From the NCBI RefSeq assembly GCF_012563145.1, contig NZ_CP046230.1, positions 64,333 to 128,332 on the forward strand: a DNA stretch of 64,000 nucleotides. Reading direction: 5' to 3'. The position numbers and the translations under genes were made by a program. Position 1 is the first letter of the stretch. The number at the start of each line of letters is the position of its first letter. Of this stretch, positions 1 through 64,000 are shown piece after piece. This DNA comes from Enterobacteriaceae endosymbiont of Plateumaris consimilis (GTDB lineage Bacteria; Pseudomonadota; Gammaproteobacteria; Enterobacterales; Enterobacteriaceae). The notes beneath the pieces are model-generated. The model was not told where the DNA came from, searched no databases, and was given only the letters and a program-made list of their open reading frames with translations.

Positions 1-239
1 TCAGTTCATGGCCAGGAGTAAAAGGTGCACATCAATTAAAAACTAGAAAATCTGGTCCAACACGTTTTATTCAATTACATTTAGTATTAGATGATTATTT
101 ACCTTTATTAGAATCACATTCTATTGCAGAACAAATAGAAATAGCTTTAAACGAAAAATTTCCTAATGCAGATATAATAATACATCAAGATCCATATTCA
201 GTTGTTTCAGAACAATATAAAGGATATTTTAAAAATTAA
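1..239 (+). CDS. fieF: Cation (iron/zinc) efflux protein FieF, C-terminal part
   Basis: The window opens inside this gene; 78 codons and the TAA stop at 237-239 are visible. The peptide matches the cytoplasmic C-terminal domain of the cation diffusion facilitator FieF (YiiP): it reads GAHQLKTRKSGPTRFIQLHL and later IIIHQDPYSVV, both signatures of the domain that binds metal and dimerises below the membrane part. FieF exports Fe2+ or Zn2+ by proton antiport. Placement just upstream of pfkA on the same strand is as in E. coli (fieF-pfkA), which supports the call. The membrane part lies outside the window, so intactness of the whole gene cannot be judged. Confidence 0.88.
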   Translation, partial: SSWPGVKGAHQLKTRKSGPTRFIQLHLVLDDYLPLLESHSIAEQIEIALNEKFPNADIIIHQDPYSVVSEQYKGYFKN

Positions 240-284
240 CAATATAATTTTAATTCAAATATTTAAAACAAAAAAGAGGTTTAT

Positions 285-1247
285 ATGATTAATAAAATAG
301 GAATTCTCACTAGTGGTGGTGATTCACCAGGAATGAATGCTGCTATTAGAGGAATTGTAAGAACTGCAATAGGTAATAATATTGAAGTATTTGGAATATA
401 TGATGGTTATTTAGGATTATGTAGCAATAATATAAAAAAATTAAATAGACATAGTGTATCAGATATTATTAATAGAGGTGGTACTTTTTTAGGTTCTGCA
501 AGATTTCCACAATTTAAATATCTTAAAATACGTAAGTTAGCTATTAAAAATATGCAAAATTATGGTATTAATGCTTTAGTAGTTATTGGTGGAGATGGTT
601 CTTATATGGGTGCAAAATCTTTAACAGAAATGGGATTTCCATGTATTGGGATACCAGGAACTATTGATAATGATGTAGTAGGTACAGATTATAGTATTGG
701 ATACTTTACAGCATTAGAAACAGTTGTTCAAGCAATTGATCGTTTACGAGATACTTCTTCATCTCATCAAAGAATATCATTAGTAGAAATAATGGGCCGA
801 TATTGTGGAGATTTAACTTTAGCTGCTGCTATTGCTGGAGGATGTGAATTTATTGTTTTACCTGAAATACCTTACAATCAAAATGATTTAGTGGATGAAA
901 TTAAATTAGGAATAGACAAAGGTAAAAAACATGCTATAGTATTAATTACAGAATATATTTGTGATATTAATAAATTAGCAAAGTTTATTGAAACCAAAAT
1001 AAAACGTGAAACAAGAACAACTGTATTAGGTCATATTCAAAGAGGAGGTTCTCCTGTTGCGTATGATCGTATTTTAGCTTCTCGTATGGGTGCATATTCA
1101 GTAGAATTATTATGTAAAGGATATGGTGGTAAATGTATAGGAGTTATAAATGGTAAAATGGTTCATAATGATATTATTTATGCTATTAAAAAAATGCAAA
1201 GAGTTTTCAATAATGATTTATTAGATACTGCTAAAAAATTATATTAA
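285..1247 (+). CDS. pfkA: ATP-dependent 6-phosphofructokinase
   Basis: The 320-residue product is full length for PfkA. It phosphorylates fructose 6-phosphate to the 1,6-bisphosphate, the committed glycolytic step in the cytoplasm. The ATP-binding GGDSPGMN lies at residues 11-18, a second nucleotide motif GGDGS near 102, and the catalytic loop [12 protein letters not shown] near 125 with its active-site Asp. Later GHIQRGG and the effector-site region are kept. The ATG follows a clear AAGAGG ribosome site (274-279). The gene is 45 bp behind fieF, as in E. coli. With gapA, gpmA and ptsG also in this window, glucose is a likely carbon source. Confidence 0.97.
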
Positions 1248-1282
1248 ATTTTAATTTAAAAATATAATTATTTGAGAACACA

Positions 1283-1576
1283 ATGAATAAAATAAAAATT
1301 TTTAAAAGAAATATAACAGGAAAAAAAACAAATAAATGGTTACGTATTAATGGTAAAATACCAGCCATAATATATGGTAATAAAAAAAAAGAAATACCTA
1401 TTTTTATTAAAAATAAAGATTTATTAAGTATAAATCATTATTTATTAAATAACAAATATCAGATATTACAATTAGTTGATGAAAATAATAGACTCATTAG
1501 AGTTAAAATTTCTGGTATTCAATATCATCCTTATCAACTAACTAAAATATATCATATGGATTTTTTAAGGTTATAA
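1283..1576 (+). CDS. rplY: 50S ribosomal protein L25 (bL25)
   Basis: The 97-residue basic protein matches the short form of L25, which binds 5S rRNA in the large subunit. Conserved stretches include KWLRINGKIPAIIYG near residue 17 and the C-terminal KIYHMDFLRL. Length is close to the E. coli protein (94). It lies 35 bp after pfkA on the same strand and ends 29 bp before the convergent dapB. Confidence 0.95.
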   Translation: MNKIKIFKRNITGKKTNKWLRINGKIPAIIYGNKKKEIPIFIKNKDLLSINHYLLNNKYQILQLVDENNRLIRVKISGIQYHPYQLTKIYHMDFLRL

Positions 1577-1605
1577 GTAAATTATAAAAAATAATATTTA
1601 ATTTT

Positions 1606-2385
1606 TTATAGTTCTAAAACATCACACATATCATATATTCCTTTTTTTTGGATATTAGAAATCCATACAGCAGCTTTTAAAGCTCCTTCAGCAAAAGTTA
1701 ATCTATTAGAAGCTTTATGTATTAATTCAATTTGCTCGCCGATAGAAGATAAAATTATTTGATGTTCACCATAAATATCACCAGCTCTTATAGAATGACA
1801 ATTAACTTTATTAAAAATTTTATGATTGAAATAATTTGAAATAATATTTTTTATAGATAATGCTGTTCCTGAAGGACAATCTATTTTATTTTTATGATGT
1901 TTTTCAATAATATCAATATCTATAATATTTTTTTGTTTATTAAAAATTTTAGATATATTTTTTAATATTGTAAATATTATATTAATTCCTATACTAAAAT
2001 TAGATGACATAACAATACCAATTTTATTAGACATTTTTTTTATTTGTATTTTTTCTTTTTCAGTAAAACCAGTTGTACCAATAACAATATTTTTATTATA
2101 TTGACTACAAATATTAATATAATTTAATGTTGATTTAGGATTTGTAAAATCAATTAATGTATCAAAATCATCTATTATGTTTATAATATTATCTTGTATA
2201 TATAAATTATATAATATATTTTTATTAAATGTGTATTGAATATTATCATTAATTACTAATGATTTTTTAGATTCTAAAATACCATTTAAAACACAATTAT
2301 ATTGATTTTGATTTATAATTGTTAATAAATTTTTTCCCATACGACCATTAATACCAGATATAGCTAGACGAACTTTATTTTTCAT
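1606..2385 (-). CDS. dapB: 4-hydroxy-tetrahydrodipicolinate reductase
   Basis: The 259-residue product matches DapB, which reduces the cyclic dipicolinate precursor with NAD(P)H on the way to diaminopimelate and lysine. The N-terminal dinucleotide motif GINGRMG is at residues 11-17. The substrate motif EKHHKNKIDCPSGTA lies near residue 160 and carries the catalytic His pair and Lys. It is a little shorter than E. coli DapB (273). In E. coli, fkpB, ispH and rihC lie between lspA and dapB; here only 83 bp separate them, so those genes have been cut out at this site. The product is needed for peptidoglycan or for lysine supplied to the host. Confidence 0.96.
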   Translation of the reverse strand: MKNKVRLAISGINGRMGKNLLTIINQNQYNCVLNGILESKKSLVINDNIQYTFNKNILYNLYIQDNIINIIDDFDTLIDFTNPKSTLNYINICSQYNKNIVIGTTGFTEKEKIQIKKMSNKIGIVMSSNFSIGINIIFTILKNISKIFNKQKNIIDIDIIEKHHKNKIDCPSGTALSIKNIISNYFNHKIFNKVNCHSIRAGDIYGEHQIILSSIGEQIELIHKASNRLTFAEGALKAAVWISNIQKKGIYDMCDVLEL

Positions 2386-2468
2386 ATTATAACAACCTAT
2401 TAATAAATATTAATTTTTTGAAAATCATAATTATTATTAATTTAAATTATATTTAAAATAATTTAAAT

Positions 2469-2915
2469 TTAATAAATAATTAAAAATATAACACCAATAA
2501 CTATTGAGATATCAGCTAAATTAAAAATAGGATAATGAAAATTTCCTATATGCACATCAATAAAATCTATAACAAAACCATTAATAATTCGATTAATTAA
2601 ATTACCTAATAATCCTGCAATAACTAAATTATACATAAAAATTATAGATTTCTGTTTTATATTTTTATAATATAATATAATTAATATTAAAATATTGAAA
2701 AATAAAATAATTAAATTATATTTATTTGATTCACCAAAAATTCCAAATATTATACCATAATTCTTAATATAATATAAATTTAAATAAGAATTAATATAAT
2801 AAGATTCATATAAATTAAATTTTTGAAAAATAAAAAATTTACTTATTAAATCAATGAATATTATAATACTTATAATTATTAAATTTAAATAATTATTTAT
2901 TTTAAAATATTTCAT
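2469..2915 (-). CDS. lspA: Lipoprotein signal peptidase (signal peptidase II)
   Basis: The 148-residue, strongly hydrophobic protein with four predicted membrane segments matches LspA, the inner-membrane aspartyl protease that cleaves lipoprotein signal peptides after lipid attachment. Both catalytic motifs are present: GNLINRIINGFVIDFID near residues 103-119 and FNLADI near 131-136, each carrying a catalytic Asp. It is shorter than the E. coli form (164) mainly at the ends. It follows ileS by 27 bp on the same strand, matching the E. coli ileS-lspA order. Sequence drift towards Ile, Asn and Tyr is heavy, but the active site is intact. Confidence 0.93.
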   Translation of the reverse strand: MKYFKINNYLNLIIISIIIFIDLISKFFIFQKFNLYESYYINSYLNLYYIKNYGIIFGIFGESNKYNLIILFFNILILIILYYKNIKQKSIIFMYNLVIAGLLGNLINRIINGFVIDFIDVHIGNFHYPIFNLADISIVIGVIFLIIY

Positions 2916-2942
2916 AAATATTATTATAGTAATATTTAAATA

Positions 2943-5720
2943 TTAAACAAAAAAACGTATTTCGCCAGTTCCTTCAACGTTCTGTATACAACGATTACAA
3001 ATATTATTAGTAAGTTTAATATAATAATACCAACATCTTAAACATTTTTTTCCAATAACTTTTGTGATTTTAAATTTACTTATTAATTTATTATTACAAT
3101 TATTTTTATATTCTATAATAGTAACAGAAGAAACTAATAAAAAAAATTTTAATTCATTACCTAATAACAGTAATTTATTATAAATATTTGTATTTAGATA
3201 TAAAATAATATTTGCTTCTAAAGAACTACCTATAATATTTTTTTCTCTTGCATTTTCAATAATTTTATTTATTTCAATTTTTACTTTAAATAAATTTTCC
3301 CAATAATTATTATTCATCTTTTCATAGGAAGATAATTCAAATAATCCAGAATACCATTCTTCTGTAAATACATATTTTGATCTTTTACCAGGTATATAAT
3401 TCCATATTTCATCTGCAGTAAAAGACAATATAGGTGTTATCCATCTTACTAATGATTCAATTATTAAATATAATGCAGTTTGACTACTTAATCTAGCTAT
3501 ACTATTTTTTTTAAAAGTATATAGTCTATCTTTAATAATTTCTAAATAAAAAGAACCCATGTCAATAGAACAAAATTTGACTATTTTTTTTATTACATTT
3601 TGTATATTATAATTATTATAATTATTAATTATATAATTTTGTGTTAATTTAGTTTTATTTATAATCCATCTATCTAATATTAACATATTTGTTTCTTGCA
3701 ACATATTTTTTTCAGGAATAAACTCATCTAAATTAGATAATAAAAATCTTGCTGTATTACGAATACGTCTATAAATTTCTGTAGTTTTATTTAAAATATT
3801 TTCCGAAATACAAATATCATTAGAATAATCAGTTAAAGATACCCATAGTCTTAATATATCACTACCTAATAAATTTATTATTTTTTGAGGATGAATAATA
3901 TTACCTAAAGATTTAGACATTTTTTTACCTTGATTATCAACAGTAAATCCATGACTAATTACTGTTTTATATGGTGCTTTATTTTCTATTGAAGTAGAAA
4001 TTATCAATGAAGAAATAAACCAACCTCTATATTGATCAGATCCTTCTAAATAAACATCAATTTTTTCTTTATTTAAATATTTTATATTTGAAATAACTGA
4101 ATAATAAGTAGATCCAGAATCAAACCAAACATCTAATACATCTAGTACTTTTTCATAATTTATTGCATCTGTACCTAAAAAGTTTGTTATATCTAAATCC
4201 CACCATGACTGTATTCCTTTTTTTTCTATAATTTTTGCTATAGATTCTATTAAGTTGATAGAATCATGATGTATTTTTTGTGTTTTTTTATGAATGAATA
4301 ATGGGATTGGGACACCCCAAAAACGTTGGCGAGATATACACCAATCTGGTCTATTAATTAACATAGTATGCATCCTATTAAAACCCCAATTAGGCATCCA
4401 TACTACTTTTTTCATAGTTTTTAATGTTAAATCTCTAAGTTTATTTTTATCCATACCAATAAACCATTGAGGTGTAGCTTTAAAAATAACAGGTATTTTA
4501 TGACGCCAACAATATGGATAACTATGTAAATAATTTTCTGATAAAAATAATGATTTTTTTTTAATTAAAATTAATTGAATGATTTTATCAGAATTAAATA
4601 TATTAATATAATCTAAATTAGGATGGATCCCTTTCATAAAAAATCCTTTTTTATTAATTATATTTATTCCTTTAATGTTATTTTTAATACATATATTATA
4701 ATCATCTAAACCATAATTTGGAGCAATATGAACAATTCCTGTTCCTGAATTTTCCGAAATATAATTAGTAATAATTAATGGTGTAGAGTTATTATTCATA
4801 GGATGATATAAAAAAATATTTTTAAAAAAAGATCCTTTAATTTCACCTAATATATTCCATTCCAAAATTTTGGATTTTTGCATTATTTTTTTAACTAATT
4901 TTTTAGCAATAATTATAATTTCATTATTAATTTTAATTAGTTGATATTTAATATTAGGATGTATCGCTACAGCTTTATTAGCAGGTATTGTCCATGGTGT
5001 TGTTGTCCATATTAATAATGAAATATTAAAATCATTTTTTATATTATAAAAAGATTTTAAAAAATCAATATTAATAATTTTAAATTTTACGTATAATGAC
5101 AATGATTTTTTATTTACATAATCTACTTCTGCTTCGGCTAAAGAAGAACAACAAGAAGTACACCAATGTACTGGTTTTTCTCCTTTATATATATGATTAT
5201 TTTGTAATATTTTACTAAAGGTTCTAATAATGTTAGCTTCTGTTTTAAAATCCATAGTTAAATATGGATTTTCCCAATCAGCTAAAACACCTAATCTAAT
5301 AAAATCTTTTTTTTGTTTTTTTATTTGTTTTAATGCATATTTTCTACATTCTAATCTTAATTTTGATTGAGAAATTTTTTTGTTTAATATATTTAAATTT
5401 TGTTCTACTTTTTGTTCTATAGGCAAACCATGACAATCCCATCCTGGAATAAACGGAGTGCTATATCCATTCATATTTTTAGATTTAATAATAATATCTT
5501 TTAAAATTTTATTAAAAGCATGTCCAAGATGAATATTACCATTAGCATACGGTGGTCCATCATGTAAAATAAAAAATTTTTTTTCTTTTTTAGAATCAAG
5601 TATTTTCTGATATAAATTATCATTTTCCCATTTTTTTAATGTAATTAATTCATTTATAGCAAGATTTGCTTTCATTGGAAATTTAGTATTTGGTAAATTT
5701 AAATTGAATCTATTTTTCAT
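2943..5720 (-). CDS. ileS: Isoleucyl-tRNA synthetase
   Basis: The 925-residue class I synthetase charges tRNA-Ile. The HLGH signature is at residues 64-67 and KMSKS near residue 600. The CP1 editing domain keeps the threonine-rich WTTTPWTIPAN motif and the HIAPNYGLDDY motif with His and Asp at the positions of E. coli His333 and Asp342, so hydrolysis of Val-tRNA-Ile is probably preserved. The C-terminal zinc-binding cysteines occur as CLRCW and CNRC. Length is close to E. coli (938). In E. coli ribF sits upstream between rpsT and ileS; here that place is a 269-bp spacer without a gene. Confidence 0.97.
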   Translation of the reverse strand: MKNRFNLNLPNTKFPMKANLAINELITLKKWENDNLYQKILDSKKEKKFFILHDGPPYANGNIHLGHAFNKILKDIIIKSKNMNGYSTPFIPGWDCHGLPIEQKVEQNLNILNKKISQSKLRLECRKYALKQIKKQKKDFIRLGVLADWENPYLTMDFKTEANIIRTFSKILQNNHIYKGEKPVHWCTSCCSSLAEAEVDYVNKKSLSLYVKFKIINIDFLKSFYNIKNDFNISLLIWTTTPWTIPANKAVAIHPNIKYQLIKINNEIIIIAKKLVKKIMQKSKILEWNILGEIKGSFFKNIFLYHPMNNNSTPLIITNYISENSGTGIVHIAPNYGLDDYNICIKNNIKGINIINKKGFFMKGIHPNLDYINIFNSDKIIQLILIKKKSLFLSENYLHSYPYCWRHKIPVIFKATPQWFIGMDKNKLRDLTLKTMKKVVWMPNWGFNRMHTMLINRPDWCISRQRFWGVPIPLFIHKKTQKIHHDSINLIESIAKIIEKKGIQSWWDLDITNFLGTDAINYEKVLDVLDVWFDSGSTYYSVISNIKYLNKEKIDVYLEGSDQYRGWFISSLIISTSIENKAPYKTVISHGFTVDNQGKKMSKSLGNIIHPQKIINLLGSDILRLWVSLTDYSNDICISENILNKTTEIYRRIRNTARFLLSNLDEFIPEKNMLQETNMLILDRWIINKTKLTQNYIINNYNNYNIQNVIKKIVKFCSIDMGSFYLEIIKDRLYTFKKNSIARLSSQTALYLIIESLVRWITPILSFTADEIWNYIPGKRSKYVFTEEWYSGLFELSSYEKMNNNYWENLFKVKIEINKIIENAREKNIIGSSLEANIILYLNTNIYNKLLLLGNELKFFLLVSSVTIIEYKNNCNNKLISKFKITKVIGKKCLRCWYYYIKLTNNICNRCIQNVEGTGEIRFFV

Positions 5721-5989
5721 ATTATAAATATTTCCTGAAAAAATATATTTTTAATTATAAAATAATTAATAAATATTATTTATTTATATATAAATTTATT
5801 ATTTATAATAATTTTTAATGAATATTATCATATATTATTATATGTAATTAAATTAAATTTGAATTCATAAAAAATTTCTTTTATTAAAGATAATTTTTTA
5901 GATATACTGTAATAAAAATTTATATAATTATAAAAATATATTAATTTTTAATATAAAAATTATATTAATAATATTTTAAGGAAATAAAA

Positions 5990-6250
5990 ATGGCTAATAT
6001 TAAATCTTCTAAAAAAAGAGCAAATAAATCTGAAAAACAAAGAAAAAATAATATGAGTTATCGTTCGATGTTACGTACTTTTATAAAAAAAGTAAATAAT
6101 GCATTATTAACGAAAAATAAACAAATTATACAAATAGCATTTAAACAAATGCAATCTGTTATTGATAAACAAGTACGTCGTGGTTTAATACATAAAAATA
6201 AAGCTTCACGTCATAAATCAAGATTACATCATAAAATAAATAATATTTAA
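5990..6250 (+). CDS. rpsT: 30S ribosomal protein S20
   Basis: The 86-residue, very basic protein begins [16 protein letters not shown], as in bacterial S20 (87 residues in E. coli), a 16S rRNA-binding protein of the small subunit. The ATG is preceded by an AAGGAA ribosome site. It is divergent from ileS, as in the E. coli rpsT/ribF-ileS region. erpA follows after 21 bp. Confidence 0.96.
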
Positions 6251-6271
6251 AATCTACTGATACAGAGTATA

Positions 6272-6619
6272 ATGAGAAATAATTTAATAAATACATCAAT
6301 AAAGATTACAAAAAAAGCTATTAAGAAAATTAAATATTTTATTTCAAAAAAAAAAAATAAAAAAATGAAATTTAGAATATTTATAATTGGTGGTGGATGT
6401 AATGGATTTAAATATGAATTTATCTTGGATGAAAAAATTAGTAAAAAAGATATAATAATAAAATTATTAGAATTTTCAATTATAATTGATTCGATTAGCA
6501 TGCAATATTTGTTTGGTATTACAATTGATTATATTGAAAATATTGAAGGATCAAAATTTATTATTCGTAATCCACAAGCTAAAACTACTTGTAATTGTGG
6601 TTTTTCTTTTGATATTTAA
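6272..6619 (+). CDS. erpA: Iron-sulfur carrier protein ErpA (A-type)
   Basis: The 115-residue product matches ErpA, an A-type carrier that hands Fe-S clusters to target enzymes such as LipA in this window. The three cluster-binding cysteines are seen in GGGCNGF (near residue 50) and in the C-terminal CNCGFSFDI. Length equals the E. coli protein (114). The N-terminal part is drifted and contains an A12 run (6346-6357), which is in frame in the genome but prone to slippage. A-type paralogues (IscA, SufA) are possible alternatives; the [15 protein letters not shown] stretch fits ErpA best. Confidence 0.88.
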
Positions 6620-6666
6620 TCATTATTAAATTTACATATTTACATGTTTTTATATAAAGGTAATTT

Positions 6667-7368
6667 ATGTCAACTATAAAATTAGTATTACTTCGCCATG
6701 GTCAAAGTAAATGGAATAAAGAAAATCTTTTTACTGGATGGTATGATATTGGATTATCTGAAGAAGGAATAATTGAAGCAGAACAAGCAGGAAAAATATT
6801 AAAAAATTATAATTTTAAATTTGATTATGCTTATACTTCTGTTTTAAAAAGATCTATACATACTTTATGGTTAATTTTAACTGAACTAGATCAAATGTGG
6901 ATACCAGTTAAAAAAACATGGAAATTAAATGAAAGACATTATGGAGCATTACAAGGAATGAATAAAGATCAAATAACTGAAAAGTATGGAAAAAAACAAG
7001 TACATAAATGGAGACGTAGTTTTGATATTAATCCTCCGTCTTTGACTATGGAAGATCATCGATGTCCAAGATATGATTCTAAATATTCTAAATTAGAAGA
7101 TTATGAATTACCATTAACAGAAAGTTTATCAATTACTTTAAAAAGAGTAATAGATATATGGATAAATGATATTTTATATAAAATAAAAAATGGAGAACGT
7201 ATTATTATCGTAGCACATGGTAATTCTTTACGTGCATTAATCAAATATATAGAAAATATTAACAATGATGATATAGTTAATTTAAATATACCTACTGGAA
7301 TACCAATAATTTATGAATTTAATGAAAATATAAAATTTCAAAAAAGATTTTTTTTAAAAAGTATATAA
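6667..7368 (+). CDS. gpmA: 2,3-bisphosphoglycerate-dependent phosphoglycerate mutase
   Basis: The 233-residue enzyme interconverts 3- and 2-phosphoglycerate in glycolysis. The phospho-accepting [10 protein letters not shown] is at residues 8-17, [10 protein letters not shown] near 89, and the second catalytic His in [10 protein letters not shown] near 183. E. coli GpmA has 250 residues; the missing part is the flexible C-terminal tail, since the protein ends soon after the last strand. A TAAAGG ribosome site precedes the ATG. The stop lies only 7 bp from the convergent pta stop. Confidence 0.95.
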
Positions 7369-7375
7369 TATTATT

Positions 7376-9505
7376 TTATAATTTTTTTATTGATTGAATA
7401 GATGTTATAACTATAGTATAAATAATATCTTCAGTAGTAGCGCCTCTTGAAAGATCATTTACTGGTTTATTTATACCTTGTAATATTGGTCCAATTGATA
7501 TTGTTTCAGATGATCTTTGTACTGCTTTATATGTAATATTTCCTGTATTAAGATCTGGAAAAATAATAATATTTGCTTTACCAGCAACTAAAGAATGTGG
7601 TGATTTATATTTAGCAACATTTTTTATTATTGCTGCATCATATTGTAATGGTCCATCGACAACTAAATTAGGATATTTATTTTGAATAATTTTAGTTGCT
7701 TTAAATACAAGATCAACATCTTGTCCAGTAGAAGAATTTCCTGTAGAATATGAAACCATTGCAATTTTAGGTTTAATATTAAATAATTTAGCAGATTCAG
7801 CAGATTGAATTGCAATTTCAGCTAATTGTTTAGCATTAGGATTTGGATTGATAGCACAATCACCATAAATTAATACTCCTTGATTTAGTAACATAAGAAA
7901 TATAGATGATATTAAAGAATATTGAGGTAGAGTTTTAATTATTTGCAATGCAGGTCTAATTGTATTAGCAGTTGTATGTCTTGCACCAGATACTATGCCA
8001 TCTACCTCACCTAGTTTTAACATTATAGTAGCTAAAAACATATCATTTTTTAACAAATTTTCTGCTGTTGATTCATCAATACCTTTATGTTTTCTTATTT
8101 TGATAACAGATTGAATATAATTTTTTCTGATATGGTTAGGATCAATAATATTAATTTTTTTATTTAAAATAATATTGTGTAACTTTGCTATACTTTCTAT
8201 TTCCTTAATATTACCTAATAATATGCAGTTAGCAATTTTTTGATTTACACATATAGATGCTGCTTGTATAATACGTAATTCATTACCTTCTGGTAATAAA
8301 ATAGATTTATTTATCTCTTGTGCTTGTTTTATTATGTTATATTTAAAAATATATGGTGAAATATAATCATTATTTGTATAATTTTTAATATTTTTATATA
8401 AAATAATTTTATTTATATATTTTGATGTATAATTTTTAATTTTATTAATTAATAATTTATCTTTTATTGGAAAATAATTTTTATTAAAATTTTGTAATTG
8501 AGAATATATTTCCCAAATATTTAAATTTATATTTAACAATGTTATTTTATTTTTTATACTTAAATTAATAAAATCATTAATAATATTATATTTAATAATA
8601 TTTACTATTTCATAGTCAGTAAATAAAATTGCTGTAATAATACTTCCATTAATAATTTTTTTATATAATTTTTTTAATAAATTTATATTTTTAATAGAAA
8701 GAATAATTAAAGTTTCGAAAAAATATTGTTTATATATAAAATCATTATTAATAAAAATAGTAGATTTAATTTCACAATTATTAACAATATTAATTATATT
8801 ACAATTTAAATATTGACATATTTCAATTATATTTATTTTAAATATATTAGATATATTTCCCCATGGAATATATATAAAAGATGTATTTAATTTTAGTATA
8901 TTAGATATATTATTAGTAATTAATTTTTCTGTATTATTATTTTGTAATAAATTATAACAATAAAAAAAAGGATTATAATTTTTTTTAAAAGATTTACGTA
9001 TAATATAATGTGCATTATATAATTGTTTATTATTTACAAAATTTTTAAAATAAAAATTAATTTTTGATTTTATTTGTTCAAAATTATTTGTTTTCAACAT
9101 TGATGTAATAAAAATTATATCTGCATTAAAAATTTTTGCTATTTCACAATTTAAACTAAATAACAATTTTTGTTCTGTATATATAGGTATTAATCCTTCT
9201 ATTAAAATGATATCAGTTTTTATTGTATTCAAATAATAATTTTTAATAATGTTATCTAAAATATTGTTATATTTTATATTTTTATTTAATATTTTAATAT
9301 TTAATGATTTTATACATTCTATATTAGAATATTTCATTAAAATTTTTTTTGTATAATCAAAAACATTGTTTTCTATATGAGAAATAGGTTTAAAAAATTT
9401 ACATGTTAAATGTTGCATTTGTAAATTATGAATTAATCCTAAATTAACACTTGTAAAAAAATTAACATCAATATTTACAGGTATAGACATGATAATTTTT
9501 GACAT
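7376..9505 (-). CDS. pta: Phosphate acetyltransferase
   Basis: The 709-residue product is the long enterobacterial Pta (714 in E. coli), which converts acetyl-CoA and phosphate to acetyl phosphate and CoA. The catalytic C-terminal domain (from about residue 385) is well conserved, with SILLPEGNELRIIQAA, VDGIVSGARHTTANTIRPAL and the final ISIGPILQGINKPVNDLSRG. The N-terminal regulatory region (about 1-380) keeps its start MSKIIMSIPVN and scattered DRTGG-type blocks, but is rich in Asn, Ile and Lys and clearly degraded. It follows ackA by 49 bp as in E. coli ackA-pta, giving ATP from acetyl-CoA. Confidence 0.95.
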   Translation of the reverse strand: MSKIIMSIPVNIDVNFFTSVNLGLIHNLQMQHLTCKFFKPISHIENNVFDYTKKILMKYSNIECIKSLNIKILNKNIKYNNILDNIIKNYYLNTIKTDIILIEGLIPIYTEQKLLFSLNCEIAKIFNADIIFITSMLKTNNFEQIKSKINFYFKNFVNNKQLYNAHYIIRKSFKKNYNPFFYCYNLLQNNNTEKLITNNISNILKLNTSFIYIPWGNISNIFKINIIEICQYLNCNIINIVNNCEIKSTIFINNDFIYKQYFFETLIILSIKNINLLKKLYKKIINGSIITAILFTDYEIVNIIKYNIINDFINLSIKNKITLLNINLNIWEIYSQLQNFNKNYFPIKDKLLINKIKNYTSKYINKIILYKNIKNYTNNDYISPYIFKYNIIKQAQEINKSILLPEGNELRIIQAASICVNQKIANCILLGNIKEIESIAKLHNIILNKKINIIDPNHIRKNYIQSVIKIRKHKGIDESTAENLLKNDMFLATIMLKLGEVDGIVSGARHTTANTIRPALQIIKTLPQYSLISSIFLMLLNQGVLIYGDCAINPNPNAKQLAEIAIQSAESAKLFNIKPKIAMVSYSTGNSSTGQDVDLVFKATKIIQNKYPNLVVDGPLQYDAAIIKNVAKYKSPHSLVAGKANIIIFPDLNTGNITYKAVQRSSETISIGPILQGINKPVNDLSRGATTEDIIYTIVITSIQSIKKL

Positions 9506-9554
9506 AATTATGTACTCCTTTTTTTAAAAATTTATTAAAATTATATAAAAAATT

Positions 9555-10760
9555 TTAATTATGAATAGTAATAAATGTATCTTGTGCAATGAGTAATTCT
9601 TCATTTGTTGGTATTACTAAAATTGGAATACTATTACTATTATTAATTAATCCTGACTTACCATGTTTCATATCTATATTTAGTTTTTTATTAATATTCA
9701 TACCTAATATTTTTAATTTTTTTATTGTTAATTCTCTAATTAAAATACTATTTTCTCCTATACCACCTGTAAAAATAACAGCATCTAATTTATTATTCAT
9801 TAATACAGTATAAGAAGCTATATATTTTGACAAACGATGAACAAATACTTTTACTGCAATTTGAATTTTTTTATTTTTTATATAATTATTTTCAATATAT
9901 CTAAAATCACTAGTTATATCTGTTAATCCTAACATACCTGATTTATTAATTAAAATATTTTCAATTAAATTAATATCCATTTTTAATTTTTTATTCATAT
10001 AAAAAATTATAGCTGGATCAATATCACCACATCTAGTTCCCATAATTAATCCTTCTAATGGAGTTAATCCCATTGAAGTATCTACACTTTTACCATTACA
10101 AATTGCTGTTACTGATGATCCATTACCTAAATGACAAGTAATACAATTAAAATTGTGAATTGGTTTATTTAAGATTCTAGAACCTTGTTCAGAAACATAT
10201 CTGTGACTTGTTCCATGAGCACCATAACGACGAATTTTATGTTTTTCATAAAAAGATAATGGTAATCCATACAAATATGATTCTTTAGGTATAGTTTGAT
10301 GAAAAGAAGTATCAAAAACTGCAATTTGTTTTTTTTTTAAATGTGGAAAAGATTTTAATGTTTCTTGTATTCCGATTAACTGGATAGGATTATGTAATGG
10401 AGCAAATATAGATGCTTTTTTTATTTCTTTTATAACTTCATCATTAATAATTACAGATTGTATAAATTTTTCTCCTCCATGAACAATACGATGTCCAATA
10501 GCAATAATATTATTAAATAGTACTGGATACTTTATTAAAATTTTTTTTGCTAAAAAATTTAATGCTATTCCATGAGAGCTGTTTTTTGTTAAAAAATATT
10601 TTTTTTCAGCATTATTTATTTTCCATTTAATATAAGCTTTAATATTATTAAAATATTCTGCAATACCAGATAAAACAGTTTTTTTATTAATTGGATCAAT
10701 TATAGCAAATTTTAAAGAAGAACTACCACAATTAATAACAAGTACTAATTTAAATATCAT
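9555..10760 (-). CDS. ackA: Acetate kinase
   Basis: The 401-residue product matches AckA, which makes ATP and acetate from acetyl phosphate. The first motif NCGSSSLKFAI is at residues 10-20, then GHRIVHGG near 91, YGAHGTSHRYV near 179, CHLGNGSS near 210 and FTGGIGENS near 330, covering the phosphate, adenosine and catalytic sites. Length matches E. coli (400). A GAGGATA ribosome site precedes the ATG. It is the first gene of an ackA-pta pair. Confidence 0.97.
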   Translation of the reverse strand: MIFKLVLVINCGSSSLKFAIIDPINKKTVLSGIAEYFNNIKAYIKWKINNAEKKYFLTKNSSHGIALNFLAKKILIKYPVLFNNIIAIGHRIVHGGEKFIQSVIINDEVIKEIKKASIFAPLHNPIQLIGIQETLKSFPHLKKKQIAVFDTSFHQTIPKESYLYGLPLSFYEKHKIRRYGAHGTSHRYVSEQGSRILNKPIHNFNCITCHLGNGSSVTAICNGKSVDTSMGLTPLEGLIMGTRCGDIDPAIIFYMNKKLKMDINLIENILINKSGMLGLTDITSDFRYIENNYIKNKKIQIAVKVFVHRLSKYIASYTVLMNNKLDAVIFTGGIGENSILIRELTIKKLKILGMNINKKLNIDMKHGKSGLINNSNSIPILVIPTNEELLIAQDTFITIHN

Positions 10761-10960
10761 AAAATTGATATCCTCATAAATATTTGTAAAAAAGTAAAAT
10801 ACTTTTTTATAAAAAATTTAAATATAAAAATAATAAATTATTTATTTATAATAAATAAATAATTTTAATTATAATTTTATTATTTAAATATAATATAAAA
10901 ATTTTAATTATATTTTATATATAAAACTTATATTTTAATATAAATTAAAATAATAATTTA

Positions 10961-10990
10961 TTGCAATTTTTATAAATATTGTTTTATAAT
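10961..10990 (+). promoter_or_regulatory. Sigma-70-like promoter ahead of the tRNA-Cys/tRNA-Leu pair
   Basis: TTGCAA (10961-10966) and a perfect TATAAT (10985-10990) are separated by 18 bp, and the first tRNA starts 47 bp after the -10 box. This is the best promoter match I see in the window and is placed where a tRNA promoter is expected. In DNA this A+T-rich, chance TATAAT boxes are frequent, so the call rests on the combined spacing and context. Confidence 0.55.
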
Positions 10991-11037
10991 CTCTATAAGT
11001 TATTAAAAAAAATTTTTATTTATAGAAATAAATATAT

Positions 11038-11108
11038 GGCGCATTGGCAGAATGGTTATGTAGAGGACTGCAAATCCTTTTATTTCGGTTCAATTCCGGA
11101 ATGCGCCT
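11038..11108 (+). tRNA. cysT: tRNA-Cys (GCA)
   Basis: A complete cloverleaf is visible: acceptor arms GGCGCAT (11038-11044) and ATGCGCC (11101-11107) pair fully, the D-arm carries GGTTATGTAG, the anticodon loop holds GCA at 11070-11072, and the T-arm reads CGGTTCAATTCCG. The discriminator base is T, as in tRNA-Cys. The 3' CCA is not encoded (TTT follows), so it must be added by the CCA enzyme. It is followed by tRNA-Leu(UAA), as in the E. coli glyW-cysT-leuZ operon, but glyW is missing here. Confidence 0.96.
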
Positions 11109-11126
11109 TTTATTTTTGAAATACAG

Positions 11127-11216
11127 GCCCAGATGGTGGAATCGGTAGACACAAGGGACTTAAAATCCCTCGACATATATATTGTTGTGCGGGTTCAATT
11201 CCCGCTCTGGGTACCA
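11127..11216 (+). tRNA. leuZ: tRNA-Leu (UAA)
   Basis: This is a class II tRNA with a long variable arm. Acceptor GCCCAGA pairs with TCTGGGT near 11206-11212, the anticodon TAA is at 11161-11163 in the loop CTTAAAA, and the T-arm is CGGGTTCAATTCCCG. Unlike its neighbour it has an encoded CCA (11214-11216). The sequence is close to E. coli leuZ over the D-arm and anticodon arm, and the cysT-leuZ order is ancestral. Confidence 0.96.
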
Positions 11217-11270
11217 GAATATTTTATAAAAAATATTTTTTTATATATATTTAAAAAAATATAGTAATAT

Positions 11271-11726
11271 TTATTTCATATAATTTTTAATAAAATAGTG
11301 AAAATAACAAAATAATTGTGGTTTATCTTTTAAAAAATCTTCATATAATTCATTACTACAATAATTTAATGTATATAAAAATATTAAAATTATTACGACT
11401 CCTTTAAACATTCCAAAAAATAAACCAAAAATTTTATTTATTTTATTTAAAAAAGATTTTTGAATATGTTTATTTAAATAATAATTAAATGTATAACCAA
11501 TTATTAATATGATTATAAATAAAGTAAACATAGCAATACTATTTTTCAATAATAGACTATCAATACTATATATGTATTTAGCTAAATAATGATAATATTT
11601 TTTAGAAAAATAGTATGCAAAAAACCAAGTAAATAATGATAATATTTCTTGTAAAAAACCTCTACACCAACTTATTAAAGATGAAATAATAATTATTATT
11701 ATTAAAAAATAATCAATTAAATACAT
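11271..11726 (-). CDS. cvpA: CvpA family membrane protein
   Basis: The 151-residue protein has four hydrophobic segments and matches CvpA (162 residues in E. coli), an inner-membrane protein linked to colicin V production and envelope stress. Recognisable parts are the start YLIDYFLI, the SSLISWCRGFLQEILSLFTW block near residues 16-35, and IFGLFFGMFKGV near 105. In E. coli it precedes purF in the dedD-cvpA-purF cluster; here truA follows on the same strand, with folC, dedD and accD absent between. The biochemical role is not established. Confidence 0.82.
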   Translation of the reverse strand: MYLIDYFLIIIIIISSLISWCRGFLQEILSLFTWFFAYYFSKKYYHYLAKYIYSIDSLLLKNSIAMFTLFIIILIIGYTFNYYLNKHIQKSFLNKINKIFGLFFGMFKGVVIILIFLYTLNYCSNELYEDFLKDKPQLFCYFHYFIKNYMK

Positions 11727-11925
11727 ATTATTTTTTTATATCAAACCTCAATTTTAAGTTACAAATTTTTATTTTTTTATTTATTATATATTTTAGAATA
11801 TCATATATAAAGTTAAATATTTTAATTATGTTTTTATTGAATAAATTTTAATAAAATTATTATTTAATAAAAATTATTAATTAAATTAATTTATAATAAC
11901 TGATATTTTTATTATCAATACTTTT

Positions 11926-12726
11926 TTATAAATTAAATAAAAAATTTAAATTATTAAAATATGGTATATTAAACTTTTTTGGATATTCAATTTCTACTAA
12001 AAATAATCCATTTGGTTTTACTGTTATTGCTGCTTTAGTTCTGTCTTTTTTTTTCAATAACTCTAATAACCAAATCTCTTTTTTATAATTTGATCCTATT
12101 TCTAATAAACAACCTACTATATTACGAACCATGTGATACACAAAAGAATTAGCTTTTATATCAATTATTATATAATTATTATATCTTTTTATATTTAAAT
12201 GCATTATTCTTCTATAAGAACTATTAGATTGACATTTTACTGATCTAAAAGAAGTTAAATCATTTTCTCCTATTAAATATTTCGCTGCTTTATTCATTTT
12301 TTTGATATCTAAATTATATTTATATTGAGTAACTAATTGGTTTAAAATTCCAGTACGATATTGACTATTATATAATATATAGTAATATTTACGAGATATA
12401 GCACTAAATCTTGCATGAAATTCTTTTATTACTGGAATAATCCAAGTAATTACTATATCTTTAGGTAACAAACTATTTATACCTAATATCCAAGATCTAA
12501 TCTTACGTGTAGCAATAGTTTCAAAATGAATAACTTGACCTATACTATGAACACCTATATCGGTTCTACCGGCACAAAAAATTTCTATATTATGATTTGC
12601 AATCATAGATATTGCATTTTCTACATGTTGCTGTATAGTATTTGGAAATTGTTTTTGTTTTTGCCATCCATGGTAATTACTACCATTATATTCTATTCCT
12701 AAAGCAAATTTAAATATTTTTTTCAT
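11926..12726 (-). CDS. truA: tRNA pseudouridine38-40 synthase
   Basis: The 266-residue product matches TruA (270 in E. coli), which isomerises uridines 38-40 in the anticodon stem of many tRNAs. The catalytic Asp lies in CAGRTDIGVHS near residue 56, and other family blocks are YNGSNYHGWQKQ near 13 and FVYHMVRNIVGCLLEIG near 195. It is transcribed towards cvpA with a 199-bp spacer in which I see no gene. Confidence 0.95.
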   Translation of the reverse strand: MKKIFKFALGIEYNGSNYHGWQKQKQFPNTIQQHVENAISMIANHNIEIFCAGRTDIGVHSIGQVIHFETIATRKIRSWILGINSLLPKDIVITWIIPVIKEFHARFSAISRKYYYILYNSQYRTGILNQLVTQYKYNLDIKKMNKAAKYLIGENDLTSFRSVKCQSNSSYRRIMHLNIKRYNNYIIIDIKANSFVYHMVRNIVGCLLEIGSNYKKEIWLLELLKKKDRTKAAITVKPNGLFLVEIEYPKKFNIPYFNNLNFLFNL

Positions 12727-12918
12727 TTTATTTTAATAAATACTTGTACATAAGTTTTTAAAATTTTTTATTTATTATATTAAACAAATCTATTAATATT
12801 TTATTTCTATTTTAAAGAAAATTATATAAAATATATATTTTAAGAAAACACTTAAATAATAAAAATTATATTCATTTGAAATTTAAAATATTATTCTAAA
12901 TATAGAGTTTAACATATA

Positions 12919-14139
12919 ATGAAATTAATAAATAATTGTATTACATATACTTATAAGATATTAATTAACTTAATATTAATGATTGTATGTATGATGTATT
13001 CTTATATATCTTATAGTAATGAAAATTTTTTTGAAATTGTATCTAAACCTATTTTAAATGCTAAATCATACATTTTAATAGATTACCATTCAGGTTTAGT
13101 ATTAGCAGAAAAAAATGCTGATATACATTATAATCCTGCAAGTTTAGCAAAAGTAATGACTAGTTATGTAATAGAAAAAGCTATTGAATTGGGTAAAATT
13201 GATCGCAATGATATAGTAACTATAGGTAAAAATGCTCATTATTCAGGTAATATATTATTTAATGGATCATCTTTAATGTTTTTAAAATATGGTGAACATG
13301 TTTCTGTGAAAGATTTAATAAAAGGTATTATATTACAATCAGGTAATGATGCTTGTGTTGCAATTGCTGAATATATATCTGGGAATCAAAATAATTTTGT
13401 TAATTTAATGAATTTTTATTCAAAAAAAATAGGATTAAAAAATACAATTTTTAAAAATGTACATGGATTAGATGAATTAAAACAATATACTTCTGCTAGA
13501 GATATGGCTATTTTGGGTATGGTCTTAATAAGAGATTTTCCTAATGAATATTATTTATATAAAGAAAAAGAATTTACTTTTAATAAAATTCGTCAAATGA
13601 ATCGTAATTCATTATTATGGGATAATTTACTAAATGTTGATGGTATTAAAACTGGACATACTAAAATTGCTGGTTATAATTTATTAGTTTCTGCTAAAAA
13701 ATATAATATGAGACTTTTAGCTGTTATTTTAGGAGAAACATCTGAAAAAAATCGTACATTAGATAGTAAAATTTTACTAAATTGGGGTTTTAAAAATTTT
13801 AAAACAATAAATCCATTAATGAAATATCAAAAATTTACTACTCTTCCAGTTTTTTTTGGTAAATATCACTTTTTACCTATAGGAGTTAATAAAAATGTAT
13901 ATTTAACTATAATAAAAAGTCAAGAAAAAAAATTACAAATAATATATTTTGTTAATTGTAATAAAATAGTAGCACCTATACATAAATATCAAATATTAGG
14001 AAGTGTTAATTTTGTTATAAATAATCATATATTAAAAAGTTATCCATTAATATCTTTGCAAGAAATACCTAGAGGAAATATTTTTATTTGTATTTTTGAT
14101 TATATTAGATTACTATTAAGTAATTGGTTAAATCAATAA
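12919..14139 (+). CDS. dacA: D-alanyl-D-alanine carboxypeptidase (penicillin-binding protein 5/6 type)
   Basis: The 406-residue product trims the terminal D-Ala of peptidoglycan stem peptides in the periplasm. It has an N-terminal signal peptide (hydrophobic stretch about residues 12-33), the SxxK motif in NPASLAKVMTS near 75, SGN in LQSGNDACVA near 142, and KTG in VDGIKTGHTK near 245. The extreme C-terminus FDYIRLLLSNWLNQ is the amphipathic membrane anchor of this class. Gene order dacA-lipB-lipA is as in E. coli with ybeD removed. Its presence implies that a peptidoglycan wall is kept. DacC is the closest alternative name. Confidence 0.92.
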   Translation: MKLINNCITYTYKILINLILMIVCMMYSYISYSNENFFEIVSKPILNAKSYILIDYHSGLVLAEKNADIHYNPASLAKVMTSYVIEKAIELGKIDRNDIVTIGKNAHYSGNILFNGSSLMFLKYGEHVSVKDLIKGIILQSGNDACVAIAEYISGNQNNFVNLMNFYSKKIGLKNTIFKNVHGLDELKQYTSARDMAILGMVLIRDFPNEYYLYKEKEFTFNKIRQMNRNSLLWDNLLNVDGIKTGHTKIAGYNLLVSAKKYNMRLLAVILGETSEKNRTLDSKILLNWGFKNFKTINPLMKYQKFTTLPVFFGKYHFLPIGVNKNVYLTIIKSQEKKLQIIYFVNCNKIVAPIHKYQILGSVNFVINNHILKSYPLISLQEIPRGNIFICIFDYIRLLLSNWLNQ

Positions 14140-14193
14140 TATTTTAACAAATATGTTTTATTAAAATTAATAATAATATTAATTATTATAATT

Positions 14194-14838
14194 ATGTATA
14201 ATTATGAAAATAATTTATTTATACGTCATTTAGGTATAGAACCGTGGATTTTAACGTATGAAAAAATGAATAATTTTACTGATCAACGTAATATATCTAC
14301 GTTAGATGAAATTTGGATGGTAGAACATACACCAGTTTTTACACAAGGTAGAACATCTGAAAAAAAAGATATTCTATATATTAATAATAAAATTCCTTTA
14401 TTTAATAGTAATAGAGGTGGAAAAATTACATATCATGCTCCAGGACAACAATTAATGTATGTATTAATTAATTTAAAAAAACGTAATATTAGTATACGAA
14501 TTTTAGTATCAATATTAGAGCAAACTGTAATAAATGTTTTATTTTATATAGGTATAAAAGCAAATAGATTATTATCTAATTACAATCCTGGTGTATATAT
14601 TAATAATAAAAAAATTGCATCAATAGGTTTAAAAATATCTAAAGGATGTTCATTACATGGTATTGCTATAAACGTTGATATGGATTTATTACCTTTTTCT
14701 TATATTAATCCATGTGGTTTACATCAATTAAAAATGACTCAAATAAGAGATTTAGTCCCTAATATTAAAATTTCTATAGTAAAAAATTTAATAATTAATG
14801 AATTTATAAAATTATTAAATAAATATAGTAAAATATGA
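14194..14838 (+). CDS. lipB: Octanoyl-[ACP]:protein N-octanoyltransferase
   Basis: The 214-residue enzyme moves octanoate from acyl carrier protein to lipoyl domains, the first step of endogenous lipoylation. The family blocks NRGGKITYHAPGQQLMY near residue 69, the lysine in GVYINNKKIASIGLKI near 130, and the catalytic Cys in INPCGLHQLKMTQI near 168 are all present. Length equals E. coli (213). It sits between dacA and lipA and uses octanoyl-ACP from the fab genes in this window. Confidence 0.96.
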   Translation: MYNYENNLFIRHLGIEPWILTYEKMNNFTDQRNISTLDEIWMVEHTPVFTQGRTSEKKDILYINNKIPLFNSNRGGKITYHAPGQQLMYVLINLKKRNISIRILVSILEQTVINVLFYIGIKANRLLSNYNPGVYINNKKIASIGLKISKGCSLHGIAINVDMDLLPFSYINPCGLHQLKMTQIRDLVPNIKISIVKNLIINEFIKLLNKYSKI

Positions 14839-14906
14839 ATTAATGTCATATTTTAAAATTTAAATACCTTATTTATATTTATAAAAAATTAATAAATTTA
14901 AACAAT

Positions 14907-15776
14907 ATGAAACCATTTTTTTTAAAAAAACCTGATTGGATTAAAATTAAAGTTTCTGAAAAAAACATTCATGAAGTGAAAAAAATTAAATCTATTATAA
15001 AAAAAAATAAATTATATTCTGTTTGTGAAGAAGCTTCTTGTCCAAATATTATAGAATGTTTTAGCAAAAAACAAGTAACCTTTATGATTTTAGGTAATAT
15101 ATGTACTAGAAATTGCTTATATTGTAATGTTATTAATGGTAGACCATTAAAAATTGATAATAATGAAGCATTAAATTTAGCTAATACTATTTATAAAATG
15201 AAATTAAAATACGTAGTAATTACTTCTGTCAATAGAGATGATTTATATGATGGTGGAGCTAAACAATTTTCTACATGTATAAAATTAATACGCAAAAAAA
15301 ATCCTAATACTAAAATAGAAATTTTAGTTCCTGATTTTAAAAATTGTATTAATGAAGCTTTAAAAATTATGGAAAATACATTACCTGATGTTTTTAATCA
15401 TAATATAGAAACAGTAGAACGTTTATTTAAAACTATAAGACCTTCTGGAAATTATAAAAAATCATTAATGTTATTAAATCAGTTTAAAAAAAAATTTCCT
15501 AAAATCACAACAAAATCAGGATTAATGTTAGGTTTTGGAGAAACTAATGAAGAACTATATAATACTTTATATGATTTAAAATGGAATGGAGTTGATATTA
15601 TCACTATAGGGCAATATTTACAACCAACTAAAAAACATATTACTGTTAAAAAATATGTTAATATTTTAGAATTTAATCAAATAAGAAAAAAAGCTATTAA
15701 TATAGGTTTTAAAAAAGTAGTATGTGGACCTTTTATACGTTCTTCTTATAATGCACAAAAATATTACATTAAATAA
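14907..15776 (+). CDS. lipA: Lipoyl synthase (radical SAM)
   Basis: The 289-residue enzyme inserts two sulfurs into octanoyl groups. The auxiliary cluster cysteines are in CEEASCPNIIEC (C-x4-C-x5-C, near residue 41) and the radical-SAM cluster in CTRNCLYC (C-x3-C-x2-C, near 67). The C-terminal RSSY, whose Ser ligates the auxiliary cluster, is kept. The protein is about 30 residues shorter than E. coli LipA (321), all missing from the non-catalytic N-terminus: it begins at KKPDWIKIK. It follows lipB as in E. coli. Confidence 0.96.
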   Translation: MKPFFLKKPDWIKIKVSEKNIHEVKKIKSIIKKNKLYSVCEEASCPNIIECFSKKQVTFMILGNICTRNCLYCNVINGRPLKIDNNEALNLANTIYKMKLKYVVITSVNRDDLYDGGAKQFSTCIKLIRKKNPNTKIEILVPDFKNCINEALKIMENTLPDVFNHNIETVERLFKTIRPSGNYKKSLMLLNQFKKKFPKITTKSGLMLGFGETNEELYNTLYDLKWNGVDIITIGQYLQPTKKHITVKKYVNILEFNQIRKKAINIGFKKVVCGPFIRSSYNAQKYYIK

Positions 15777-15785
15777 ATACTTCTA

Positions 15786-15915
15786 TGCCTCTGAATAGTT
15801 TAAGATCTTTTTATAACATTTGTTTAAAACAAATTTCTCATTATTTAAAAATATTCTGATATATTTTGTTTTATTAATAAACATTAAAAATTAAACATTT
15901 AAACTCTCAGAGGCA
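15786..15915. other. Long-range inverted repeat enclosing a possible structured RNA or terminator region
   Basis: Between the convergent lipA and cspE, TGCCTCTGA (15786-15794) pairs with TCAGAGGCA (15907-15915), and AGTTTAA (15797-15803) pairs with TTAAACT (15899-15905), giving 16 bp interrupted by a small internal loop. Within the 95-nt interior, ATTTGTTT and AAACAAAT form a further hairpin (about 15819-15835). The outer stem is conspicuously G+C-rich for this DNA. It could be a two-way termination structure, the folded 3' end of a transcript, or a small RNA. It does not match tmRNA, 4.5S RNA or RNase P RNA motifs that I know. Confidence 0.4.
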
Positions 15916-15953
15916 ACAGAATTCGATCTTTTAATTAAATACTAATAATAATT

Positions 15954-16163
15954 TTAAATAGCAATTACATTAGCAGCAGAAGGACCTTTAGCACCATTGG
16001 TAATTTCGAATTCTACTTTTTGGCCTTCAGTTAATGTTTTGAATCCATTGCTTTGAATTGCAGAAAAATGTACAAAAACATCTTTACTGCCATCTTCAGG
16101 AGTAATGAAACCAAAGCCTTTAGATTCATTAAACCACTTAACATTACCTTTAATCTTGGACAT
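15954..16163 (-). CDS. cspE: Cold-shock protein (CspE/CspC type)
   Basis: The 69-residue single cold-shock domain protein binds single-stranded RNA and DNA. The RNA-binding motifs KGFGFITP (residues 15-22) and DVFVHFSAI are present. It differs from E. coli CspE at only a few residues, far fewer than any other gene here, and its DNA is visibly richer in G+C than its neighbours. I start at the ATG at 16163-16161, which has an AAGG ribosome site; an in-frame TTG one codon earlier is less likely. lipA is convergent, as in E. coli. Confidence 0.95.
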
Positions 16164-16188
16164 CAATTGTTACCTTTACATAAAAATA

Positions 16189-16250
16189 GACACTGAAGTG
16201 TGTCAATCAAAGTACATCAATTAATAATTCATTTGTCTAGTGAAACAAAT
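16189..16250 (-). promoter_or_regulatory. Inverted repeats in the cspE upstream region
   Basis: Two short hairpins lie upstream of cspE: GACAC/GTGTC (16189-16193 and 16200-16204) and ATTTGT/ACAAAT (16231-16236 and 16245-16250). On the cspE strand a TTGACA overlaps the first of them. Cold-shock genes commonly have structured 5' leaders, so these may be leader structure or promoter parts. No transcription start can be fixed from sequence alone. Confidence 0.3.
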
Positions 16251-16361
16251 CAAAAAAGTGAGAAATGTCGAATTTTTTAAAGTATTATTTAAAATAATTT
16301 TTTTTTATATTTATTTTTATATATAAAAATATTATTAATTTTTAAAAGGTATAATTTTTTT

Positions 16362-17141
16362 ATGCAATTATTGTTAGGAAAAAAAATATTAATTACAGGA
16401 ATAATAAGTAAACTATCTATTGCATATGGAATAGCTAAAGCTATGTATAATAATAAAGCAGAATTAATTTTTACATATCAAAAAAAAAAAAATAAAAAAA
16501 GAGTAGAAAAATTAGTAAAAAATATGACAAAGTATCCAATAATAAAGTGTGATGTATCTAAAGATCATAATATAAAATTTTTATTTGTTCAAATATCTAA
16601 GTTTTGGAATAAATTCCATGGTTTTGTACATTCTATTGCTTTTGTTCCTAAAAATCAGTTAAAAGGAAGTTTTATTGAAAATACATCAAGAAAAGGATTT
16701 CAAATAGCTCATGATATTAGTTCTTATAGTTTAACAGCTATGGTTAAAGAATGCAGATTTATGTTATATCCTAAATCTTCAATAGTTTCTTTATCATATT
16801 TAGGATCTAATAGAGTAATACCTAATTATAACGTTATGGGATTAGCAAAAGCATCATTAGAAGCTAATATTCGTTATATTGCGTATGATATTGGTAAACA
16901 AAATATTAGAATTAATGGAATATCTTCTTCACCTATAAAAACTTTAGCTTCATCAGGTATTAATAATTTTGATTATATATTAAAATTTTATAAAAAAATA
17001 ACACCATTATCATATCAAATTACAATAAATGATATTGGTAATGTTGCTGTATTTTTATGTTCTGATTTATCATGTGGAATTACTGGAGAAATAATTCATG
17101 TTGATGGAGGATTTAATCTTATTGGCATTAATAAAAAATAA
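16362..17141 (+). CDS. fabI: Enoyl-[acyl-carrier-protein] reductase (NADH)
   Basis: The 259-residue enzyme performs the last reduction in each round of fatty acid elongation. The nucleotide region reads GKKILITGIISKLSIAYGIA (start to about residue 25), the HSIAFVPKNQ region contains conserved substrate-pocket residues, and the catalytic Tyr and Lys are in YNVMGLAKASLEAN near 155-168. Length matches E. coli (262). An A13 run at 16480-16492 is in frame in the genome and encodes Lys residues; it is a likely slippage site. An AAAAGG ribosome site precedes the ATG. Confidence 0.96.
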   Translation: MQLLLGKKILITGIISKLSIAYGIAKAMYNNKAELIFTYQKKKNKKRVEKLVKNMTKYPIIKCDVSKDHNIKFLFVQISKFWNKFHGFVHSIAFVPKNQLKGSFIENTSRKGFQIAHDISSYSLTAMVKECRFMLYPKSSIVSLSYLGSNRVIPNYNVMGLAKASLEANIRYIAYDIGKQNIRINGISSSPIKTLASSGINNFDYILKFYKKITPLSYQITINDIGNVAVFLCSDLSCGITGEIIHVDGGFNLIGINKK

Positions 17142-17288
17142 AAATTTTTATTAAATTATTTTATTTAAATATAAATTTGATAATATATTTAATAAATGAT
17201 AATTTTTATATTTAAAAACATTTACATATATAAAAATATAAATTTTGATAAAATATCAATTAAATTTTATATAAAAAAGAGGTTAATA

Positions 17289-18833
17289 ATGATAATTGGT
17301 ATACCAAAAGAAAAATTATCTAAAGAAACAAGAATAGCTATTACTCCTATATCAGCAAAAAAATTGATAAACTTAGGATTTACAATATTTGTTGAAAAAA
17401 ATGCAGGTAAAGATGCTTTTTTTAAAGATCAAGATTTTATTGACATTGGTGCACAAATTGTTAATGATAATAAAATTTGGAATTCTAATATAATAATTAA
17501 AATTAATCCTCCTACTATAGAAGAGATAAAATTAATAAAAAATAATAGTGTATTAATTAGTTTCATTTGGCCTTCGAAAAATCCTTTTTTATTAAAGGAA
17601 TTAGCAATTAAAAATATTACAGCAATATCTATGGATTCAGTTCCAAGAATTTCTAGAGCACAATCTATAGATGCTTTAAGTTCTATGAGTAATTTAACTG
17701 GATATAGAAGTATTATAGAATCGGCTTATTTATTTGGTAGGTCACTTAATGGACAAATTACAGCTGCTGGTAAAACTTCATCAGCAAAAATAATAGTAAT
17801 AGGAGCAGGGGTTGCAGGATTATCTGCTATTGCAACTGCACGAAGTTTAGGAGCAATAGTTAAAGCATTTGATACTCGAAAAGAAGTTAAAGAACAAATT
17901 AATAGTATGGGTGCTATGTTTCTTCAATTCAAACAAAAATATAATGATGTAAATAATAATAAAACTTTTGATTCAAATAAAATAAATTCAGAAATTAAAC
18001 TTTTATCTACGTATATTAAAGAAACAGATATTATTATATCTACAGCATTAATACCTGGTAAAAAAGCTCCTATTTTAATTAATAATGAAATGATTAAAAA
18101 TATGAAACCAGGAAGTATTATTTTTGATTTAGCTGCTGAAAATGGTGGTAATTGTATATTAACTCAAAAAAATAAAATTGTTACAACCGAAAATAATGTA
18201 AAAATAATAGGCTTTATTAATCTTCCTAGCAAAATGCCAATACAAGCTTCACAATTATATAGTAATAATGTTATTAATTTAATTAAATTATTATTATCTA
18301 AAGATAATAAAAAATTAAATATTGATTTTAAAGATGAAATTATACGTAATATGATTGTTACTTATGATAAAAAAATTATTTGGCCAGCACCATTAATTGA
18401 AGAAAAAAAATTTGAACAAACTTTAGAAAATTCACAAAAATTAAAAATTATAAAGAAAAATATACAAAATAAAAAAGAAAAATTTTTTCTAAAATATATA
18501 AAGCAATATTGTTTTATGATTACAAGTTTATTTTTTATGTATATTATAAGATTTATTCCTAAAGAAACCATACCTCATTTTATAATATTTTTATTATCTT
18601 GTATAGTAGGTTACTATGTTGTATGGAATGTTAGTCATAAATTACATACTCCTTTAATGTCAGTAACTAATGCAATTTCTGGTATTATTATTATAGGAGC
18701 TATATTTCAAATTAATAATAATAACATCATAATAATGATATTATCATTTTTAGGGATATTAGTATCTAGCATAAATATTTTTGGTGGATTAACTATAACT
18801 CAACGTATGTTAAAAATGTTTCATAAAAATTAA
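17289..18833 (+). CDS. pntA: NAD(P) transhydrogenase, alpha subunit
   Basis: The 514-residue subunit carries the NAD(H)-binding domain I and four membrane helices of the proton-pumping transhydrogenase, which makes NADPH from NADH at the expense of the proton gradient. [20 protein letters not shown] opens the protein, [12 protein letters not shown] is near residue 115, [13 protein letters not shown] near 170, and the C-terminal [11 protein letters not shown] and [14 protein letters not shown] segments are almost unchanged from E. coli. I start at 17289, with an AAGAGG site just upstream; an in-frame ATG at 17196 would add 31 residues with no family counterpart. pntB follows after 13 bp. Confidence 0.96.
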
Positions 18834-18846
18834 GAGGTATTAATAG

Positions 18847-20238
18847 ATGTTTGATGGACTAGCAATAGTTACATATACTATATCTTCAATATTATTTATA
18901 TTTAGTCTTGCAAGTCTTTCTCAAAAAGAAACTTCTCAAAAAGGTATTTTTTTTGCTATAGGTGGTATGATAATTGCAGTAATAATTACTATATTACAAT
19001 CTCAATTTAATAATGTGGGTTATATATTAATAGCTATTATCTTAGGAGGTATTATTGGTATAAATATATCTAAAAAAATAGATATGACTAAAATGCCACA
19101 ATTAATTGCTATATTACATAGTTTTGTAGGATTAACTGCAATTATTGTAGGATTAAATAGTTATTTGACAATATATTATAATATAAATAAAATACATGAT
19201 ATTATAAAATTAATAGAAATATTCATTAGTATTTTTATAGGATCGATTACTTTTATAGGATCTATTATTGCATTTAGTAAATTATCAGGAATTATTACAT
19301 CAAAAGCTTATAATTTTAAATTTAAAAAATCAATTAATTTTATTACATTAATTATTTCCATTATATTAATGTTAATATTTGTACATACACAATATATTAT
19401 TGTACAAATTTTATCATTAATATTTATGATACATATTTCATTAATTTTTGGTTTATATTTAATAATTAGTATAGGTGGTGCAGATATGCCTGTAGTAATC
19501 TCAATGTTGAATTCATATTCAGGTTGGGCGGCTGCAGCTTCTGGATTTATGCTAAATAATGATTTATTAATTATTACAGGAGCATTAGTTGGTTCTTCTG
19601 GAGCAATATTATCATATTTAATGTGTAAAAGTATGAATAGATCATTTATAAATGTAATATTTGGAGGATTACAAAATAAAAAAAGTAATAATATTATTGA
19701 AAATGATATTGAACAACAATATAAAGAAATTTCTATAACTGAAACAGTAGAAATTTTAAAAGAATCTAATAATATTATTATAATACCTGGATATGGTATG
19801 GCAGTAGCACAAGCTCAACATTCTATTTCGGAAGTGGTAAAAAAATTAAATTTTTATAATATTAAAGTAAGATTCGCTATTCATCCAGTAGCAGGAAGAT
19901 TACCAGGACATATGAATGTTTTATTAGCAGAAGCAAATATACCTTATAAAATAATATTAGAAATGGATGAAATTAATAAAGATTTTCCTATTACTGATAC
20001 TGTTTTAATTGTAGGAGCTAATGATACTGTTAATCCTTCTGCCCAAGAAGATAAAAATAGTCCAATTTCAGGTATGCCTATACTAGAAGCTTGGAAAGCA
20101 AAAAATATTATTATTTTTAAAAGAAGTATGAATTATGGATATTCTGGAATTACAAATCCTTTATTTTATAAAGATAACAGTTATATGTTATTTGGTGATG
20201 CAAAAGAAACTATTAATGAAATTTTAAAAACACTTTAA
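18847..20238 (+). CDS. pntB: NAD(P) transhydrogenase, beta subunit
   Basis: The 463-residue partner of PntA contains about eight membrane helices and the NADP(H)-binding domain III. Recognisable parts are GGADMPVVISMLNSYSGWAA near residue 211, IIPGYGMAVAQAQH near 310, HPVAGRLPGHMNVLLAEA near 345 and GANDTVNPSAQ near 390. Length equals E. coli (462). An AGAGG ribosome site lies in the 13-bp gap after pntA. A hairpin terminator follows the stop. NADPH made here would feed FabG, DapB and thioredoxin-type systems. Confidence 0.97.
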   Translation: MFDGLAIVTYTISSILFIFSLASLSQKETSQKGIFFAIGGMIIAVIITILQSQFNNVGYILIAIILGGIIGINISKKIDMTKMPQLIAILHSFVGLTAIIVGLNSYLTIYYNINKIHDIIKLIEIFISIFIGSITFIGSIIAFSKLSGIITSKAYNFKFKKSINFITLIISIILMLIFVHTQYIIVQILSLIFMIHISLIFGLYLIISIGGADMPVVISMLNSYSGWAAAASGFMLNNDLLIITGALVGSSGAILSYLMCKSMNRSFINVIFGGLQNKKSNNIIENDIEQQYKEISITETVEILKESNNIIIIPGYGMAVAQAQHSISEVVKKLNFYNIKVRFAIHPVAGRLPGHMNVLLAEANIPYKIILEMDEINKDFPITDTVLIVGANDTVNPSAQEDKNSPISGMPILEAWKAKNIIIFKRSMNYGYSGITNPLFYKDNSYMLFGDAKETINEILKTL

Positions 20239-20250
20239 TAAAAATTTTAT

Positions 20251-20293
20251 AGTTGATTCTAGATCATAATAAAATAAATTACTAGAATCAACT
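20251..20293. terminator. Terminator-like hairpin after pntB
   Basis: AGTTGATTCTAG (20251-20262) is perfectly complementary to CTAGAATCAACT (20282-20293) with an 18-nt A+T-rich loop, 12 bp after the pntB stop. It lies between the convergent pntAB and rne units and could end either transcript. There is no long T-run directly after it on either strand. Confidence 0.65.
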
Positions 20294-20398
20294 TATTAAG
20301 TTAATAAATTTAAATTTTATATATAAATAAATTAATAATAATTATTTTTTAAATAAATTTTACATTTTTTAATTAAATTATAAATAGTTTTTAATTTA

Positions 20399-20854
20399 TC
20401 ATAGTTTTTGTGTAGGAGCAGTAGCATAACTATTAACTGCATATCCATCTGCTCCTTTACTTCTAATATCTGTACTAAATAATAAATATATTAATTTATA
20501 ATTTTTATTGTAATTTATTAATATATATTGATCTATTTTATTTAATTGATTTTTTTAAATATTTCTTTAGTTAAAATATAATTTTTTCTATAAAATTATT
20601 ATTTAATATTTTATAAATCAAATAATTTATGTTCAAATTTTTTTGATTATATTTTCTCATTTTATTTTTAATAAAAGTATTAAAATGATTAAATATAATT
20701 TTTTTATAGTAGATATTATTTAAATTAATTTTATTATATTTTTTATATATAAAATATCTTTTATCAATTTTTTTAAAAAAATTTGATAATTTACTTAATT
20801 TAAATTTTTGAAATTTATTATTTTTATTTTCTAAAGAACTATTAGTTTTTAATA
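20399..20854 (-). pseudogene. rne: Eroded, out-of-frame RNase E C-terminal tail with a retained terminal PNPase-binding-like peptide
   Basis: Downstream of the rne stop (20855-20857), long open stretches continue in other frames: about 105 codons from the T8 run (forward A run 20884-20891) to a stop at 20571, then a short frame to 20542, then 51 sense codons and a stop (20399-20554). Adding one base in each of three homopolymers (coding-strand T8, A6 at forward 20582-20587, A7 at forward 20550-20556) joins them all. The last frame ends DIRSKGADGYAVNSYATAP followed by TQKL and stop, which resembles the conserved C-terminus of enterobacterial RNase E (E. coli ...GKGAAGGHTATHHASA...), the PNPase-docking segment. 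Confidence 0.6.
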
Positions 20855-22768
20855 TTATTTTTGATGATTCTTTTTTAACAAATAAAAAAAATCTTTTGAT
20901 TTATTTTTTATTTGAAAATTATCAATTTGATTAGATTTATAATTTAAATCAATATTATTTATAAAATATAAAAAATTATAAAAATACTTAAAAAATTTGT
21001 TTATATAAAAATAAATAATTTTTTGATTAAAATTTAATTTTACATTATTAAATAAATAATTAAAAAATTTTTTTATAAAACTATTATTTATAATATTATT
21101 AATTTTCAAAAAAAAATTAAATATTTGATTTTTTTTAAATATTTTATTTTGATTACTAATTAATAATTTTTTTTTAATTATTTTTTTTTTTAAAAACAAG
21201 TATATATAATTATAATATTTATTAATATAAAATTTATAATTTAAATTATAAATTTTTGTTACAGAACTATTAATAATTTTTTTATCTTTTTCATGACAAA
21301 TACGTAAAATAGAGTAATTGGGAATATTTATTTGATCATTTGGAATAATAAAAATTTGTACTTTATTTTTTTTGTTTTCAATAATATTAACAAATTGTAT
21401 TTTTTTATTTAATAAATAACATGCTATTTTTAAAGGTACTATTGCATAAACTTCTTTAGTATTTTCTTTAAAAGATTCTTCTTCAATTAATCGTAAAATT
21501 GATAATGATAATGATTTATTATTTCTTATAGTGCCATTTCCTATACATTTAGGACATACAAAATGATTATTTTCTCTTAAAGATGATTTAATTCTTTGAC
21601 GAGACATTTCTAATAATCCAAATTTTGATATATGATTCATTTGTATTTTAGCTTTATCTTGAATTAATTTATCTCTTAAACGTTGTTCTACTGCTCTCTG
21701 ATGTATTAAAGAAGACATATCGATAAAATCAATAACAATTAAACCACCTATGTCACGTAATCTTAACTGTTTTGCAATTTCATCAGTTGCTTCTAAATTA
21801 ATATTAAAAGCTGTTTCTTCTATATTTATTCCTTTAGTTGCTTTAGCTGAATTTACATCAACTGATGTAAGAGCTTCGGTTGTATCAATAATTATTGATC
21901 CACCAGATAGTAAATTTACTTTTCTTTGAAATGTAGTTTCTATTTGTGATTCTATCTGATAATGACTAAATAATGGGATTTTACTAGAATATAATTTAAT
22001 TTTATGATTAAAATCAGATCTTCCTAATAAATTAATATATTTTTTTGCTAATTTTAATATTTCTGGATTATCAATAAGAATTTCATTAATTTCTTTACAA
22101 AGATAATCTCTAAATGATCTCATCAGTATATTACTTTCTTGATGTATTAGAAAAGGTGCTGATTTACTATTAGCTATTTTATTAATTAGTTTCCAATGTT
22201 TTATTCTTAATTGTAAATCATATTCTAATTCTTGGTTATTTTTACCTAATCCAGCAGTACGTATTATTAAACCCATATCTTTTGGTAACTTTAATGATAA
22301 TAAAATTTTTTTTAATTCGTCTCGTTGTTTGCCTTTAATCCTTTTTGAAATTCCTCCAACTTTAGGAGTATTAGGCATTAAAACTAAATATGTACCTGCT
22401 AAACTTATAAACGTAGTTAATGAAGCACCTTTATTTCCTCTTTCTTCTTTATTTATTTGTACAATTAATTCTTTTCCTTCATATAAATATTCTTTAATAT
22501 TTTTTTTAAAAATAATATGATTTAAATTATTAGTAATATATTTGTTAGTAATTGCTTTAAAAGGTAAAAATCCATGTTTTTCAGCACCATAATCTACAAA
22601 AACAGCTTCTAAACTTGGTTCTATATGAATAATTTTACCTTTATATATATTAGATTTTTTTTGTTTATAATTATTATTAGCTATATCTAAATTATATAAT
22701 TTTTGTCCATCAACTATAGCTACACGTAATTCCTCATGTTGAGTAGCATTTATTAACATTCTTTTCAT
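20855..22768 (-). CDS. rne: Ribonuclease E, catalytic half
   Basis: The 637-residue reading frame covers the endonuclease core that starts mRNA decay and matures rRNA and tRNA. Visible parts are the start MKRMLINATQHEELRVAIVDG, the S1 RNA-binding domain (about residues 38-125), the catalytic aspartates in ALTSVDVNSAKATKG near 302 and IVIDFIDM near 345, and the zinc-link CPKCIGNGT near 404. E. coli RNase E has 1061 residues; the scaffold half here is shortened to low-complexity Lys/Asn/Phe sequence and ends at a frameshift-type stop, with further tail sequence downstream. rne is divergent from rluC as in E. coli. Confidence 0.95.
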   Translation of the reverse strand: MKRMLINATQHEELRVAIVDGQKLYNLDIANNNYKQKKSNIYKGKIIHIEPSLEAVFVDYGAEKHGFLPFKAITNKYITNNLNHIIFKKNIKEYLYEGKELIVQINKEERGNKGASLTTFISLAGTYLVLMPNTPKVGGISKRIKGKQRDELKKILLSLKLPKDMGLIIRTAGLGKNNQELEYDLQLRIKHWKLINKIANSKSAPFLIHQESNILMRSFRDYLCKEINEILIDNPEILKLAKKYINLLGRSDFNHKIKLYSSKIPLFSHYQIESQIETTFQRKVNLLSGGSIIIDTTEALTSVDVNSAKATKGINIEETAFNINLEATDEIAKQLRLRDIGGLIVIDFIDMSSLIHQRAVEQRLRDKLIQDKAKIQMNHISKFGLLEMSRQRIKSSLRENNHFVCPKCIGNGTIRNNKSLSLSILRLIEEESFKENTKEVYAIVPLKIACYLLNKKIQFVNIIENKKNKVQIFIIPNDQINIPNYSILRICHEKDKKIINSSVTKIYNLNYKFYINKYYNYIYLFLKKKIIKKKLLISNQNKIFKKNQIFNFFLKINNIINNSFIKKFFNYLFNNVKLNFNQKIIYFYINKFFKYFYNFLYFINNIDLNYKSNQIDNFQIKNKSKDFFYLLKKNHQK

Positions 22769-23102
22769 TATAACTTACTCATTACTTTTATATCAAATTT
22801 ATCATTTTATTAAAAAAATTTGATTTGTAAAAATATAATATAGTTTTTTTTAGAAAAATTTTTACTAAAATAATTTATTTTAAATTATTTATAAAATAAT
22901 ATTAAATATTATTTTTATATGTTTTTTAATAAAATGGATGTTTGTATATTTTATTTATTAAATATTAAAAGTATAATAAATAATCACAATTTTTTATTAT
23001 AACATAAAAATATATTTTCAAATAATTATTTTATTAATAAAATATTTCAATATTATTTAATAATATATATAATATATAATATATATTAAATTTGAAAATT
23101 TT
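22769..23102. other. Divergent rne/rluC intergenic region, 334 bp
   Basis: No reading frame with recognisable protein sequence is seen. The stretch is almost pure A+T, with a TA-repeat block near 23061-23087 just before rluC and a TATAAT at 22972-22977. It must hold both promoters and the rne leader. In E. coli the rne leader is long and folds for autoregulation; no similar structure is evident here by eye. Confidence 0.4.
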
Positions 23103-24053
23103 ATGTACAAAAAAATAAAAAATAAATTTATAATTATACCTAATTATATAGATTCACAACGAATTGATAATTTTTTAATTACAAAATTTAAAGATATTCC
23201 TAAAAGTTTTATTTATAAAATTTTACGACAAGGAAAAATAAAAGTTAATAAAAAAAAAGTAAAACCAAAATATAAAATAAAATCACAAGATATTTTATAT
23301 CTTCCTTTAATATATATAAAAAATATTAAAAAAAATAAAATATTACCTAATAAACAAAAAATAAATTTTTTTAAAAAAATGATTTTATTTGAAGATAAAT
23401 ATATTATTGCTATAAATAAACCTTCAGGAATAGCTGTTCATGGAGGAAGTGGTATAAATTTTGGTATTATTGAAAATTTTCGATGTTTATTTAAAAAAAA
23501 TAAATTTTTAGAACTAGTACATAGAATAGATAAAGAAACTTCTGGTATATTATTAATAGCAAAAAAAAGATCTGTATTAAAATTATTACATCAACAATTA
23601 CGTGAAAATAGTATTTTAAAAAGTTATGTAGCCTTAGTTAAAGGAAATTATTATAAAAATAATTACGGTCATATAAAGGGATTTTTATTAAAGAAAAAAA
23701 CAAATAATAAAATTAAAGTTATAATACATAATAAAATTGGTAAATATTCAGAAACAAAATTTAAAGTTATAAAATATTATAAATCTATGATGTTATTAAA
23801 CATAATACCTATAACAGGACGTACACATCAAATTAGAGTACACATGTCTCATATTGGTCATCCAATTGCTTATGATAATCGTTATGGTGATATTGATTTT
23901 AATTTAAATTTAAAAAAAAAAATAGGTTTGAATAGATTATTTTTACATGCACAAAAAATAAAATTTATACATCCAATAACAAATAAAAAAATTTGCATCT
24001 GTGCTCCATTAAATAATGAATTAAATAATTGTTTATTAAAGTTAAATTTTTAA
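23103..24053 (+). CDS. rluC: 23S rRNA pseudouridine955/2504/2580 synthase
   Basis: The 316-residue enzyme modifies three uridines in 23S rRNA. An N-terminal S4 RNA-binding domain is seen (QRIDNFLITKFKDIPKSFIY near residues 20-40, then KVNKKKVKPKYKI), and the catalytic Asp lies in ELVHRIDKETSGILL near 143. PITGRTHQIRVHMSHIGHPIAYD near 240 completes the RluA-family signature. Length matches E. coli (319). It is the first gene of a fatty acid cluster, as in E. coli rluC-(yceF)-yceD-rpmF. Confidence 0.94.
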   Translation: MYKKIKNKFIIIPNYIDSQRIDNFLITKFKDIPKSFIYKILRQGKIKVNKKKVKPKYKIKSQDILYLPLIYIKNIKKNKILPNKQKINFFKKMILFEDKYIIAINKPSGIAVHGGSGINFGIIENFRCLFKKNKFLELVHRIDKETSGILLIAKKRSVLKLLHQQLRENSILKSYVALVKGNYYKNNYGHIKGFLLKKKTNNKIKVIIHNKIGKYSETKFKVIKYYKSMMLLNIIPITGRTHQIRVHMSHIGHPIAYDNRYGDIDFNLNLKKKIGLNRLFLHAQKIKFIHPITNKKICICAPLNNELNNCLLKLNF

Positions 24054-24162
24054 TTTTTATTAAATATATTTTTTTATTGAACATCTAAATATTTAAATAT
24101 ATAATTTTATATATTATAAATATAGTTTTTTAATAAATATTAAATTCATAAAAGGATTAAAT

Positions 24163-24336
24163 ATGGCTGTACAAAAAAGTAAAAAGTCTAGATCTAAACG
24201 AGGTATGCGTCGTTCTCATCATTCATTATCTGAAAATAAAATTTTATTAATTGATAAAAAAACAGGAAAAAAATATTTGTATCATAACATGACACCAGAT
24301 GGTTTTTACAAAGGTAAAAAAATAATAAATAAATAA
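24163..24336 (+). CDS. rpmF: 50S ribosomal protein L32
   Basis: This short frame of 57 residues begins [20 protein letters not shown], diagnostic for bL32, and ends YKGKKIINK. Length equals E. coli (57). An AAAGGA ribosome site precedes the ATG. Neighbours yceD upstream and plsX and fabH downstream, present in E. coli, are absent here. Confidence 0.96.
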
Positions 24337-24444
24337 TTTTTATTAAATTAGAATTAGTAATTTTTTTATAAAAAATATTTAATAATTTTTATATTTAATA
24401 TAATTAATAAAAAAATGTTAACTTAAATATCAATAATAAATTAT

Positions 24445-25424
24445 ATGTTAATATATAAAAAAAAATAGCAGCTATTTTTCCTGGTCAAGGATGTCAATTT
24501 ATTGGAATGTTATCAGATTTATCTAATAAATATTTCATTATTAAAAAAATTTTTAATAAAGCTTCTCATATTTTAAAATATGATTTATGGAAATTAATTC
24601 AAAAAGGACCTTTAAAAAAATTAAACATAACTTATTATACTCAACCTGCTATATTAATAGCATCTTTTGCAATATATAAATTATGGATACAAAAAAATAA
24701 TATTATTCCTAATATTATGGCTGGTCACAGTTTAGGTGAATATACAGCTATGTTATGTAGTGATGTTATTAGTTTTCATGATGCTATTCAATTAGTTAAC
24801 TATAGAGGTAAATTAATGCAAGAAATATCTTTTTCTTTAAAAGAAAATAATATTAATGGATATTTTATGCAGGTTATATTAGGATTAAATAAAAATTTAG
24901 TTCAAAAAATTTGTGAACAAGAATCAAAAAATAATATAGTTACTATTTCTAGTTACAATACATATAATCAAGTTACAATTAGCGGTAATAAAAATGCTAT
25001 TTCCAGAGTTGTTAATATATGTAAATCGTTAGGTGCTTATAATATACCATTAAAAATTAATGTACCTTCACATTGTTTATTAATGAAACCAATAGTTAAA
25101 AAGTTTACAAAATTTTTAACAAATATTAAATTTAATTGTCCTACAATACCTATTGTTAACACTCTGAATATAAAATGCGAAACATCACCTAAAAAAATAA
25201 AATATAATTTAATACATCAATTATATAATCCAATTAATTGGATTGAATGCATAAAATATATATCAAATCAAAATATAAATAGTTTAATAGAATTTGGACC
25301 AAAAAATATACTTTCAAAAATAGCTAAAAAAATTATTAATAATTTAGATGTTATTTCAATAAATAATTCTAAAACATTATCTATTGCATCAAAAAAATAT
25401 AATAATAATGTGAGGATAAAATGA
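24445..25424 (+). CDS. fabD: Malonyl-CoA:ACP transacylase, with N-terminal frameshift in an A9 run
   Basis: FabD loads malonate onto acyl carrier protein. The catalytic Ser is in GHSLGEY and the catalytic His in NVPSHCLLM, with EFGP near the end. The essential N-terminal block IFPGQGCQFIGML (24474-24512) has no start codon in its own frame: an in-frame stop lies at 24456-24458. An ATG at 24445 opens MLIYKKK in another frame that runs into TAG after an A9 run (24457-24465). One extra A joins them to MLIYKKKIAAIFPGQG, about 326 residues. The next in-frame ATG (24507) would lose FPGQG. The gene overlaps fabG by 4 bp. Confidence 0.9.
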
Positions 25425-26158
25425 ATTTAACAGGAAAATTAGCTTTGGTTACTGGTGCTAGTCAGGGTATAGGATATTATATTTCTAATACTTTAGCATA
25501 TTATGGTGCTAAAGTAATTGGTACATCTAAAAATATAAATGGTGTGAATATTATAAATAAATATTTAGATAAAAAAGGTATAGGTTTAATATTAGATTTA
25601 ATAAGTAATACTACATCTATTAAAAGTTTTTTAAATGATATTCGTTATAAATTTGGTAATATAGATATTTTAGTAAATAATGCTGGTATTATTTCTGATA
25701 GTCTTCTTATAAACATGAAAGATAGTGAATGGAATGATGTTTTGATGACTAATTTAACTTCTGTATTTAAATTATCAAAAGAAGTTATACGTTATATGTT
25801 AAAAAAATCATTTGGACGTATTATTACTATAGGTTCGATCATAGGTTCTACGGGAAATATAGGACAAGTAAATTATGCAGCATCAAAATCAGGTTTGATA
25901 GGTTTTAGTAAATCTTTAGCTTTAGAAGTAGCACATAAAGGAGTTACTGTTAATATTATATCTCCTGGATTCATTGAAACTAATATGACTTGTAAAATTT
26001 CAAAATATAAAAAAAATAATATTTTATCAAAGATACCTTTAAAACGTTTTGGTACTCCACAAGAAATAGCCGATGCTGTAGTATTTTTAGCTTCTGATAA
26101 AGCATCTTATATTACAGGAGAAACAATCCATGTTAATGGTGGTTTATATATGTCTTAA
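25421..26158 (+). CDS. fabG: 3-oxoacyl-[acyl-carrier-protein] reductase
   Basis: The 245-residue short-chain dehydrogenase reduces 3-ketoacyl-ACP with NADPH. The cofactor motif TGASQGIGYYI is at residues 12-22, LVNNAGI near 85, catalytic Ser in IGSIIGSTGN near 138, and YAASKSG with catalytic Tyr and Lys near 151-157. Length matches E. coli (244). It overlaps the fabD stop (ATGA), indicating translational coupling, and AGGATAA serves as ribosome site. Confidence 0.96.
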   Translation: MNLTGKLALVTGASQGIGYYISNTLAYYGAKVIGTSKNINGVNIINKYLDKKGIGLILDLISNTTSIKSFLNDIRYKFGNIDILVNNAGIISDSLLINMKDSEWNDVLMTNLTSVFKLSKEVIRYMLKKSFGRIITIGSIIGSTGNIGQVNYAASKSGLIGFSKSLALEVAHKGVTVNIISPGFIETNMTCKISKYKKNNILSKIPLKRFGTPQEIADAVVFLASDKASYITGETIHVNGGLYMS

Positions 26159-26306
26159 ATTAATATAATATTTTTTATGTTAAGATATTAAATCTTTTTT
26201 TTAAATAAAATTTAATTTTAATAAAGATTTTAATATTTAATTATTTTTAATAATTTGATAAATAGCGAATTATCACATGAATAAGTTTGATAGGAAATTT
26301 AATAGT

Positions 26307-26546
26307 ATGAGTAGTTCTACAGAAAAACGTGTTAAGAAAATTATTAGTGAACAACTTGATATTAAACAAGAAAATATTATTAATACTAATGCTTTTATCA
26401 AAGATTTAGGAGCAGATTCTCTTGATACTGTTGAGCTAGTCATGGCTCTAGAAGAAGAATTTAAAACTGAAATTTCAGACGAAGATGCTGAAAAAATTAC
26501 TACCGTTCAAGAAGCAATTAATTATATTAATAACCATAAAAATTAA
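26307..26546 (+). CDS. acpP: Acyl carrier protein
   Basis: The 79-residue acidic protein carries growing acyl chains on phosphopantetheine. The attachment Ser is in [20 protein letters not shown] (near residue 37), nearly unchanged from E. coli. I start at 26307 ([13 protein letters not shown]), which aligns with the family start and has an AGGA upstream; an ATG at 26277 would add ten residues and has no ribosome site. A perfect 21-bp hairpin begins at its stop codon, so its mRNA may end or be stabilised there. Confidence 0.97.
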
Positions 26547-26596
26547 ATAACATCAAAGGATGAATTTAATATTTTATTCATCCTTTGATGTTATTT
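26545..26596 (+). terminator. Perfect 21-bp hairpin between acpP and fabF
   Basis: The left arm AAATAACATCAAAGGATGAAT (26545-26565, overlapping the acpP stop codon) is perfectly complementary to 26576-26596, with a 10-nt loop. It contains CATCAAAGGATG and its mirror, unusual non-random content in this A+T-rich sequence. It may be a partial terminator or a 3' stabiliser that gives acpP mRNA in excess over fabF mRNA. The right flank lacks a strong T-run. Confidence 0.75.
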
Positions 26597-26622
26597 AAAA
26601 CAATAATTATACAATAAAAAAT

Positions 26623-27861
26623 ATGTTTAAACGTAGAGTTGTTATTACTGGAATAGGACTTATTACTCCTATAGGAAATACAATAAAAACTAGTTGGAAT
26701 AATGTTATAAACGGAAATAGTGGTATTGATTTAATTAATAATTTTGATACAAGTAAATATACTACTAAATTTGCAGGATTAATAAAAAATTTTTCTTGTA
26801 AAAATTTTATTATAAATAAAAAAATACGTCATATGGATTTATTTATTCAATATGGAATAGTTGCTGCTAAAAAAGCAATACAAGATTCAGGAATAACTAT
26901 AAATGAAAACAATGCTCATAGATTTGGTGTAGCCATAGGTTCTGGAATGGGTGGTATTGGTTTAATAGAAAAAAATTATTATTTATTGTATAATAAAGGA
27001 CCAAATAAAGTATCACCTTTTTATATTCCATCTACAATGATTAATATGATAGCGGGAAATATTACTATTGATTGTGGTTTTAAAGGACCTACTATATCTA
27101 TTAGTAGTGCTTGTAGTTCTGCTATGCAAAATATTGGAATAGCATCAAGAATTATATCTTATAATGATGCTGATGTAATGTTAGCTGGTGGCTCAGAAAA
27201 AGCAATTACTCCTTTAGGTTTAAGTGGTTTTTGTGCAACAAAATCTTTATCTAAAAGAAACAGTAATCCTAAAGAAGCTAGCCGTCCTTGGGATAAAGAT
27301 AGAGACGGTTTTGTTCTAAGTGATGGTGCAGGAATGTTAGTATTAGAAGAATATAATCATGCTAAAAATCGTAATGCAAATATTTATGCAGAAATAGTAG
27401 GATTTGGTATGAGTAATGATGCCTATCATATTACTTCTCCACCTAAATATGGTGAAGGAGCTAGTTTAGCTATGTTTAATGCATTAAAAGATGCAAAAAT
27501 TAGTTCTAATCAAATTCAGTATATTAATGCTCATGGAACATCAACTATATTAGGTGATATTGCAGAATTCCATGCTATTAAATATGTTTTTAAAAATAGT
27601 TTAAATTTATTTGTAAGTTCTACTAAATCGGTTACTGGTCATTTATTAGGTGCTTCTGGTGCAGTAGAATCTATTTATTCTGTTTTATCATTGAGAGATC
27701 AAATAGTTCCTCCAACCATTAATTTAAACAATGTGGATAAAAATTTTGATTTAGATTTCATTCCTAATATTGCACGTGATGTACATAATATGAAATATGT
27801 ATTATGTAATTCTTTTGGTTTTGGAGGAACTAATGCATCACTAATTTTTAAAAAAATATAA
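26623..27861 (+). CDS. fabF: 3-oxoacyl-[acyl-carrier-protein] synthase II
   Basis: The 412-residue condensing enzyme elongates acyl-ACP with malonyl-ACP. The catalytic Cys is in [12 protein letters not shown] near residue 164, and the two catalytic His are in NAHGTST near 303 and [13 protein letters not shown] near 340. The ending [19 protein letters not shown] is typical. Length equals E. coli (413). As fabH is absent at its usual place upstream, this enzyme may be asked to cover more than elongation, but other synthases could lie outside the window. Confidence 0.96.
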
Positions 27862-28127
27862 TTAATTTTATTAATAATATATATATTTTAATAAAATTAA
27901 TTAATAATAAAACATTAATAGTTAATTATGCAATTCATTATTTTTAATAAAAAAATATATTTTAATATGTAAATATTAAAAAATTCAAATAAACAAAAAA
28001 TTAATTCAATATTTTTATATTAGAATATTAATTTTAAAATAGTATTTTCTTATAATTTATAATTTTATTGTTATATTTTAAAAAAAAATAATAATAAAAT
28101 TATTAAAAGTTAGGAACTATAATAATC

Positions 28128-29150
28128 ATGTTACAATGTAAAACATTATTATTACGTTATCCTTGGTTAAACAATGATTACGAAACAATAATACAACAAT
28201 TTTTAAGAAATAAAAGTTATCATGCTTTTATTTTTTGTTCAATTAGTGGTATAGGTACTATAGATCTAGTTTATTCATTAATTAAATGGATTTTGTGTAT
28301 AAATAAAAAACTTTTAAATAATTGTAAAAAGTGTACAAGTTGTATTTTAATAAAAACTGGAAATCATCCTGATTTATATATTGTAAAAAAAAATGATACT
28401 AATATATCTGTAAGTATAGATGATATTAGAAATATAATTGATACTATTTCTAATCATTCTTATATAAATAAAGGTAAAATAATATGGTTGCCATATGCTA
28501 AACAATTAAATAATTCATCTAGTAATGCAATTTTAAAAATTCTTGAAGAACCACCTAAAAATACTTGGTTTTTTATGCAATGTCATAATAAAAATGATTT
28601 ATTACCTACAATATTGAGTCGTTGTCAAATATGGTATATTAATTCTCCATCTGAAAATGATGGATTATATTGGATACAAAATCAATTAAATAATTGTTAT
28701 GAACAAAAAATAATAATAACTGCATTACGAGTATGTAATTACTCTCCTATTAATGCATATAAATTATTAAATAGTTCTTTGTGGATAAAAAGAAAAAATT
28801 TATATGAAATTTTTATTTCAGCAATAAAATATGATATATTATATTTATTAAAAATATTAAATAATAAAAATGTTTTATTATATTTTAATTGGTTATATTT
28901 AATATTAGTAGATGTAGTTAAATATCATTTAAAAATTAATAAAAAATTTTTTTATAATCTAGATCAATACAATTTAATTTCAGTATTATCAAGTTTAATA
29001 AAATTAAATAATATTTTTTTAATTATAGATGACTTATTATATTATCGTAATTGTTTAATTAATATTAATTATATTAATCAAAAATTAGTTTTAATTAAAT
29101 TTTTATTATCATTTGAAAAAAAAATAAATATAATTATTAAAAATAATTAA
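28128..29150 (+). CDS. holB: DNA polymerase III, delta-prime subunit
   Basis: The 340-residue clamp-loader subunit shows the AAA+ module without a functional P-loop, as normal for delta-prime. Zinc-module cysteines occur in NCKKCTSC near residues 65-72, followed by GNHPDLYIV; NASSNAILKILEEPPKNTWF near 130-146 and TILSRCQIW near 160 are the sensor and SRC-type blocks. The C-terminal third is highly drifted. Length matches E. coli (334). In E. coli pabC, mltG and tmk lie between fabF and holB; here there is a 266-bp spacer with no gene. Confidence 0.92.
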   Translation: MLQCKTLLLRYPWLNNDYETIIQQFLRNKSYHAFIFCSISGIGTIDLVYSLIKWILCINKKLLNNCKKCTSCILIKTGNHPDLYIVKKNDTNISVSIDDIRNIIDTISNHSYINKGKIIWLPYAKQLNNSSSNAILKILEEPPKNTWFFMQCHNKNDLLPTILSRCQIWYINSPSENDGLYWIQNQLNNCYEQKIIITALRVCNYSPINAYKLLNSSLWIKRKNLYEIFISAIKYDILYLLKILNNKNVLLYFNWLYLILVDVVKYHLKINKKFFYNLDQYNLISVLSSLIKLNNIFLIIDDLLYYRNCLININYINQKLVLIKFLLSFEKKINIIIKNN

Positions 29151-29200
29151 TTATTTATTTATTATAATTATAATAAATAAATAAAAATCAGGATTATATA

Positions 29201-30646
29201 ATGTTTAATAACACATTTGCTAATTTACAAAAAGTTGGTAAATCTTTAATGTTACCAGTTTCAGTATTACCTATTGCTGGCATATTGTTAGGTATTGGAT
29301 CTGCTAATTTTTATTGGTTACCAAAGGTTATTTCTAATATTATGGAAAAAACAGGAGGATCAGTTTTTTCCAATATGCCATTAATTTTTGCTATTGGTAT
29401 TGCTTTAGGTTTTACTAAAAATAATGGTGTATCTGCATTAGCATCTGTTGTTTCATATGGTATTTTAACTAAAACTGTAGAAGTAATTATTCCATTACTA
29501 TTATATAATATACCACATGATATTATATTAAAAAAACATCTTGCTGATACTGGAGTACTAGGAGGTATTATATCTGGATCTATAGCAGCGTATATGTTTA
29601 ATAAATTTCACCAAATTAAATTAGTAGAATATCTTGGTTTTTTTTCTGGGAAACGTTTTGTTCCTATTATTTCTGGTTTAATGTCAATTTTTATTGGAAT
29701 TTTATTGTCTTTTATATGGTTACCTTTGGGTAAAGTTATTCAATGTTTTTCACATTGGGCAGCTTATCAAAATCCAGTACTTGCTTTTGGAATATATGGA
29801 ATTGTAGAAAGATCTTTATTACCTTTTGGATTACATCATATTTGGAATGTTCCATTCCAAATGGAAATTGGATCGTTTACTAATAATATAACAAAACAAA
29901 TATATCATGGAGATATTGCTAGATATATATCAGGAGATCCTACTGCAGGAAAATTAGCAGGTGGTTTTTTATTTAAAATGTATGGTTTACCAGCTGCAGC
30001 AATTGCAATATGGCATACTGCTAAAAAAGAAAATAAAAATAAAATTGGTAGTTTAATGTTATCTGCTGCATTAACTTCTTTTTTGACTGGAATTACAGAA
30101 CCAATAGAATTTTCTTTCATGTATATAGAACCAATACTATATATTATACATATAATTTTAGCTGGATTATCTTTTCCTATTTGCATTTTATTAGGAATGA
30201 GAAATGGAACAAGTTTTTCTCATGGTTTAATTGACTTTATCATATTAAGTGGTCATGGTAGTAAAATATGGTTATTTCCAATAATAGGAATTTTTTATTC
30301 TATAATGTATTATTCAATTTTTAGAATATTAATAATTAAATGGAATTTAAAAACACCAGGAAGAGAAACATTAAATATTGATAATATAATCATAGAAAAT
30401 AAAATAGAATATATTAAACAATTAATAGATGCTTTTGGTGGCAAAAAAAATATTACAAATTTAGATGCTTGTATTACTAGATTACGTGTTAGTGTTATAA
30501 ATATTAATAAAGTTAATCAAAAAAAATTAATAAAATTAGGAGCAATGGGTATTATTATCTCTGGTAATGGTGTACAAGCTGTATTTGGAACTAAATCTGA
30601 TAATTTGAAAACAGAAATAGATAATTTGATAGGTAATAAATATTAA
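29201..30646 (+). CDS. ptsG: PTS glucose-specific transporter, EIICB
   Basis: The 481-residue membrane protein imports and phosphorylates glucose. The IIC domain (about residues 1-385, ten or so hydrophobic segments) includes [12 protein letters not shown] near 208 and the sugar-site [11 protein letters not shown] near 297. The IIB domain near the C-terminus keeps the phosphocysteine in [12 protein letters not shown] near 420. Identity to E. coli PtsG is high throughout. An AGGA-type site precedes the ATG. It shows that host glucose is a likely energy source. Confidence 0.97.
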
Positions 30647-30668
30647 TTAATTTATAATTTATAAGAAA

Positions 30669-31019
30669 ATGAAAAATAATAATGATATTTTTACAAGAAT
30701 AATATTACATAAAACTTCAACAAATATTTTATATCAAGACGAATTAGTAACTGCATTTTATGATATTTTTCCTAAAAGTCCGATACATATTTTAATTATA
30801 CCAAATAATTTTATAGCTACTCTTAATGATGTTAATCAAACACATGAACTAATTTTAGGTAGAATGTTATTAGTTTCTTCTAAAATGGCAAAAAAAACAA
30901 ATATAGATAAAAATGGATACAGAATAGTTATTAATTGTAATAAACATGGATGTCAAGAAATATTTCATTTACATATACATCTTTTAGGTGGAAGACAAGG
31001 AAAAAAACAATATTATTAA
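30669..31019 (+). CDS. hinT: HIT family purine nucleoside phosphoramidase
   Basis: The 116-residue protein matches HinT (YcfF), which hydrolyses AMP-lysine type phosphoramidates. The histidine triad HLHIHLLGG is near residues 101-109 and the fold block FYDIFPKSPIHILIIP near 31-46. Length matches E. coli (119). It lies 22 bp after ptsG, as in E. coli with fhuE removed. Confidence 0.92.
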   Translation: MKNNNDIFTRIILHKTSTNILYQDELVTAFYDIFPKSPIHILIIPNNFIATLNDVNQTHELILGRMLLVSSKMAKKTNIDKNGYRIVINCNKHGCQEIFHLHIHLLGGRQGKKQYY

Positions 31020-31232
31020 TTTATATTTTATGTTATATAAATATAAAAATTCTTTATATAAATTATTTTAATGATTTATTTAGTAAATATCTCTTCTAAT
31101 AACAAAAAATACTATTAATTTTAAGATTTTTTAAAAAAATTGTATTTATAATTTTTAATGAATATTAAATATAATTTTTTATATAAAAATATATTTATTA
31201 GTTAAATTATTAACTTTATATATTATCTATGA

Positions 31233-31251
31233 TAATACATTTTATGTATTA
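31233..31251. terminator. Hairpin between convergent hinT and cvrA
   Basis: TAATACAT (31233-31240) and ATGTATTA (31244-31251) form a perfect 8-bp stem with a 3-nt loop in the 285-bp gap between the two convergent genes. It could end either unit. The stem is A+T-rich and no clear T-run follows, so the call is tentative. Nothing else recognisable is in this gap. Confidence 0.35.
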
Positions 31252-31304
31252 ATATATAGATATTAATTTAGTTAAAAATATTTATTATTTATTAATAATA
31301 TTAA

Positions 31305-33038
31305 TTAATATTTTTTTATAGATTTAATACCTATTCTAGTAATTTTATTATTTTCTTTTTCTGCTATAGTCCATAAAATATTATTCCATTTTATATTATC
31401 TCCAACTACTATAGTATTATTTTTCATCAAAGAAATTAATAATTTTCCTATTGATTGTTGAACATTAATATTTTTATTTAATTTTAAACTATAAATTTTT
31501 GCTATATCATATAATTTAGCTTCAGCATCAAGAATAAAATCTCCAAAAAATTTTTGATTAAGTGATAATGAAACTGTTTTACTAAATAATTTTCCTAAAT
31601 CTTTTAAATTATTTTCATGTCCTATAATACAAATTATATCATCTTTTTGTAAAATAGTATTTCCTGTCGGTCTTAATAATTTACCTTTTCTAAATAATGC
31701 AGTAATAAATGTTTTTCTTGGCATATATAAATCACGTAATGATGTTCCAATACACCATGTTTTTGTATCTAATATATAAGTAAATTGTTCCCACTGTTTT
31801 TTAATATTTATATCTAAATTAGTTCTATGAATAGGTAAAATAATAGAGGGTAATAATACTTTTGTTTTATTTGCAAAAAAATTTAAAAAACTTCCTTGAA
31901 TTATTAAAGAAATTAAAACAATAAAAAATGCTATATTGAAAAATAGCATAGCATGTTCTATTTGTGCTATTATAGGAAATAATGCTAATATAATTGGAAC
32001 AGCTCCTCTTAATCCCATCCAACTAATAAAAATTTTTTCACGTATATTAAAATTACTAAAAGGTAGTAATACTATGAAAACAGATAAAGGTCTTACTAAT
32101 AAAATCATCCAAAACGATAATATTAATGATGGTAATGCAATATGTAATAAAGAACTAGGACTTACTAATAATCCTAATATTAAAAACATAGTAATTTGAC
32201 TAAACCATGCAATACCGTCAAAAATTTGAAGAATACTATTACGATTACGAATATTATAATTACCAATAAAAAAACCGTATAAATAAATAGCTAAAATACC
32301 ACTACCATCTAATAAATTAGTTAAAGAAAAAATAAGTATACCAATACTTAATACTAGTAAAGGATATAATCCACTAACTAATATAATTTTATTAATAATT
32401 TTTTTTACTATCCATGCTCCAATTGATCCTAATATTATTCCTAATATAAATTGTTTTATTAAGTAAATAAGGTATAATATTAATATGTTAAAATTAAAAT
32501 TTAATTGGTTGATTTGAATCATTTTAATAATAGATGTTGTTAAAAATACAGCCATAGGATCATTACTACCAGATTCTATTTCAAGAGTAGAAATAACTCT
32601 TTCATTTAATCCTTTTCCAGAAGTAAAAATAGCAGCAGCATCTGTAGATGCTAGTATTGCGGCAACTAAAAAACCATAAATTAAATGTATTTTAAATAAA
32701 TAAGATGCCATTATTCCTGTTAATCCTGCAGTTATTAAAACTCCAATAGTTGCTAAAGATAATGCAGGAATCAAAGCAATTTTAACTGAAGAAATTTTTG
32801 TTCTCATTCCACCATCAAGTAGAATAACAGCTAAAGATAAATTACTAATAATATTTGCTATTTCATAACTATGAAATGAAATTCTTCCAATACCATCTGA
32901 TCCAGATAATATACCTATTCCTAAAAACACTAATAAAATAGAAATTCCTACTTTAGAAGTAATTGAACTTATCAAAATACTAGATGTAATTAATATACAT
33001 CCTATAATAAATAAGATTAAAATTGATTGTAAATCCAA
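31305..33038 (-). CDS. cvrA: K+/H+ antiporter of the CPA1 family (CvrA/NhaP2)
   Basis: The 577-residue protein matches E. coli CvrA (YcgO, also NhaP2; 578 residues). About a dozen hydrophobic segments fill residues 1-400, including LDGGMRTK near 75, the ion-site ASTDAAAIFTSGKGLNERV near 130 and ESGSNDPMAVF near 155. A C-terminal regulatory domain from about 405 has WCIGTSLRDLYMP and LRPTGNTILQKDDIICIIG, an RCK-C type fold. It probably exports K+ in exchange for H+. The ATG has a strong AGGAG site. Compared with E. coli the ion-site segment lacks a few residues. Confidence 0.9.
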   Translation of the reverse strand: MDLQSILILFIIGCILITSSILISSITSKVGISILLVFLGIGILSGSDGIGRISFHSYEIANIISNLSLAVILLDGGMRTKISSVKIALIPALSLATIGVLITAGLTGIMASYLFKIHLIYGFLVAAILASTDAAAIFTSGKGLNERVISTLEIESGSNDPMAVFLTTSIIKMIQINQLNFNFNILILYLIYLIKQFILGIILGSIGAWIVKKIINKIILVSGLYPLLVLSIGILIFSLTNLLDGSGILAIYLYGFFIGNYNIRNRNSILQIFDGIAWFSQITMFLILGLLVSPSSLLHIALPSLILSFWMILLVRPLSVFIVLLPFSNFNIREKIFISWMGLRGAVPIILALFPIIAQIEHAMLFFNIAFFIVLISLIIQGSFLNFFANKTKVLLPSIILPIHRTNLDINIKKQWEQFTYILDTKTWCIGTSLRDLYMPRKTFITALFRKGKLLRPTGNTILQKDDIICIIGHENNLKDLGKLFSKTVSLSLNQKFFGDFILDAEAKLYDIAKIYSLKLNKNINVQQSIGKLLISLMKNNTIVVGDNIKWNNILWTIAEKENNKITRIGIKSIKKY

Positions 33039-33191
33039 TGAATAGTGCTCCTGTGTTTCGGATTATCATTAATTTTAACATAATTTAACATTTCAGTATG
33101 AGTGATAAATAATAATTTATATAAATTTATATTTTAAAATATTGAATAATACATCCGAAAACAAGATTCATTTTATAAAATTGGTATGAAT

Positions 33192-33235
33192 ATTTTAACT
33201 GATAAATTTTTAAATTAATCTTTATCAGTTAAAAT
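33192..33235 (-). terminator. Terminator-like hairpin after gapA
   Basis: ATTTTAACTGATAAA (33192-33206) is perfectly complementary to TTTATCAGTTAAAAT (33221-33235), a 15-bp stem with a 14-nt loop, starting 27 bp beyond the gapA stop and in the gapA transcript direction. It fits a gapA terminator, though the downstream T-run is weak. Confidence 0.6.
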
Positions 33236-33261
33236 TCTAAATATTATTAAAAAACTAATAT

Positions 33262-34266
33262 TTAATTATTTTTTGTAATATGTATTATAAGATCTAAAAT
33301 TTTATTTGAATATCCTGTTTCATTATCATACCAAGCAATTAATTTTACAAAAGTACTACTAATAAGTATACTAGCTTTCTTATCAAAAACAGAAGTTAAT
33401 ATTTCTCCATTAAAATCACTAGATACTACATCATCTTCTGTATATCCAATAACACCTTTCATATCATTATGTGCAGCAAATTTTATTTGGTTAAATATTT
33501 CATTCAATGTAGTTTTTTTAAGTAATTTAACTGTTAAATCAACGACTGAAACATTAGCAACAGGAACTCGTAGAGATATTCCTGTTAATTTTCCATTTAA
33601 TTCAGGTATAACATATCCTACTGCTTTAGCAGCACCAGTAGTTGATGGAATAATATTTTGATATGCACCTCTGCCACCTCTCCAATCTTTATAAGAAGGA
33701 CTGTCTACTGTTTTTTGAGTTGAAGTTACAGCATGTATTGTTGTCATTAATCCTTCTTTGATAATAAAATTATTATGAATTATTTTTACTAAAGGTGCTA
33801 AACAATTAGTTGTACAAGATGCATTAGATATAATATTTTCACCATTATATTTATCAAAATTAACACCTTTAACATACATAGGAATATAATTATCTTTAGG
33901 AGGTGCAGTAATTATAACTTTTTTAGCACCTGCAATTATATGTTTATTTGCTAATTCTTTAGTTAAAAACATTCCTGTAGATTCTACAACTACATCTATA
34001 TCTAAATCACGCCATTTTAAATTACAAGGATCTTTTTCAAAAAAAACATTAATATAATTATCATTAACAATTAAATATTGGTTTTTTACTTCAATATTAC
34101 CATTAAATTTTCCATGTGTAGAATCATATTTTAACATATAAGCCATATAATTTATTTCTAATAAATCATTAATAGCTATAATTTTAATTTTAGAACTTTT
34201 TTGTGCAATACGAAAGAAAACACGACCTATTCTTCCAAATCCATTGATAGCAATTCTAATAGACAT
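33262..34266 (-). CDS. gapA: Glyceraldehyde-3-phosphate dehydrogenase
   Basis: The 334-residue glycolytic enzyme oxidises glyceraldehyde 3-phosphate with NAD+. The dinucleotide motif NGFGRIGR is at residues 8-15, the catalytic Cys in [13 protein letters not shown] near 150, and the catalytic His in [10 protein letters not shown] near 176. [16 protein letters not shown] is near the end. Length matches E. coli (331). The start is preceded by three tandem AAGGAT units that look like repeated ribosome sites. Confidence 0.97.
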
Positions 34267-34272
34267 TTTTTT

Positions 34273-34290
34273 ATCCTTATCCTTATCCTT
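34273..34290 (-). promoter_or_regulatory. Triplicated AAGGAT ribosome-binding repeat before gapA
   Basis: On the gapA strand AAGGAT occurs three times in direct tandem (forward ATCCTT at 34273-34278, 34279-34284 and 34285-34290), followed by six A residues and the ATG at 34266. Each unit contains a Shine-Dalgarno core; the copy nearest the start has 6-nt spacing. No other gene here shows such a repeat. Confidence 0.6.
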
Positions 34291-34320
34291 ATTTAAATAT
34301 TATTTTTTAAATATTTATTA

Positions 34321-36159
34321 TTAATGAATATTTAAATTATATATAGCATATATGTTGTTTGGATCATTGATCTGTTGCATTATTAATGATGAATTATTTT
34401 TGAGTAAAAATTTTTGAATATAATAATTTTTTAAAAATGGGAAAATATTTTTTAGAACAATTGAATTATTTGTTTTTAAAGAAAAGAAATCTAATAATTT
34501 AAAAGAAAATAAATCAGTGTCACTTTCTAACCATTCTAATGAAATATTTTTAATCTTAGTTAATTCAGATATTTTTCTGATAGCAGAATCAAAATCTCCA
34601 ATAGCATCAACTAATCCATTTTTCTTTGCGTCTTTACCTATCCATACCATACCATTAGCTAATTTTTTTACATCTTTTATAGATTTATGTCTTCCATTAG
34701 CAATTACATGTATAAATTTTTCATAACCGCCTTGTATAAGTTCTTTTGCAAGTTCTTTACTTTCTAAAGGAAATTCTTTATATAGTGAATCTATTAATCC
34801 AGTATTAATACTAACACCATCATTATAAATTCCTAAACTTTTTAAAGTATTATTAAATGTAGGTATAACAGAAAATATTCCAATAGATCCTGTAATAGTA
34901 TTTTTATTACTTATAATATAATTTCCTGCAGTTGCAATAAAATATCCTCCTGATGCAGCTAATTCTCCCATTGATACTACAATAGGTTTATGAACTTTTT
35001 TTAAAGAAATTAATGCATTATATATATATTCAGCAGCTATTAAACTACCTCCTGGACTATTAATTTTTAATATCAATCCTTTAATATTAGGATCTAAATA
35101 TACTTGATTTATTTGATTAACAATATCAGTACTTTCTATACCATAAGTTAAAATTCCATCTATACTTATGACTGCAATATTATTTTTATTATCTTGTTTA
35201 ATATTTTGACTAATATATTCATTTATATTTACATGATTATATGTTTGATTTTTAGAATCCCATCCAAATTTTTTTATCATATCATTTTCAAAATCAAATC
35301 TTGTAGATATTTTATCTATTAACTTATTTTTTAGAGCATATATTGCTAAATTTCCTTTACTATCTTTTATTTTTTGAATATAATTTTTGTGATTTGGAAA
35401 CAAGTTTTGAAAAGTAATGTTACGATTATTTATAACTGTTTTTACATAATTACCCCATAAATTATTAATTAAGTTTTTTTCTACTATTTTAGTACTTGAA
35501 GACATATTATCTCTTGTCATTGGCTCAATAGCTGATTTAAATTCTCCTATCTTAAATATATTTAATTTTACTCTTATTTTTTTTAAAAAACTTTTAAAAT
35601 AAAAATTATCTGTAGATAAACCATGTAGATCTATATATCCTTGTGGTTCTAAAATTATTGTATCAGCAAAACTTGCTAAATAATATTGATTTTGATTATA
35701 CATGTCTCCTATAGCATATATAGGTTTACCAGAAGTTTTAAAATTATTTAAATACTTACCTATATAATCTAATATAGTTATATCTTCTACCATACAATTA
35801 TTTAAATTTAAAATAATTCCGCTAATATTTTTATCTGTTTTTGCACGAAGAATAGCTTGAGCAACTTGAAAAGTTGAATTTTGATTTGGTAAATTAAATA
35901 TTTTATCTAATAATCTAAAAAAAATATTATTATGATTTACTATATCATCTGTTAAATATTGAATATTAATTTCTAATATATGTTTTTTATTTTTATTTAA
36001 ATTATTCGTTTGATTATGAAAATTAATATTATAAATATAATAACTACATATTATTATTAATAATAAAAATATTATATTTAATATTAATTTTTTGATAAAA
36101 TTGAATGTTAACCAAGTATAACAAAAAAAATATTTTATTAAATTCCATAAAATAGTCAT
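34321..36159 (-). CDS. sppA: Signal peptide peptidase SppA (67K type)
   Basis: The 612-residue protease IV degrades cleaved signal peptides at the inner membrane. An N-terminal membrane anchor is at about residues 20-45. The two halves of the long SppA form are both present: the catalytic Lys in IGEFKSAIEPMTRDNMS near 208 and the catalytic Ser in SMGELAASGGYFIATAG near 402. SPGGSLIAAEYIY near 368 is also typical. Length matches E. coli (618). It is the gene after xthA on the same strand. Confidence 0.94.
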   Translation of the reverse strand: MTILWNLIKYFFCYTWLTFNFIKKLILNIIFLLLIIICSYYIYNINFHNQTNNLNKNKKHILEINIQYLTDDIVNHNNIFFRLLDKIFNLPNQNSTFQVAQAILRAKTDKNISGIILNLNNCMVEDITILDYIGKYLNNFKTSGKPIYAIGDMYNQNQYYLASFADTIILEPQGYIDLHGLSTDNFYFKSFLKKIRVKLNIFKIGEFKSAIEPMTRDNMSSSTKIVEKNLINNLWGNYVKTVINNRNITFQNLFPNHKNYIQKIKDSKGNLAIYALKNKLIDKISTRFDFENDMIKKFGWDSKNQTYNHVNINEYISQNIKQDNKNNIAVISIDGILTYGIESTDIVNQINQVYLDPNIKGLILKINSPGGSLIAAEYIYNALISLKKVHKPIVVSMGELAASGGYFIATAGNYIISNKNTITGSIGIFSVIPTFNNTLKSLGIYNDGVSINTGLIDSLYKEFPLESKELAKELIQGGYEKFIHVIANGRHKSIKDVKKLANGMVWIGKDAKKNGLVDAIGDFDSAIRKISELTKIKNISLEWLESDTDLFSFKLLDFFSLKTNNSIVLKNIFPFLKNYYIQKFLLKNNSSLIMQQINDPNNIYAIYNLNIH

Positions 36160-36188
36160 TTATCACCTAATATTAAAATAAAATTAAA

Positions 36189-36998
36189 TTAAAAAATTTT
36201 AAAATTAACCCAAACTGGAACATGGTCTGATGGTTTAATCATTTCACGAATAGAATATTCTATATTTGAATTAATATAATATTGTATTAGTATTTTACTA
36301 ATTAAAATTAAATCAACTCTTAAACCCCGATTATTTAAATATCCATTAGATCGATAATCAAACCAGGAAAATATATTATTTACTTTTGGATTCATTATCC
36401 TCCAAATATCAAATAAACCCCATTTTAATAATTTATTAATATAGATTCTTTCTTCTGGTAAAAAGGAACATTTACCCTTATTTAACCACTGTTTACGATT
36501 AACTTCTCCTATACCAATATCTAAATCAGAAATACTAACATTTATATCACCCATTAATATAACTGGGCTATTAGGATCTACATTATTTTCAATAAATTGT
36601 TGTAAATTTTTAAAAAAATTAATTTTAGCAGAAAACTTAATAAAATTATTACGATTATCTCCTTGAGGAAAATAACAATTTATTACTTTTATAATTCCAA
36701 TAGAACTTGGAATATCAATCATTATTAATCTTTTTTGATTATTAAATTGCTTACATAAAAATCCTTTTTGTATATTTAATGGAATATATTTACTTAATAA
36801 AGCTACTCCATGATATTTTTTTTCACCATAAAAAAAAACATTATAACCTAATTTTGTTAATTTTTCTTCAGGGAAATTGATATCTTCAACTTTAATTTCT
36901 TGTAATCCAATTATATCAGGATTATATAAATTAATTATTGACTCAAGTTGATGAATATGTGCTCTAATACCATTAATATTAAATGAAAGGAATTTCAT
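36189..36998 (-). CDS. xthA: Exodeoxyribonuclease III (AP endonuclease)
   Basis: The 269-residue enzyme incises abasic DNA and removes 3' blocks in base excision repair. The metal-binding Glu is in GLQEIKVED near residue 34, catalytic Asp and Asn in MGDINVSISDLDIG near 151, and the final Asp-His pair in SDHVPVWVNF near 258. Length equals E. coli (268). Together with Nth in this window it keeps part of base excision repair. Confidence 0.96.
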   Translation of the reverse strand: MKFLSFNINGIRAHIHQLESIINLYNPDIIGLQEIKVEDINFPEEKLTKLGYNVFFYGEKKYHGVALLSKYIPLNIQKGFLCKQFNNQKRLIMIDIPSSIGIIKVINCYFPQGDNRNNFIKFSAKINFFKNLQQFIENNVDPNSPVILMGDINVSISDLDIGIGEVNRKQWLNKGKCSFLPEERIYINKLLKWGLFDIWRIMNPKVNNIFSWFDYRSNGYLNNRGLRVDLILISKILIQYYINSNIEYSIREMIKPSDHVPVWVNFKIF

Positions 36999-37232
36999 AA
37001 AAGTTATTATTATTTGATAACATAAATTTTATAAAAATATTATTTATCTGAATATATATTCATATATCATTAAAAATGATCTTTTGTCTAGTATAAAATT
37101 TTATATTTTTATAAAATTACATATAATATGTATTATATAAAAATATTCTTTTAAGATAAAGATCTTTTTTAATATTTATATTATATAAATTATTAAAATG
37201 TGACTAATATAAATCATTTTAATTAAAATAGT

Positions 37233-38000
37233 TTATTTATAATCATTATGTATATTTTTTACTAATAAATAACATTTTGTTAAATAAATTATAAATATAA
37301 TTGTTATAAAATTATTAATAATATTAAATATTAATAATAATAAATAAGAATAATTAAATAATAAAATTGTATCAAAAATTAATAATAAAAATTTTACTAT
37401 TATATATATAAAAAAAATAGGAAATATTATTTTTTTATGACTCCAAACTAATTTTATACTATAAACAACAGAATCAAAAATACTTTTTTTTTCTATTATT
37501 CTAATAATAGGAAATAATAATAATAAAAATAGTATTATTATACTATAAAAAACACCTATAATAAAACTATATTCTAAAATAATATTTATTATAAAAAACA
37601 TTATAAATAATATAGGAAAATTATAAAAAATATATTTAAAAATAGAATTAATGACATTTTTTTTTTTATTATAATCAATAATTATAATTGAAATTGTAAT
37701 AATTACTATTAAAGAAAAATTTGTTAAAGTTATTATTTTATGTATAAAAAAATAATAATTCATAAAAAATTTTTCTTTAATTGTTAAATGTTTTAAGACT
37801 AAAAAAAAATTATTAAAATTATTATTTCTAATAATATTCTTTATTATAGTAACTAATATTTCTTTATAAGGATAAGTTAAATATTCTATTATTAAATAGA
37901 TTATAGAAAAGTTTAAAATAATTTTTATAAAAAATATTAAATATTTTTTAAAAAATTTTTGAGTCTCATTCGTTAATAATTTAATTTTTAAAAAAGACAT
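37233..38000 (-). CDS. yciC: UPF0259-family membrane protein, YciC-like
   Basis: The 255-residue protein is mostly hydrophobic, with about six membrane segments, and shows heavy drift. The C-terminal part (NNFITIIFIIYLTKCYLLVKN) resembles the end of E. coli YciC, and SIKLVWSHKKIIFPIF near residue 185 resembles the RLTWANMRLVAPAV region. It lies 42 bp after trpA on the same strand, and yciC is close to trpA in E. coli, which supports the call. Its function is unknown; a role in the inner membrane is inferred only from hydrophobicity. Confidence 0.62.
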   Translation of the reverse strand: MSFLKIKLLTNETQKFFKKYLIFFIKIILNFSIIYLIIEYLTYPYKEILVTIIKNIIRNNNFNNFFLVLKHLTIKEKFFMNYYFFIHKIITLTNFSLIVIITISIIIIDYNKKKNVINSIFKYIFYNFPILFIMFFIINIILEYSFIIGVFYSIIILFLLLLFPIIRIIEKKSIFDSVVYSIKLVWSHKKIIFPIFFIYIIVKFLLLIFDTILLFNYSYLLLLIFNIINNFITIIFIIYLTKCYLLVKNIHNDYK

Positions 38001-38042
38001 ATGAGTAACACTATTTACAAAAAGAAATTTTAAAATTATTTT

Positions 38043-38858
38043 TTAAAATATTGTAGCAGATTTGAATTTTATTATCATATTTTTTAATTTTTTTAATAAA
38101 ATAATAGAATTATTTTGATAATCTTCTATTAATTTAATTATAAAAGATCCTAAAATTACTCCATAAGCACCATTATTAATAGCATTTTTAATATGTCTAG
38201 TTTTGTAAATTCCAAATCCTTGTAATGGTAAAGCTGCATTATATTTTATTAATTTAGAAAATAAATTAGAAATATTAAATTTATTACTAATTATTTCATT
38301 AATTCCAGTAATTCCAGCTCTTGATAATACATAAGTATATGCGCAATTAAAAGATGAAATTTTTTTTAATAAAAAATCATCAGCATTTGGTGGACAAATT
38401 AAAACAGGTAAAATTTTTTTTTTAATTGATTCTTTATAAAAAGGTATAAATTCTTCAATTGGTACATCTACAATAAGAACAGAATCAATTCCAGATTTAT
38501 AACACTGATCATAAAAATTTTTTATACCATAAGAATAAATAATATTTACATATATTAATATTCCTATTGGAATATTAGGATGTCTATTTCTGATAATACT
38601 AATTAACTTAAAACATTCAATAATATTAATACCTAACTTTAAAGCTCTTTTATTTGCTTTTTGGATGATAGGACCATCAGCCAATGGATCAGAAAACGGA
38701 ATTCCTAATTCTAATCCATCTGAACCATTATAAATTAAAGTATCAACTATATTTAAAAATATTTTTCTAGATGGATCTCCTATAGTAATAAACGGTATTA
38801 ATGCAGCTTCTTTTCTATTTTTTAAATATTTAAACATATTGTTATAACGTTTTTCCAT
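38043..38858 (-). CDS. trpA: Tryptophan synthase, alpha subunit
   Basis: The 271-residue subunit splits indole-3-glycerol phosphate into indole, which passes to TrpB. The catalytic Glu and Asp are in LELGIPFSDPLADGP near residues 47-61, and the phosphate-site GFGIYKTRHIK and YGVILGSFIIK are near 210-235. Length matches E. coli (268). It follows trpB by 23 bp in the operon. Confidence 0.96.
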   Translation of the reverse strand: MEKRYNNMFKYLKNRKEAALIPFITIGDPSRKIFLNIVDTLIYNGSDGLELGIPFSDPLADGPIIQKANKRALKLGINIIECFKLISIIRNRHPNIPIGILIYVNIIYSYGIKNFYDQCYKSGIDSVLIVDVPIEEFIPFYKESIKKKILPVLICPPNADDFLLKKISSFNCAYTYVLSRAGITGINEIISNKFNISNLFSKLIKYNAALPLQGFGIYKTRHIKNAINNGAYGVILGSFIIKLIEDYQNNSIILLKKLKNMIIKFKSATIF

Positions 38859-38881
38859 ATATTATATATAACCTATAATTA

Positions 38882-40054
38882 TTAATTATTATTCACTGTA
38901 GTAATATCTTTATCTCCTCTTCCAGATAAGTTTACTACTAATATTTGTTTTTTTTTAGGATTATTTTTAATAATTTTTAAAGCGTATGCTAAAGCATGAG
39001 CAGATTCTAAAGCAGGTATTATTCCTTCTTTAACACATAATAACTTAAAGGCTTCTATAGCTTCTTTATCTGTAATAGAAAAGTAATTAGCTCTACCTAT
39101 ACTATTTAAATATACATGTTGTGGACCTACAGCAGGAAAATCTAAACCTGCAGAAATTGAGTATGATTCTGCAATTTGATAATTTTTTGTTTGCATAATT
39201 GAAGTTTTCATACCAAAATATATTCCTATTTTACCATATTTTAAAGCGGCACCATGTTGTTTAGTATGAATACCTAAACCTCCTGGTTCTATTCCAATTA
39301 ATTGAACAGATTTATCTTTTATAAAATCTTTAAATAATCCAATTGCATTTGATCCACCACCTACACATGCTATTAACATATCAGGTAATCTATTTTCCAT
39401 TAAAATAATATCATTTTTTACTTCCTTACCTATTATACTTTGAAATTCACTTACAATAGTAGGATAAGGATGAGGTCCAGCAGCAGTTCCTATCATATAA
39501 TGAGAATTTTTATAATTACTAGACCAGTAACGAATAGCTTCATTGCACGCATCTTTTAATGTACCATTATTATGGTTAACTGAAATTACTTCTGTTCCTA
39601 ATAATTTCATTCTTGAAACATTAGATATTTGACGTTGTATATCTTTTTCTCCCATAAAAACTTTACATTTTAATTCTAATAGTGCACATACGATTGATGC
39701 AGCTACTCCATGTTGTCCTGCTCCTGTTTCTGCTATAATTTCTTTTTTATTCATTTTTTTTGCTAATAATGCTTGTCCTAATGCTTGGTTAATTTTATGT
39801 GCTCCACTATGAAGTAAATCTTCTCTTTTTAAATAAAGAATAGAATTTGTATTTTTAGTTAAATTATTACATATTGTTAATGGTGTTGGACGACCAACAT
39901 AATTTTTTAATAAAAAATTATATTTTTTTTTAAAAACAGGATCTTTTTGTGATTGGATAAATGTTTGTTCTAATTCTAATAAAGGAGGTATTAATATTTG
40001 TGGTACAAACATTCCACCAAATTTACCAAAATAACTAGGTAATAAAGTAATCAT
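38882..40054 (-). CDS. trpB: Tryptophan synthase, beta subunit
   Basis: The 390-residue PLP enzyme condenses indole with serine. The PLP lysine is in [12 protein letters not shown] near residue 85, and [10 protein letters not shown] near 231 binds cofactor phosphate. [14 protein letters not shown] opens the protein after the start. Length equals E. coli (397) within a few residues. It is one of the best conserved proteins in the window, in line with a provisioning role for tryptophan. Confidence 0.97.
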
Positions 40055-40094
40055 TTAAATATTTTCCTTATAATGAAAAATTAATAATTCATTT

Positions 40095-41468
40095 TTAATA
40101 TCTACTTAATTTTTTAAAAATTTCTTTTATTTTTAAATGATCTTTAATTCCAGGAATACTTTCTACACCTGAATTAAAATCTAATCCATAACATTTTAAT
40201 TTTATTGCTTCTGCAAAATTATTTTTATTTAAACCACCTGCTAATAAAATTTTTTGATTATTTTTATTTTTTAATAATTTCCAATTAAATTTTATTCCTT
40301 TACCAGATAAGTAATTATCATATACATATAAATCTACATTATTATATTGATATATAGGAATGTTATTATTTATTTTAATAACTTTCCAAATTTTAATTGT
40401 GTTAGGTAATTTACTTCTTAAGATATTAATAAAGTTTTGATTTTCTTCACCATGTAATTGAACAGCATATAATAATAATATTTTTGATATGTGAACTATT
40501 TCTTCAATTGTATTATTATAAAATATTCCTATGTATAATAGTGGTTTAATATTAAATACAATATTTTTTGCAGTTTTAAGATTAATGTTTCTTATAGAAT
40601 TATTTACAAAAATTAATCCACCAAATATACTACCTGAATCATTAGTTACTTTAGCATCTTCAATTTTTCTTAAACCACATATTTTATTTTTACCATAAAT
40701 TAAATTTTTAACTGCAAATAAAATATTTTTTTTAGAAGTTATTGCAGAACCTATTAAAAATCCATGAACAAATTTACTTAATTGTCTTATTTGACAATTA
40801 CTATTAATACCTGATTCACTAATTAATATAATTTGTTTAGGAATAGAATTTAAATTTACCAAATTATATGTTTTATTAATATCTATTGTAAAATTTTCTA
40901 AATTTCTATTATTAATCCCAATAACTTGAGCTTTCAAACATATTGCTCTTTTAAGTTCCTTTTCATTATTAATTTCAGTTAATATACCCATATTTAATTT
41001 ATTTGCTATTGTAGAAAATTGAATATATTCTTTATCATTTAATATAGATAATATTAAGAGTATTGCATCAGCTTTATGATATCTAGCAAAGTATATTTGG
41101 TATGAATCTAAGATGAAATCTTTACATAAAATTGGTTGTGATACTATATTTCTAACAATGTTAATATCATCAAAGCTACCTTGAAAATATTTTTCATCTG
41201 TTAGAACAGAAATAACAGACGAATATTTTTTATAAATATGAGCAATAAATTTTAAATCATAATTTTTACAAATTAATCCTTTAGATGGAGAATATTTTTT
41301 ACATTCTAAAATAAATACACTATTATTACTTTTTAATGCATGATAAAAATCATATTTTGTTTTTTTTATATACGGAAAAAATTTTTTTATAGGAAAAAAT
41401 TTTTTTTTATTTTGAATCCAAGAAATTTTATTTTTTATAATTTCTTTTAAAATATTTTTTTGATACAT
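40095..41468 (-). CDS. trpC: Bifunctional indole-3-glycerol phosphate synthase / phosphoribosylanthranilate isomerase
   Basis: The 457-residue protein keeps the enterobacterial TrpC-TrpF fusion (E. coli 453). The synthase half (about 1-255) shows ILECKKYSPSKG near residue 50, ISVLTDEKYFQGSF near 81 and ISESGIN near 212. The isomerase half (about 256-457) shows CGLRKIEDAK near 258, GLIFVNNSIR and the C-terminal LAGGLNKNNF and GLDFNSGVES motifs. It begins 2 bp after the trpD stop, suggesting coupled translation. Confidence 0.96.
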   Translation of the reverse strand: MYQKNILKEIIKNKISWIQNKKKFFPIKKFFPYIKKTKYDFYHALKSNNSVFILECKKYSPSKGLICKNYDLKFIAHIYKKYSSVISVLTDEKYFQGSFDDINIVRNIVSQPILCKDFILDSYQIYFARYHKADAILLILSILNDKEYIQFSTIANKLNMGILTEINNEKELKRAICLKAQVIGINNRNLENFTIDINKTYNLVNLNSIPKQIILISESGINSNCQIRQLSKFVHGFLIGSAITSKKNILFAVKNLIYGKNKICGLRKIEDAKVTNDSGSIFGGLIFVNNSIRNINLKTAKNIVFNIKPLLYIGIFYNNTIEEIVHISKILLLYAVQLHGEENQNFINILRSKLPNTIKIWKVIKINNNIPIYQYNNVDLYVYDNYLSGKGIKFNWKLLKNKNNQKILLAGGLNKNNFAEAIKLKCYGLDFNSGVESIPGIKDHLKIKEIFKKLSRY

Positions 41469-41470
41469 AG

Positions 41471-42490
41471 TTATTTTTTTATATAACCTTTATTTATTAA
41501 ATTAGTAATATAATTATAACCAAGACCATTATTAATTATATTAAGAGCTATTTTAGTATTTTGAATTAAATTTTTTTTTCCATGTAATTTTAATAAAAAA
41601 GCAACATTAGCTGCTATAGTATTTTTATAACTAATATTCTTAGATTTTCCTTTTAATAATTTTATTAAACATTTAGCATTTTCTTTAGGTATTCCTCCAA
41701 TTAAATCATTTTTTGAAATATAATTCAGTCCAAAATTTTTAGGAGTTAATATATAATTAGAAATTATATTATTATTTAATTCAAATACATTAGTATCATC
41801 ATGTAATGATATTTCATCCATTCCATTACAATGAACTACAGCCGCTTTTTTATATTGTAATAATTTTAAAGTGTTAATAATGGGTAATAATAAATTTTTC
41901 TTATATACTCCAATTAAAATAATTTGAGGTTTAGCAGGATTTAATAAAGGACCTAATATATTTAAAATAGTTCTAGTTTTTAACTGTTTTCTTATAATCA
42001 TAAAATCTGAAAAAAAATTATTATATTTAGGTGCTAATAAAAAACATAAATTAAAATCATCTAATAATTTTCGAGAAACAATACTAGATTGATTTAATTG
42101 AATTCCCATAGCTGATAATATATCAGCCGATCCAGATTTACTTGATATACAATGATTAATATGTTTTACTATTTTTAATCCACAAGAAGCAGCAATAAAA
42201 GAACTACCTGTAGAAATATTTAAAGTATTCATATTATCTCCTCCAGTACCAACAATATCAGATATAATATATTTTGGTTTAGGGAAGTGTTTTGTTTTAT
42301 GTTTTATTATTGCAGTTATTGCACCAGCAATTTCTTCATAATTTATTCCTTTTATTTTCATAGCTATTAACATAGCTACTAGTTGACTAGAATTTAATTT
42401 TTTATTTATGATTGATGTAAATAAATAATTACTTTCATCTTTAGAAAGATTTTTACTATTGTATAATTTATTTAAAATATGATTAATCAT
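41471..42490 (-). CDS. trpD: Anthranilate phosphoribosyltransferase
   Basis: The 339-residue enzyme joins anthranilate to PRPP, made by Prs in this window. The PRPP loop DIVGTGGDNMNTLNISTGSS is near residue 80, and HINHCISSKSGSADILSAMG near 110. It is a free-standing gene; in E. coli the glutaminase trpG is fused to its N-terminus, whereas lineages such as Serratia and Yersinia keep them apart. It lies 25 bp after trpG. Confidence 0.96.
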   Translation of the reverse strand: MINHILNKLYNSKNLSKDESNYLFTSIINKKLNSSQLVAMLIAMKIKGINYEEIAGAITAIIKHKTKHFPKPKYIISDIVGTGGDNMNTLNISTGSSFIAASCGLKIVKHINHCISSKSGSADILSAMGIQLNQSSIVSRKLLDDFNLCFLLAPKYNNFFSDFMIIRKQLKTRTILNILGPLLNPAKPQIILIGVYKKNLLLPIINTLKLLQYKKAAVVHCNGMDEISLHDDTNVFELNNNIISNYILTPKNFGLNYISKNDLIGGIPKENAKCLIKLLKGKSKNISYKNTIAANVAFLLKLHGKKNLIQNTKIALNIINNGLGYNYITNLINKGYIKK

Positions 42491-42515
42491 TTTATTACTT
42501 TAAATAACATTAATT

Positions 42516-43094
42516 TTAAGATAAAGCCCAATGAATAGTTTTTTTCATTAAAATATCTCCATCAGGAGTAAGAATAGATTCAGGATGAAATTGAAAACCA
42601 CATGTTCTATGGAAATTGTAACGAAAACTCATAATAATATTTTTACATTTAGAATTAATTGTTAAAATATTAGGAGTTTTATTTGCTATTAATGAATGAT
42701 AACGAGCTACATTCATAGGGTTTTTTACTCCATAAAACATATCTTTATTATCATGAATAATAGTTGAAGACTTACCATGAAAAATTTCTTTTGCTCTTAT
42801 AATACATCCACCATAAGATTCAATTAATGCTTGATGTCCTAAACATATTCCAATAATAGGTATTTTACCTATTAAAATTTTTAATAAATTAGGCATAAAT
42901 CCAGCTTTACTAGGTAAACCTGAACCAGGAGATAATAATAAAATAGGATTTTTAATTTTACTTAATTTTTTTAATAAAAAATTTATTGGAATATTATTTC
43001 GATATATAATAACTTTATGGTTTAAAGAACGTATTTGATCAACTAAATTATAAGTAAATGAATCAACATTATCTATAATAAATACATTAGACAT
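42516..43094 (-). CDS. trpG: Anthranilate synthase, glutamine amidotransferase component
   Basis: The 192-residue class I amidotransferase supplies ammonia to TrpE. The nucleophile Cys is in GICLGHQALIESYGG near residue 84, and the His-Glu pair in FQFHPESILTPDG near 170. The start NVFIIDNVDSFTYNLVDQ is typical. It is a separate gene with its own stop and a 25-bp gap before trpD, so this is not the E. coli-type trpGD fusion. It follows trpE by 10 bp. Confidence 0.96.
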   Translation of the reverse strand: MSNVFIIDNVDSFTYNLVDQIRSLNHKVIIYRNNIPINFLLKKLSKIKNPILLLSPGSGLPSKAGFMPNLLKILIGKIPIIGICLGHQALIESYGGCIIRAKEIFHGKSSTIIHDNKDMFYGVKNPMNVARYHSLIANKTPNILTINSKCKNIIMSFRYNFHRTCGFQFHPESILTPDGDILMKKTIHWALS

Positions 43095-43104
43095 TAAATT
43101 ATTA

Positions 43105-44685
43105 TTACTCCTTATAATAAAAATTACTTTTAGTTATAGCGTTTAAAACTGCTTTAGCTTTATTAAAACTTTCCTTTGCTTCAGAAAGTGGTTCTGAATT
43201 TAATACTATACCTGCACCAGCTTGTACAGTTGCTTTGTTATTTTTAATATAAGCAGAACGTATAATTATACATGTATCTAAATCTCCATGTCCTGTTAAA
43301 TAACCCATGGAACCTCCATAACTACCTCTTTGTTCTTTTTCAAAGATTGATATTAATTCCATAGCACGTATTTTTGGTGCTCCAGTTAAAGTGCCCATAT
43401 TCATACATGCTCGATAAGCATGTAAAGCATCTAAATTTGGTTTAAGAATTCCTATAACTCTAGAGACTAAATGCATAACACAATAATAACGGTCAACTTT
43501 TGTTAAATCAGCTACATATCTACTACCAGGAATACATATTTTTGCTAAATCATTTCTTGCTAAATCTACTAACATTAGATGTTCTGCCATTTCTTTTTGA
43601 TCTATTCTCATTTCTAATTCAATACGACTATCTAAATCTAAATTTATAATATTATTAATATACTTTCTTGATCTAGTACCAGCGATTGGATATAATTCTA
43701 CTTGTCTATTTATAGAGTTAAATTTTAATGAACTTTCTGGAGAAGCTCCAAATAAAATAAATTCTTTATCTTGCATAAAAAACATATATGGACTAGGATT
43801 AATTTTTTTTAAAATATCATAAGCAACTAAAGGATTATAACATGGTATAAAAAATTTTCTTGAAGGTACAACTTGAAAAATTTCTCCTGATTGAATATAA
43901 AATTTCATTTTTTTTATTATATTACAATATTCTGAATCTTCTTGATTGCATGTATAAGAAATATTTTTATTAATTTTTTTTCTAATATTAATATTAGTTA
44001 AAGGTTCTATTATTGTTTGTTCAATTTGTTTACTAAGATTTTCAATACGTTTGTTTAATCTTTTAAATTCTTGTTTGTTAGGAACATAAATACTAGCTTG
44101 TAAATGTGATATTTTTTTTTTATGATCTATTACTAATAATGTTTCAGATAAATAAAAACAATAATCAGGACAGATATTTTGATATTTTATTTTTTGTGGT
44201 AATTTTTCAAAATTATATATTAAATCATAAGAAAATAATCCTCCTAAAAACATAGCTTTATTTTCGTTTTTATTAGGTAATTTAACTAACTTTAGTATAT
44301 ATCTTAATATATCAAAAACAGATGATGATTTTAATCGTGTGTCTTCATCTTCTAACTTTTCTATTTCTGGTAAAATTAAAAAACGATTATTTATTTTTTT
44401 TATATTAGATATATTCTTAGGTAAAAAGTTATCTAATAATTGTAATAATAAATTACCATTTTCAGAAAATGCTTGAATAGTTACAGTATTTTTAATAGAA
44501 CTAACTCTTAATGAACTATCAATAATCAGTAAACTTTGTAAATGTTTTTTACTATTAATATCAACTGATTCTAATAATAAAGTATATTTTTTTTGTTTAC
44601 ATAATTTATTAAATATAATAGTAGGATTTTTTATATAAACAGTTTTAGTTGTAATTAGTTGTAATATAGGTTTTATAATTTTCAT
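43105..44685 (-). CDS. trpE: Anthranilate synthase component I
   Basis: The 526-residue enzyme makes anthranilate from chorismate. The feedback-site LLLESVDINS near residue 35 keeps the LLES serine known in E. coli for tryptophan inhibition. The catalytic domain shows GEIFQVVPSR, NPSPYMFFMQ, GASPESSLK, ELYPIAGTRSR, ELEMRIDQKEMAEHLMLVD and MGTLTGAPKIRAM. I start at the ATG 44685 (MKIIKPILQL), which aligns with E. coli; an in-frame GTG at 44706 would add seven residues. No leader peptide with tandem Trp codons is seen upstream. Confidence 0.96.
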   Translation of the reverse strand: MKIIKPILQLITTKTVYIKNPTIIFNKLCKQKKYTLLLESVDINSKKHLQSLLIIDSSLRVSSIKNTVTIQAFSENGNLLLQLLDNFLPKNISNIKKINNRFLILPEIEKLEDEDTRLKSSSVFDILRYILKLVKLPNKNENKAMFLGGLFSYDLIYNFEKLPQKIKYQNICPDYCFYLSETLLVIDHKKKISHLQASIYVPNKQEFKRLNKRIENLSKQIEQTIIEPLTNINIRKKINKNISYTCNQEDSEYCNIIKKMKFYIQSGEIFQVVPSRKFFIPCYNPLVAYDILKKINPSPYMFFMQDKEFILFGASPESSLKFNSINRQVELYPIAGTRSRKYINNIINLDLDSRIELEMRIDQKEMAEHLMLVDLARNDLAKICIPGSRYVADLTKVDRYYCVMHLVSRVIGILKPNLDALHAYRACMNMGTLTGAPKIRAMELISIFEKEQRGSYGGSMGYLTGHGDLDTCIIIRSAYIKNNKATVQAGAGIVLNSEPLSEAKESFNKAKAVLNAITKSNFYYKE

Positions 44686-44742
44686 ATTATAATTCTCAAT
44701 TTTCACTTATAATATTAGTGAAATAATATGACTAAAGTAATA

Positions 44743-44809
44743 ATGAATACTAATTACATATTATTCATATTTATGAAAGTATATTCAATTATGAATAAAT
44801 ATTCATAAT
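44743..44809 (-). promoter_or_regulatory. Cluster of ATGAATA/TATTCAT inverted repeats upstream of trpE
   Basis: The 168-bp trpE-ychF gap holds a 9-bp inverted repeat ATTATGAAT-AAAT-ATTCATAAT (44788-44809) and a looser pair ATGAATA (44743-44749) and TATTCAT (44762-44768). They may be operator or leader structure, but short palindromes are common in DNA this A+T-rich. No TrpR operator consensus is recognisable. Confidence 0.25.
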
Positions 44810-44874
44810 AAATAAATTTAAATTAAGATAAATATAATTAATTGTATATTAAAATATGTAAATAATCTAGATTA

Positions 44875-45918
44875 TTAGATCTTAAAAAGAAAATGAATTA
44901 TATCTCTATTTTTAATAATATAATTTTTACCTTCTAATCTAATTTTTCCTGCTAATTTTAATTTATTTTCATTTTTATAAAAAATATAATCATTATAATT
45001 TATTACTTTAGCTCTAATAAAACCTTTTTTAATATCACTATGAATTTTTTTTGCAGCTTCTAAAGCTATTGTTCCTTTTATAATACTCCATGATTTTGTT
45101 TCTTTAATCCCAACAGTATAAAATGTATTTAAATTTAATAAATTAAAACTAGCTATTATAATTTTATTTAAATAATAATTTTGTAATTTACTAATTTTAT
45201 TAAATGCTAACTTAGCACATATATTTATAATATTATATTTTTTAGATATTAATTGTAATTGATTCAAATATAATTTATTGTGTAATTCATTTTCACTTAT
45301 ATTAGCAATAATAATCATTGGTTTAATAGTTAATAATTTTATATTATTATTAAGAAATTTTAATTCTTCTATATTAAAATTAATTGTATTAAGTAATCTT
45401 TTTTCTTTTAATTTATTTAAACATAAATTTAATAAATTTATGTTTTGGTAATTTTTTTTTAAATTATTTTTTGTAGATAAAATTTTTATTTGTTTTATAC
45501 ACAAAGAAATATCAAATTGAATAATTTCATTATTAATTATATTAATATTATTAATTGGAATATTAGTAGGTGATATATTTAATATATTTGTATCTTCAAA
45601 AAAACGTACAACATGAATAATAGCATTCATTTCTGTTATATGATTTAAAAATTTATTTCCTAATCCATGTCCTTTAGAAGCTCCTTTAATTAAACCTGCT
45701 ATATCTACAAATTTTATTGTAGATGGAGTTATTTTTTTTGTTTTTACTATTTTAGATAATATATCTAATTTTTTATCAGGCACGGTAACAACACTAATAT
45801 TAGGTTCTATTGTACAAAAAGGATAATTAGATGCATTAACATTTGAATTAGTTAATGCATTAAATAATGTAGATTTTCCTACATTAGGTAACCCAATTAT
45901 ACCACATTTTAATTCCAC
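44875..45918 (-). CDS. ychF: Obg-family ATPase YchF
   Basis: The 347-residue P-loop NTPase binds ribosomes and takes part in translation and stress responses. The Walker A GLPNVGKSTLFNAL is at residues 9-22, the switch region VDIAGLIKGASKGHGLGN near 71-88, and a C-terminal TGS domain from about 265 ends AGKIRLEGKNYIIKNRDI. It is shorter than E. coli (363) mainly by losses in the coiled-coil insertion. It follows pth by 15 bp, preserving the pth-ychF order. Confidence 0.95.
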   Translation of the reverse strand: MELKCGIIGLPNVGKSTLFNALTNSNVNASNYPFCTIEPNISVVTVPDKKLDILSKIVKTKKITPSTIKFVDIAGLIKGASKGHGLGNKFLNHITEMNAIIHVVRFFEDTNILNISPTNIPINNINIINNEIIQFDISLCIKQIKILSTKNNLKKNYQNINLLNLCLNKLKEKRLLNTINFNIEELKFLNNNIKLLTIKPMIIIANISENELHNKLYLNQLQLISKKYNIINICAKLAFNKISKLQNYYLNKIIIASFNLLNLNTFYTVGIKETKSWSIIKGTIALEAAKKIHSDIKKGFIRAKVINYNDYIFYKNENKLKLAGKIRLEGKNYIIKNRDIIHFLFKI

Positions 45919-45933
45919 TTTTAATCCTATTAT

Positions 45934-46509
45934 TTATTTAGAATGAAGATAATTCATAGCTCTATAATAATCTATATCAATAAAAATTTTTATTGCATTC
46001 ATTATATTCTTCATTGCATGTTTAATTATTTTTTTTTCAATTATAGTTGGTTTGTTTAATACAAAATTATTTACTTTTAATTTATTTACAGGATGTCCAA
46101 TACCTATTCTTAATCTATAAAATAATTTATTATTAAAATTTTTTATTATATCATTTAATCCATTATGACCACCACTACCTCCTCCATACTTAAATTTTAT
46201 TTTTCCGGGTAAAAAATCTAATTCGTCATGTATTATTAATACATTATTTAAAATAATTTTATAAAAATTACATGCAAGAAGTATGGATTTACCAGAATTA
46301 TTCATAAAAGTATCAGGAATTAATAAAATTAATTTTTTATTTGACAAAAAAATATAACCAATATAACTATGTAATTTTTCTATTTTATTTAATTTAATTT
46401 TAAAATAATTAGCAAGGTAATAAATATAATCAGATCCCATATTATGTCGTGATCCAACAAATTTTTTTCCAATATTTCCTAAACCAACAATCATTTTAAT
46501 ATTACTCAA
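45934..46509 (-). CDS. pth: Peptidyl-tRNA hydrolase
   Basis: The 191-residue enzyme frees tRNA from peptidyl-tRNA that drops off the ribosome. The conserved Asn is in GLGNIGKKF near residue 11, the catalytic His in GSRHNMGSDY near 22, and IHDELDFLPG near 94 carries the catalytic Asp. GGGSGGHNGL near 110 is also typical. Length matches E. coli (194). It lies between prs and ychF, with ychH and dauA of E. coli missing. Confidence 0.95.
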   Translation of the reverse strand: MSNIKMIVGLGNIGKKFVGSRHNMGSDYIYYLANYFKIKLNKIEKLHSYIGYIFLSNKKLILLIPDTFMNNSGKSILLACNFYKIILNNVLIIHDELDFLPGKIKFKYGGGSGGHNGLNDIIKNFNNKLFYRLRIGIGHPVNKLKVNNFVLNKPTIIEKKIIKHAMKNIMNAIKIFIDIDYYRAMNYLHSK

Positions 46510-46524
46510 ATAATATTTCCTATG

Positions 46525-47475
46525 TTAATTATTAAACATTACAGAAATAGACTCTTCATTATTTATTCTACGAATAGATTCTGCAATCATTTCTGATAAA
46601 GTTAATTTTCTTACTTTTTTTAATTTTTTTATTTTGTTTGATAAAGGAATTGTATCACATACTATAATTTCATCTATTAAAGAATTAGAAATATTATTTA
46701 CAGCATTACCAGAAAAAATAGGATGTGTTACATATGCCAAAACTCGTTTAGCTCCATTGTTTTTTAATGCTTTTGCTGCTTGACATAATGTACCTCCTGT
46801 GTCAACAATATCATCTATTAAAATACAATCTCTATTTACAATATCACCAATAATATGCATAACTTCTGATATATTAGATTTAGATCTTCTTTTATCTATG
46901 ATTGCCATATCAGTGCCATTTAATAGTGTTGTAGCTATAGTTCTTGCACGTATTACACCTCCAATATCTGGAGATACTATAATAGGTTTATCTAAAAAAA
47001 TTTTTGTCATATCTTCTATAAAAATAGAACTACTGAATACATTATCTACAGGAATATCAAAAAACCCTTGAATTTGTTCTGCATGTAAATCTACAGTTAA
47101 AACTCTATCTATTCCTACACCAGATAAAAAATCAGCTATAACTTTTGCTGTAATAGGTACTCTTGCAGATCTTAACCTACGATCTTGTCTTGAATATCCA
47201 AAATATGGTATAACTGCTGTTATTCTTCCTGCTGAAGCTCTTCTTAATGCATCAGCTATGATAATTAATTCAATCAAATTATCATTTGTAGGATGGCAAG
47301 TAGATTGAATTATAAAAACATCATCACCTCTAACATTTTCATTTATTTGAACAGAAGTTTCTCCATCACTAAATTTACCTACATATGCTTTTCCTAAATC
47401 AGTATATAAATGATCTGCAATTTTTTTTGCCAATTCTGGAATAGCATTACCAGAAAATAATTTCATATCAGACAT
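46525..47475 (-). CDS. prs: Ribose-phosphate pyrophosphokinase
   Basis: The 316-residue enzyme makes PRPP for nucleotides, tryptophan and histidine. [16 protein letters not shown] near residue 35, [10 protein letters not shown] near 95, [18 protein letters not shown] near 128, the flexible-loop KRRSK near 194 and the PRPP-binding [11 protein letters not shown] near 219 are all present. Length equals E. coli (315). An AAGGA ribosome site precedes the ATG. It is divergent from prfA, and ispE, lolB and hemA, which lie between them in E. coli, are absent. Confidence 0.97.
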
Positions 47476-47666
47476 TAAATATTCCTTACAAATATTATCA
47501 ATATATAATATTATTATTAATACATATTTTTTATATATATAAATACCATATATAAAAAAATATAATATAAATTTATTATTTTGATTTTTTTATTTATTAT
47601 ATTAATATAAATAAATTATTTATTACATATTCTATTTAACGAAATTTATGACATAAAACCTAATTT

Positions 47667-48758
47667 ATGAATAATTCTATTATTAAAAAACTTAATTTAT
47701 TACATAAACGTTATATATATATTGAAAAACAACTAAATAACTATAAAATATATAATAATCAAGTAAACTTACGTAATCTTTCAATAGAATATGTTAATTT
47801 ATCTATTATAATTAAACCATTTATAAAATGGAAAAATTTACAATTAGAGTTAATTAATAATAAAGAATTATTATATGATGAAGAATTATATTCTATAGTT
47901 TTGGAAGATAATAAAAATATTAAAATTAAACAACAACAAATAGAAAAAGAAATTAAAATGCTTTTGTTATCTCAAAGTAATAATGAAAATAATAGAAATT
48001 GTTTTTTAGAGATTAGAGCAGGATCAGGAGGTAATGAAGCAGCTATTTTTGTAGGTAATATTTATAGAATGTATGTTCGTTATGCTGAATCTAAATTTTG
48101 GAAAGTTAAAATAATTAATGTTCATTATGGTGATCATGGAGGATATAAAGAAATTATATTAAAAATAGTTGGGCATGGTGTATATGGAAAATTAAGATTT
48201 GAATCAGGTGGACATAGAGTACAAAGAGTTCCTGAAACAGAATCTCAAGGAAGAATTCATACTTCTACATGTACTGTAGCTGTTATGCCAGAATTATCTA
48301 AATCTGAAGTTCCAGAAATTAATAATAACGATTTAAAAATTGACACTTTTCGTTCTTCTGGAGCTGGTGGACAACATGTTAATACAACTGATTCTGCTAT
48401 TCGTATTACTCATATACCAACAGGAATTGTTGTAGAATGTCAAGATGAACGCTCACAACATAAAAATAAATCTAAAGCTTTATCAGTATTAGTAGCTAGA
48501 ATTAATGCAGCAGAAGTAGCTAAAAGAAATAAAAATGAATCTGTAACAAGAAAAAATCTATTAGGAACTGGTGAACGTTCTGATAGGAATAGAACATATA
48601 ATTTTATTCAAAAAAGAGTAACAGATCATCGTATTAATTTAACAATTTATAGATTAGATGAAATTATGAATGGTAAATTAGATTTATTAATAGAACATAT
48701 CTTACATAAATATCACACTGATCTATTATTGTCTATATCAAAAACAAATGAAAATTAA
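47667..48758 (+). CDS. prfA: Peptide chain release factor 1
   Basis: The 363-residue factor ends translation at UAA and UAG. The catalytic GGQ is in [15 protein letters not shown] near residue 233, and [15 protein letters not shown] near 113 opens domain 2. Length matches E. coli (360). The Gln of GGQ is the target of PrmC, whose gene overlaps the 3' end of prfA by 11 bp. Confidence 0.96.
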
Positions 48759-49584
48759 AAAATGGTTATTTTATGCTAATATTATTTTAAAAAAAAATAA
48801 AATATACTTATCTAAGATAGAATCTGAAATTTTGTTATCTTTTGTTCTTAATAAATCTAAATTTTGGATCTATGAATTTTATGAAAATTATTTAAATAAG
48901 ATACAATTAAAAAAATTAATGCAGTTATTAAAAAGAAGAATTAATGGGGAACCAATTGCTTATATATTAGGATTTTGTGAATTTTGGTCATTAAAAATTA
49001 ATGTTACGCCATTAACTTTTATACCTAGACCAGATACCGAAATTTTAGTAGAACATACGTTAAAAAAAATTACATTTAATACAAAAAATATATTAGATTT
49101 AGGAACAGGAACTGGAGCCATAGCTTTAGCTATAGCTAGTGAATATAAAAAATTAAATATTATTGGGATAGATATAATTCCAGAATTAATTAATATTGCA
49201 AAAAAAAATGCAAATGAATTATCTATTCATAATGTTAATTTTATACAAAGTAATTGGTTTAATAACTTAAAAAATAAAACATTTGATATTATTGTAAGCA
49301 ATCCTCCATATATTAAATATAAAGATTATTTATTTCTTGAAAAAAGCATTAAATTTGAACCAATATATTCTTTAATAGCAGAGGATAATGGATTATCTAA
49401 TTTTAATTCTATTATTTTACAATCTACTAAATATTTAAATAATTTTGGATGGATAATATTAGAACATGCATTTAATCAATCTGATCAAATTATAAAAATA
49501 TTACAAGAAAAAAAATTTAAAAATATAAAAACTTGTTTAGATTATAATGGTAATAAAAGAATAACTTATGGACAAAAAACTTAA
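48748..49584 (+). CDS. prmC: Release factor glutamine methyltransferase
   Basis: The 278-residue SAM-dependent enzyme methylates the GGQ glutamine of release factors. The SAM-binding [15 protein letters not shown] is near residue 117 and the catalytic NPPY in [10 protein letters not shown] near 186. [11 protein letters not shown] near 95 is also diagnostic. Length matches E. coli (277). It overlaps prfA, so the enzyme and its substrate are co-translated. An A9 run early in the gene is in frame in the genome. Confidence 0.95.
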
Positions 49585-49799
49585 TTTTTTTATAATATTT
49601 TAATAAATTAAAAATTATTTTATTGTTATATAAATAAATATCACTATAATAATTATTATTAATTCTAAATAATTAATATTCTTGTTATATTTATTTGTAT
49701 AATATATTTATAACATAAAAAATATTAAACATATATATTTTATTATATTAGTTATTTTAAAATTTTATTAAATTCAATTAATTAATATAAAAGAAAAAA

Positions 49800-51092
49800 A
49801 TGCAACAAAATAATTATTCATCTAATTTTATTAATAAAAAAATAGAAAAAAAAAATCAATTATTAAGTAAAAATAAATTATTAGAAATTGATCATAGAAT
49901 ATTTGGAAAAAAGCTTAACTTATATCATTTTCAAAATGAATCACCAGGAATGGTCTTTTGGCATAATAATGGTTATATTATTTTTCATGAATTAGAAAAA
50001 TTTTTACGTATAAAACTTAAAAAATATAATTATCAAGAAGTAAAAACACCATTAATAACAGATAGTGTAATTTGGAAAAATACAGGACATTGGAAAATTT
50101 ATAAAAAAGCAATTTTTAGTACATCTTCTGAAAATAGAAAATATTGCATAAAACCTATGAATTGTCCAGGACATATACAAATTTTTCAACATGGTTTTAA
50201 ATCATATAAAGATTTACCTTTAAGAATTGCAGAATTTGGTATATGTCATAGAAATGAACCCTCAGGTTCTTTACATGGTTTAATGAGATTACGCAGTTTT
50301 ACTCAAGATGATGCTCATATATTTTGTACACAAGATCAAGTTTCAATAGAAATTGAAAATTGTATTCATATGATGTATGAAATTTATCAAATTTTTGGTT
50401 TTAAAAACTTTTTAGTAAAATTGTCTACAAGGCCTAAAAATCGTATTGGAAATAATGAAATATGGGATGAATCTGAAAAAAATTTAGCTATGGTTTTAAA
50501 AAAATTAGATATAACTTTTAATTATCAGATTGGAGATGGTGCATTTTATGGACCTAAAATAGAATTTTCTTTCTTTGATTGTTTAAATCGTGAATGGCAA
50601 TGTGGTACAATACAATTAGATTTTGCCTTACCAAGTTGTTTAAATTTATTTTATATGGATTCTGAAAACAAACGTAAAACACCTGTAATAATTCATCGTG
50701 CTATTTTAGGTTCTATAGAAAGATTTATTGGTATTCTTCTAGAAGAATATTCTGGTTATTTGCCTATTTGGCTGGCTCCATTACAAATTATTATAATTAA
50801 TATAAGCAATAAACATATTAATTATGCTATGAATTTATTAGAAATAATAAAACAAAATAATATTCGAGTCCAAACAGATCTAAAAAATGAAAAAATAGCT
50901 TTTAAAATTAGAAAATATACTATACAACATATACCTTATATTTTAATATGTGGAGATAAAGAAATAAAAAATAATACAGTTTCAATTCGTGATTGTTTTG
51001 GTAAAGATTTGGGAAATATGAAAATTCGTGATATTATTAGCAAAGTAAAAAAAGAAATTAATAATTATAATATTCATCAATTGGGGAGATAG
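49800..51092 (+). CDS. thrS: Threonyl-tRNA synthetase lacking the TGS and editing domains
   Basis: The 430-residue product covers only the catalytic and anticodon-binding parts of ThrRS (E. coli 642). It starts in the linker before the catalytic core and aligns from about E. coli residue 215: LEIDHRIFGKKLNLYHFQ is near residue 28. The zinc ligands Cys (MNCPGH), His (DDAHIF) and His (VIIHRAILGS) are kept, as are motif 2 (FGICHRNEPSGSL) and the anticodon domain. The N1 (TGS) and N2 editing domains, about 225 residues, are absent, and the 215-bp upstream gap is too short for them and shows no remnant. An A10 run (49846-49855) is in frame. Confidence 0.95.
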   Translation: MQQNNYSSNFINKKIEKKNQLLSKNKLLEIDHRIFGKKLNLYHFQNESPGMVFWHNNGYIIFHELEKFLRIKLKKYNYQEVKTPLITDSVIWKNTGHWKIYKKAIFSTSSENRKYCIKPMNCPGHIQIFQHGFKSYKDLPLRIAEFGICHRNEPSGSLHGLMRLRSFTQDDAHIFCTQDQVSIEIENCIHMMYEIYQIFGFKNFLVKLSTRPKNRIGNNEIWDESEKNLAMVLKKLDITFNYQIGDGAFYGPKIEFSFFDCLNREWQCGTIQLDFALPSCLNLFYMDSENKRKTPVIIHRAILGSIERFIGILLEEYSGYLPIWLAPLQIIIINISNKHINYAMNLLEIIKQNNIRVQTDLKNEKIAFKIRKYTIQHIPYILICGDKEIKNNTVSIRDCFGKDLGNMKIRDIISKVKKEINNYNIHQLGR

Positions 51093-51095
51093 GAT

Positions 51096-51635
51096 ATTAA
51101 AAGTGGAAAAAAAATAATACAACTTAGACCTAATAAAATTAATGAAGATATTAAAACTAAAATTGTAAGATTAATAGGTTTTAAAGGTGAACAAGTTGGT
51201 ATTGTTGATTTAAAAATTGCACTCATGAAAGCAAAAGAAATTGGATTTGATTTGGTAGAAATTAGTCCTAATGCAAATCCTCCTGTATGTCGTATAATGA
51301 ATTATGGTAAATTTTTATACGTAAAAAATAAAACATCAAGAGAACAAAAAAAGAAACAAAAAATTATTCAATTAAAAGAAATTAAATTTAGACCAAATAC
51401 AGACAAAGGAGATTATCAGGTTAAATTACGTAGTTTAATTCGTTTTTTAAAAAAAGGAGATAAAATAAAAATAACTCTTAGATTTCGAGGTAGAGAAATG
51501 GTACATATCCAAATTGGATTTGCTATGCTAAATAGAATAAAAAATGATTTAAATCATTTAGCTTTAGTTGAATATTTTCCTAAAAAAATTGAAGGAAGAC
51601 AAATGATAATGGTTTTAATACCTAAAAAAAAGTAA
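51096..51635 (+). CDS. infC: Translation initiation factor IF-3, AUU start
   Basis: Read from the ATT at 51096 the product is 179 residues, full length (E. coli 180): (M)[18 protein letters not shown] opens the N-domain, then [20 protein letters not shown] and [18 protein letters not shown] follow. No ATG precedes it in frame, and the first internal ATG (51225) would delete 43 residues of the N-domain. E. coli infC also starts with AUU, which lets IF-3 repress its own translation. The ATT lies 3 bp after the thrS stop, with GGGGAG upstream as ribosome site. Confidence 0.93.
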
Positions 51636-51709
51636 CTATAAGTTTTATTTATAAAATTATTTAGAACTAATATATTAGTTTTTTAAAAAATATTTGGATT
51701 AACATAAAT

Positions 51710-51907
51710 ATGTTCAAACTTAAAACATTACGTAGTGCTGCTAAACGTTTTAAAAAAACAAGTTCTGGAAAATTTAAACATAAACAAGCTAATTTAAGAC
51801 ATCTTTTAACAAAAAAAAAAACTAAACAAAAACGTTCTTTAAGGAAAAAAAAATTAGTTTTTAAAGGAGATACATATTCATTAGTGTCTTGTTTACCTTA
51901 TTTATAA
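51710..51907 (+). CDS. rpmI: 50S ribosomal protein L35
   Basis: The 65-residue basic protein [20 protein letters not shown] is bL35, of the usual length. It sits between infC and rplT as in E. coli. The three genes form one translation unit in the family, where L20 represses rpmI and rplT. Confidence 0.96.
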
Positions 51908-51953
51908 TAAAATTTAATAATAAAATTATTAAAATTAGGAGATTTTAAATTAT

Positions 51954-52304
51954 ATGGCTAGAGTAAAACGAGGTGTTATTTCTCATACAAGACATAAAAA
52001 AATTATTAAACAAGCTAAAGGATATTATGGATCAAGATCAAGAACTTATAGATCTGCATTTCAAGCAGTAGTCAAAGCAGGACAATATTCTTATCGTGAT
52101 AGACGCCAGCGTAAAAGAAAATTTCGTCAATTATGGATTATAAGAATTAATGCAGCAGCTCGTCAAGAAAATATTTCTTATAGTTATTTAATAAATCAAT
52201 TTAAAAAATCTAATATTGATATTAATAGAAAAATTCTTTCTGAATTAGCTATGTTTGATAAACAATCATTTACTAAATTAATAAATTTTATAAAAATTAA
52301 TTAA
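51954..52304 (+). CDS. rplT: 50S ribosomal protein L20
   Basis: The 116-residue protein begins [20 protein letters not shown] and contains [17 protein letters not shown], typical of bL20, an early assembly protein that binds 23S rRNA. Length matches E. coli (118). A TTAGGAG ribosome site precedes the ATG. Only 23 bp separate it from pheS, so the pheM leader peptide and its attenuator, present in E. coli, are gone. Confidence 0.96.
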
Positions 52305-52327
52305 TTATTAATAAGAATATCTCAAAG

Positions 52328-53314
52328 ATGATATCTGATCTTAATAAAATAATAATACATGCAAAAAAAGAAATTAATTTAATTAATAATATTAAAGAAT
52401 TAAATATTTTTAAAACAAAATATTTAGGAAAAAAAGGATATATATCATCACAATTTCTATTATTTAAAAAATTAACAAAACAAGAAAAAATTAAAAATAG
52501 TACAATTATTAATAATATAAAAAAACAAATTAAAGAATTAGTTAAACAACATAAAAATAAATTGGAATCTAATAATATTAAATTTAAAGTTTTAAATAAA
52601 AAAATTGATATTACACTTCCTGGTAGATACCTAAAAATAGGTTCTCAACATCCCATAAATACTGTAATTTATGATATTGAAAATTTTTTTATAAAATTAG
52701 GATTTAAAATAATAGAAAGTCAAGAAATAGAAGATACTTATCATAATTTTGATGCATTAAATATATCAGAAAATCATCCTTCAAGAACTAAACAAGATAC
52801 TTTTTGGTTAAATAAAAAATATTTATTACGTACACAAACTTCTAATATGCAAATTAGAATGATGAAAATTTTAAATCCTCCTATAAGAATATTAACTTCA
52901 GGTAAAGTATATCGAAACGATTATGATAAAAAACATACTCCTATGTTTCATCAGATAGAAGGATTATTAATAGATAATAATATTAATTTTTTAGAACTAA
53001 AAGAAATATTGTCTTTATTTTTAAAATATTTTTTTGACAGTAAATTAAAAATTAGGTTTAGACCTTCTTATTTTCCATTTACTGAACCTTCTTTAGAAGT
53101 AGATATTATGGGAACAAATAATAAATGGATTGAAGTTTTGGGAGCAGGAATGGTACATCCTAATGTATTAAGTAATATTAATATTAATTTATTAAATTAT
53201 TCTGGTTGTGCTTTTGGGGTTGGAGTAGAAAGATTAGCTATGTTGCGTTATAATATTCATGATATACGTTTATTCTTTGAAAATGATATACGTTTTCTTA
53301 AACAATTTAAATAA
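52328..53314 (+). CDS. pheS: Phenylalanyl-tRNA synthetase, alpha subunit
   Basis: The 328-residue class II subunit holds the aminoacylation site of the alpha2-beta2 enzyme. An N-terminal coiled coil (about residues 1-95) binds tRNA. ALNISENHPSRTKQDTFW near 146, TSGKVYRNDYDKKHTPMFHQ near 194 (motif 2) and GFGV-type motif 3, here CAFGVGVERLAML near 296, are all present. Length equals E. coli (327). pheT starts 4 bp downstream. Confidence 0.96.
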   Translation: MISDLNKIIIHAKKEINLINNIKELNIFKTKYLGKKGYISSQFLLFKKLTKQEKIKNSTIINNIKKQIKELVKQHKNKLESNNIKFKVLNKKIDITLPGRYLKIGSQHPINTVIYDIENFFIKLGFKIIESQEIEDTYHNFDALNISENHPSRTKQDTFWLNKKYLLRTQTSNMQIRMMKILNPPIRILTSGKVYRNDYDKKHTPMFHQIEGLLIDNNINFLELKEILSLFLKYFFDSKLKIRFRPSYFPFTEPSLEVDIMGTNNKWIEVLGAGMVHPNVLSNININLLNYSGCAFGVGVERLAMLRYNIHDIRLFFENDIRFLKQFK

Positions 53315-53318
53315 AAAT

Positions 53319-55799
53319 ATGATTAAATTAAGTGAACTATGGTTACGAGAATGGATTACTTATAATAATATAGAATTATTATCTGAACAATTAACAATGT
53401 TAGGATTTGAAGTAGAAAAAATTGAACCAATTTGTAAAATAAAAATAGATAATATATTTATAGGACAAGTAATTGATTGTCAGTTTAATAATAATAAAAA
53501 TATTTATAATTTAACTATAGATATAGGAAAAAATAAATTATATAAAATTAAATCAAATGCAATTAATTGTAAAAATAAAATAAAAATAATTTTTGCAACC
53601 GTCAATTCATCTTTATATAAAAAATATATATATAATCAGAAATTTAATTTTTTATTACAATCGGAAGGATTATTATGTTCTAAAAAAATGTTAGGATTAA
53701 AAGATAATATACGTAGCAATGATAAAAACCATATATTAATATTAAATAATAATGCTAAAATAGGACAAAATGCTTATAAATATCTACAATTAAATGACAA
53801 TATATTATATATTAATATACCATATAATCGTTCTGATTGTTTAAGTATTATGGGTATAGCAAGAGATTTATCAACTAAAATCAAAAACGATAATTATTTA
53901 TTCAAATTTCCTTATGAAGATTATTTAACTAAAAACAAACAAAATAATATAATCAACGTTCATATAAATGAAAATGTTAATAAATATAATTTAAGTTATT
54001 TTTATTGTGTTATTCAAAATGTTGATTTACAAAATAAAATACCATTTTTAATAGAACAAAGATTACAAAGATCTGGAATTTTAATATCAAATAATAATCC
54101 TTTATTAAATATCAGCAATTATATAAATTTAGAATTAGGATATCCAGTATATTTTTACGATCTTAATAAAATTAAAGGTGATATATATATAAAAGAATAT
54201 AAAAATATTAATGATAATGTTTTAATTGATACAAATAATAACAAAATAACTTTATTAAAAAATACTTTAATAATTAAAGATAAAGAAAAAATATTGTCTA
54301 TTCCAATTTTAGCACAAAATAAAGAAGTTATTATTGATAAAAATACAAAAAATATTTTATTAGAATGTTTCTTTTTAGATACCATGACAGCAGATAATTT
54401 ATCTAATCAATATAAAATATTTAATTTATTTTCACATCTTTATCAAAGAGGATTAGATCCATTAATACAAAAAAAAATATTAATAAGAACTATAAATCTA
54501 ATATTAAAAATATATGGTGGTAAAAGAAGTAAAATTAAAGTAGTTAATACTGATAATTATATTAATAATTTTTTAACATTAAAAACAATTAAGCTAAATT
54601 TTAAAAAAATTAAACAAATATTAGGATTTGTTATAAAAACAGATAAAATATTTAATATCATGAATAAATTAGGATTTAAAATAATATTAAAAACAGATAT
54701 GAATTGTATTATACAAATACCTAGTTGGAGATATGATATAAAAATTGAAGCTGATATAATAGAAGAAATAATACGCATATATGGGTATAATAACATTCCT
54801 AATAAACATATTAAATTAAATTTAATTGAAAAAAACATTAATGATAATAATAGATTTTTCAAATCTAATAATATTACAAAAATTAAAAATTTTTTAATTA
54901 ATAAAGGATATAACGAAGTTATTAACTATAGTTTTATAAATCCTAAAATACAATATTTAATCTTTCCTAAAGAAAAATTTATAAAATTATGTAATCCTAT
55001 TTCAATAGAAATGTCTGTTATGCGTACTTCTTTATTATGTGGATTAATAAATAATATAATTTATAATCAAAATAGACAACAAAAATCTTTACGTTTTTTT
55101 GAAATTGGATTATGTTTTAAAATAAATAAAAAATTAGAATTTGGTATATCTCAAAAATTAATGTTTGGAGGAATAATAAATGGTAAATTACATGAAGAAC
55201 ATTGGTCTTTATCTAATAAAAATGTAGATTTTTATGATTTAAAAGGTGATATAGAATGTATATTTGATCTTTTAGGAAAAATTTCTAAAATAGAGTTTAG
55301 ATCTATATCTGATATAAATTTTTTACATCCTTATAAAGGATCATCTATATATTTAAATAATTCTTTTATTGGATATATTGGAGTAATACATCCCTATATT
55401 CAAACATATTTAGGAATTAATGAAAATACTGTTTTATTTGAATTAGAATGTAATGAAATATTAAATCATACAGAAACAATAATTAAAACAATATCAAATT
55501 TACCATTAAACCGTAGAGATATTTCATTAATAGTAAAAGAAAATATTCCTTTTATAAACATTATACAAGAATGTAAAAATTTTTCAATAAAACAAATTAT
55601 TGACATAAATTTATTTGATGTATATCAAGGTATAAATATACCTAAAGGATATAAAAGTTTTACAATAAGTTTTATTATACAAGATAATACTCATACATTA
55701 AAAGATAAAGAAATTAATGATATTATACAATTATGTATAAATAAATTAAAAATAAAATTTAAAATTATATTAAGAGATAAAAATTATGACTTTAACTAA
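53319..55799 (+). CDS. pheT: Phenylalanyl-tRNA synthetase, beta subunit with degenerate editing site
   Basis: The product is 826 residues from the ATG at 53319 (MIKLSELWLREW, as in the family); an upstream in-frame ATG at 53259 lies inside pheS. E. coli PheT has 795. The C-terminal region is conserved (NRQQKSLRFFEIG, DFYDLKGDIE, LNRRDISLIV, GYKSFTISFI). The B3/B4 editing region is drifted: the family block QPMHAFD reads YPVYFYD, so the His is lost, the GGIFGGE loop is replaced by IPILAQNKE, and HTDASHRYERG reads IFNLFSHLYQRG. Proofreading of Tyr-tRNA-Phe is therefore doubtful. It overlaps the ihfA start by 14 bp. Confidence 0.95.
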   Translation: MIKLSELWLREWITYNNIELLSEQLTMLGFEVEKIEPICKIKIDNIFIGQVIDCQFNNNKNIYNLTIDIGKNKLYKIKSNAINCKNKIKIIFATVNSSLYKKYIYNQKFNFLLQSEGLLCSKKMLGLKDNIRSNDKNHILILNNNAKIGQNAYKYLQLNDNILYINIPYNRSDCLSIMGIARDLSTKIKNDNYLFKFPYEDYLTKNKQNNIINVHINENVNKYNLSYFYCVIQNVDLQNKIPFLIEQRLQRSGILISNNNPLLNISNYINLELGYPVYFYDLNKIKGDIYIKEYKNINDNVLIDTNNNKITLLKNTLIIKDKEKILSIPILAQNKEVIIDKNTKNILLECFFLDTMTADNLSNQYKIFNLFSHLYQRGLDPLIQKKILIRTINLILKIYGGKRSKIKVVNTDNYINNFLTLKTIKLNFKKIKQILGFVIKTDKIFNIMNKLGFKIILKTDMNCIIQIPSWRYDIKIEADIIEEIIRIYGYNNIPNKHIKLNLIEKNINDNNRFFKSNNITKIKNFLINKGYNEVINYSFINPKIQYLIFPKEKFIKLCNPISIEMSVMRTSLLCGLINNIIYNQNRQQKSLRFFEIGLCFKINKKLEFGISQKLMFGGIINGKLHEEHWSLSNKNVDFYDLKGDIECIFDLLGKISKIEFRSISDINFLHPYKGSSIYLNNSFIGYIGVIHPYIQTYLGINENTVLFELECNEILNHTETIIKTISNLPLNRRDISLIVKENIPFINIIQECKNFSIKQIIDINLFDVYQGINIPKGYKSFTISFIIQDNTHTLKDKEINDIIQLCINKLKIKFKIILRDKNYDFN

Positions 55800-56072
55800 A
55801 AAAAAATTTCTCAATATTTAATTAAAAAATTTAAAATACATAAAAAAGATGCGCTATACTTAGTATGTTTATTTTTTGAAGAATTAAAAAAAACTTTATT
55901 AAAAGGAAAAATAATAAAATTATCTGGTTTTGGAAAATTTGAAATACATAAAAAAAATTTTAGACTGGGTCGTAATCCAAAAACAGGAAAATCTATACTT
56001 ATTAATGCTAAAAAAGTTGTAACTTTTAGAGCATGTCAAAAACTTAAAAAAAGTTTGTATAATATTTCATAA
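55786..56072 (+). CDS. ihfA: Integration host factor alpha subunit, with frameshift in an A9 run
   Basis: The ATG at 55786 gives MTLTKKK and then runs out of frame at an A9 run (55798-55806), stopping soon after. One extra A joins it to SQYLIKKFKIHKKDALYLV and the rest, giving 95 residues in total. The restored protein matches IhfA: FFEELKKTLLKGK, KLSGFGKFEI near residue 45, and the DNA-binding arm with GRNPKTGKSI near 64 that holds the minor-groove Pro. The order pheT-ihfA is ancestral. Without rescue at the RNA level only an N-terminally damaged frame would exist, and no good internal start is visible. Confidence 0.85.
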
Positions 56073-56204
56073 AATATAAAAAAATAATAATTTTATTAAA
56101 AATTTAATTTTCTTTTTTTATTTATTAAATAATATTAAATTAATTTACTATTAATAAATAATATTGTATTTATATATTATATAAATAATAATAGGATTAT
56201 ATTT

Positions 56205-56809
56205 ATGTTTAGTGGAATTATTCAATGTATAGCAATAGTAAAATTATTAATTAAAAAAAAAATTTTATACATATGATAATAAAAACACCTAATTTGTTTA
56301 CTTCTGATTTAAAGAAAGGAGATTCTATTGCAAATAATGGGTGTTGTTTAACTATAAGTAATATAAATAATGATCTATTATATTATAATATAATTAAAAA
56401 TACATTAAATATTACAACATTTAAGAAATTAAAAAAAGGAGATTATTTAAATGTTGAAAAGTCTTTAAAATTAATTGATTTTATTGGTGGACATTTAATT
56501 TCTGGACATATTACAGATATTGCCACAATTATTAAAATTAAAAATTATATGAATTCTAAAACAATATGGTTTAAACCATATCATCAATCTCAAATGAAAT
56601 ACATTATTCAAAAAGGATCTATATGTATAGATGGTATTAGTTTAACAATAGATAAAGTATATATTAATAAATTTAGTATTAATCTTATTCCAGAAACAAT
56701 TATAAAAACTTCATTAGCAAGTAAAAAAATTAATCAAATTGTGAATATTGAAGTAGATTTATATACTAAAATAGCTGTAAATACTATAGAAAAATTATTT
56801 TTTCAATAA
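56205..56809 (+). CDS. ribE: Riboflavin synthase (alpha chain), with frameshift in an A10 run
   Basis: The enzyme makes riboflavin from two lumazine molecules. The ATG at 56205 opens MFSGIIQCIAIVKLLIKKK and then leaves frame in an A10 run (56253-56262). With one more A it continues NFIHMIIKTPNLFTSDL and NGCCLTI, the expected alignment with the E. coli enzyme, giving 201 residues. Two lumazine-binding repeats are visible, the second from FIGGHLISGHIT near residue 97. Ending at FFQ, it is a little shorter than E. coli (213). An AGGAT ribosome site supports the upstream start. E. coli names this gene ribC or ribE. An internal ATG at 56273 would omit the N-terminal strand. Confidence 0.88.
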
Positions 56810-56849
56810 ATTATTTTTTTAAATAGAATAAAAAAGAGATATAAATTTA

Positions 56850-58142
56850 ATGATTATAAGTAAAAACAATGAAAAAAATTTAATAAAAACATTAGAATAT
56901 CGTAACATTATTAATCAAATAACGGATAAAAATAATTTAAAAAATATTTTAATGGAAAAAAAAATTAATTTATATTGTGGTTTTGATCCTACTGCTGATA
57001 GTTTACATATTGGTCATTTAATACCATTAATTATATTAAGATATTTTCAAAAGTTAGGACATAAACCTATTATTTTATTAGGAGGAGCAACAGGATTAAT
57101 AGGTGATCCTAGTTTTAAATTACAAGAAAGAAAAAAACAACCAATTGATTTAATGAATAAATGGATTAGTAAAATTAGTTCACAAATAAAACTTTTTTTA
57201 GATTTTAATTGTGGTTCTAATAGTGCATTAATAGTAAATAATTATGATTGGTTTAGTAAAATGAATGTTTTATTTTTTTTAAAAGAAATAGGTAAATATT
57301 TTTGTGTTAATCAAATGATGAATAAAGAATCTATAAAAAATAGAATAAATAGAAATATACAAGGAATTTCTTTTACTGAATTTTCATATAATTTATTACA
57401 ATCCTATGATTTTGCTTATTTAAATAAATATTTTAATGTGATTTTACAAATAGGTGGGTCAGATCAATGGGGACATATAGTTTCAGGAGTTGATTTAGTT
57501 AAAAAAATATATAAACAACAAGTATTTGGTTTAACTAATAAATTAATTACTAAAAATGATGGAACTAAATTTGGTAAAACAGAAAATAAAACAATATGGT
57601 TAGATGCTCTTAAAACAAGTCCATATGATTTTTTTCAATTTTGGTTAAATGTTGATGATAATTTAGTTTATAATTTTTTAAAAATGTTTACTACTATAAA
57701 AATTAATACTATAGAAAATTTACAAAAATCTAATAATAATTCAATAAAAAAAAATAGTGCTCAAAACATATTAGCTGAACATATGACTTACTTAGTTCAT
57801 GGTAAAAATGCATTAGAATCTGCTAAAAAAATTACTGATCATATTTTTCATAAAAAATTAAATGATTTATCTAAAAATGATTTTAATATGTTATTAATTA
57901 ATGGAATTAATAATATAGTTTTAAAAAATGAAAATTATTCTTTACAAGAAATTTTAATATTAAGTAGATTAGCTAAATCTAGAAGTCATGCAAAAAATAT
58001 GATTGAATCTAATTCAATTTATATAAATAATAAAAAAAAATCAGATATTTTATATTTTTTTACTGAAGAAGACAAAATTTTTAATCATTTTACATTATTA
58101 CGTAGAGGTAAAAAAAATTTTTGTTTATTATATTGGAAATAA
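56850..58142 (+). CDS. tyrS: Tyrosyl-tRNA synthetase
   Basis: The 430-residue class I enzyme charges tRNA-Tyr. CGFDPTADSLHIGHLIPL near residue 47 has the HIGH signature, QIGGSDQWGHIVSG near 205 is the tyrosine site, and DGTKFGKTENK near 240 is the KMSKS-like loop. A C-terminal S4-like domain is present (LAKSRSHAKNMIESNSIYIN). Length matches E. coli (424). An AAAGAGAT site precedes the ATG. Confidence 0.97.
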   Translation: MIISKNNEKNLIKTLEYRNIINQITDKNNLKNILMEKKINLYCGFDPTADSLHIGHLIPLIILRYFQKLGHKPIILLGGATGLIGDPSFKLQERKKQPIDLMNKWISKISSQIKLFLDFNCGSNSALIVNNYDWFSKMNVLFFLKEIGKYFCVNQMMNKESIKNRINRNIQGISFTEFSYNLLQSYDFAYLNKYFNVILQIGGSDQWGHIVSGVDLVKKIYKQQVFGLTNKLITKNDGTKFGKTENKTIWLDALKTSPYDFFQFWLNVDDNLVYNFLKMFTTIKINTIENLQKSNNNSIKKNSAQNILAEHMTYLVHGKNALESAKKITDHIFHKKLNDLSKNDFNMLLINGINNIVLKNENYSLQEILILSRLAKSRSHAKNMIESNSIYINNKKKSDILYFFTEEDKIFNHFTLLRRGKKNFCLLYWK

Positions 58143-58159
58143 TATTTTAATTATATTAT

Positions 58160-58810
58160 TTATATTTTATTATTATTTTTTAAAGAAAATTCACATAAAT
58201 AGAATATAATACATATATTACATAATGGTTTTTGAGTTTTACATACATTTTTACTATGAAATATAAACCAATTATGACAATTTAATTTATATTTGTTAGG
58301 CACGAATTGTAATAATTTTTTTTCTATCTCATATGTATTTTTACCTATAACAAATTTAGTACGATTACAAAATTTATAAACATGTGTATCTACAGCAATT
58401 TCTAATTTTTTAAAAATAGTATTTAAAATTATATTTGAAATTTTTCTACCTACACCAGGTAAAGATTCTAAATCTTTTCTATTATTAGGAATAATACTAT
58501 TATATGATTTAATTAAAATATTACTCGATTGTATTAAATATTTAGATTTATTATTATGTAGTCCTAAAGGACGAATATATTCTTTTATTTTTAAAATTCC
58601 TAAATTTATCATGCTATATGGATTATTTGCAATAATAAATAATTTTTTGGTTACTATATTAACTTTTTTATCATTAGTTTTTGACGATAATATTAAAGAA
58701 ATTAATAATTCAAAAGAATTATTAAAAATTAATTCAGATTTAATTTTAAAATAATGTTGATGAAAAATATTAAGTATTTTTAATCTTTTTTTTTGGTTCA
58801 TATCAATCAA
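58160..58810 (-). CDS. nth: Endonuclease III (DNA glycosylase/AP lyase)
   Basis: The 216-residue enzyme removes oxidised pyrimidines. The helix-hairpin-helix LPGVGRKISNIIL near residue 117 carries the catalytic Lys, AVDTHVYKFCNR near 139 the catalytic Asp, and the C-terminal CKTQKPLCNICIIFYLC has the [4Fe-4S] spacing C-x6-C-x2-C-x5-C. Length matches E. coli (211). In E. coli it also lies near tyrS. Confidence 0.95.
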   Translation of the reverse strand: MIDMNQKKRLKILNIFHQHYFKIKSELIFNNSFELLISLILSSKTNDKKVNIVTKKLFIIANNPYSMINLGILKIKEYIRPLGLHNNKSKYLIQSSNILIKSYNSIIPNNRKDLESLPGVGRKISNIILNTIFKKLEIAVDTHVYKFCNRTKFVIGKNTYEIEKKLLQFVPNKYKLNCHNWFIFHSKNVCKTQKPLCNICIIFYLCEFSLKNNNKI

Positions 58811-58859
58811 TTTATAATAAAAAAATTATTTATAAAAAAAATCAATAGAAAACAATTTA

Positions 58860-58933
58860 TGCGTTCTAGAGGATTCGAACCTCTGACCATCACTATGTCA
58901 TAATGATACTCTAACCTACTGAGCTAAGAACGC
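58860..58933 (-). tRNA. valV: tRNA-Val (GAC)
   Basis: On the minus strand the gene reads GCGTTCT...AGAACGC for the acceptor stem with A as discriminator, a D-arm AGCTCAGTAGGTTAGAGT, anticodon stem TCATT/AGTGA with loop ATGACAT and anticodon GAC (58897-58899), and T-arm AGAGGTTCGAATCCTCT. CCA is not encoded. It lies next to mdtK; in E. coli valV and valW are close to mdtK, which supports the identity. Confidence 0.93.
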
Positions 58934-58965
58934 ATAAAATTTTAGTGATGATATCATAAAAATAA

Positions 58966-60309
58966 TTAATATAAAAATTTTTGTAAGTATATAATACGAT
59001 ATATTATTAATATAGCAGATGTAGTTAAACCTACAATAAAACCAATCCAAAATCCTGCAGGACCCATTGGATGGGATACAATCCAATTAGTAATTGATAA
59101 AATATAACCAATAGGAAAACCTAACATCCAATAAGAAAAAAAAGTAATAAAAAAAATGGCAACAGTATCTTTATATCCTTTTAATATACCACAACCTATA
59201 ACTTGAATAGAATCTGAAATTTGATAAATTCCTGATAGTAAAATTAAATATGAAGATAAATAAATTATTTCTTGATTAGAACTATATAAAGAAGAAATAT
59301 TATTTCTAAAAAATATACTAATAAAAGAAGTAATTATAGATATTATTATGCCAATAATTTGTGCACACCAACTAATTATAATTGTTTTTTTTCTATATCT
59401 TAAATAATGTCCTATTCTGATAGTTACAGCTACACTAAAAGAAAAAGGAAAAACAAATATTAATGAACTAAAGTTTAAAGCTATTTGATGACTAGCAATT
59501 TTTTCTACTCCCATAGGAGATATAAATAAAGATACTAAAGTAAATAATGTAACTTCAAAAAAAATAGATAAAGCAATAGGAAAACCAATTTTAATAAATT
59601 GATATAATATGTTTTTATTTGGTTTAATTAATCTATTAATTATTCTAATATCATTAAAATACATTGAATGAGAAATCCATAATTTTATAATAAAAAACAT
59701 TATCCAATATATTATAATTATAGAAAAGCCACTTCCAATGCCTCCCAATCTTGGGAAAATCCAATAACCATTTATTAAACTATAATTTAAAGGAATAAAT
59801 AATAATAAACTAATAAAACTAATAATCATACAAGGTCTTGTTAATGATAAACCTTCACATTTACAACGTAAAACTTGAAAAAACAAATATCCAGGTGTAT
59901 TCCATAAAATAATTTTTAAATAAAAATCAGATTTTAATACTAAAAATTTATTAATATTGGGTATAAATATAAGAAAATAACCAATATTATATAAAAAAAA
60001 CATAATTAATATTGATATAATTATTACTAATAAATATGCTTGTTTAATTTGATTTGCTATATGGATACGATTTCCAGATCCATTTAATTGAGAAATAATA
60101 GGTATTAAAGATAATAATATTCCATGACCTAATAATATTATAGGCAACCATATTGAAGTTCCAATAGATATTGATGCCATATCTGTAGTACTGAAAGCTC
60201 CTATCATTATAGTATTAACAAAACCTATAGAAATTTGAGCTATCTGTGCAAAAAGAACAGGAATAGCAAGCTTAAATAATTTTTTTGTTTCTATAAAATA
60301 TTTTTGCAC
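58966..60309 (-). CDS. mdtK: MATE-family multidrug/cation antiporter
   Basis: The 447-residue membrane protein has about 12 hydrophobic segments in two similar halves. It matches MdtK (NorM; 457 residues in E. coli): LFKLAIPVLFAQIAQISIGFVNTIMIG at the start lines the first helices, ISIGTSIWLPIILLGHGIL follows near residue 46, and ASHQIALNFSSLIFVFPFSFSVAVTIRIG lies near 272. It would export drugs or host compounds in exchange for Na+ or H+. Retention of such an exporter in a reduced genome suggests use in host exchange, which is inference. Confidence 0.9.
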   Translation of the reverse strand: MQKYFIETKKLFKLAIPVLFAQIAQISIGFVNTIMIGAFSTTDMASISIGTSIWLPIILLGHGILLSLIPIISQLNGSGNRIHIANQIKQAYLLVIIISILIMFFLYNIGYFLIFIPNINKFLVLKSDFYLKIILWNTPGYLFFQVLRCKCEGLSLTRPCMIISFISLLLFIPLNYSLINGYWIFPRLGGIGSGFSIIIIYWIMFFIIKLWISHSMYFNDIRIINRLIKPNKNILYQFIKIGFPIALSIFFEVTLFTLVSLFISPMGVEKIASHQIALNFSSLIFVFPFSFSVAVTIRIGHYLRYRKKTIIISWCAQIIGIIISIITSFISIFFRNNISSLYSSNQEIIYLSSYLILLSGIYQISDSIQVIGCGILKGYKDTVAIFFITFFSYWMLGFPIGYILSITNWIVSHPMGPAGFWIGFIVGLTTSAILIIYRIIYLQKFLY

Positions 60310-60521
60310 AAATATCCTTTAATTTTTTATAATTTATATAATCTAATAAAATATTTATTTTTTATAAATATTATTTAATAATATTTTAATAAAAATTTAT
60401 TTTTATATTTTTTATATATTTACTTTTATATTTATAAATTTTATAATATAATAATTATGTTATTGAGATTTAATTTTAAATACAATATAATTTTAAAAAC
60501 AAATATAGAGTATATTTTTAT

Positions 60522-60839
60522 ATGAAGATATTTGAAAAAATTGAAAAACAAATATCTGATAATCCTATTATATTATATATGAAAGGAACACCTAAATATC
60601 CAAAATGTGGATTTTCAGATAAAACTGTAAAAATTTTAACATCATATAATATAAAATTTATTTACATAGACGTTTTAAAAAATCAAGATATAAGAAAATA
60701 TTTGCCTAAATATGCTAATTGGCCAACTTTTCCACAATTATGGATTAATGGAGAATTAATAGGTGGTTATGATATTATATACAATATGTATTGTAATAAA
60801 GAATTAGACAATATTTTACTTAAAAATTTTATTAAATAA
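60522..60839 (+). CDS. grxD: Monothiol glutaredoxin (CGFS type)
   Basis: The 105-residue protein matches GrxD, which holds a [2Fe-2S] cluster and serves Fe-S cluster transfer. The active site is in MKGTPKYPKCGFSDKTV near residues 20-36, and WPTFPQLWINGELIGGYDI near 66-84 is the glutathione-binding part. E. coli GrxD has 115 residues; the C-terminal tail is shortened. It pairs logically with ErpA and LipA. It is convergent with rnt, 21 bp apart. Confidence 0.94.
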   Translation: MKIFEKIEKQISDNPIILYMKGTPKYPKCGFSDKTVKILTSYNIKFIYIDVLKNQDIRKYLPKYANWPTFPQLWINGELIGGYDIIYNMYCNKELDNILLKNFIK

Positions 60840-60860
60840 TAAATTATATAATTATAAATT

Positions 60861-61499
60861 TTATGTTTTAATAGGTGGCCAGCCTCCTATTTTTTTCCAT
60901 TTATTTACTAATTTACAAAATAATTCAGCTGTCCGATCTGTATCATATAATGCTGAATGTGCTTGGTTATTATCAAAAGATATTCCTAATGCATGACAAG
61001 ATTTAGCTAATACAGTTTGTCCTAATAATAAGCTACTCATAGATGTTGTATCAAAAGTAACAAAATTATGAAATGGATTATTACATTTTGTTTTAATACG
61101 TTTTGAAGCTTCCATAATAAAACTGTGATCAAAATTAACATTATGACCTACAACTACTGCTTTTTTACATTTATTTTTTTTTAATTCATTATAAATTTTA
61201 TTAAATATAATATTAAAAGCTGTATTTTCGGTTACAGCTCCTCTTAAAGGAGAATTTATATTAATTTTATTAAAAGCTAAAGCATCAGGAGATATATATG
61301 AACCTTTAAATGGAATAATATGAAAATGTAAAATTTCATTTTTTTCTAACCATCCATTATTCATTTTAAGAGTTATTAAACCTATTTCTAATATAGCATT
61401 ATTTTTTGGATTAAAACCTGAAGTTTCTATATCAACAACAACAGGATAAAATCCTCTGAATCTATAAGATAATAAATCTAATTTTAATGAATTATTCAT
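60861..61499 (-). CDS. rnt: Ribonuclease T
   Basis: The 212-residue DEDD exonuclease trims tRNA and rRNA 3' ends. Metal-binding residues are in PVVVDIETSGFNPKNNAILEI near residue 19, GHNVNFDHSFI near 120 and AHSALYDTDRTAELF near 180. Length equals E. coli (215). In E. coli rnt and grxD are separated only by lhr, so this neighbourhood is ancestral. Confidence 0.95.
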   Translation of the reverse strand: MNNSLKLDLLSYRFRGFYPVVVDIETSGFNPKNNAILEIGLITLKMNNGWLEKNEILHFHIIPFKGSYISPDALAFNKININSPLRGAVTENTAFNIIFNKIYNELKKNKCKKAVVVGHNVNFDHSFIMEASKRIKTKCNNPFHNFVTFDTTSMSSLLLGQTVLAKSCHALGISFDNNQAHSALYDTDRTAELFCKLVNKWKKIGGWPPIKT

Positions 61500-61630
61500 A
61501 ATATAATTTTTTATATAATTTTTACAAGTTAAAATTTAAATTTAATTATTAAATTAGTAAATTATATCTTTATAAATAAAATTTACAATATATAAATATT
61601 TTAAAAAATTTTAATTTTTAATTTTATAAT

Positions 61631-62311
61631 TTAGAAATTATTATTAATATAATTAATAATAATATTATTATTTATTTTTTTATTATTTAAAGATAAAATC
61701 TTAATAATATTAATAATAGATTTAGATGATATAGATATATTTTTTATTAGTCGTAATTGTAAATTTTTATTTAATAAATGTATTTGATTATATTTTGTAT
61801 AATCATTATTATGTGAAACTAATATCCATTTTCCTTTCAACTGTAATAATTTTTTAAAAAAATCATGATTATTTATTAAACATTCACTTTTTTTACCAAT
61901 CCATAATCCTTTTTTATTTTTTTTATATAAAGCGAAATAAATATTGGTTTTATTATATTTAATAGTTGTTATAATATTTTTAATTCCTGTTTCTATCCAT
62001 GCTTGTTCAGCTATCATCATTAAATGTGATAATCCAATTTTATTGATATTTAAAGAATATGACAATCCTTCAATAACTGTAATACCTACTCTCATACTAG
62101 AAAAATTTCCTGGACCTGCATTGTAAACTAATAAATTAATATCTGATAACATTACTTTTGAATTTTTTAAAATATCATTTATTATTAATAATATATATTT
62201 TGTATGTTTGTTAGGACAATACTTTTTTATATTAAAAATATTTTTTTCTTTAAATAGTGTTACAGAACAATATTTATTAGTAGTATCAATAGCTAAAATA
62301 TTTTTATACAT
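61631..62311 (-). CDS. tsaB: tRNA threonylcarbamoyladenosine biosynthesis protein TsaB
   Basis: The 226-residue protein matches TsaB (YeaZ), the partner of TsaD in making t6A37 of tRNA. The start ILAIDTTNKYCSVTLF and the block GPGNFSSMRVGITVIEGLSY near residue 68-87 are diagnostic. The C-terminal third is degraded to Asn/Ile-rich sequence; E. coli has 231 residues. TsaB has lost catalytic function in the family and acts as a structural partner, so this drift may be tolerated. Confidence 0.9.
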   Translation of the reverse strand: MYKNILAIDTTNKYCSVTLFKEKNIFNIKKYCPNKHTKYILLIINDILKNSKVMLSDINLLVYNAGPGNFSSMRVGITVIEGLSYSLNINKIGLSHLMMIAEQAWIETGIKNIITTIKYNKTNIYFALYKKNKKGLWIGKKSECLINNHDFFKKLLQLKGKWILVSHNNDYTKYNQIHLLNKNLQLRLIKNISISSKSIINIIKILSLNNKKINNNIIINYINNNF

Positions 62312-62585
62312 TATTAATTACTATTTATAATTGTGTGATAATATAAAATTATTGTTTTAAATAAAATTTATGATATAATAATTATCGTATATTTAAAATG
62401 ATAATTTTAATTATTAAATCAAATAAAATATTTATATAAAATTTAATAATAAATTATTAATTTATAAAAATAAAAATATTAAACTTTATTAATATATTCT
62501 TTATATTTTAATATAAAATTAAAATTTTTTATAAAGTTAATTTTTTATTCTTATAAAATTCTTAAAAAATAATTAAAGATAATTT

Positions 62586-63113
62586 ATGACAACTATTGTT
62601 AGTGTAAGAAGAAATGGATATGTTGTTATTGGTGGTGATGGACAAGCTACCCTTGGAAATACTATAATGAAAGGGAATGTTAAAAAAATTCGTAAATTAT
62701 ACAATAATAAAGTAATAGCTGGTTTTGCAGGAGGAACTGCTGATGCTTTTACTTTGTTTGAATTATTTGAACAAAAATTAGAAATGTATCAAGGTAATTT
62801 GACAAAATCAGCTGTAGAATTAGCAAAAGATTGGAGAACAGATCGTTTACTTCGTAAGTTAGAAGCATTATTAGTTATTGCAGATAAAATAACTTCTTTA
62901 ATAATAACAGGAAGTGGAGATGTTGTTCAACCTGAAAACGATATAGTTACAATAGGTTCTGGAGGTCCATATGCACAAGCATCTGCAAGAGCTTTATTTG
63001 ACAATACTGATTTAAGTGCATACGAGATAGTTAAAAAATCGTTAAATATAGCAGGTGACATTTGTATATATACTAATCATAATTTTACTATTAAAAAATT
63101 ATTATCTAAATAA
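62586..63113 (+). CDS. hslV: ATP-dependent protease subunit HslV
   Basis: The 175-residue peptidase forms the proteolytic chamber of HslUV. After Met1, the N-terminal Thr2 ([13 protein letters not shown]) is the nucleophile. [37 protein letters not shown] and [15 protein letters not shown] are as in E. coli (176). hslU starts 20 bp downstream. The 274-bp upstream gap shows no gene and no clear heat-shock promoter. Confidence 0.97.
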
Positions 63114-63133
63114 TCATGAGGTAAATACTTATT

Positions 63134-64000
63134 ATGTCCGAAATGACTCCACGTGAAATTGTTGATGAATTAAATAAATTCATTATAGGTCAAGATAGTG
63201 CAAAAAAAGCAGTTGCTATAGCATTAAGAAATCGTTGGCGACGCATGCAATTAGATGAAAATTTAAGACAAGAAGTTACTCCTAAAAATATTTTAATGAT
63301 AGGACCAACTGGTGTTGGAAAAACAGAAATTGCTCGTCGTTTAGCAAAATTAGCTAATGCACCTTTTATTAAGGTTGAAGCAACAAAATTTACTGAAGTT
63401 GGTTATGTTGGGAAAGAAGTAGATTCTATTATTCGTGATTTAACAGATTTTGCTATTAAAATGATTCGTATACAAGAATTTAAAAAAAATTGTTATAGAG
63501 CTAAAAAAATGGCTGAAGAACGTATTCTTGATGTACTTATGCCTAATTATAAAATTAATTGGAATAAAGAAAATAATAGTAATTTACTATCTAATAAACA
63601 ACAATTACGAAAAAAACTAAGAAATGGTGAACTAGACAATCAAGAAATTGAAATTAATTTATCTACTACACCTATGGGAATAGAAATAATGGCTCCACCA
63701 GGAATGGAGGAAATGACTAATCAATTACAATCATTATTTCAAAATTTTAGTGGTAACAAACAAAAAAAACGTAAATTAACAATTAAAAATGCTATTAGGT
63801 TATTAATAGAAGAAGAAGCAAACAAATTAGTTAATAATGAAGAAATAAAACATAGAGCAATAGATGCAGTAGAACAACATGGTATTGTTTTTTTAGATGA
63901 AATAGATAAAATTTGTAGAAGAAATAATAATATGTCCTCTGATATTTCAAGAGAAGGGGTACAACGTGACTTATTACCTTTAGTTGAAGGATGCACAGTA
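63134..64000 (+). CDS. hslU: HslU ATPase subunit of HslUV protease, N-terminal part
   Basis: The gene runs off the window; 289 codons are visible without interruption. [21 protein letters not shown] opens the protein, the Walker [14 protein letters not shown] is near residue 57, [17 protein letters not shown] (pore motif GYVG) near 88, the I-domain follows, and Walker [10 protein letters not shown] is near 252. It unfolds substrates and feeds them to HslV. A GAGGTAAA site lies in the 20-bp gap. Confidence 0.97.

Follow-up and report, generated by a model that had tools for sequence, protein, structure and literature searches.

How can a bacterium charge tRNA-Thr, and what becomes of its proofreading, when its threonyl-tRNA synthetase (ThrRS) begins only shortly before the catalytic core? 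This question is raised by the thrS gene of the endosymbiont of Plateumaris consimilis, whose genome of 517,860 bases is made up of two contigs, contig 1 having 512,724 bases. The window analyzed here is a stretch of 64,000 nucleotides of this genome, and the features at issue, given in window positions, are the following.

48748..49584, + strand: prmC, the upstream neighbor of thrS in 24 of 24 genomes of the genus (ORF list, genus comparison)
49585..49799, + strand: spacer of 215 bp with 6% GC, the expected place of TGS and N2; no remnant found
49800..51092, + strand: thrS, core-only ThrRS of 430 aa with an ATG start (Pfam, TIGR00418, AlphaFold2, Foldseek)
50118..50750, + strand: class II catalytic core, PF00587, residues 107-317 (Pfam)
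50163..50165, + strand: zinc ligand Cys122 (E. coli C334), invariant in alignment A1 and in 24/24 genus members
50316..50318, + strand: zinc ligand His173 (E. coli H385), invariant in alignment A1 and in 24/24 genus members
50694..50696, + strand: zinc ligand His299 (E. coli H511), invariant in alignment A1 and in 24/24 genus members
50784..51053, + strand: anticodon-binding domain, PF03129, residues 329-418 (Pfam)
51096..51635, + strand: infC (IF3), which starts with ATT 3 nt past the thrS stop (E. coli gap comparison)
53259..55799, + strand: pheT with an altered B3/4 editing domain (alignment to E. coli, Pfam)

The ThrRS of the symbiont lacks TGS and N2

A reading made from the sequence only had described the gene product as a ThrRS without TGS and editing domains, and this observation is confirmed. 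In a Pfam scan, the only matches of the 430-residue protein at E up to 1 were PF00587 and PF03129; in the E. coli enzyme, the same library additionally identified TGS (4-61) and tRNA_SAD (172-219). Thus, the class II core, the zinc site and the anticodon domain are common to the symbiont enzyme and to ThrRS of the E. coli type (TIGR00418; PDB 1qf6; 58-59% identity over the core), whereas TGS and N2/SAD, which complete the full bacterial architecture TGS-N2-core-anticodon, are present in the latter and absent from the former. The match to TIGR00418 covers profile positions 157-564 of 565 with 542.9 bits vs a cut-off of 383.65. In pairwise alignment, the protein starts at approximately E. coli residue 214 and is gapless from the DHRK motif onward. 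An in-frame stop lies three codons 5' of the ATG, giving an open frame of 433 codons; therefore, a longer product from an upstream start is impossible in that frame. The spacer was also said to hold no trace of the missing part, and indeed 22 N-terminal queries gave no match upstream of thrS in the window at E up to 1.

Downstream, the 3-nt gap between thrS and infC is as annotated in E. coli. ATT is an unusual start codon, and it is the one used by infC in E. coli. A search for tRNA-Thr in the 64-kb window found none there.

Conserved residues and the predicted structure point to a charging enzyme

The retention of zinc ligands and class II motifs noted in that reading held across the genus of reed-beetle symbionts. 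In 24/24 members, identity to E. coli extends to all three zinc ligands, to 13 of the 14 other active-site positions considered and to 4/4 anticodon-domain positions; the one exception is position 376, which is L in all 24 and V in E. coli. These positions were chosen for the roles that they are taken to have in the enzyme.

An AlphaFold2 model (alignment A1, 26 rows) has a mean pLDDT of 85.3 and a pTM of 0.83, with parts below pLDDT 50 confined to residues 1-22 and 155-164. The best Foldseek matches are catalytic-domain structures of E. coli and Salmonella ThrRS (TM 0.93-0.96 by target; 59-60% identity; including 4hwo, 8h99 and 1evk), followed at lower rank by ThrRS of Stenotrophomonas, human, Cryptosporidium and yeast mitochondria. 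The engineered truncated E. coli ThrRS structures 1evk and 4hwo have nearly the same extent as the symbiont protein (TM 0.94-0.95 by target), and residues 31-428 of the query pair with 2-399 (of 401) in 1evk and with 4-401 (of 411) in 4hwo. The modeled fold equals that of truncated E. coli ThrRS; 1evk and 4hwo are laboratory constructs, whereas the core-only enzyme of the symbiont is natural. Judging from the conserved residues and the model, the 430-aa enzyme should activate Thr on zinc and charge tRNA-Thr. A bacterial ThrRS without the editing domain is described as dimeric, with full activation and less efficient charging (cited in PMC4267643, in part).

Consequences for the proofreading of Ser-tRNA-Thr

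In ThrRS, the zinc rejects Val but cannot exclude Ser (PMC4787780 and PMC7373986, both in part). What the domain analysis demonstrates is the loss of the domain that would hydrolyze Ser-tRNA-Thr post-transfer; because N2 is absent, Ser-tRNA-Thr would not be hydrolyzed once formed. Overall, we consider it very probable that erosion of the 5' end of thrS removed TGS and N2, and that charging was kept while post-transfer proofreading of Ser-tRNA-Thr was lost.

In this model, the 5' half of thrS would have eroded, with the ancestor of the reed-beetle symbionts as the simplest place for this event, leaving a core and an anticodon domain that should suffice for activation of Thr on the active-site zinc and for charging. 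Rejection of Ser would be left to the active site, to any weak pre-transfer editing and to competition from Thr. Thr would be made by the symbiont, and Ser would be supplied from outside. According to the available part of PMC7289800, Thr biosynthesis is retained in Plateumaris symbionts and no non-essential amino acid is made; consequently, the error could be held down by an abundance of Thr relative to Ser. Some Ser would be expected at Thr codons and would plausibly be tolerated by the symbiont. In E. coli, the translational repression of thrS needs the N-terminal part of ThrRS (PMC7373986, in part). This part is gone in the symbiont, and the spacer gave neither an Rfam match nor, with a fold z-score of -1.29, a sign of a structured leader.

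Core-only ThrRS is not restricted to laboratory constructs and this symbiont. Yeast mitochondrial MST1 (3ugq, 4eo4) is also a natural core-only enzyme without an editing domain (PMC4267643, in part), and the symbiont ThrRS has the same architecture of core plus anticodon domain. The two share about 35% identity, and because MST1 is an organelle enzyme, the losses are independent. MST1 charges tRNA, edits pre-transfer and still forms Ser-tRNA-Thr (PMC4267643, in part). It is the best functional model for the symbiont enzyme.

The same precedent bears on the first alternative, namely that the core has compensated by better rejection of Ser or by strong pre-transfer editing, so that no mistranslation arises. 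The pre-transfer editing of the yeast mitochondrial enzyme is tRNA-dependent (PMC4267643, in part), and some ProRSs grew more specific after loss of editing (PMC11415595, in part). However, pre-transfer editing alone does not prevent mis-charging (PMC4267643, in part), and 16 of the 17 zinc and active-site positions are equal to E. coli in 24/24 genus members, which argues that there has been no obvious retuning of the active site. We regard compensation by the core as unlikely.

Search for an editing activity in trans

A second alternative is that editing is done in trans, either by another protein of the symbiont or by an imported host protein. Some archaea pair a ThrRS without the N-domain with a free-standing ThrRS-ed (PMC7373986, in part), INS-type deacylases are able to serve ThrRS (PMC11415595, in part), and the INS domain of ProRS and the SAD domain of AlaRS are still encoded in the symbiont genome. 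The sequence-only reading had likewise offered a free-standing editing protein as a way out. Our search for one covered SAD, tRNA_edit, DTD and N1+N2 and lent this suggestion no support. PF07973 (SAD) matched the genome once; the 884-codon frame concerned is AlaRS by Pfam (the fragment given to Pfam was cut at the N-terminal end), and PF04073 (tRNA_edit) had a single match, inside ProRS. PF02580 (DTD) had no match in the genome at E up to 1; as a control, this profile was positive in 10 of 14 known genomes.

Nor did the missing N-terminal domains turn up as a separate gene. When N1+N2 of a full-length relative was searched against all 24 genomes of the genus with E up to 10, no free-standing N2 was found; the matches, in 4/24 genomes at E 0.003-0.05, fell only in frames of 885-892 codons, which are taken to be AlaRS. 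This search ran without a positive control, and similar local queries did recover decayed N2 in other lineages. In ProRS, the residues aligned to K279 and H369, which are presumably functional, are R and Y. Thus, the symbiont resembles the archaeal ThrRS-cat/ThrRS-ed system in having a core-only catalytic ThrRS and differs from it in that the SAD, DTD and N1+N2 searches found no separate partner. Given these results, editing in trans appears very unlikely, and we retain the model in which post-transfer proofreading was lost.

The short enzyme is fixed in the genus and under purifying selection

The short ThrRS is present in 24/24 genomes of the genus, in open frames of 417-450 codons. Among 17 non-genus genomes in the same search, the primary match lay in a frame of 638-695 codons in 16, and the remaining one (G037, 85% complete) had a weak match only. 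prmC lies 5' of thrS in 24/24 genus genomes, and the spacer between them is 72-230 bp long with a GC content of 3-12%. Among the 80 named-genome loci listed, only one comes from a reed-beetle symbiont, namely L032 of the Donacia piscatrix symbiont, with a ThrRS of 421 residues; because L019 (G003) encodes the identical protein, the two were counted as one.

Over 276 pairs of genus sequences, the Nei-Gojobori dN/dS has a median of 0.28 and a maximum of 0.42; these values are rough because silent sites are near saturation at ~20% GC. The ratio of mean pN to mean pS is 0.33 for the core, against 0.82 for the short leader preceding DHR. Core and leader clearly differ in this respect, and the ThrRS core is under purifying selection.

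These data also dispose of the weakest alternative, which we consider extremely improbable: although the genome is strongly eroded and the protein has 430 aa instead of 642, the idea that thrS is decaying or mis-assembled, with full ThrRS function elsewhere, is at odds with the identical architecture in 24/24 genomes, the purifying selection, the conserved start region and prmC neighbor, and a protein search of the symbiont's own genome for a second ThrRS in which the only other match was ProRS. The possible misassembly upstream of 49800 that had been raised earlier is ruled out because the short enzyme is common to all 24 genomes. In the thrS profile search of this genome, three matches were counted, of which the best one is listed.

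Editing sites of other synthetases

Loss of editing in host-restricted bacteria is a general phenomenon that is already described (Melnikov 2018, cited in PMC7373986, PMC11020763 and PMC11415595, each in part). In Mycoplasma, for instance, editing is lost in ThrRS, LeuRS and PheRS (PMC4014445 and PMC7373986, both in part). The changes in Mycoplasma ThrRS are mutations or deletions, the extent of which is not given in the available text, whereas in the symbiont the whole N-terminal half is gone. The loss in the symbiont is real and inherited, and it fits the known pattern of bacteria living only inside hosts.

We compared the editing sites of six further synthetases with those of E. coli; the roles of the residues named in this section are those we assume them to have. 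In LeuRS (L197, G000:C1:329400-333200), the CP1 editing domain looks strongly degenerate in a protein that is otherwise largely conserved: over residues 1-240, each 40-residue bin is 55-95% identical to E. coli, and the bins of CP1 over 241-400 have identities of 6/40, 10/36, 11/37 and 2/23. The TTRPDT motif has been lost (T252F), D345 persists, and the editing domain scores 90.8 bits in Pfam vs 269.9 in E. coli, still above the cut-off. PheT has H265Y, G318Q, G319N, T354N and A356F (E. coli numbering) with E334 kept, and its B3/4 domain scores 106.4 bits vs 252.7 in E. coli, also above the cut-off; PheT of the D. piscatrix symbiont is altered at the same five places. The true start of pheT is probably ~20 codons downstream of the annotated ORF start. 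ProRS (L114) has K279R and H369Y in an editing domain that is recognizable. C666 and H670 are kept in AlaRS, as are TTTPWT, H333 and D342 in IleRS; ValRS keeps TTRPET and has 13-28 identities per 40-residue bin over 201-360.

From these comparisons, the editing sites of LeuRS and PheRS look degenerate and that of ProRS perhaps so, and those of AlaRS, IleRS and ValRS look kept. The pattern of editing loss in host-restricted bacteria would thus be found in the symbiont as an absent N-terminal half of ThrRS together with altered editing sites in LeuRS and PheRS. In the available part of the review PMC7373986, no Mycoplasma is known that has lost three or more editing activities. We put forward tentatively, as a possibility that we take seriously without favoring it, that the symbiont has lost the editing of more than two enzymes. 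If true, the two-enzyme limit stated by the review for Mycoplasma would be exceeded, and the symbiont would reveal which kinds of error are too costly for a cell.

Recurrent loss among reduced genomes of Enterobacteriaceae

The earlier reading had taken the full enzyme to be usual in Enterobacterales and its truncation to be rare. The former stands for the larger genomes sampled and fails for many genomes of insect-symbiont size; the latter does not stand, because the same loss is present in 13 other genera of reduced Enterobacteriaceae besides the genus of the window. The sample comprised 392 genomes of the same GTDB family, with reduced defined as 1.2 Mb or less: 108 reduced non-genus genomes, five of the genus and 279 larger ones. 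Of the 108, 77 were re-searched, giving 51 with a full-length ThrRS and 26 without an intact N-terminal half, i.e. 25 core-only enzymes and one split gene (G242, genus g108). For the remaining 31, full length was read from E-values of 5.4e-182 or better (core-only ~1e-163). For most larger genomes it was likewise read from the E-value, and 276 of 279 imply full length. The other three, which have no intact full-length match, were set aside: G067 is 49% complete, G200 has thrS broken in two frames, and G349 is 84% complete and had no match. Altogether, the intact half is missing from 31/113 reduced genomes and from 0/276 larger ones (Fisher p 8e-19, kinship ignored). A further candidate, L038 (Spirabiliibacterium mucosae), was rejected as core-only because its N-terminal half is open in another frame, indicating a frameshift.

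Both forms occur within each of five genera (g76, g94, g108, g132 and g136). A tree was built from 85 ThrRS cores: eight of the 24 genus members, the 26 others without an intact half, E. coli, and full-length enzymes from reduced (44) and large (6) genomes. It requires a minimum of 11 changes (10-12 across bootstraps), of which 7 are forced by well-supported branches, in a tree with unsettled bootstrap and sixteen rows of unusual composition; a quick tree gave 8.

Stages of decay are visible among these relatives. The N2 catalytic residues, which we take to be E. coli H73, H77, C182 and H186, could be read in 44 of the 51 full-length ThrRSs from reduced genomes: all four are kept in 10/44, one or two are changed in 9/44 and three or four in 25/44. 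All 10 enzymes with an intact site are from genomes of about 600 kb or more. The core-only loci number 51, with 24 from the genus, L032 and 26 others; clear N-terminal sequence was present upstream in four, namely the N-terminal part of the split gene in G242 (E 3e-46) and remnants in G394 (4e-8), G268 (1e-8) and G335 (4e-4), all three with stops in the aligned stretches. The match in G154 (L146; E 0.13) is doubtful. Those of L010 (E 0.08) and L023 (E 0.50), which both overlap prmC, and the weak ones of L158 (E 0.63) and L160 (E 0.39) were taken as chance. Because no decay stage is left in the reed-beetle symbiont genus (remnants in 0/24), it is from other lineages that the sequence of steps is deduced. 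Pieced together in this way, the route would begin with loss of N2 catalytic residues, continue with stop codons in the N-terminal half and translation from an internal codon, and end with decay and then deletion of the remnant.

Carsonella has been reported to be without any thrS (PMC2175510, in part). The term 'synthetase' has no occurrence in the reed-beetle paper PMC7289800, nor have 'thrS', 'tRNA synthetase' and 'aminoacyl' in PMC12508126, and titles and abstract starts, among which subscription literature is thinly covered, contained no report of a core-only ThrRS in an insect symbiont. The reed-beetle symbionts offer a dated, clade-wide case in which the proofreading domain of ThrRS is wholly absent and the core is kept under selection, among relatives in which the same loss occurred several times and its stages can be seen in living genomes. 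Mistranslation tolerance and the question of which editing activities are indispensable thereby become testable by comparison and proteomics. If our reading is true, the serial and parallel loss of the ThrRS N-terminal half among symbionts of insects would represent a replicated natural experiment on mistranslation.

Three further observations concern individual core-only enzymes. The metagenomic contig bacterium isolate CSMAG_44 (L083) encodes a core-only ThrRS of about 432 aa with about 49% identity, and no N-terminal half is visible in three upstream frames. In four g118 genomes (L167-L170; contigs of about 258-305 kb), the core-only thrS has 6-7 in-frame TGA codons, which suggests that TGA is read as an amino acid. 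Finally, five core-only ThrRSs of g22 (L148-L152) have Ser for Ala at E. coli position 513, which is presumably close to the threonine pocket, and this substitution is possibly a change in amino-acid selection.
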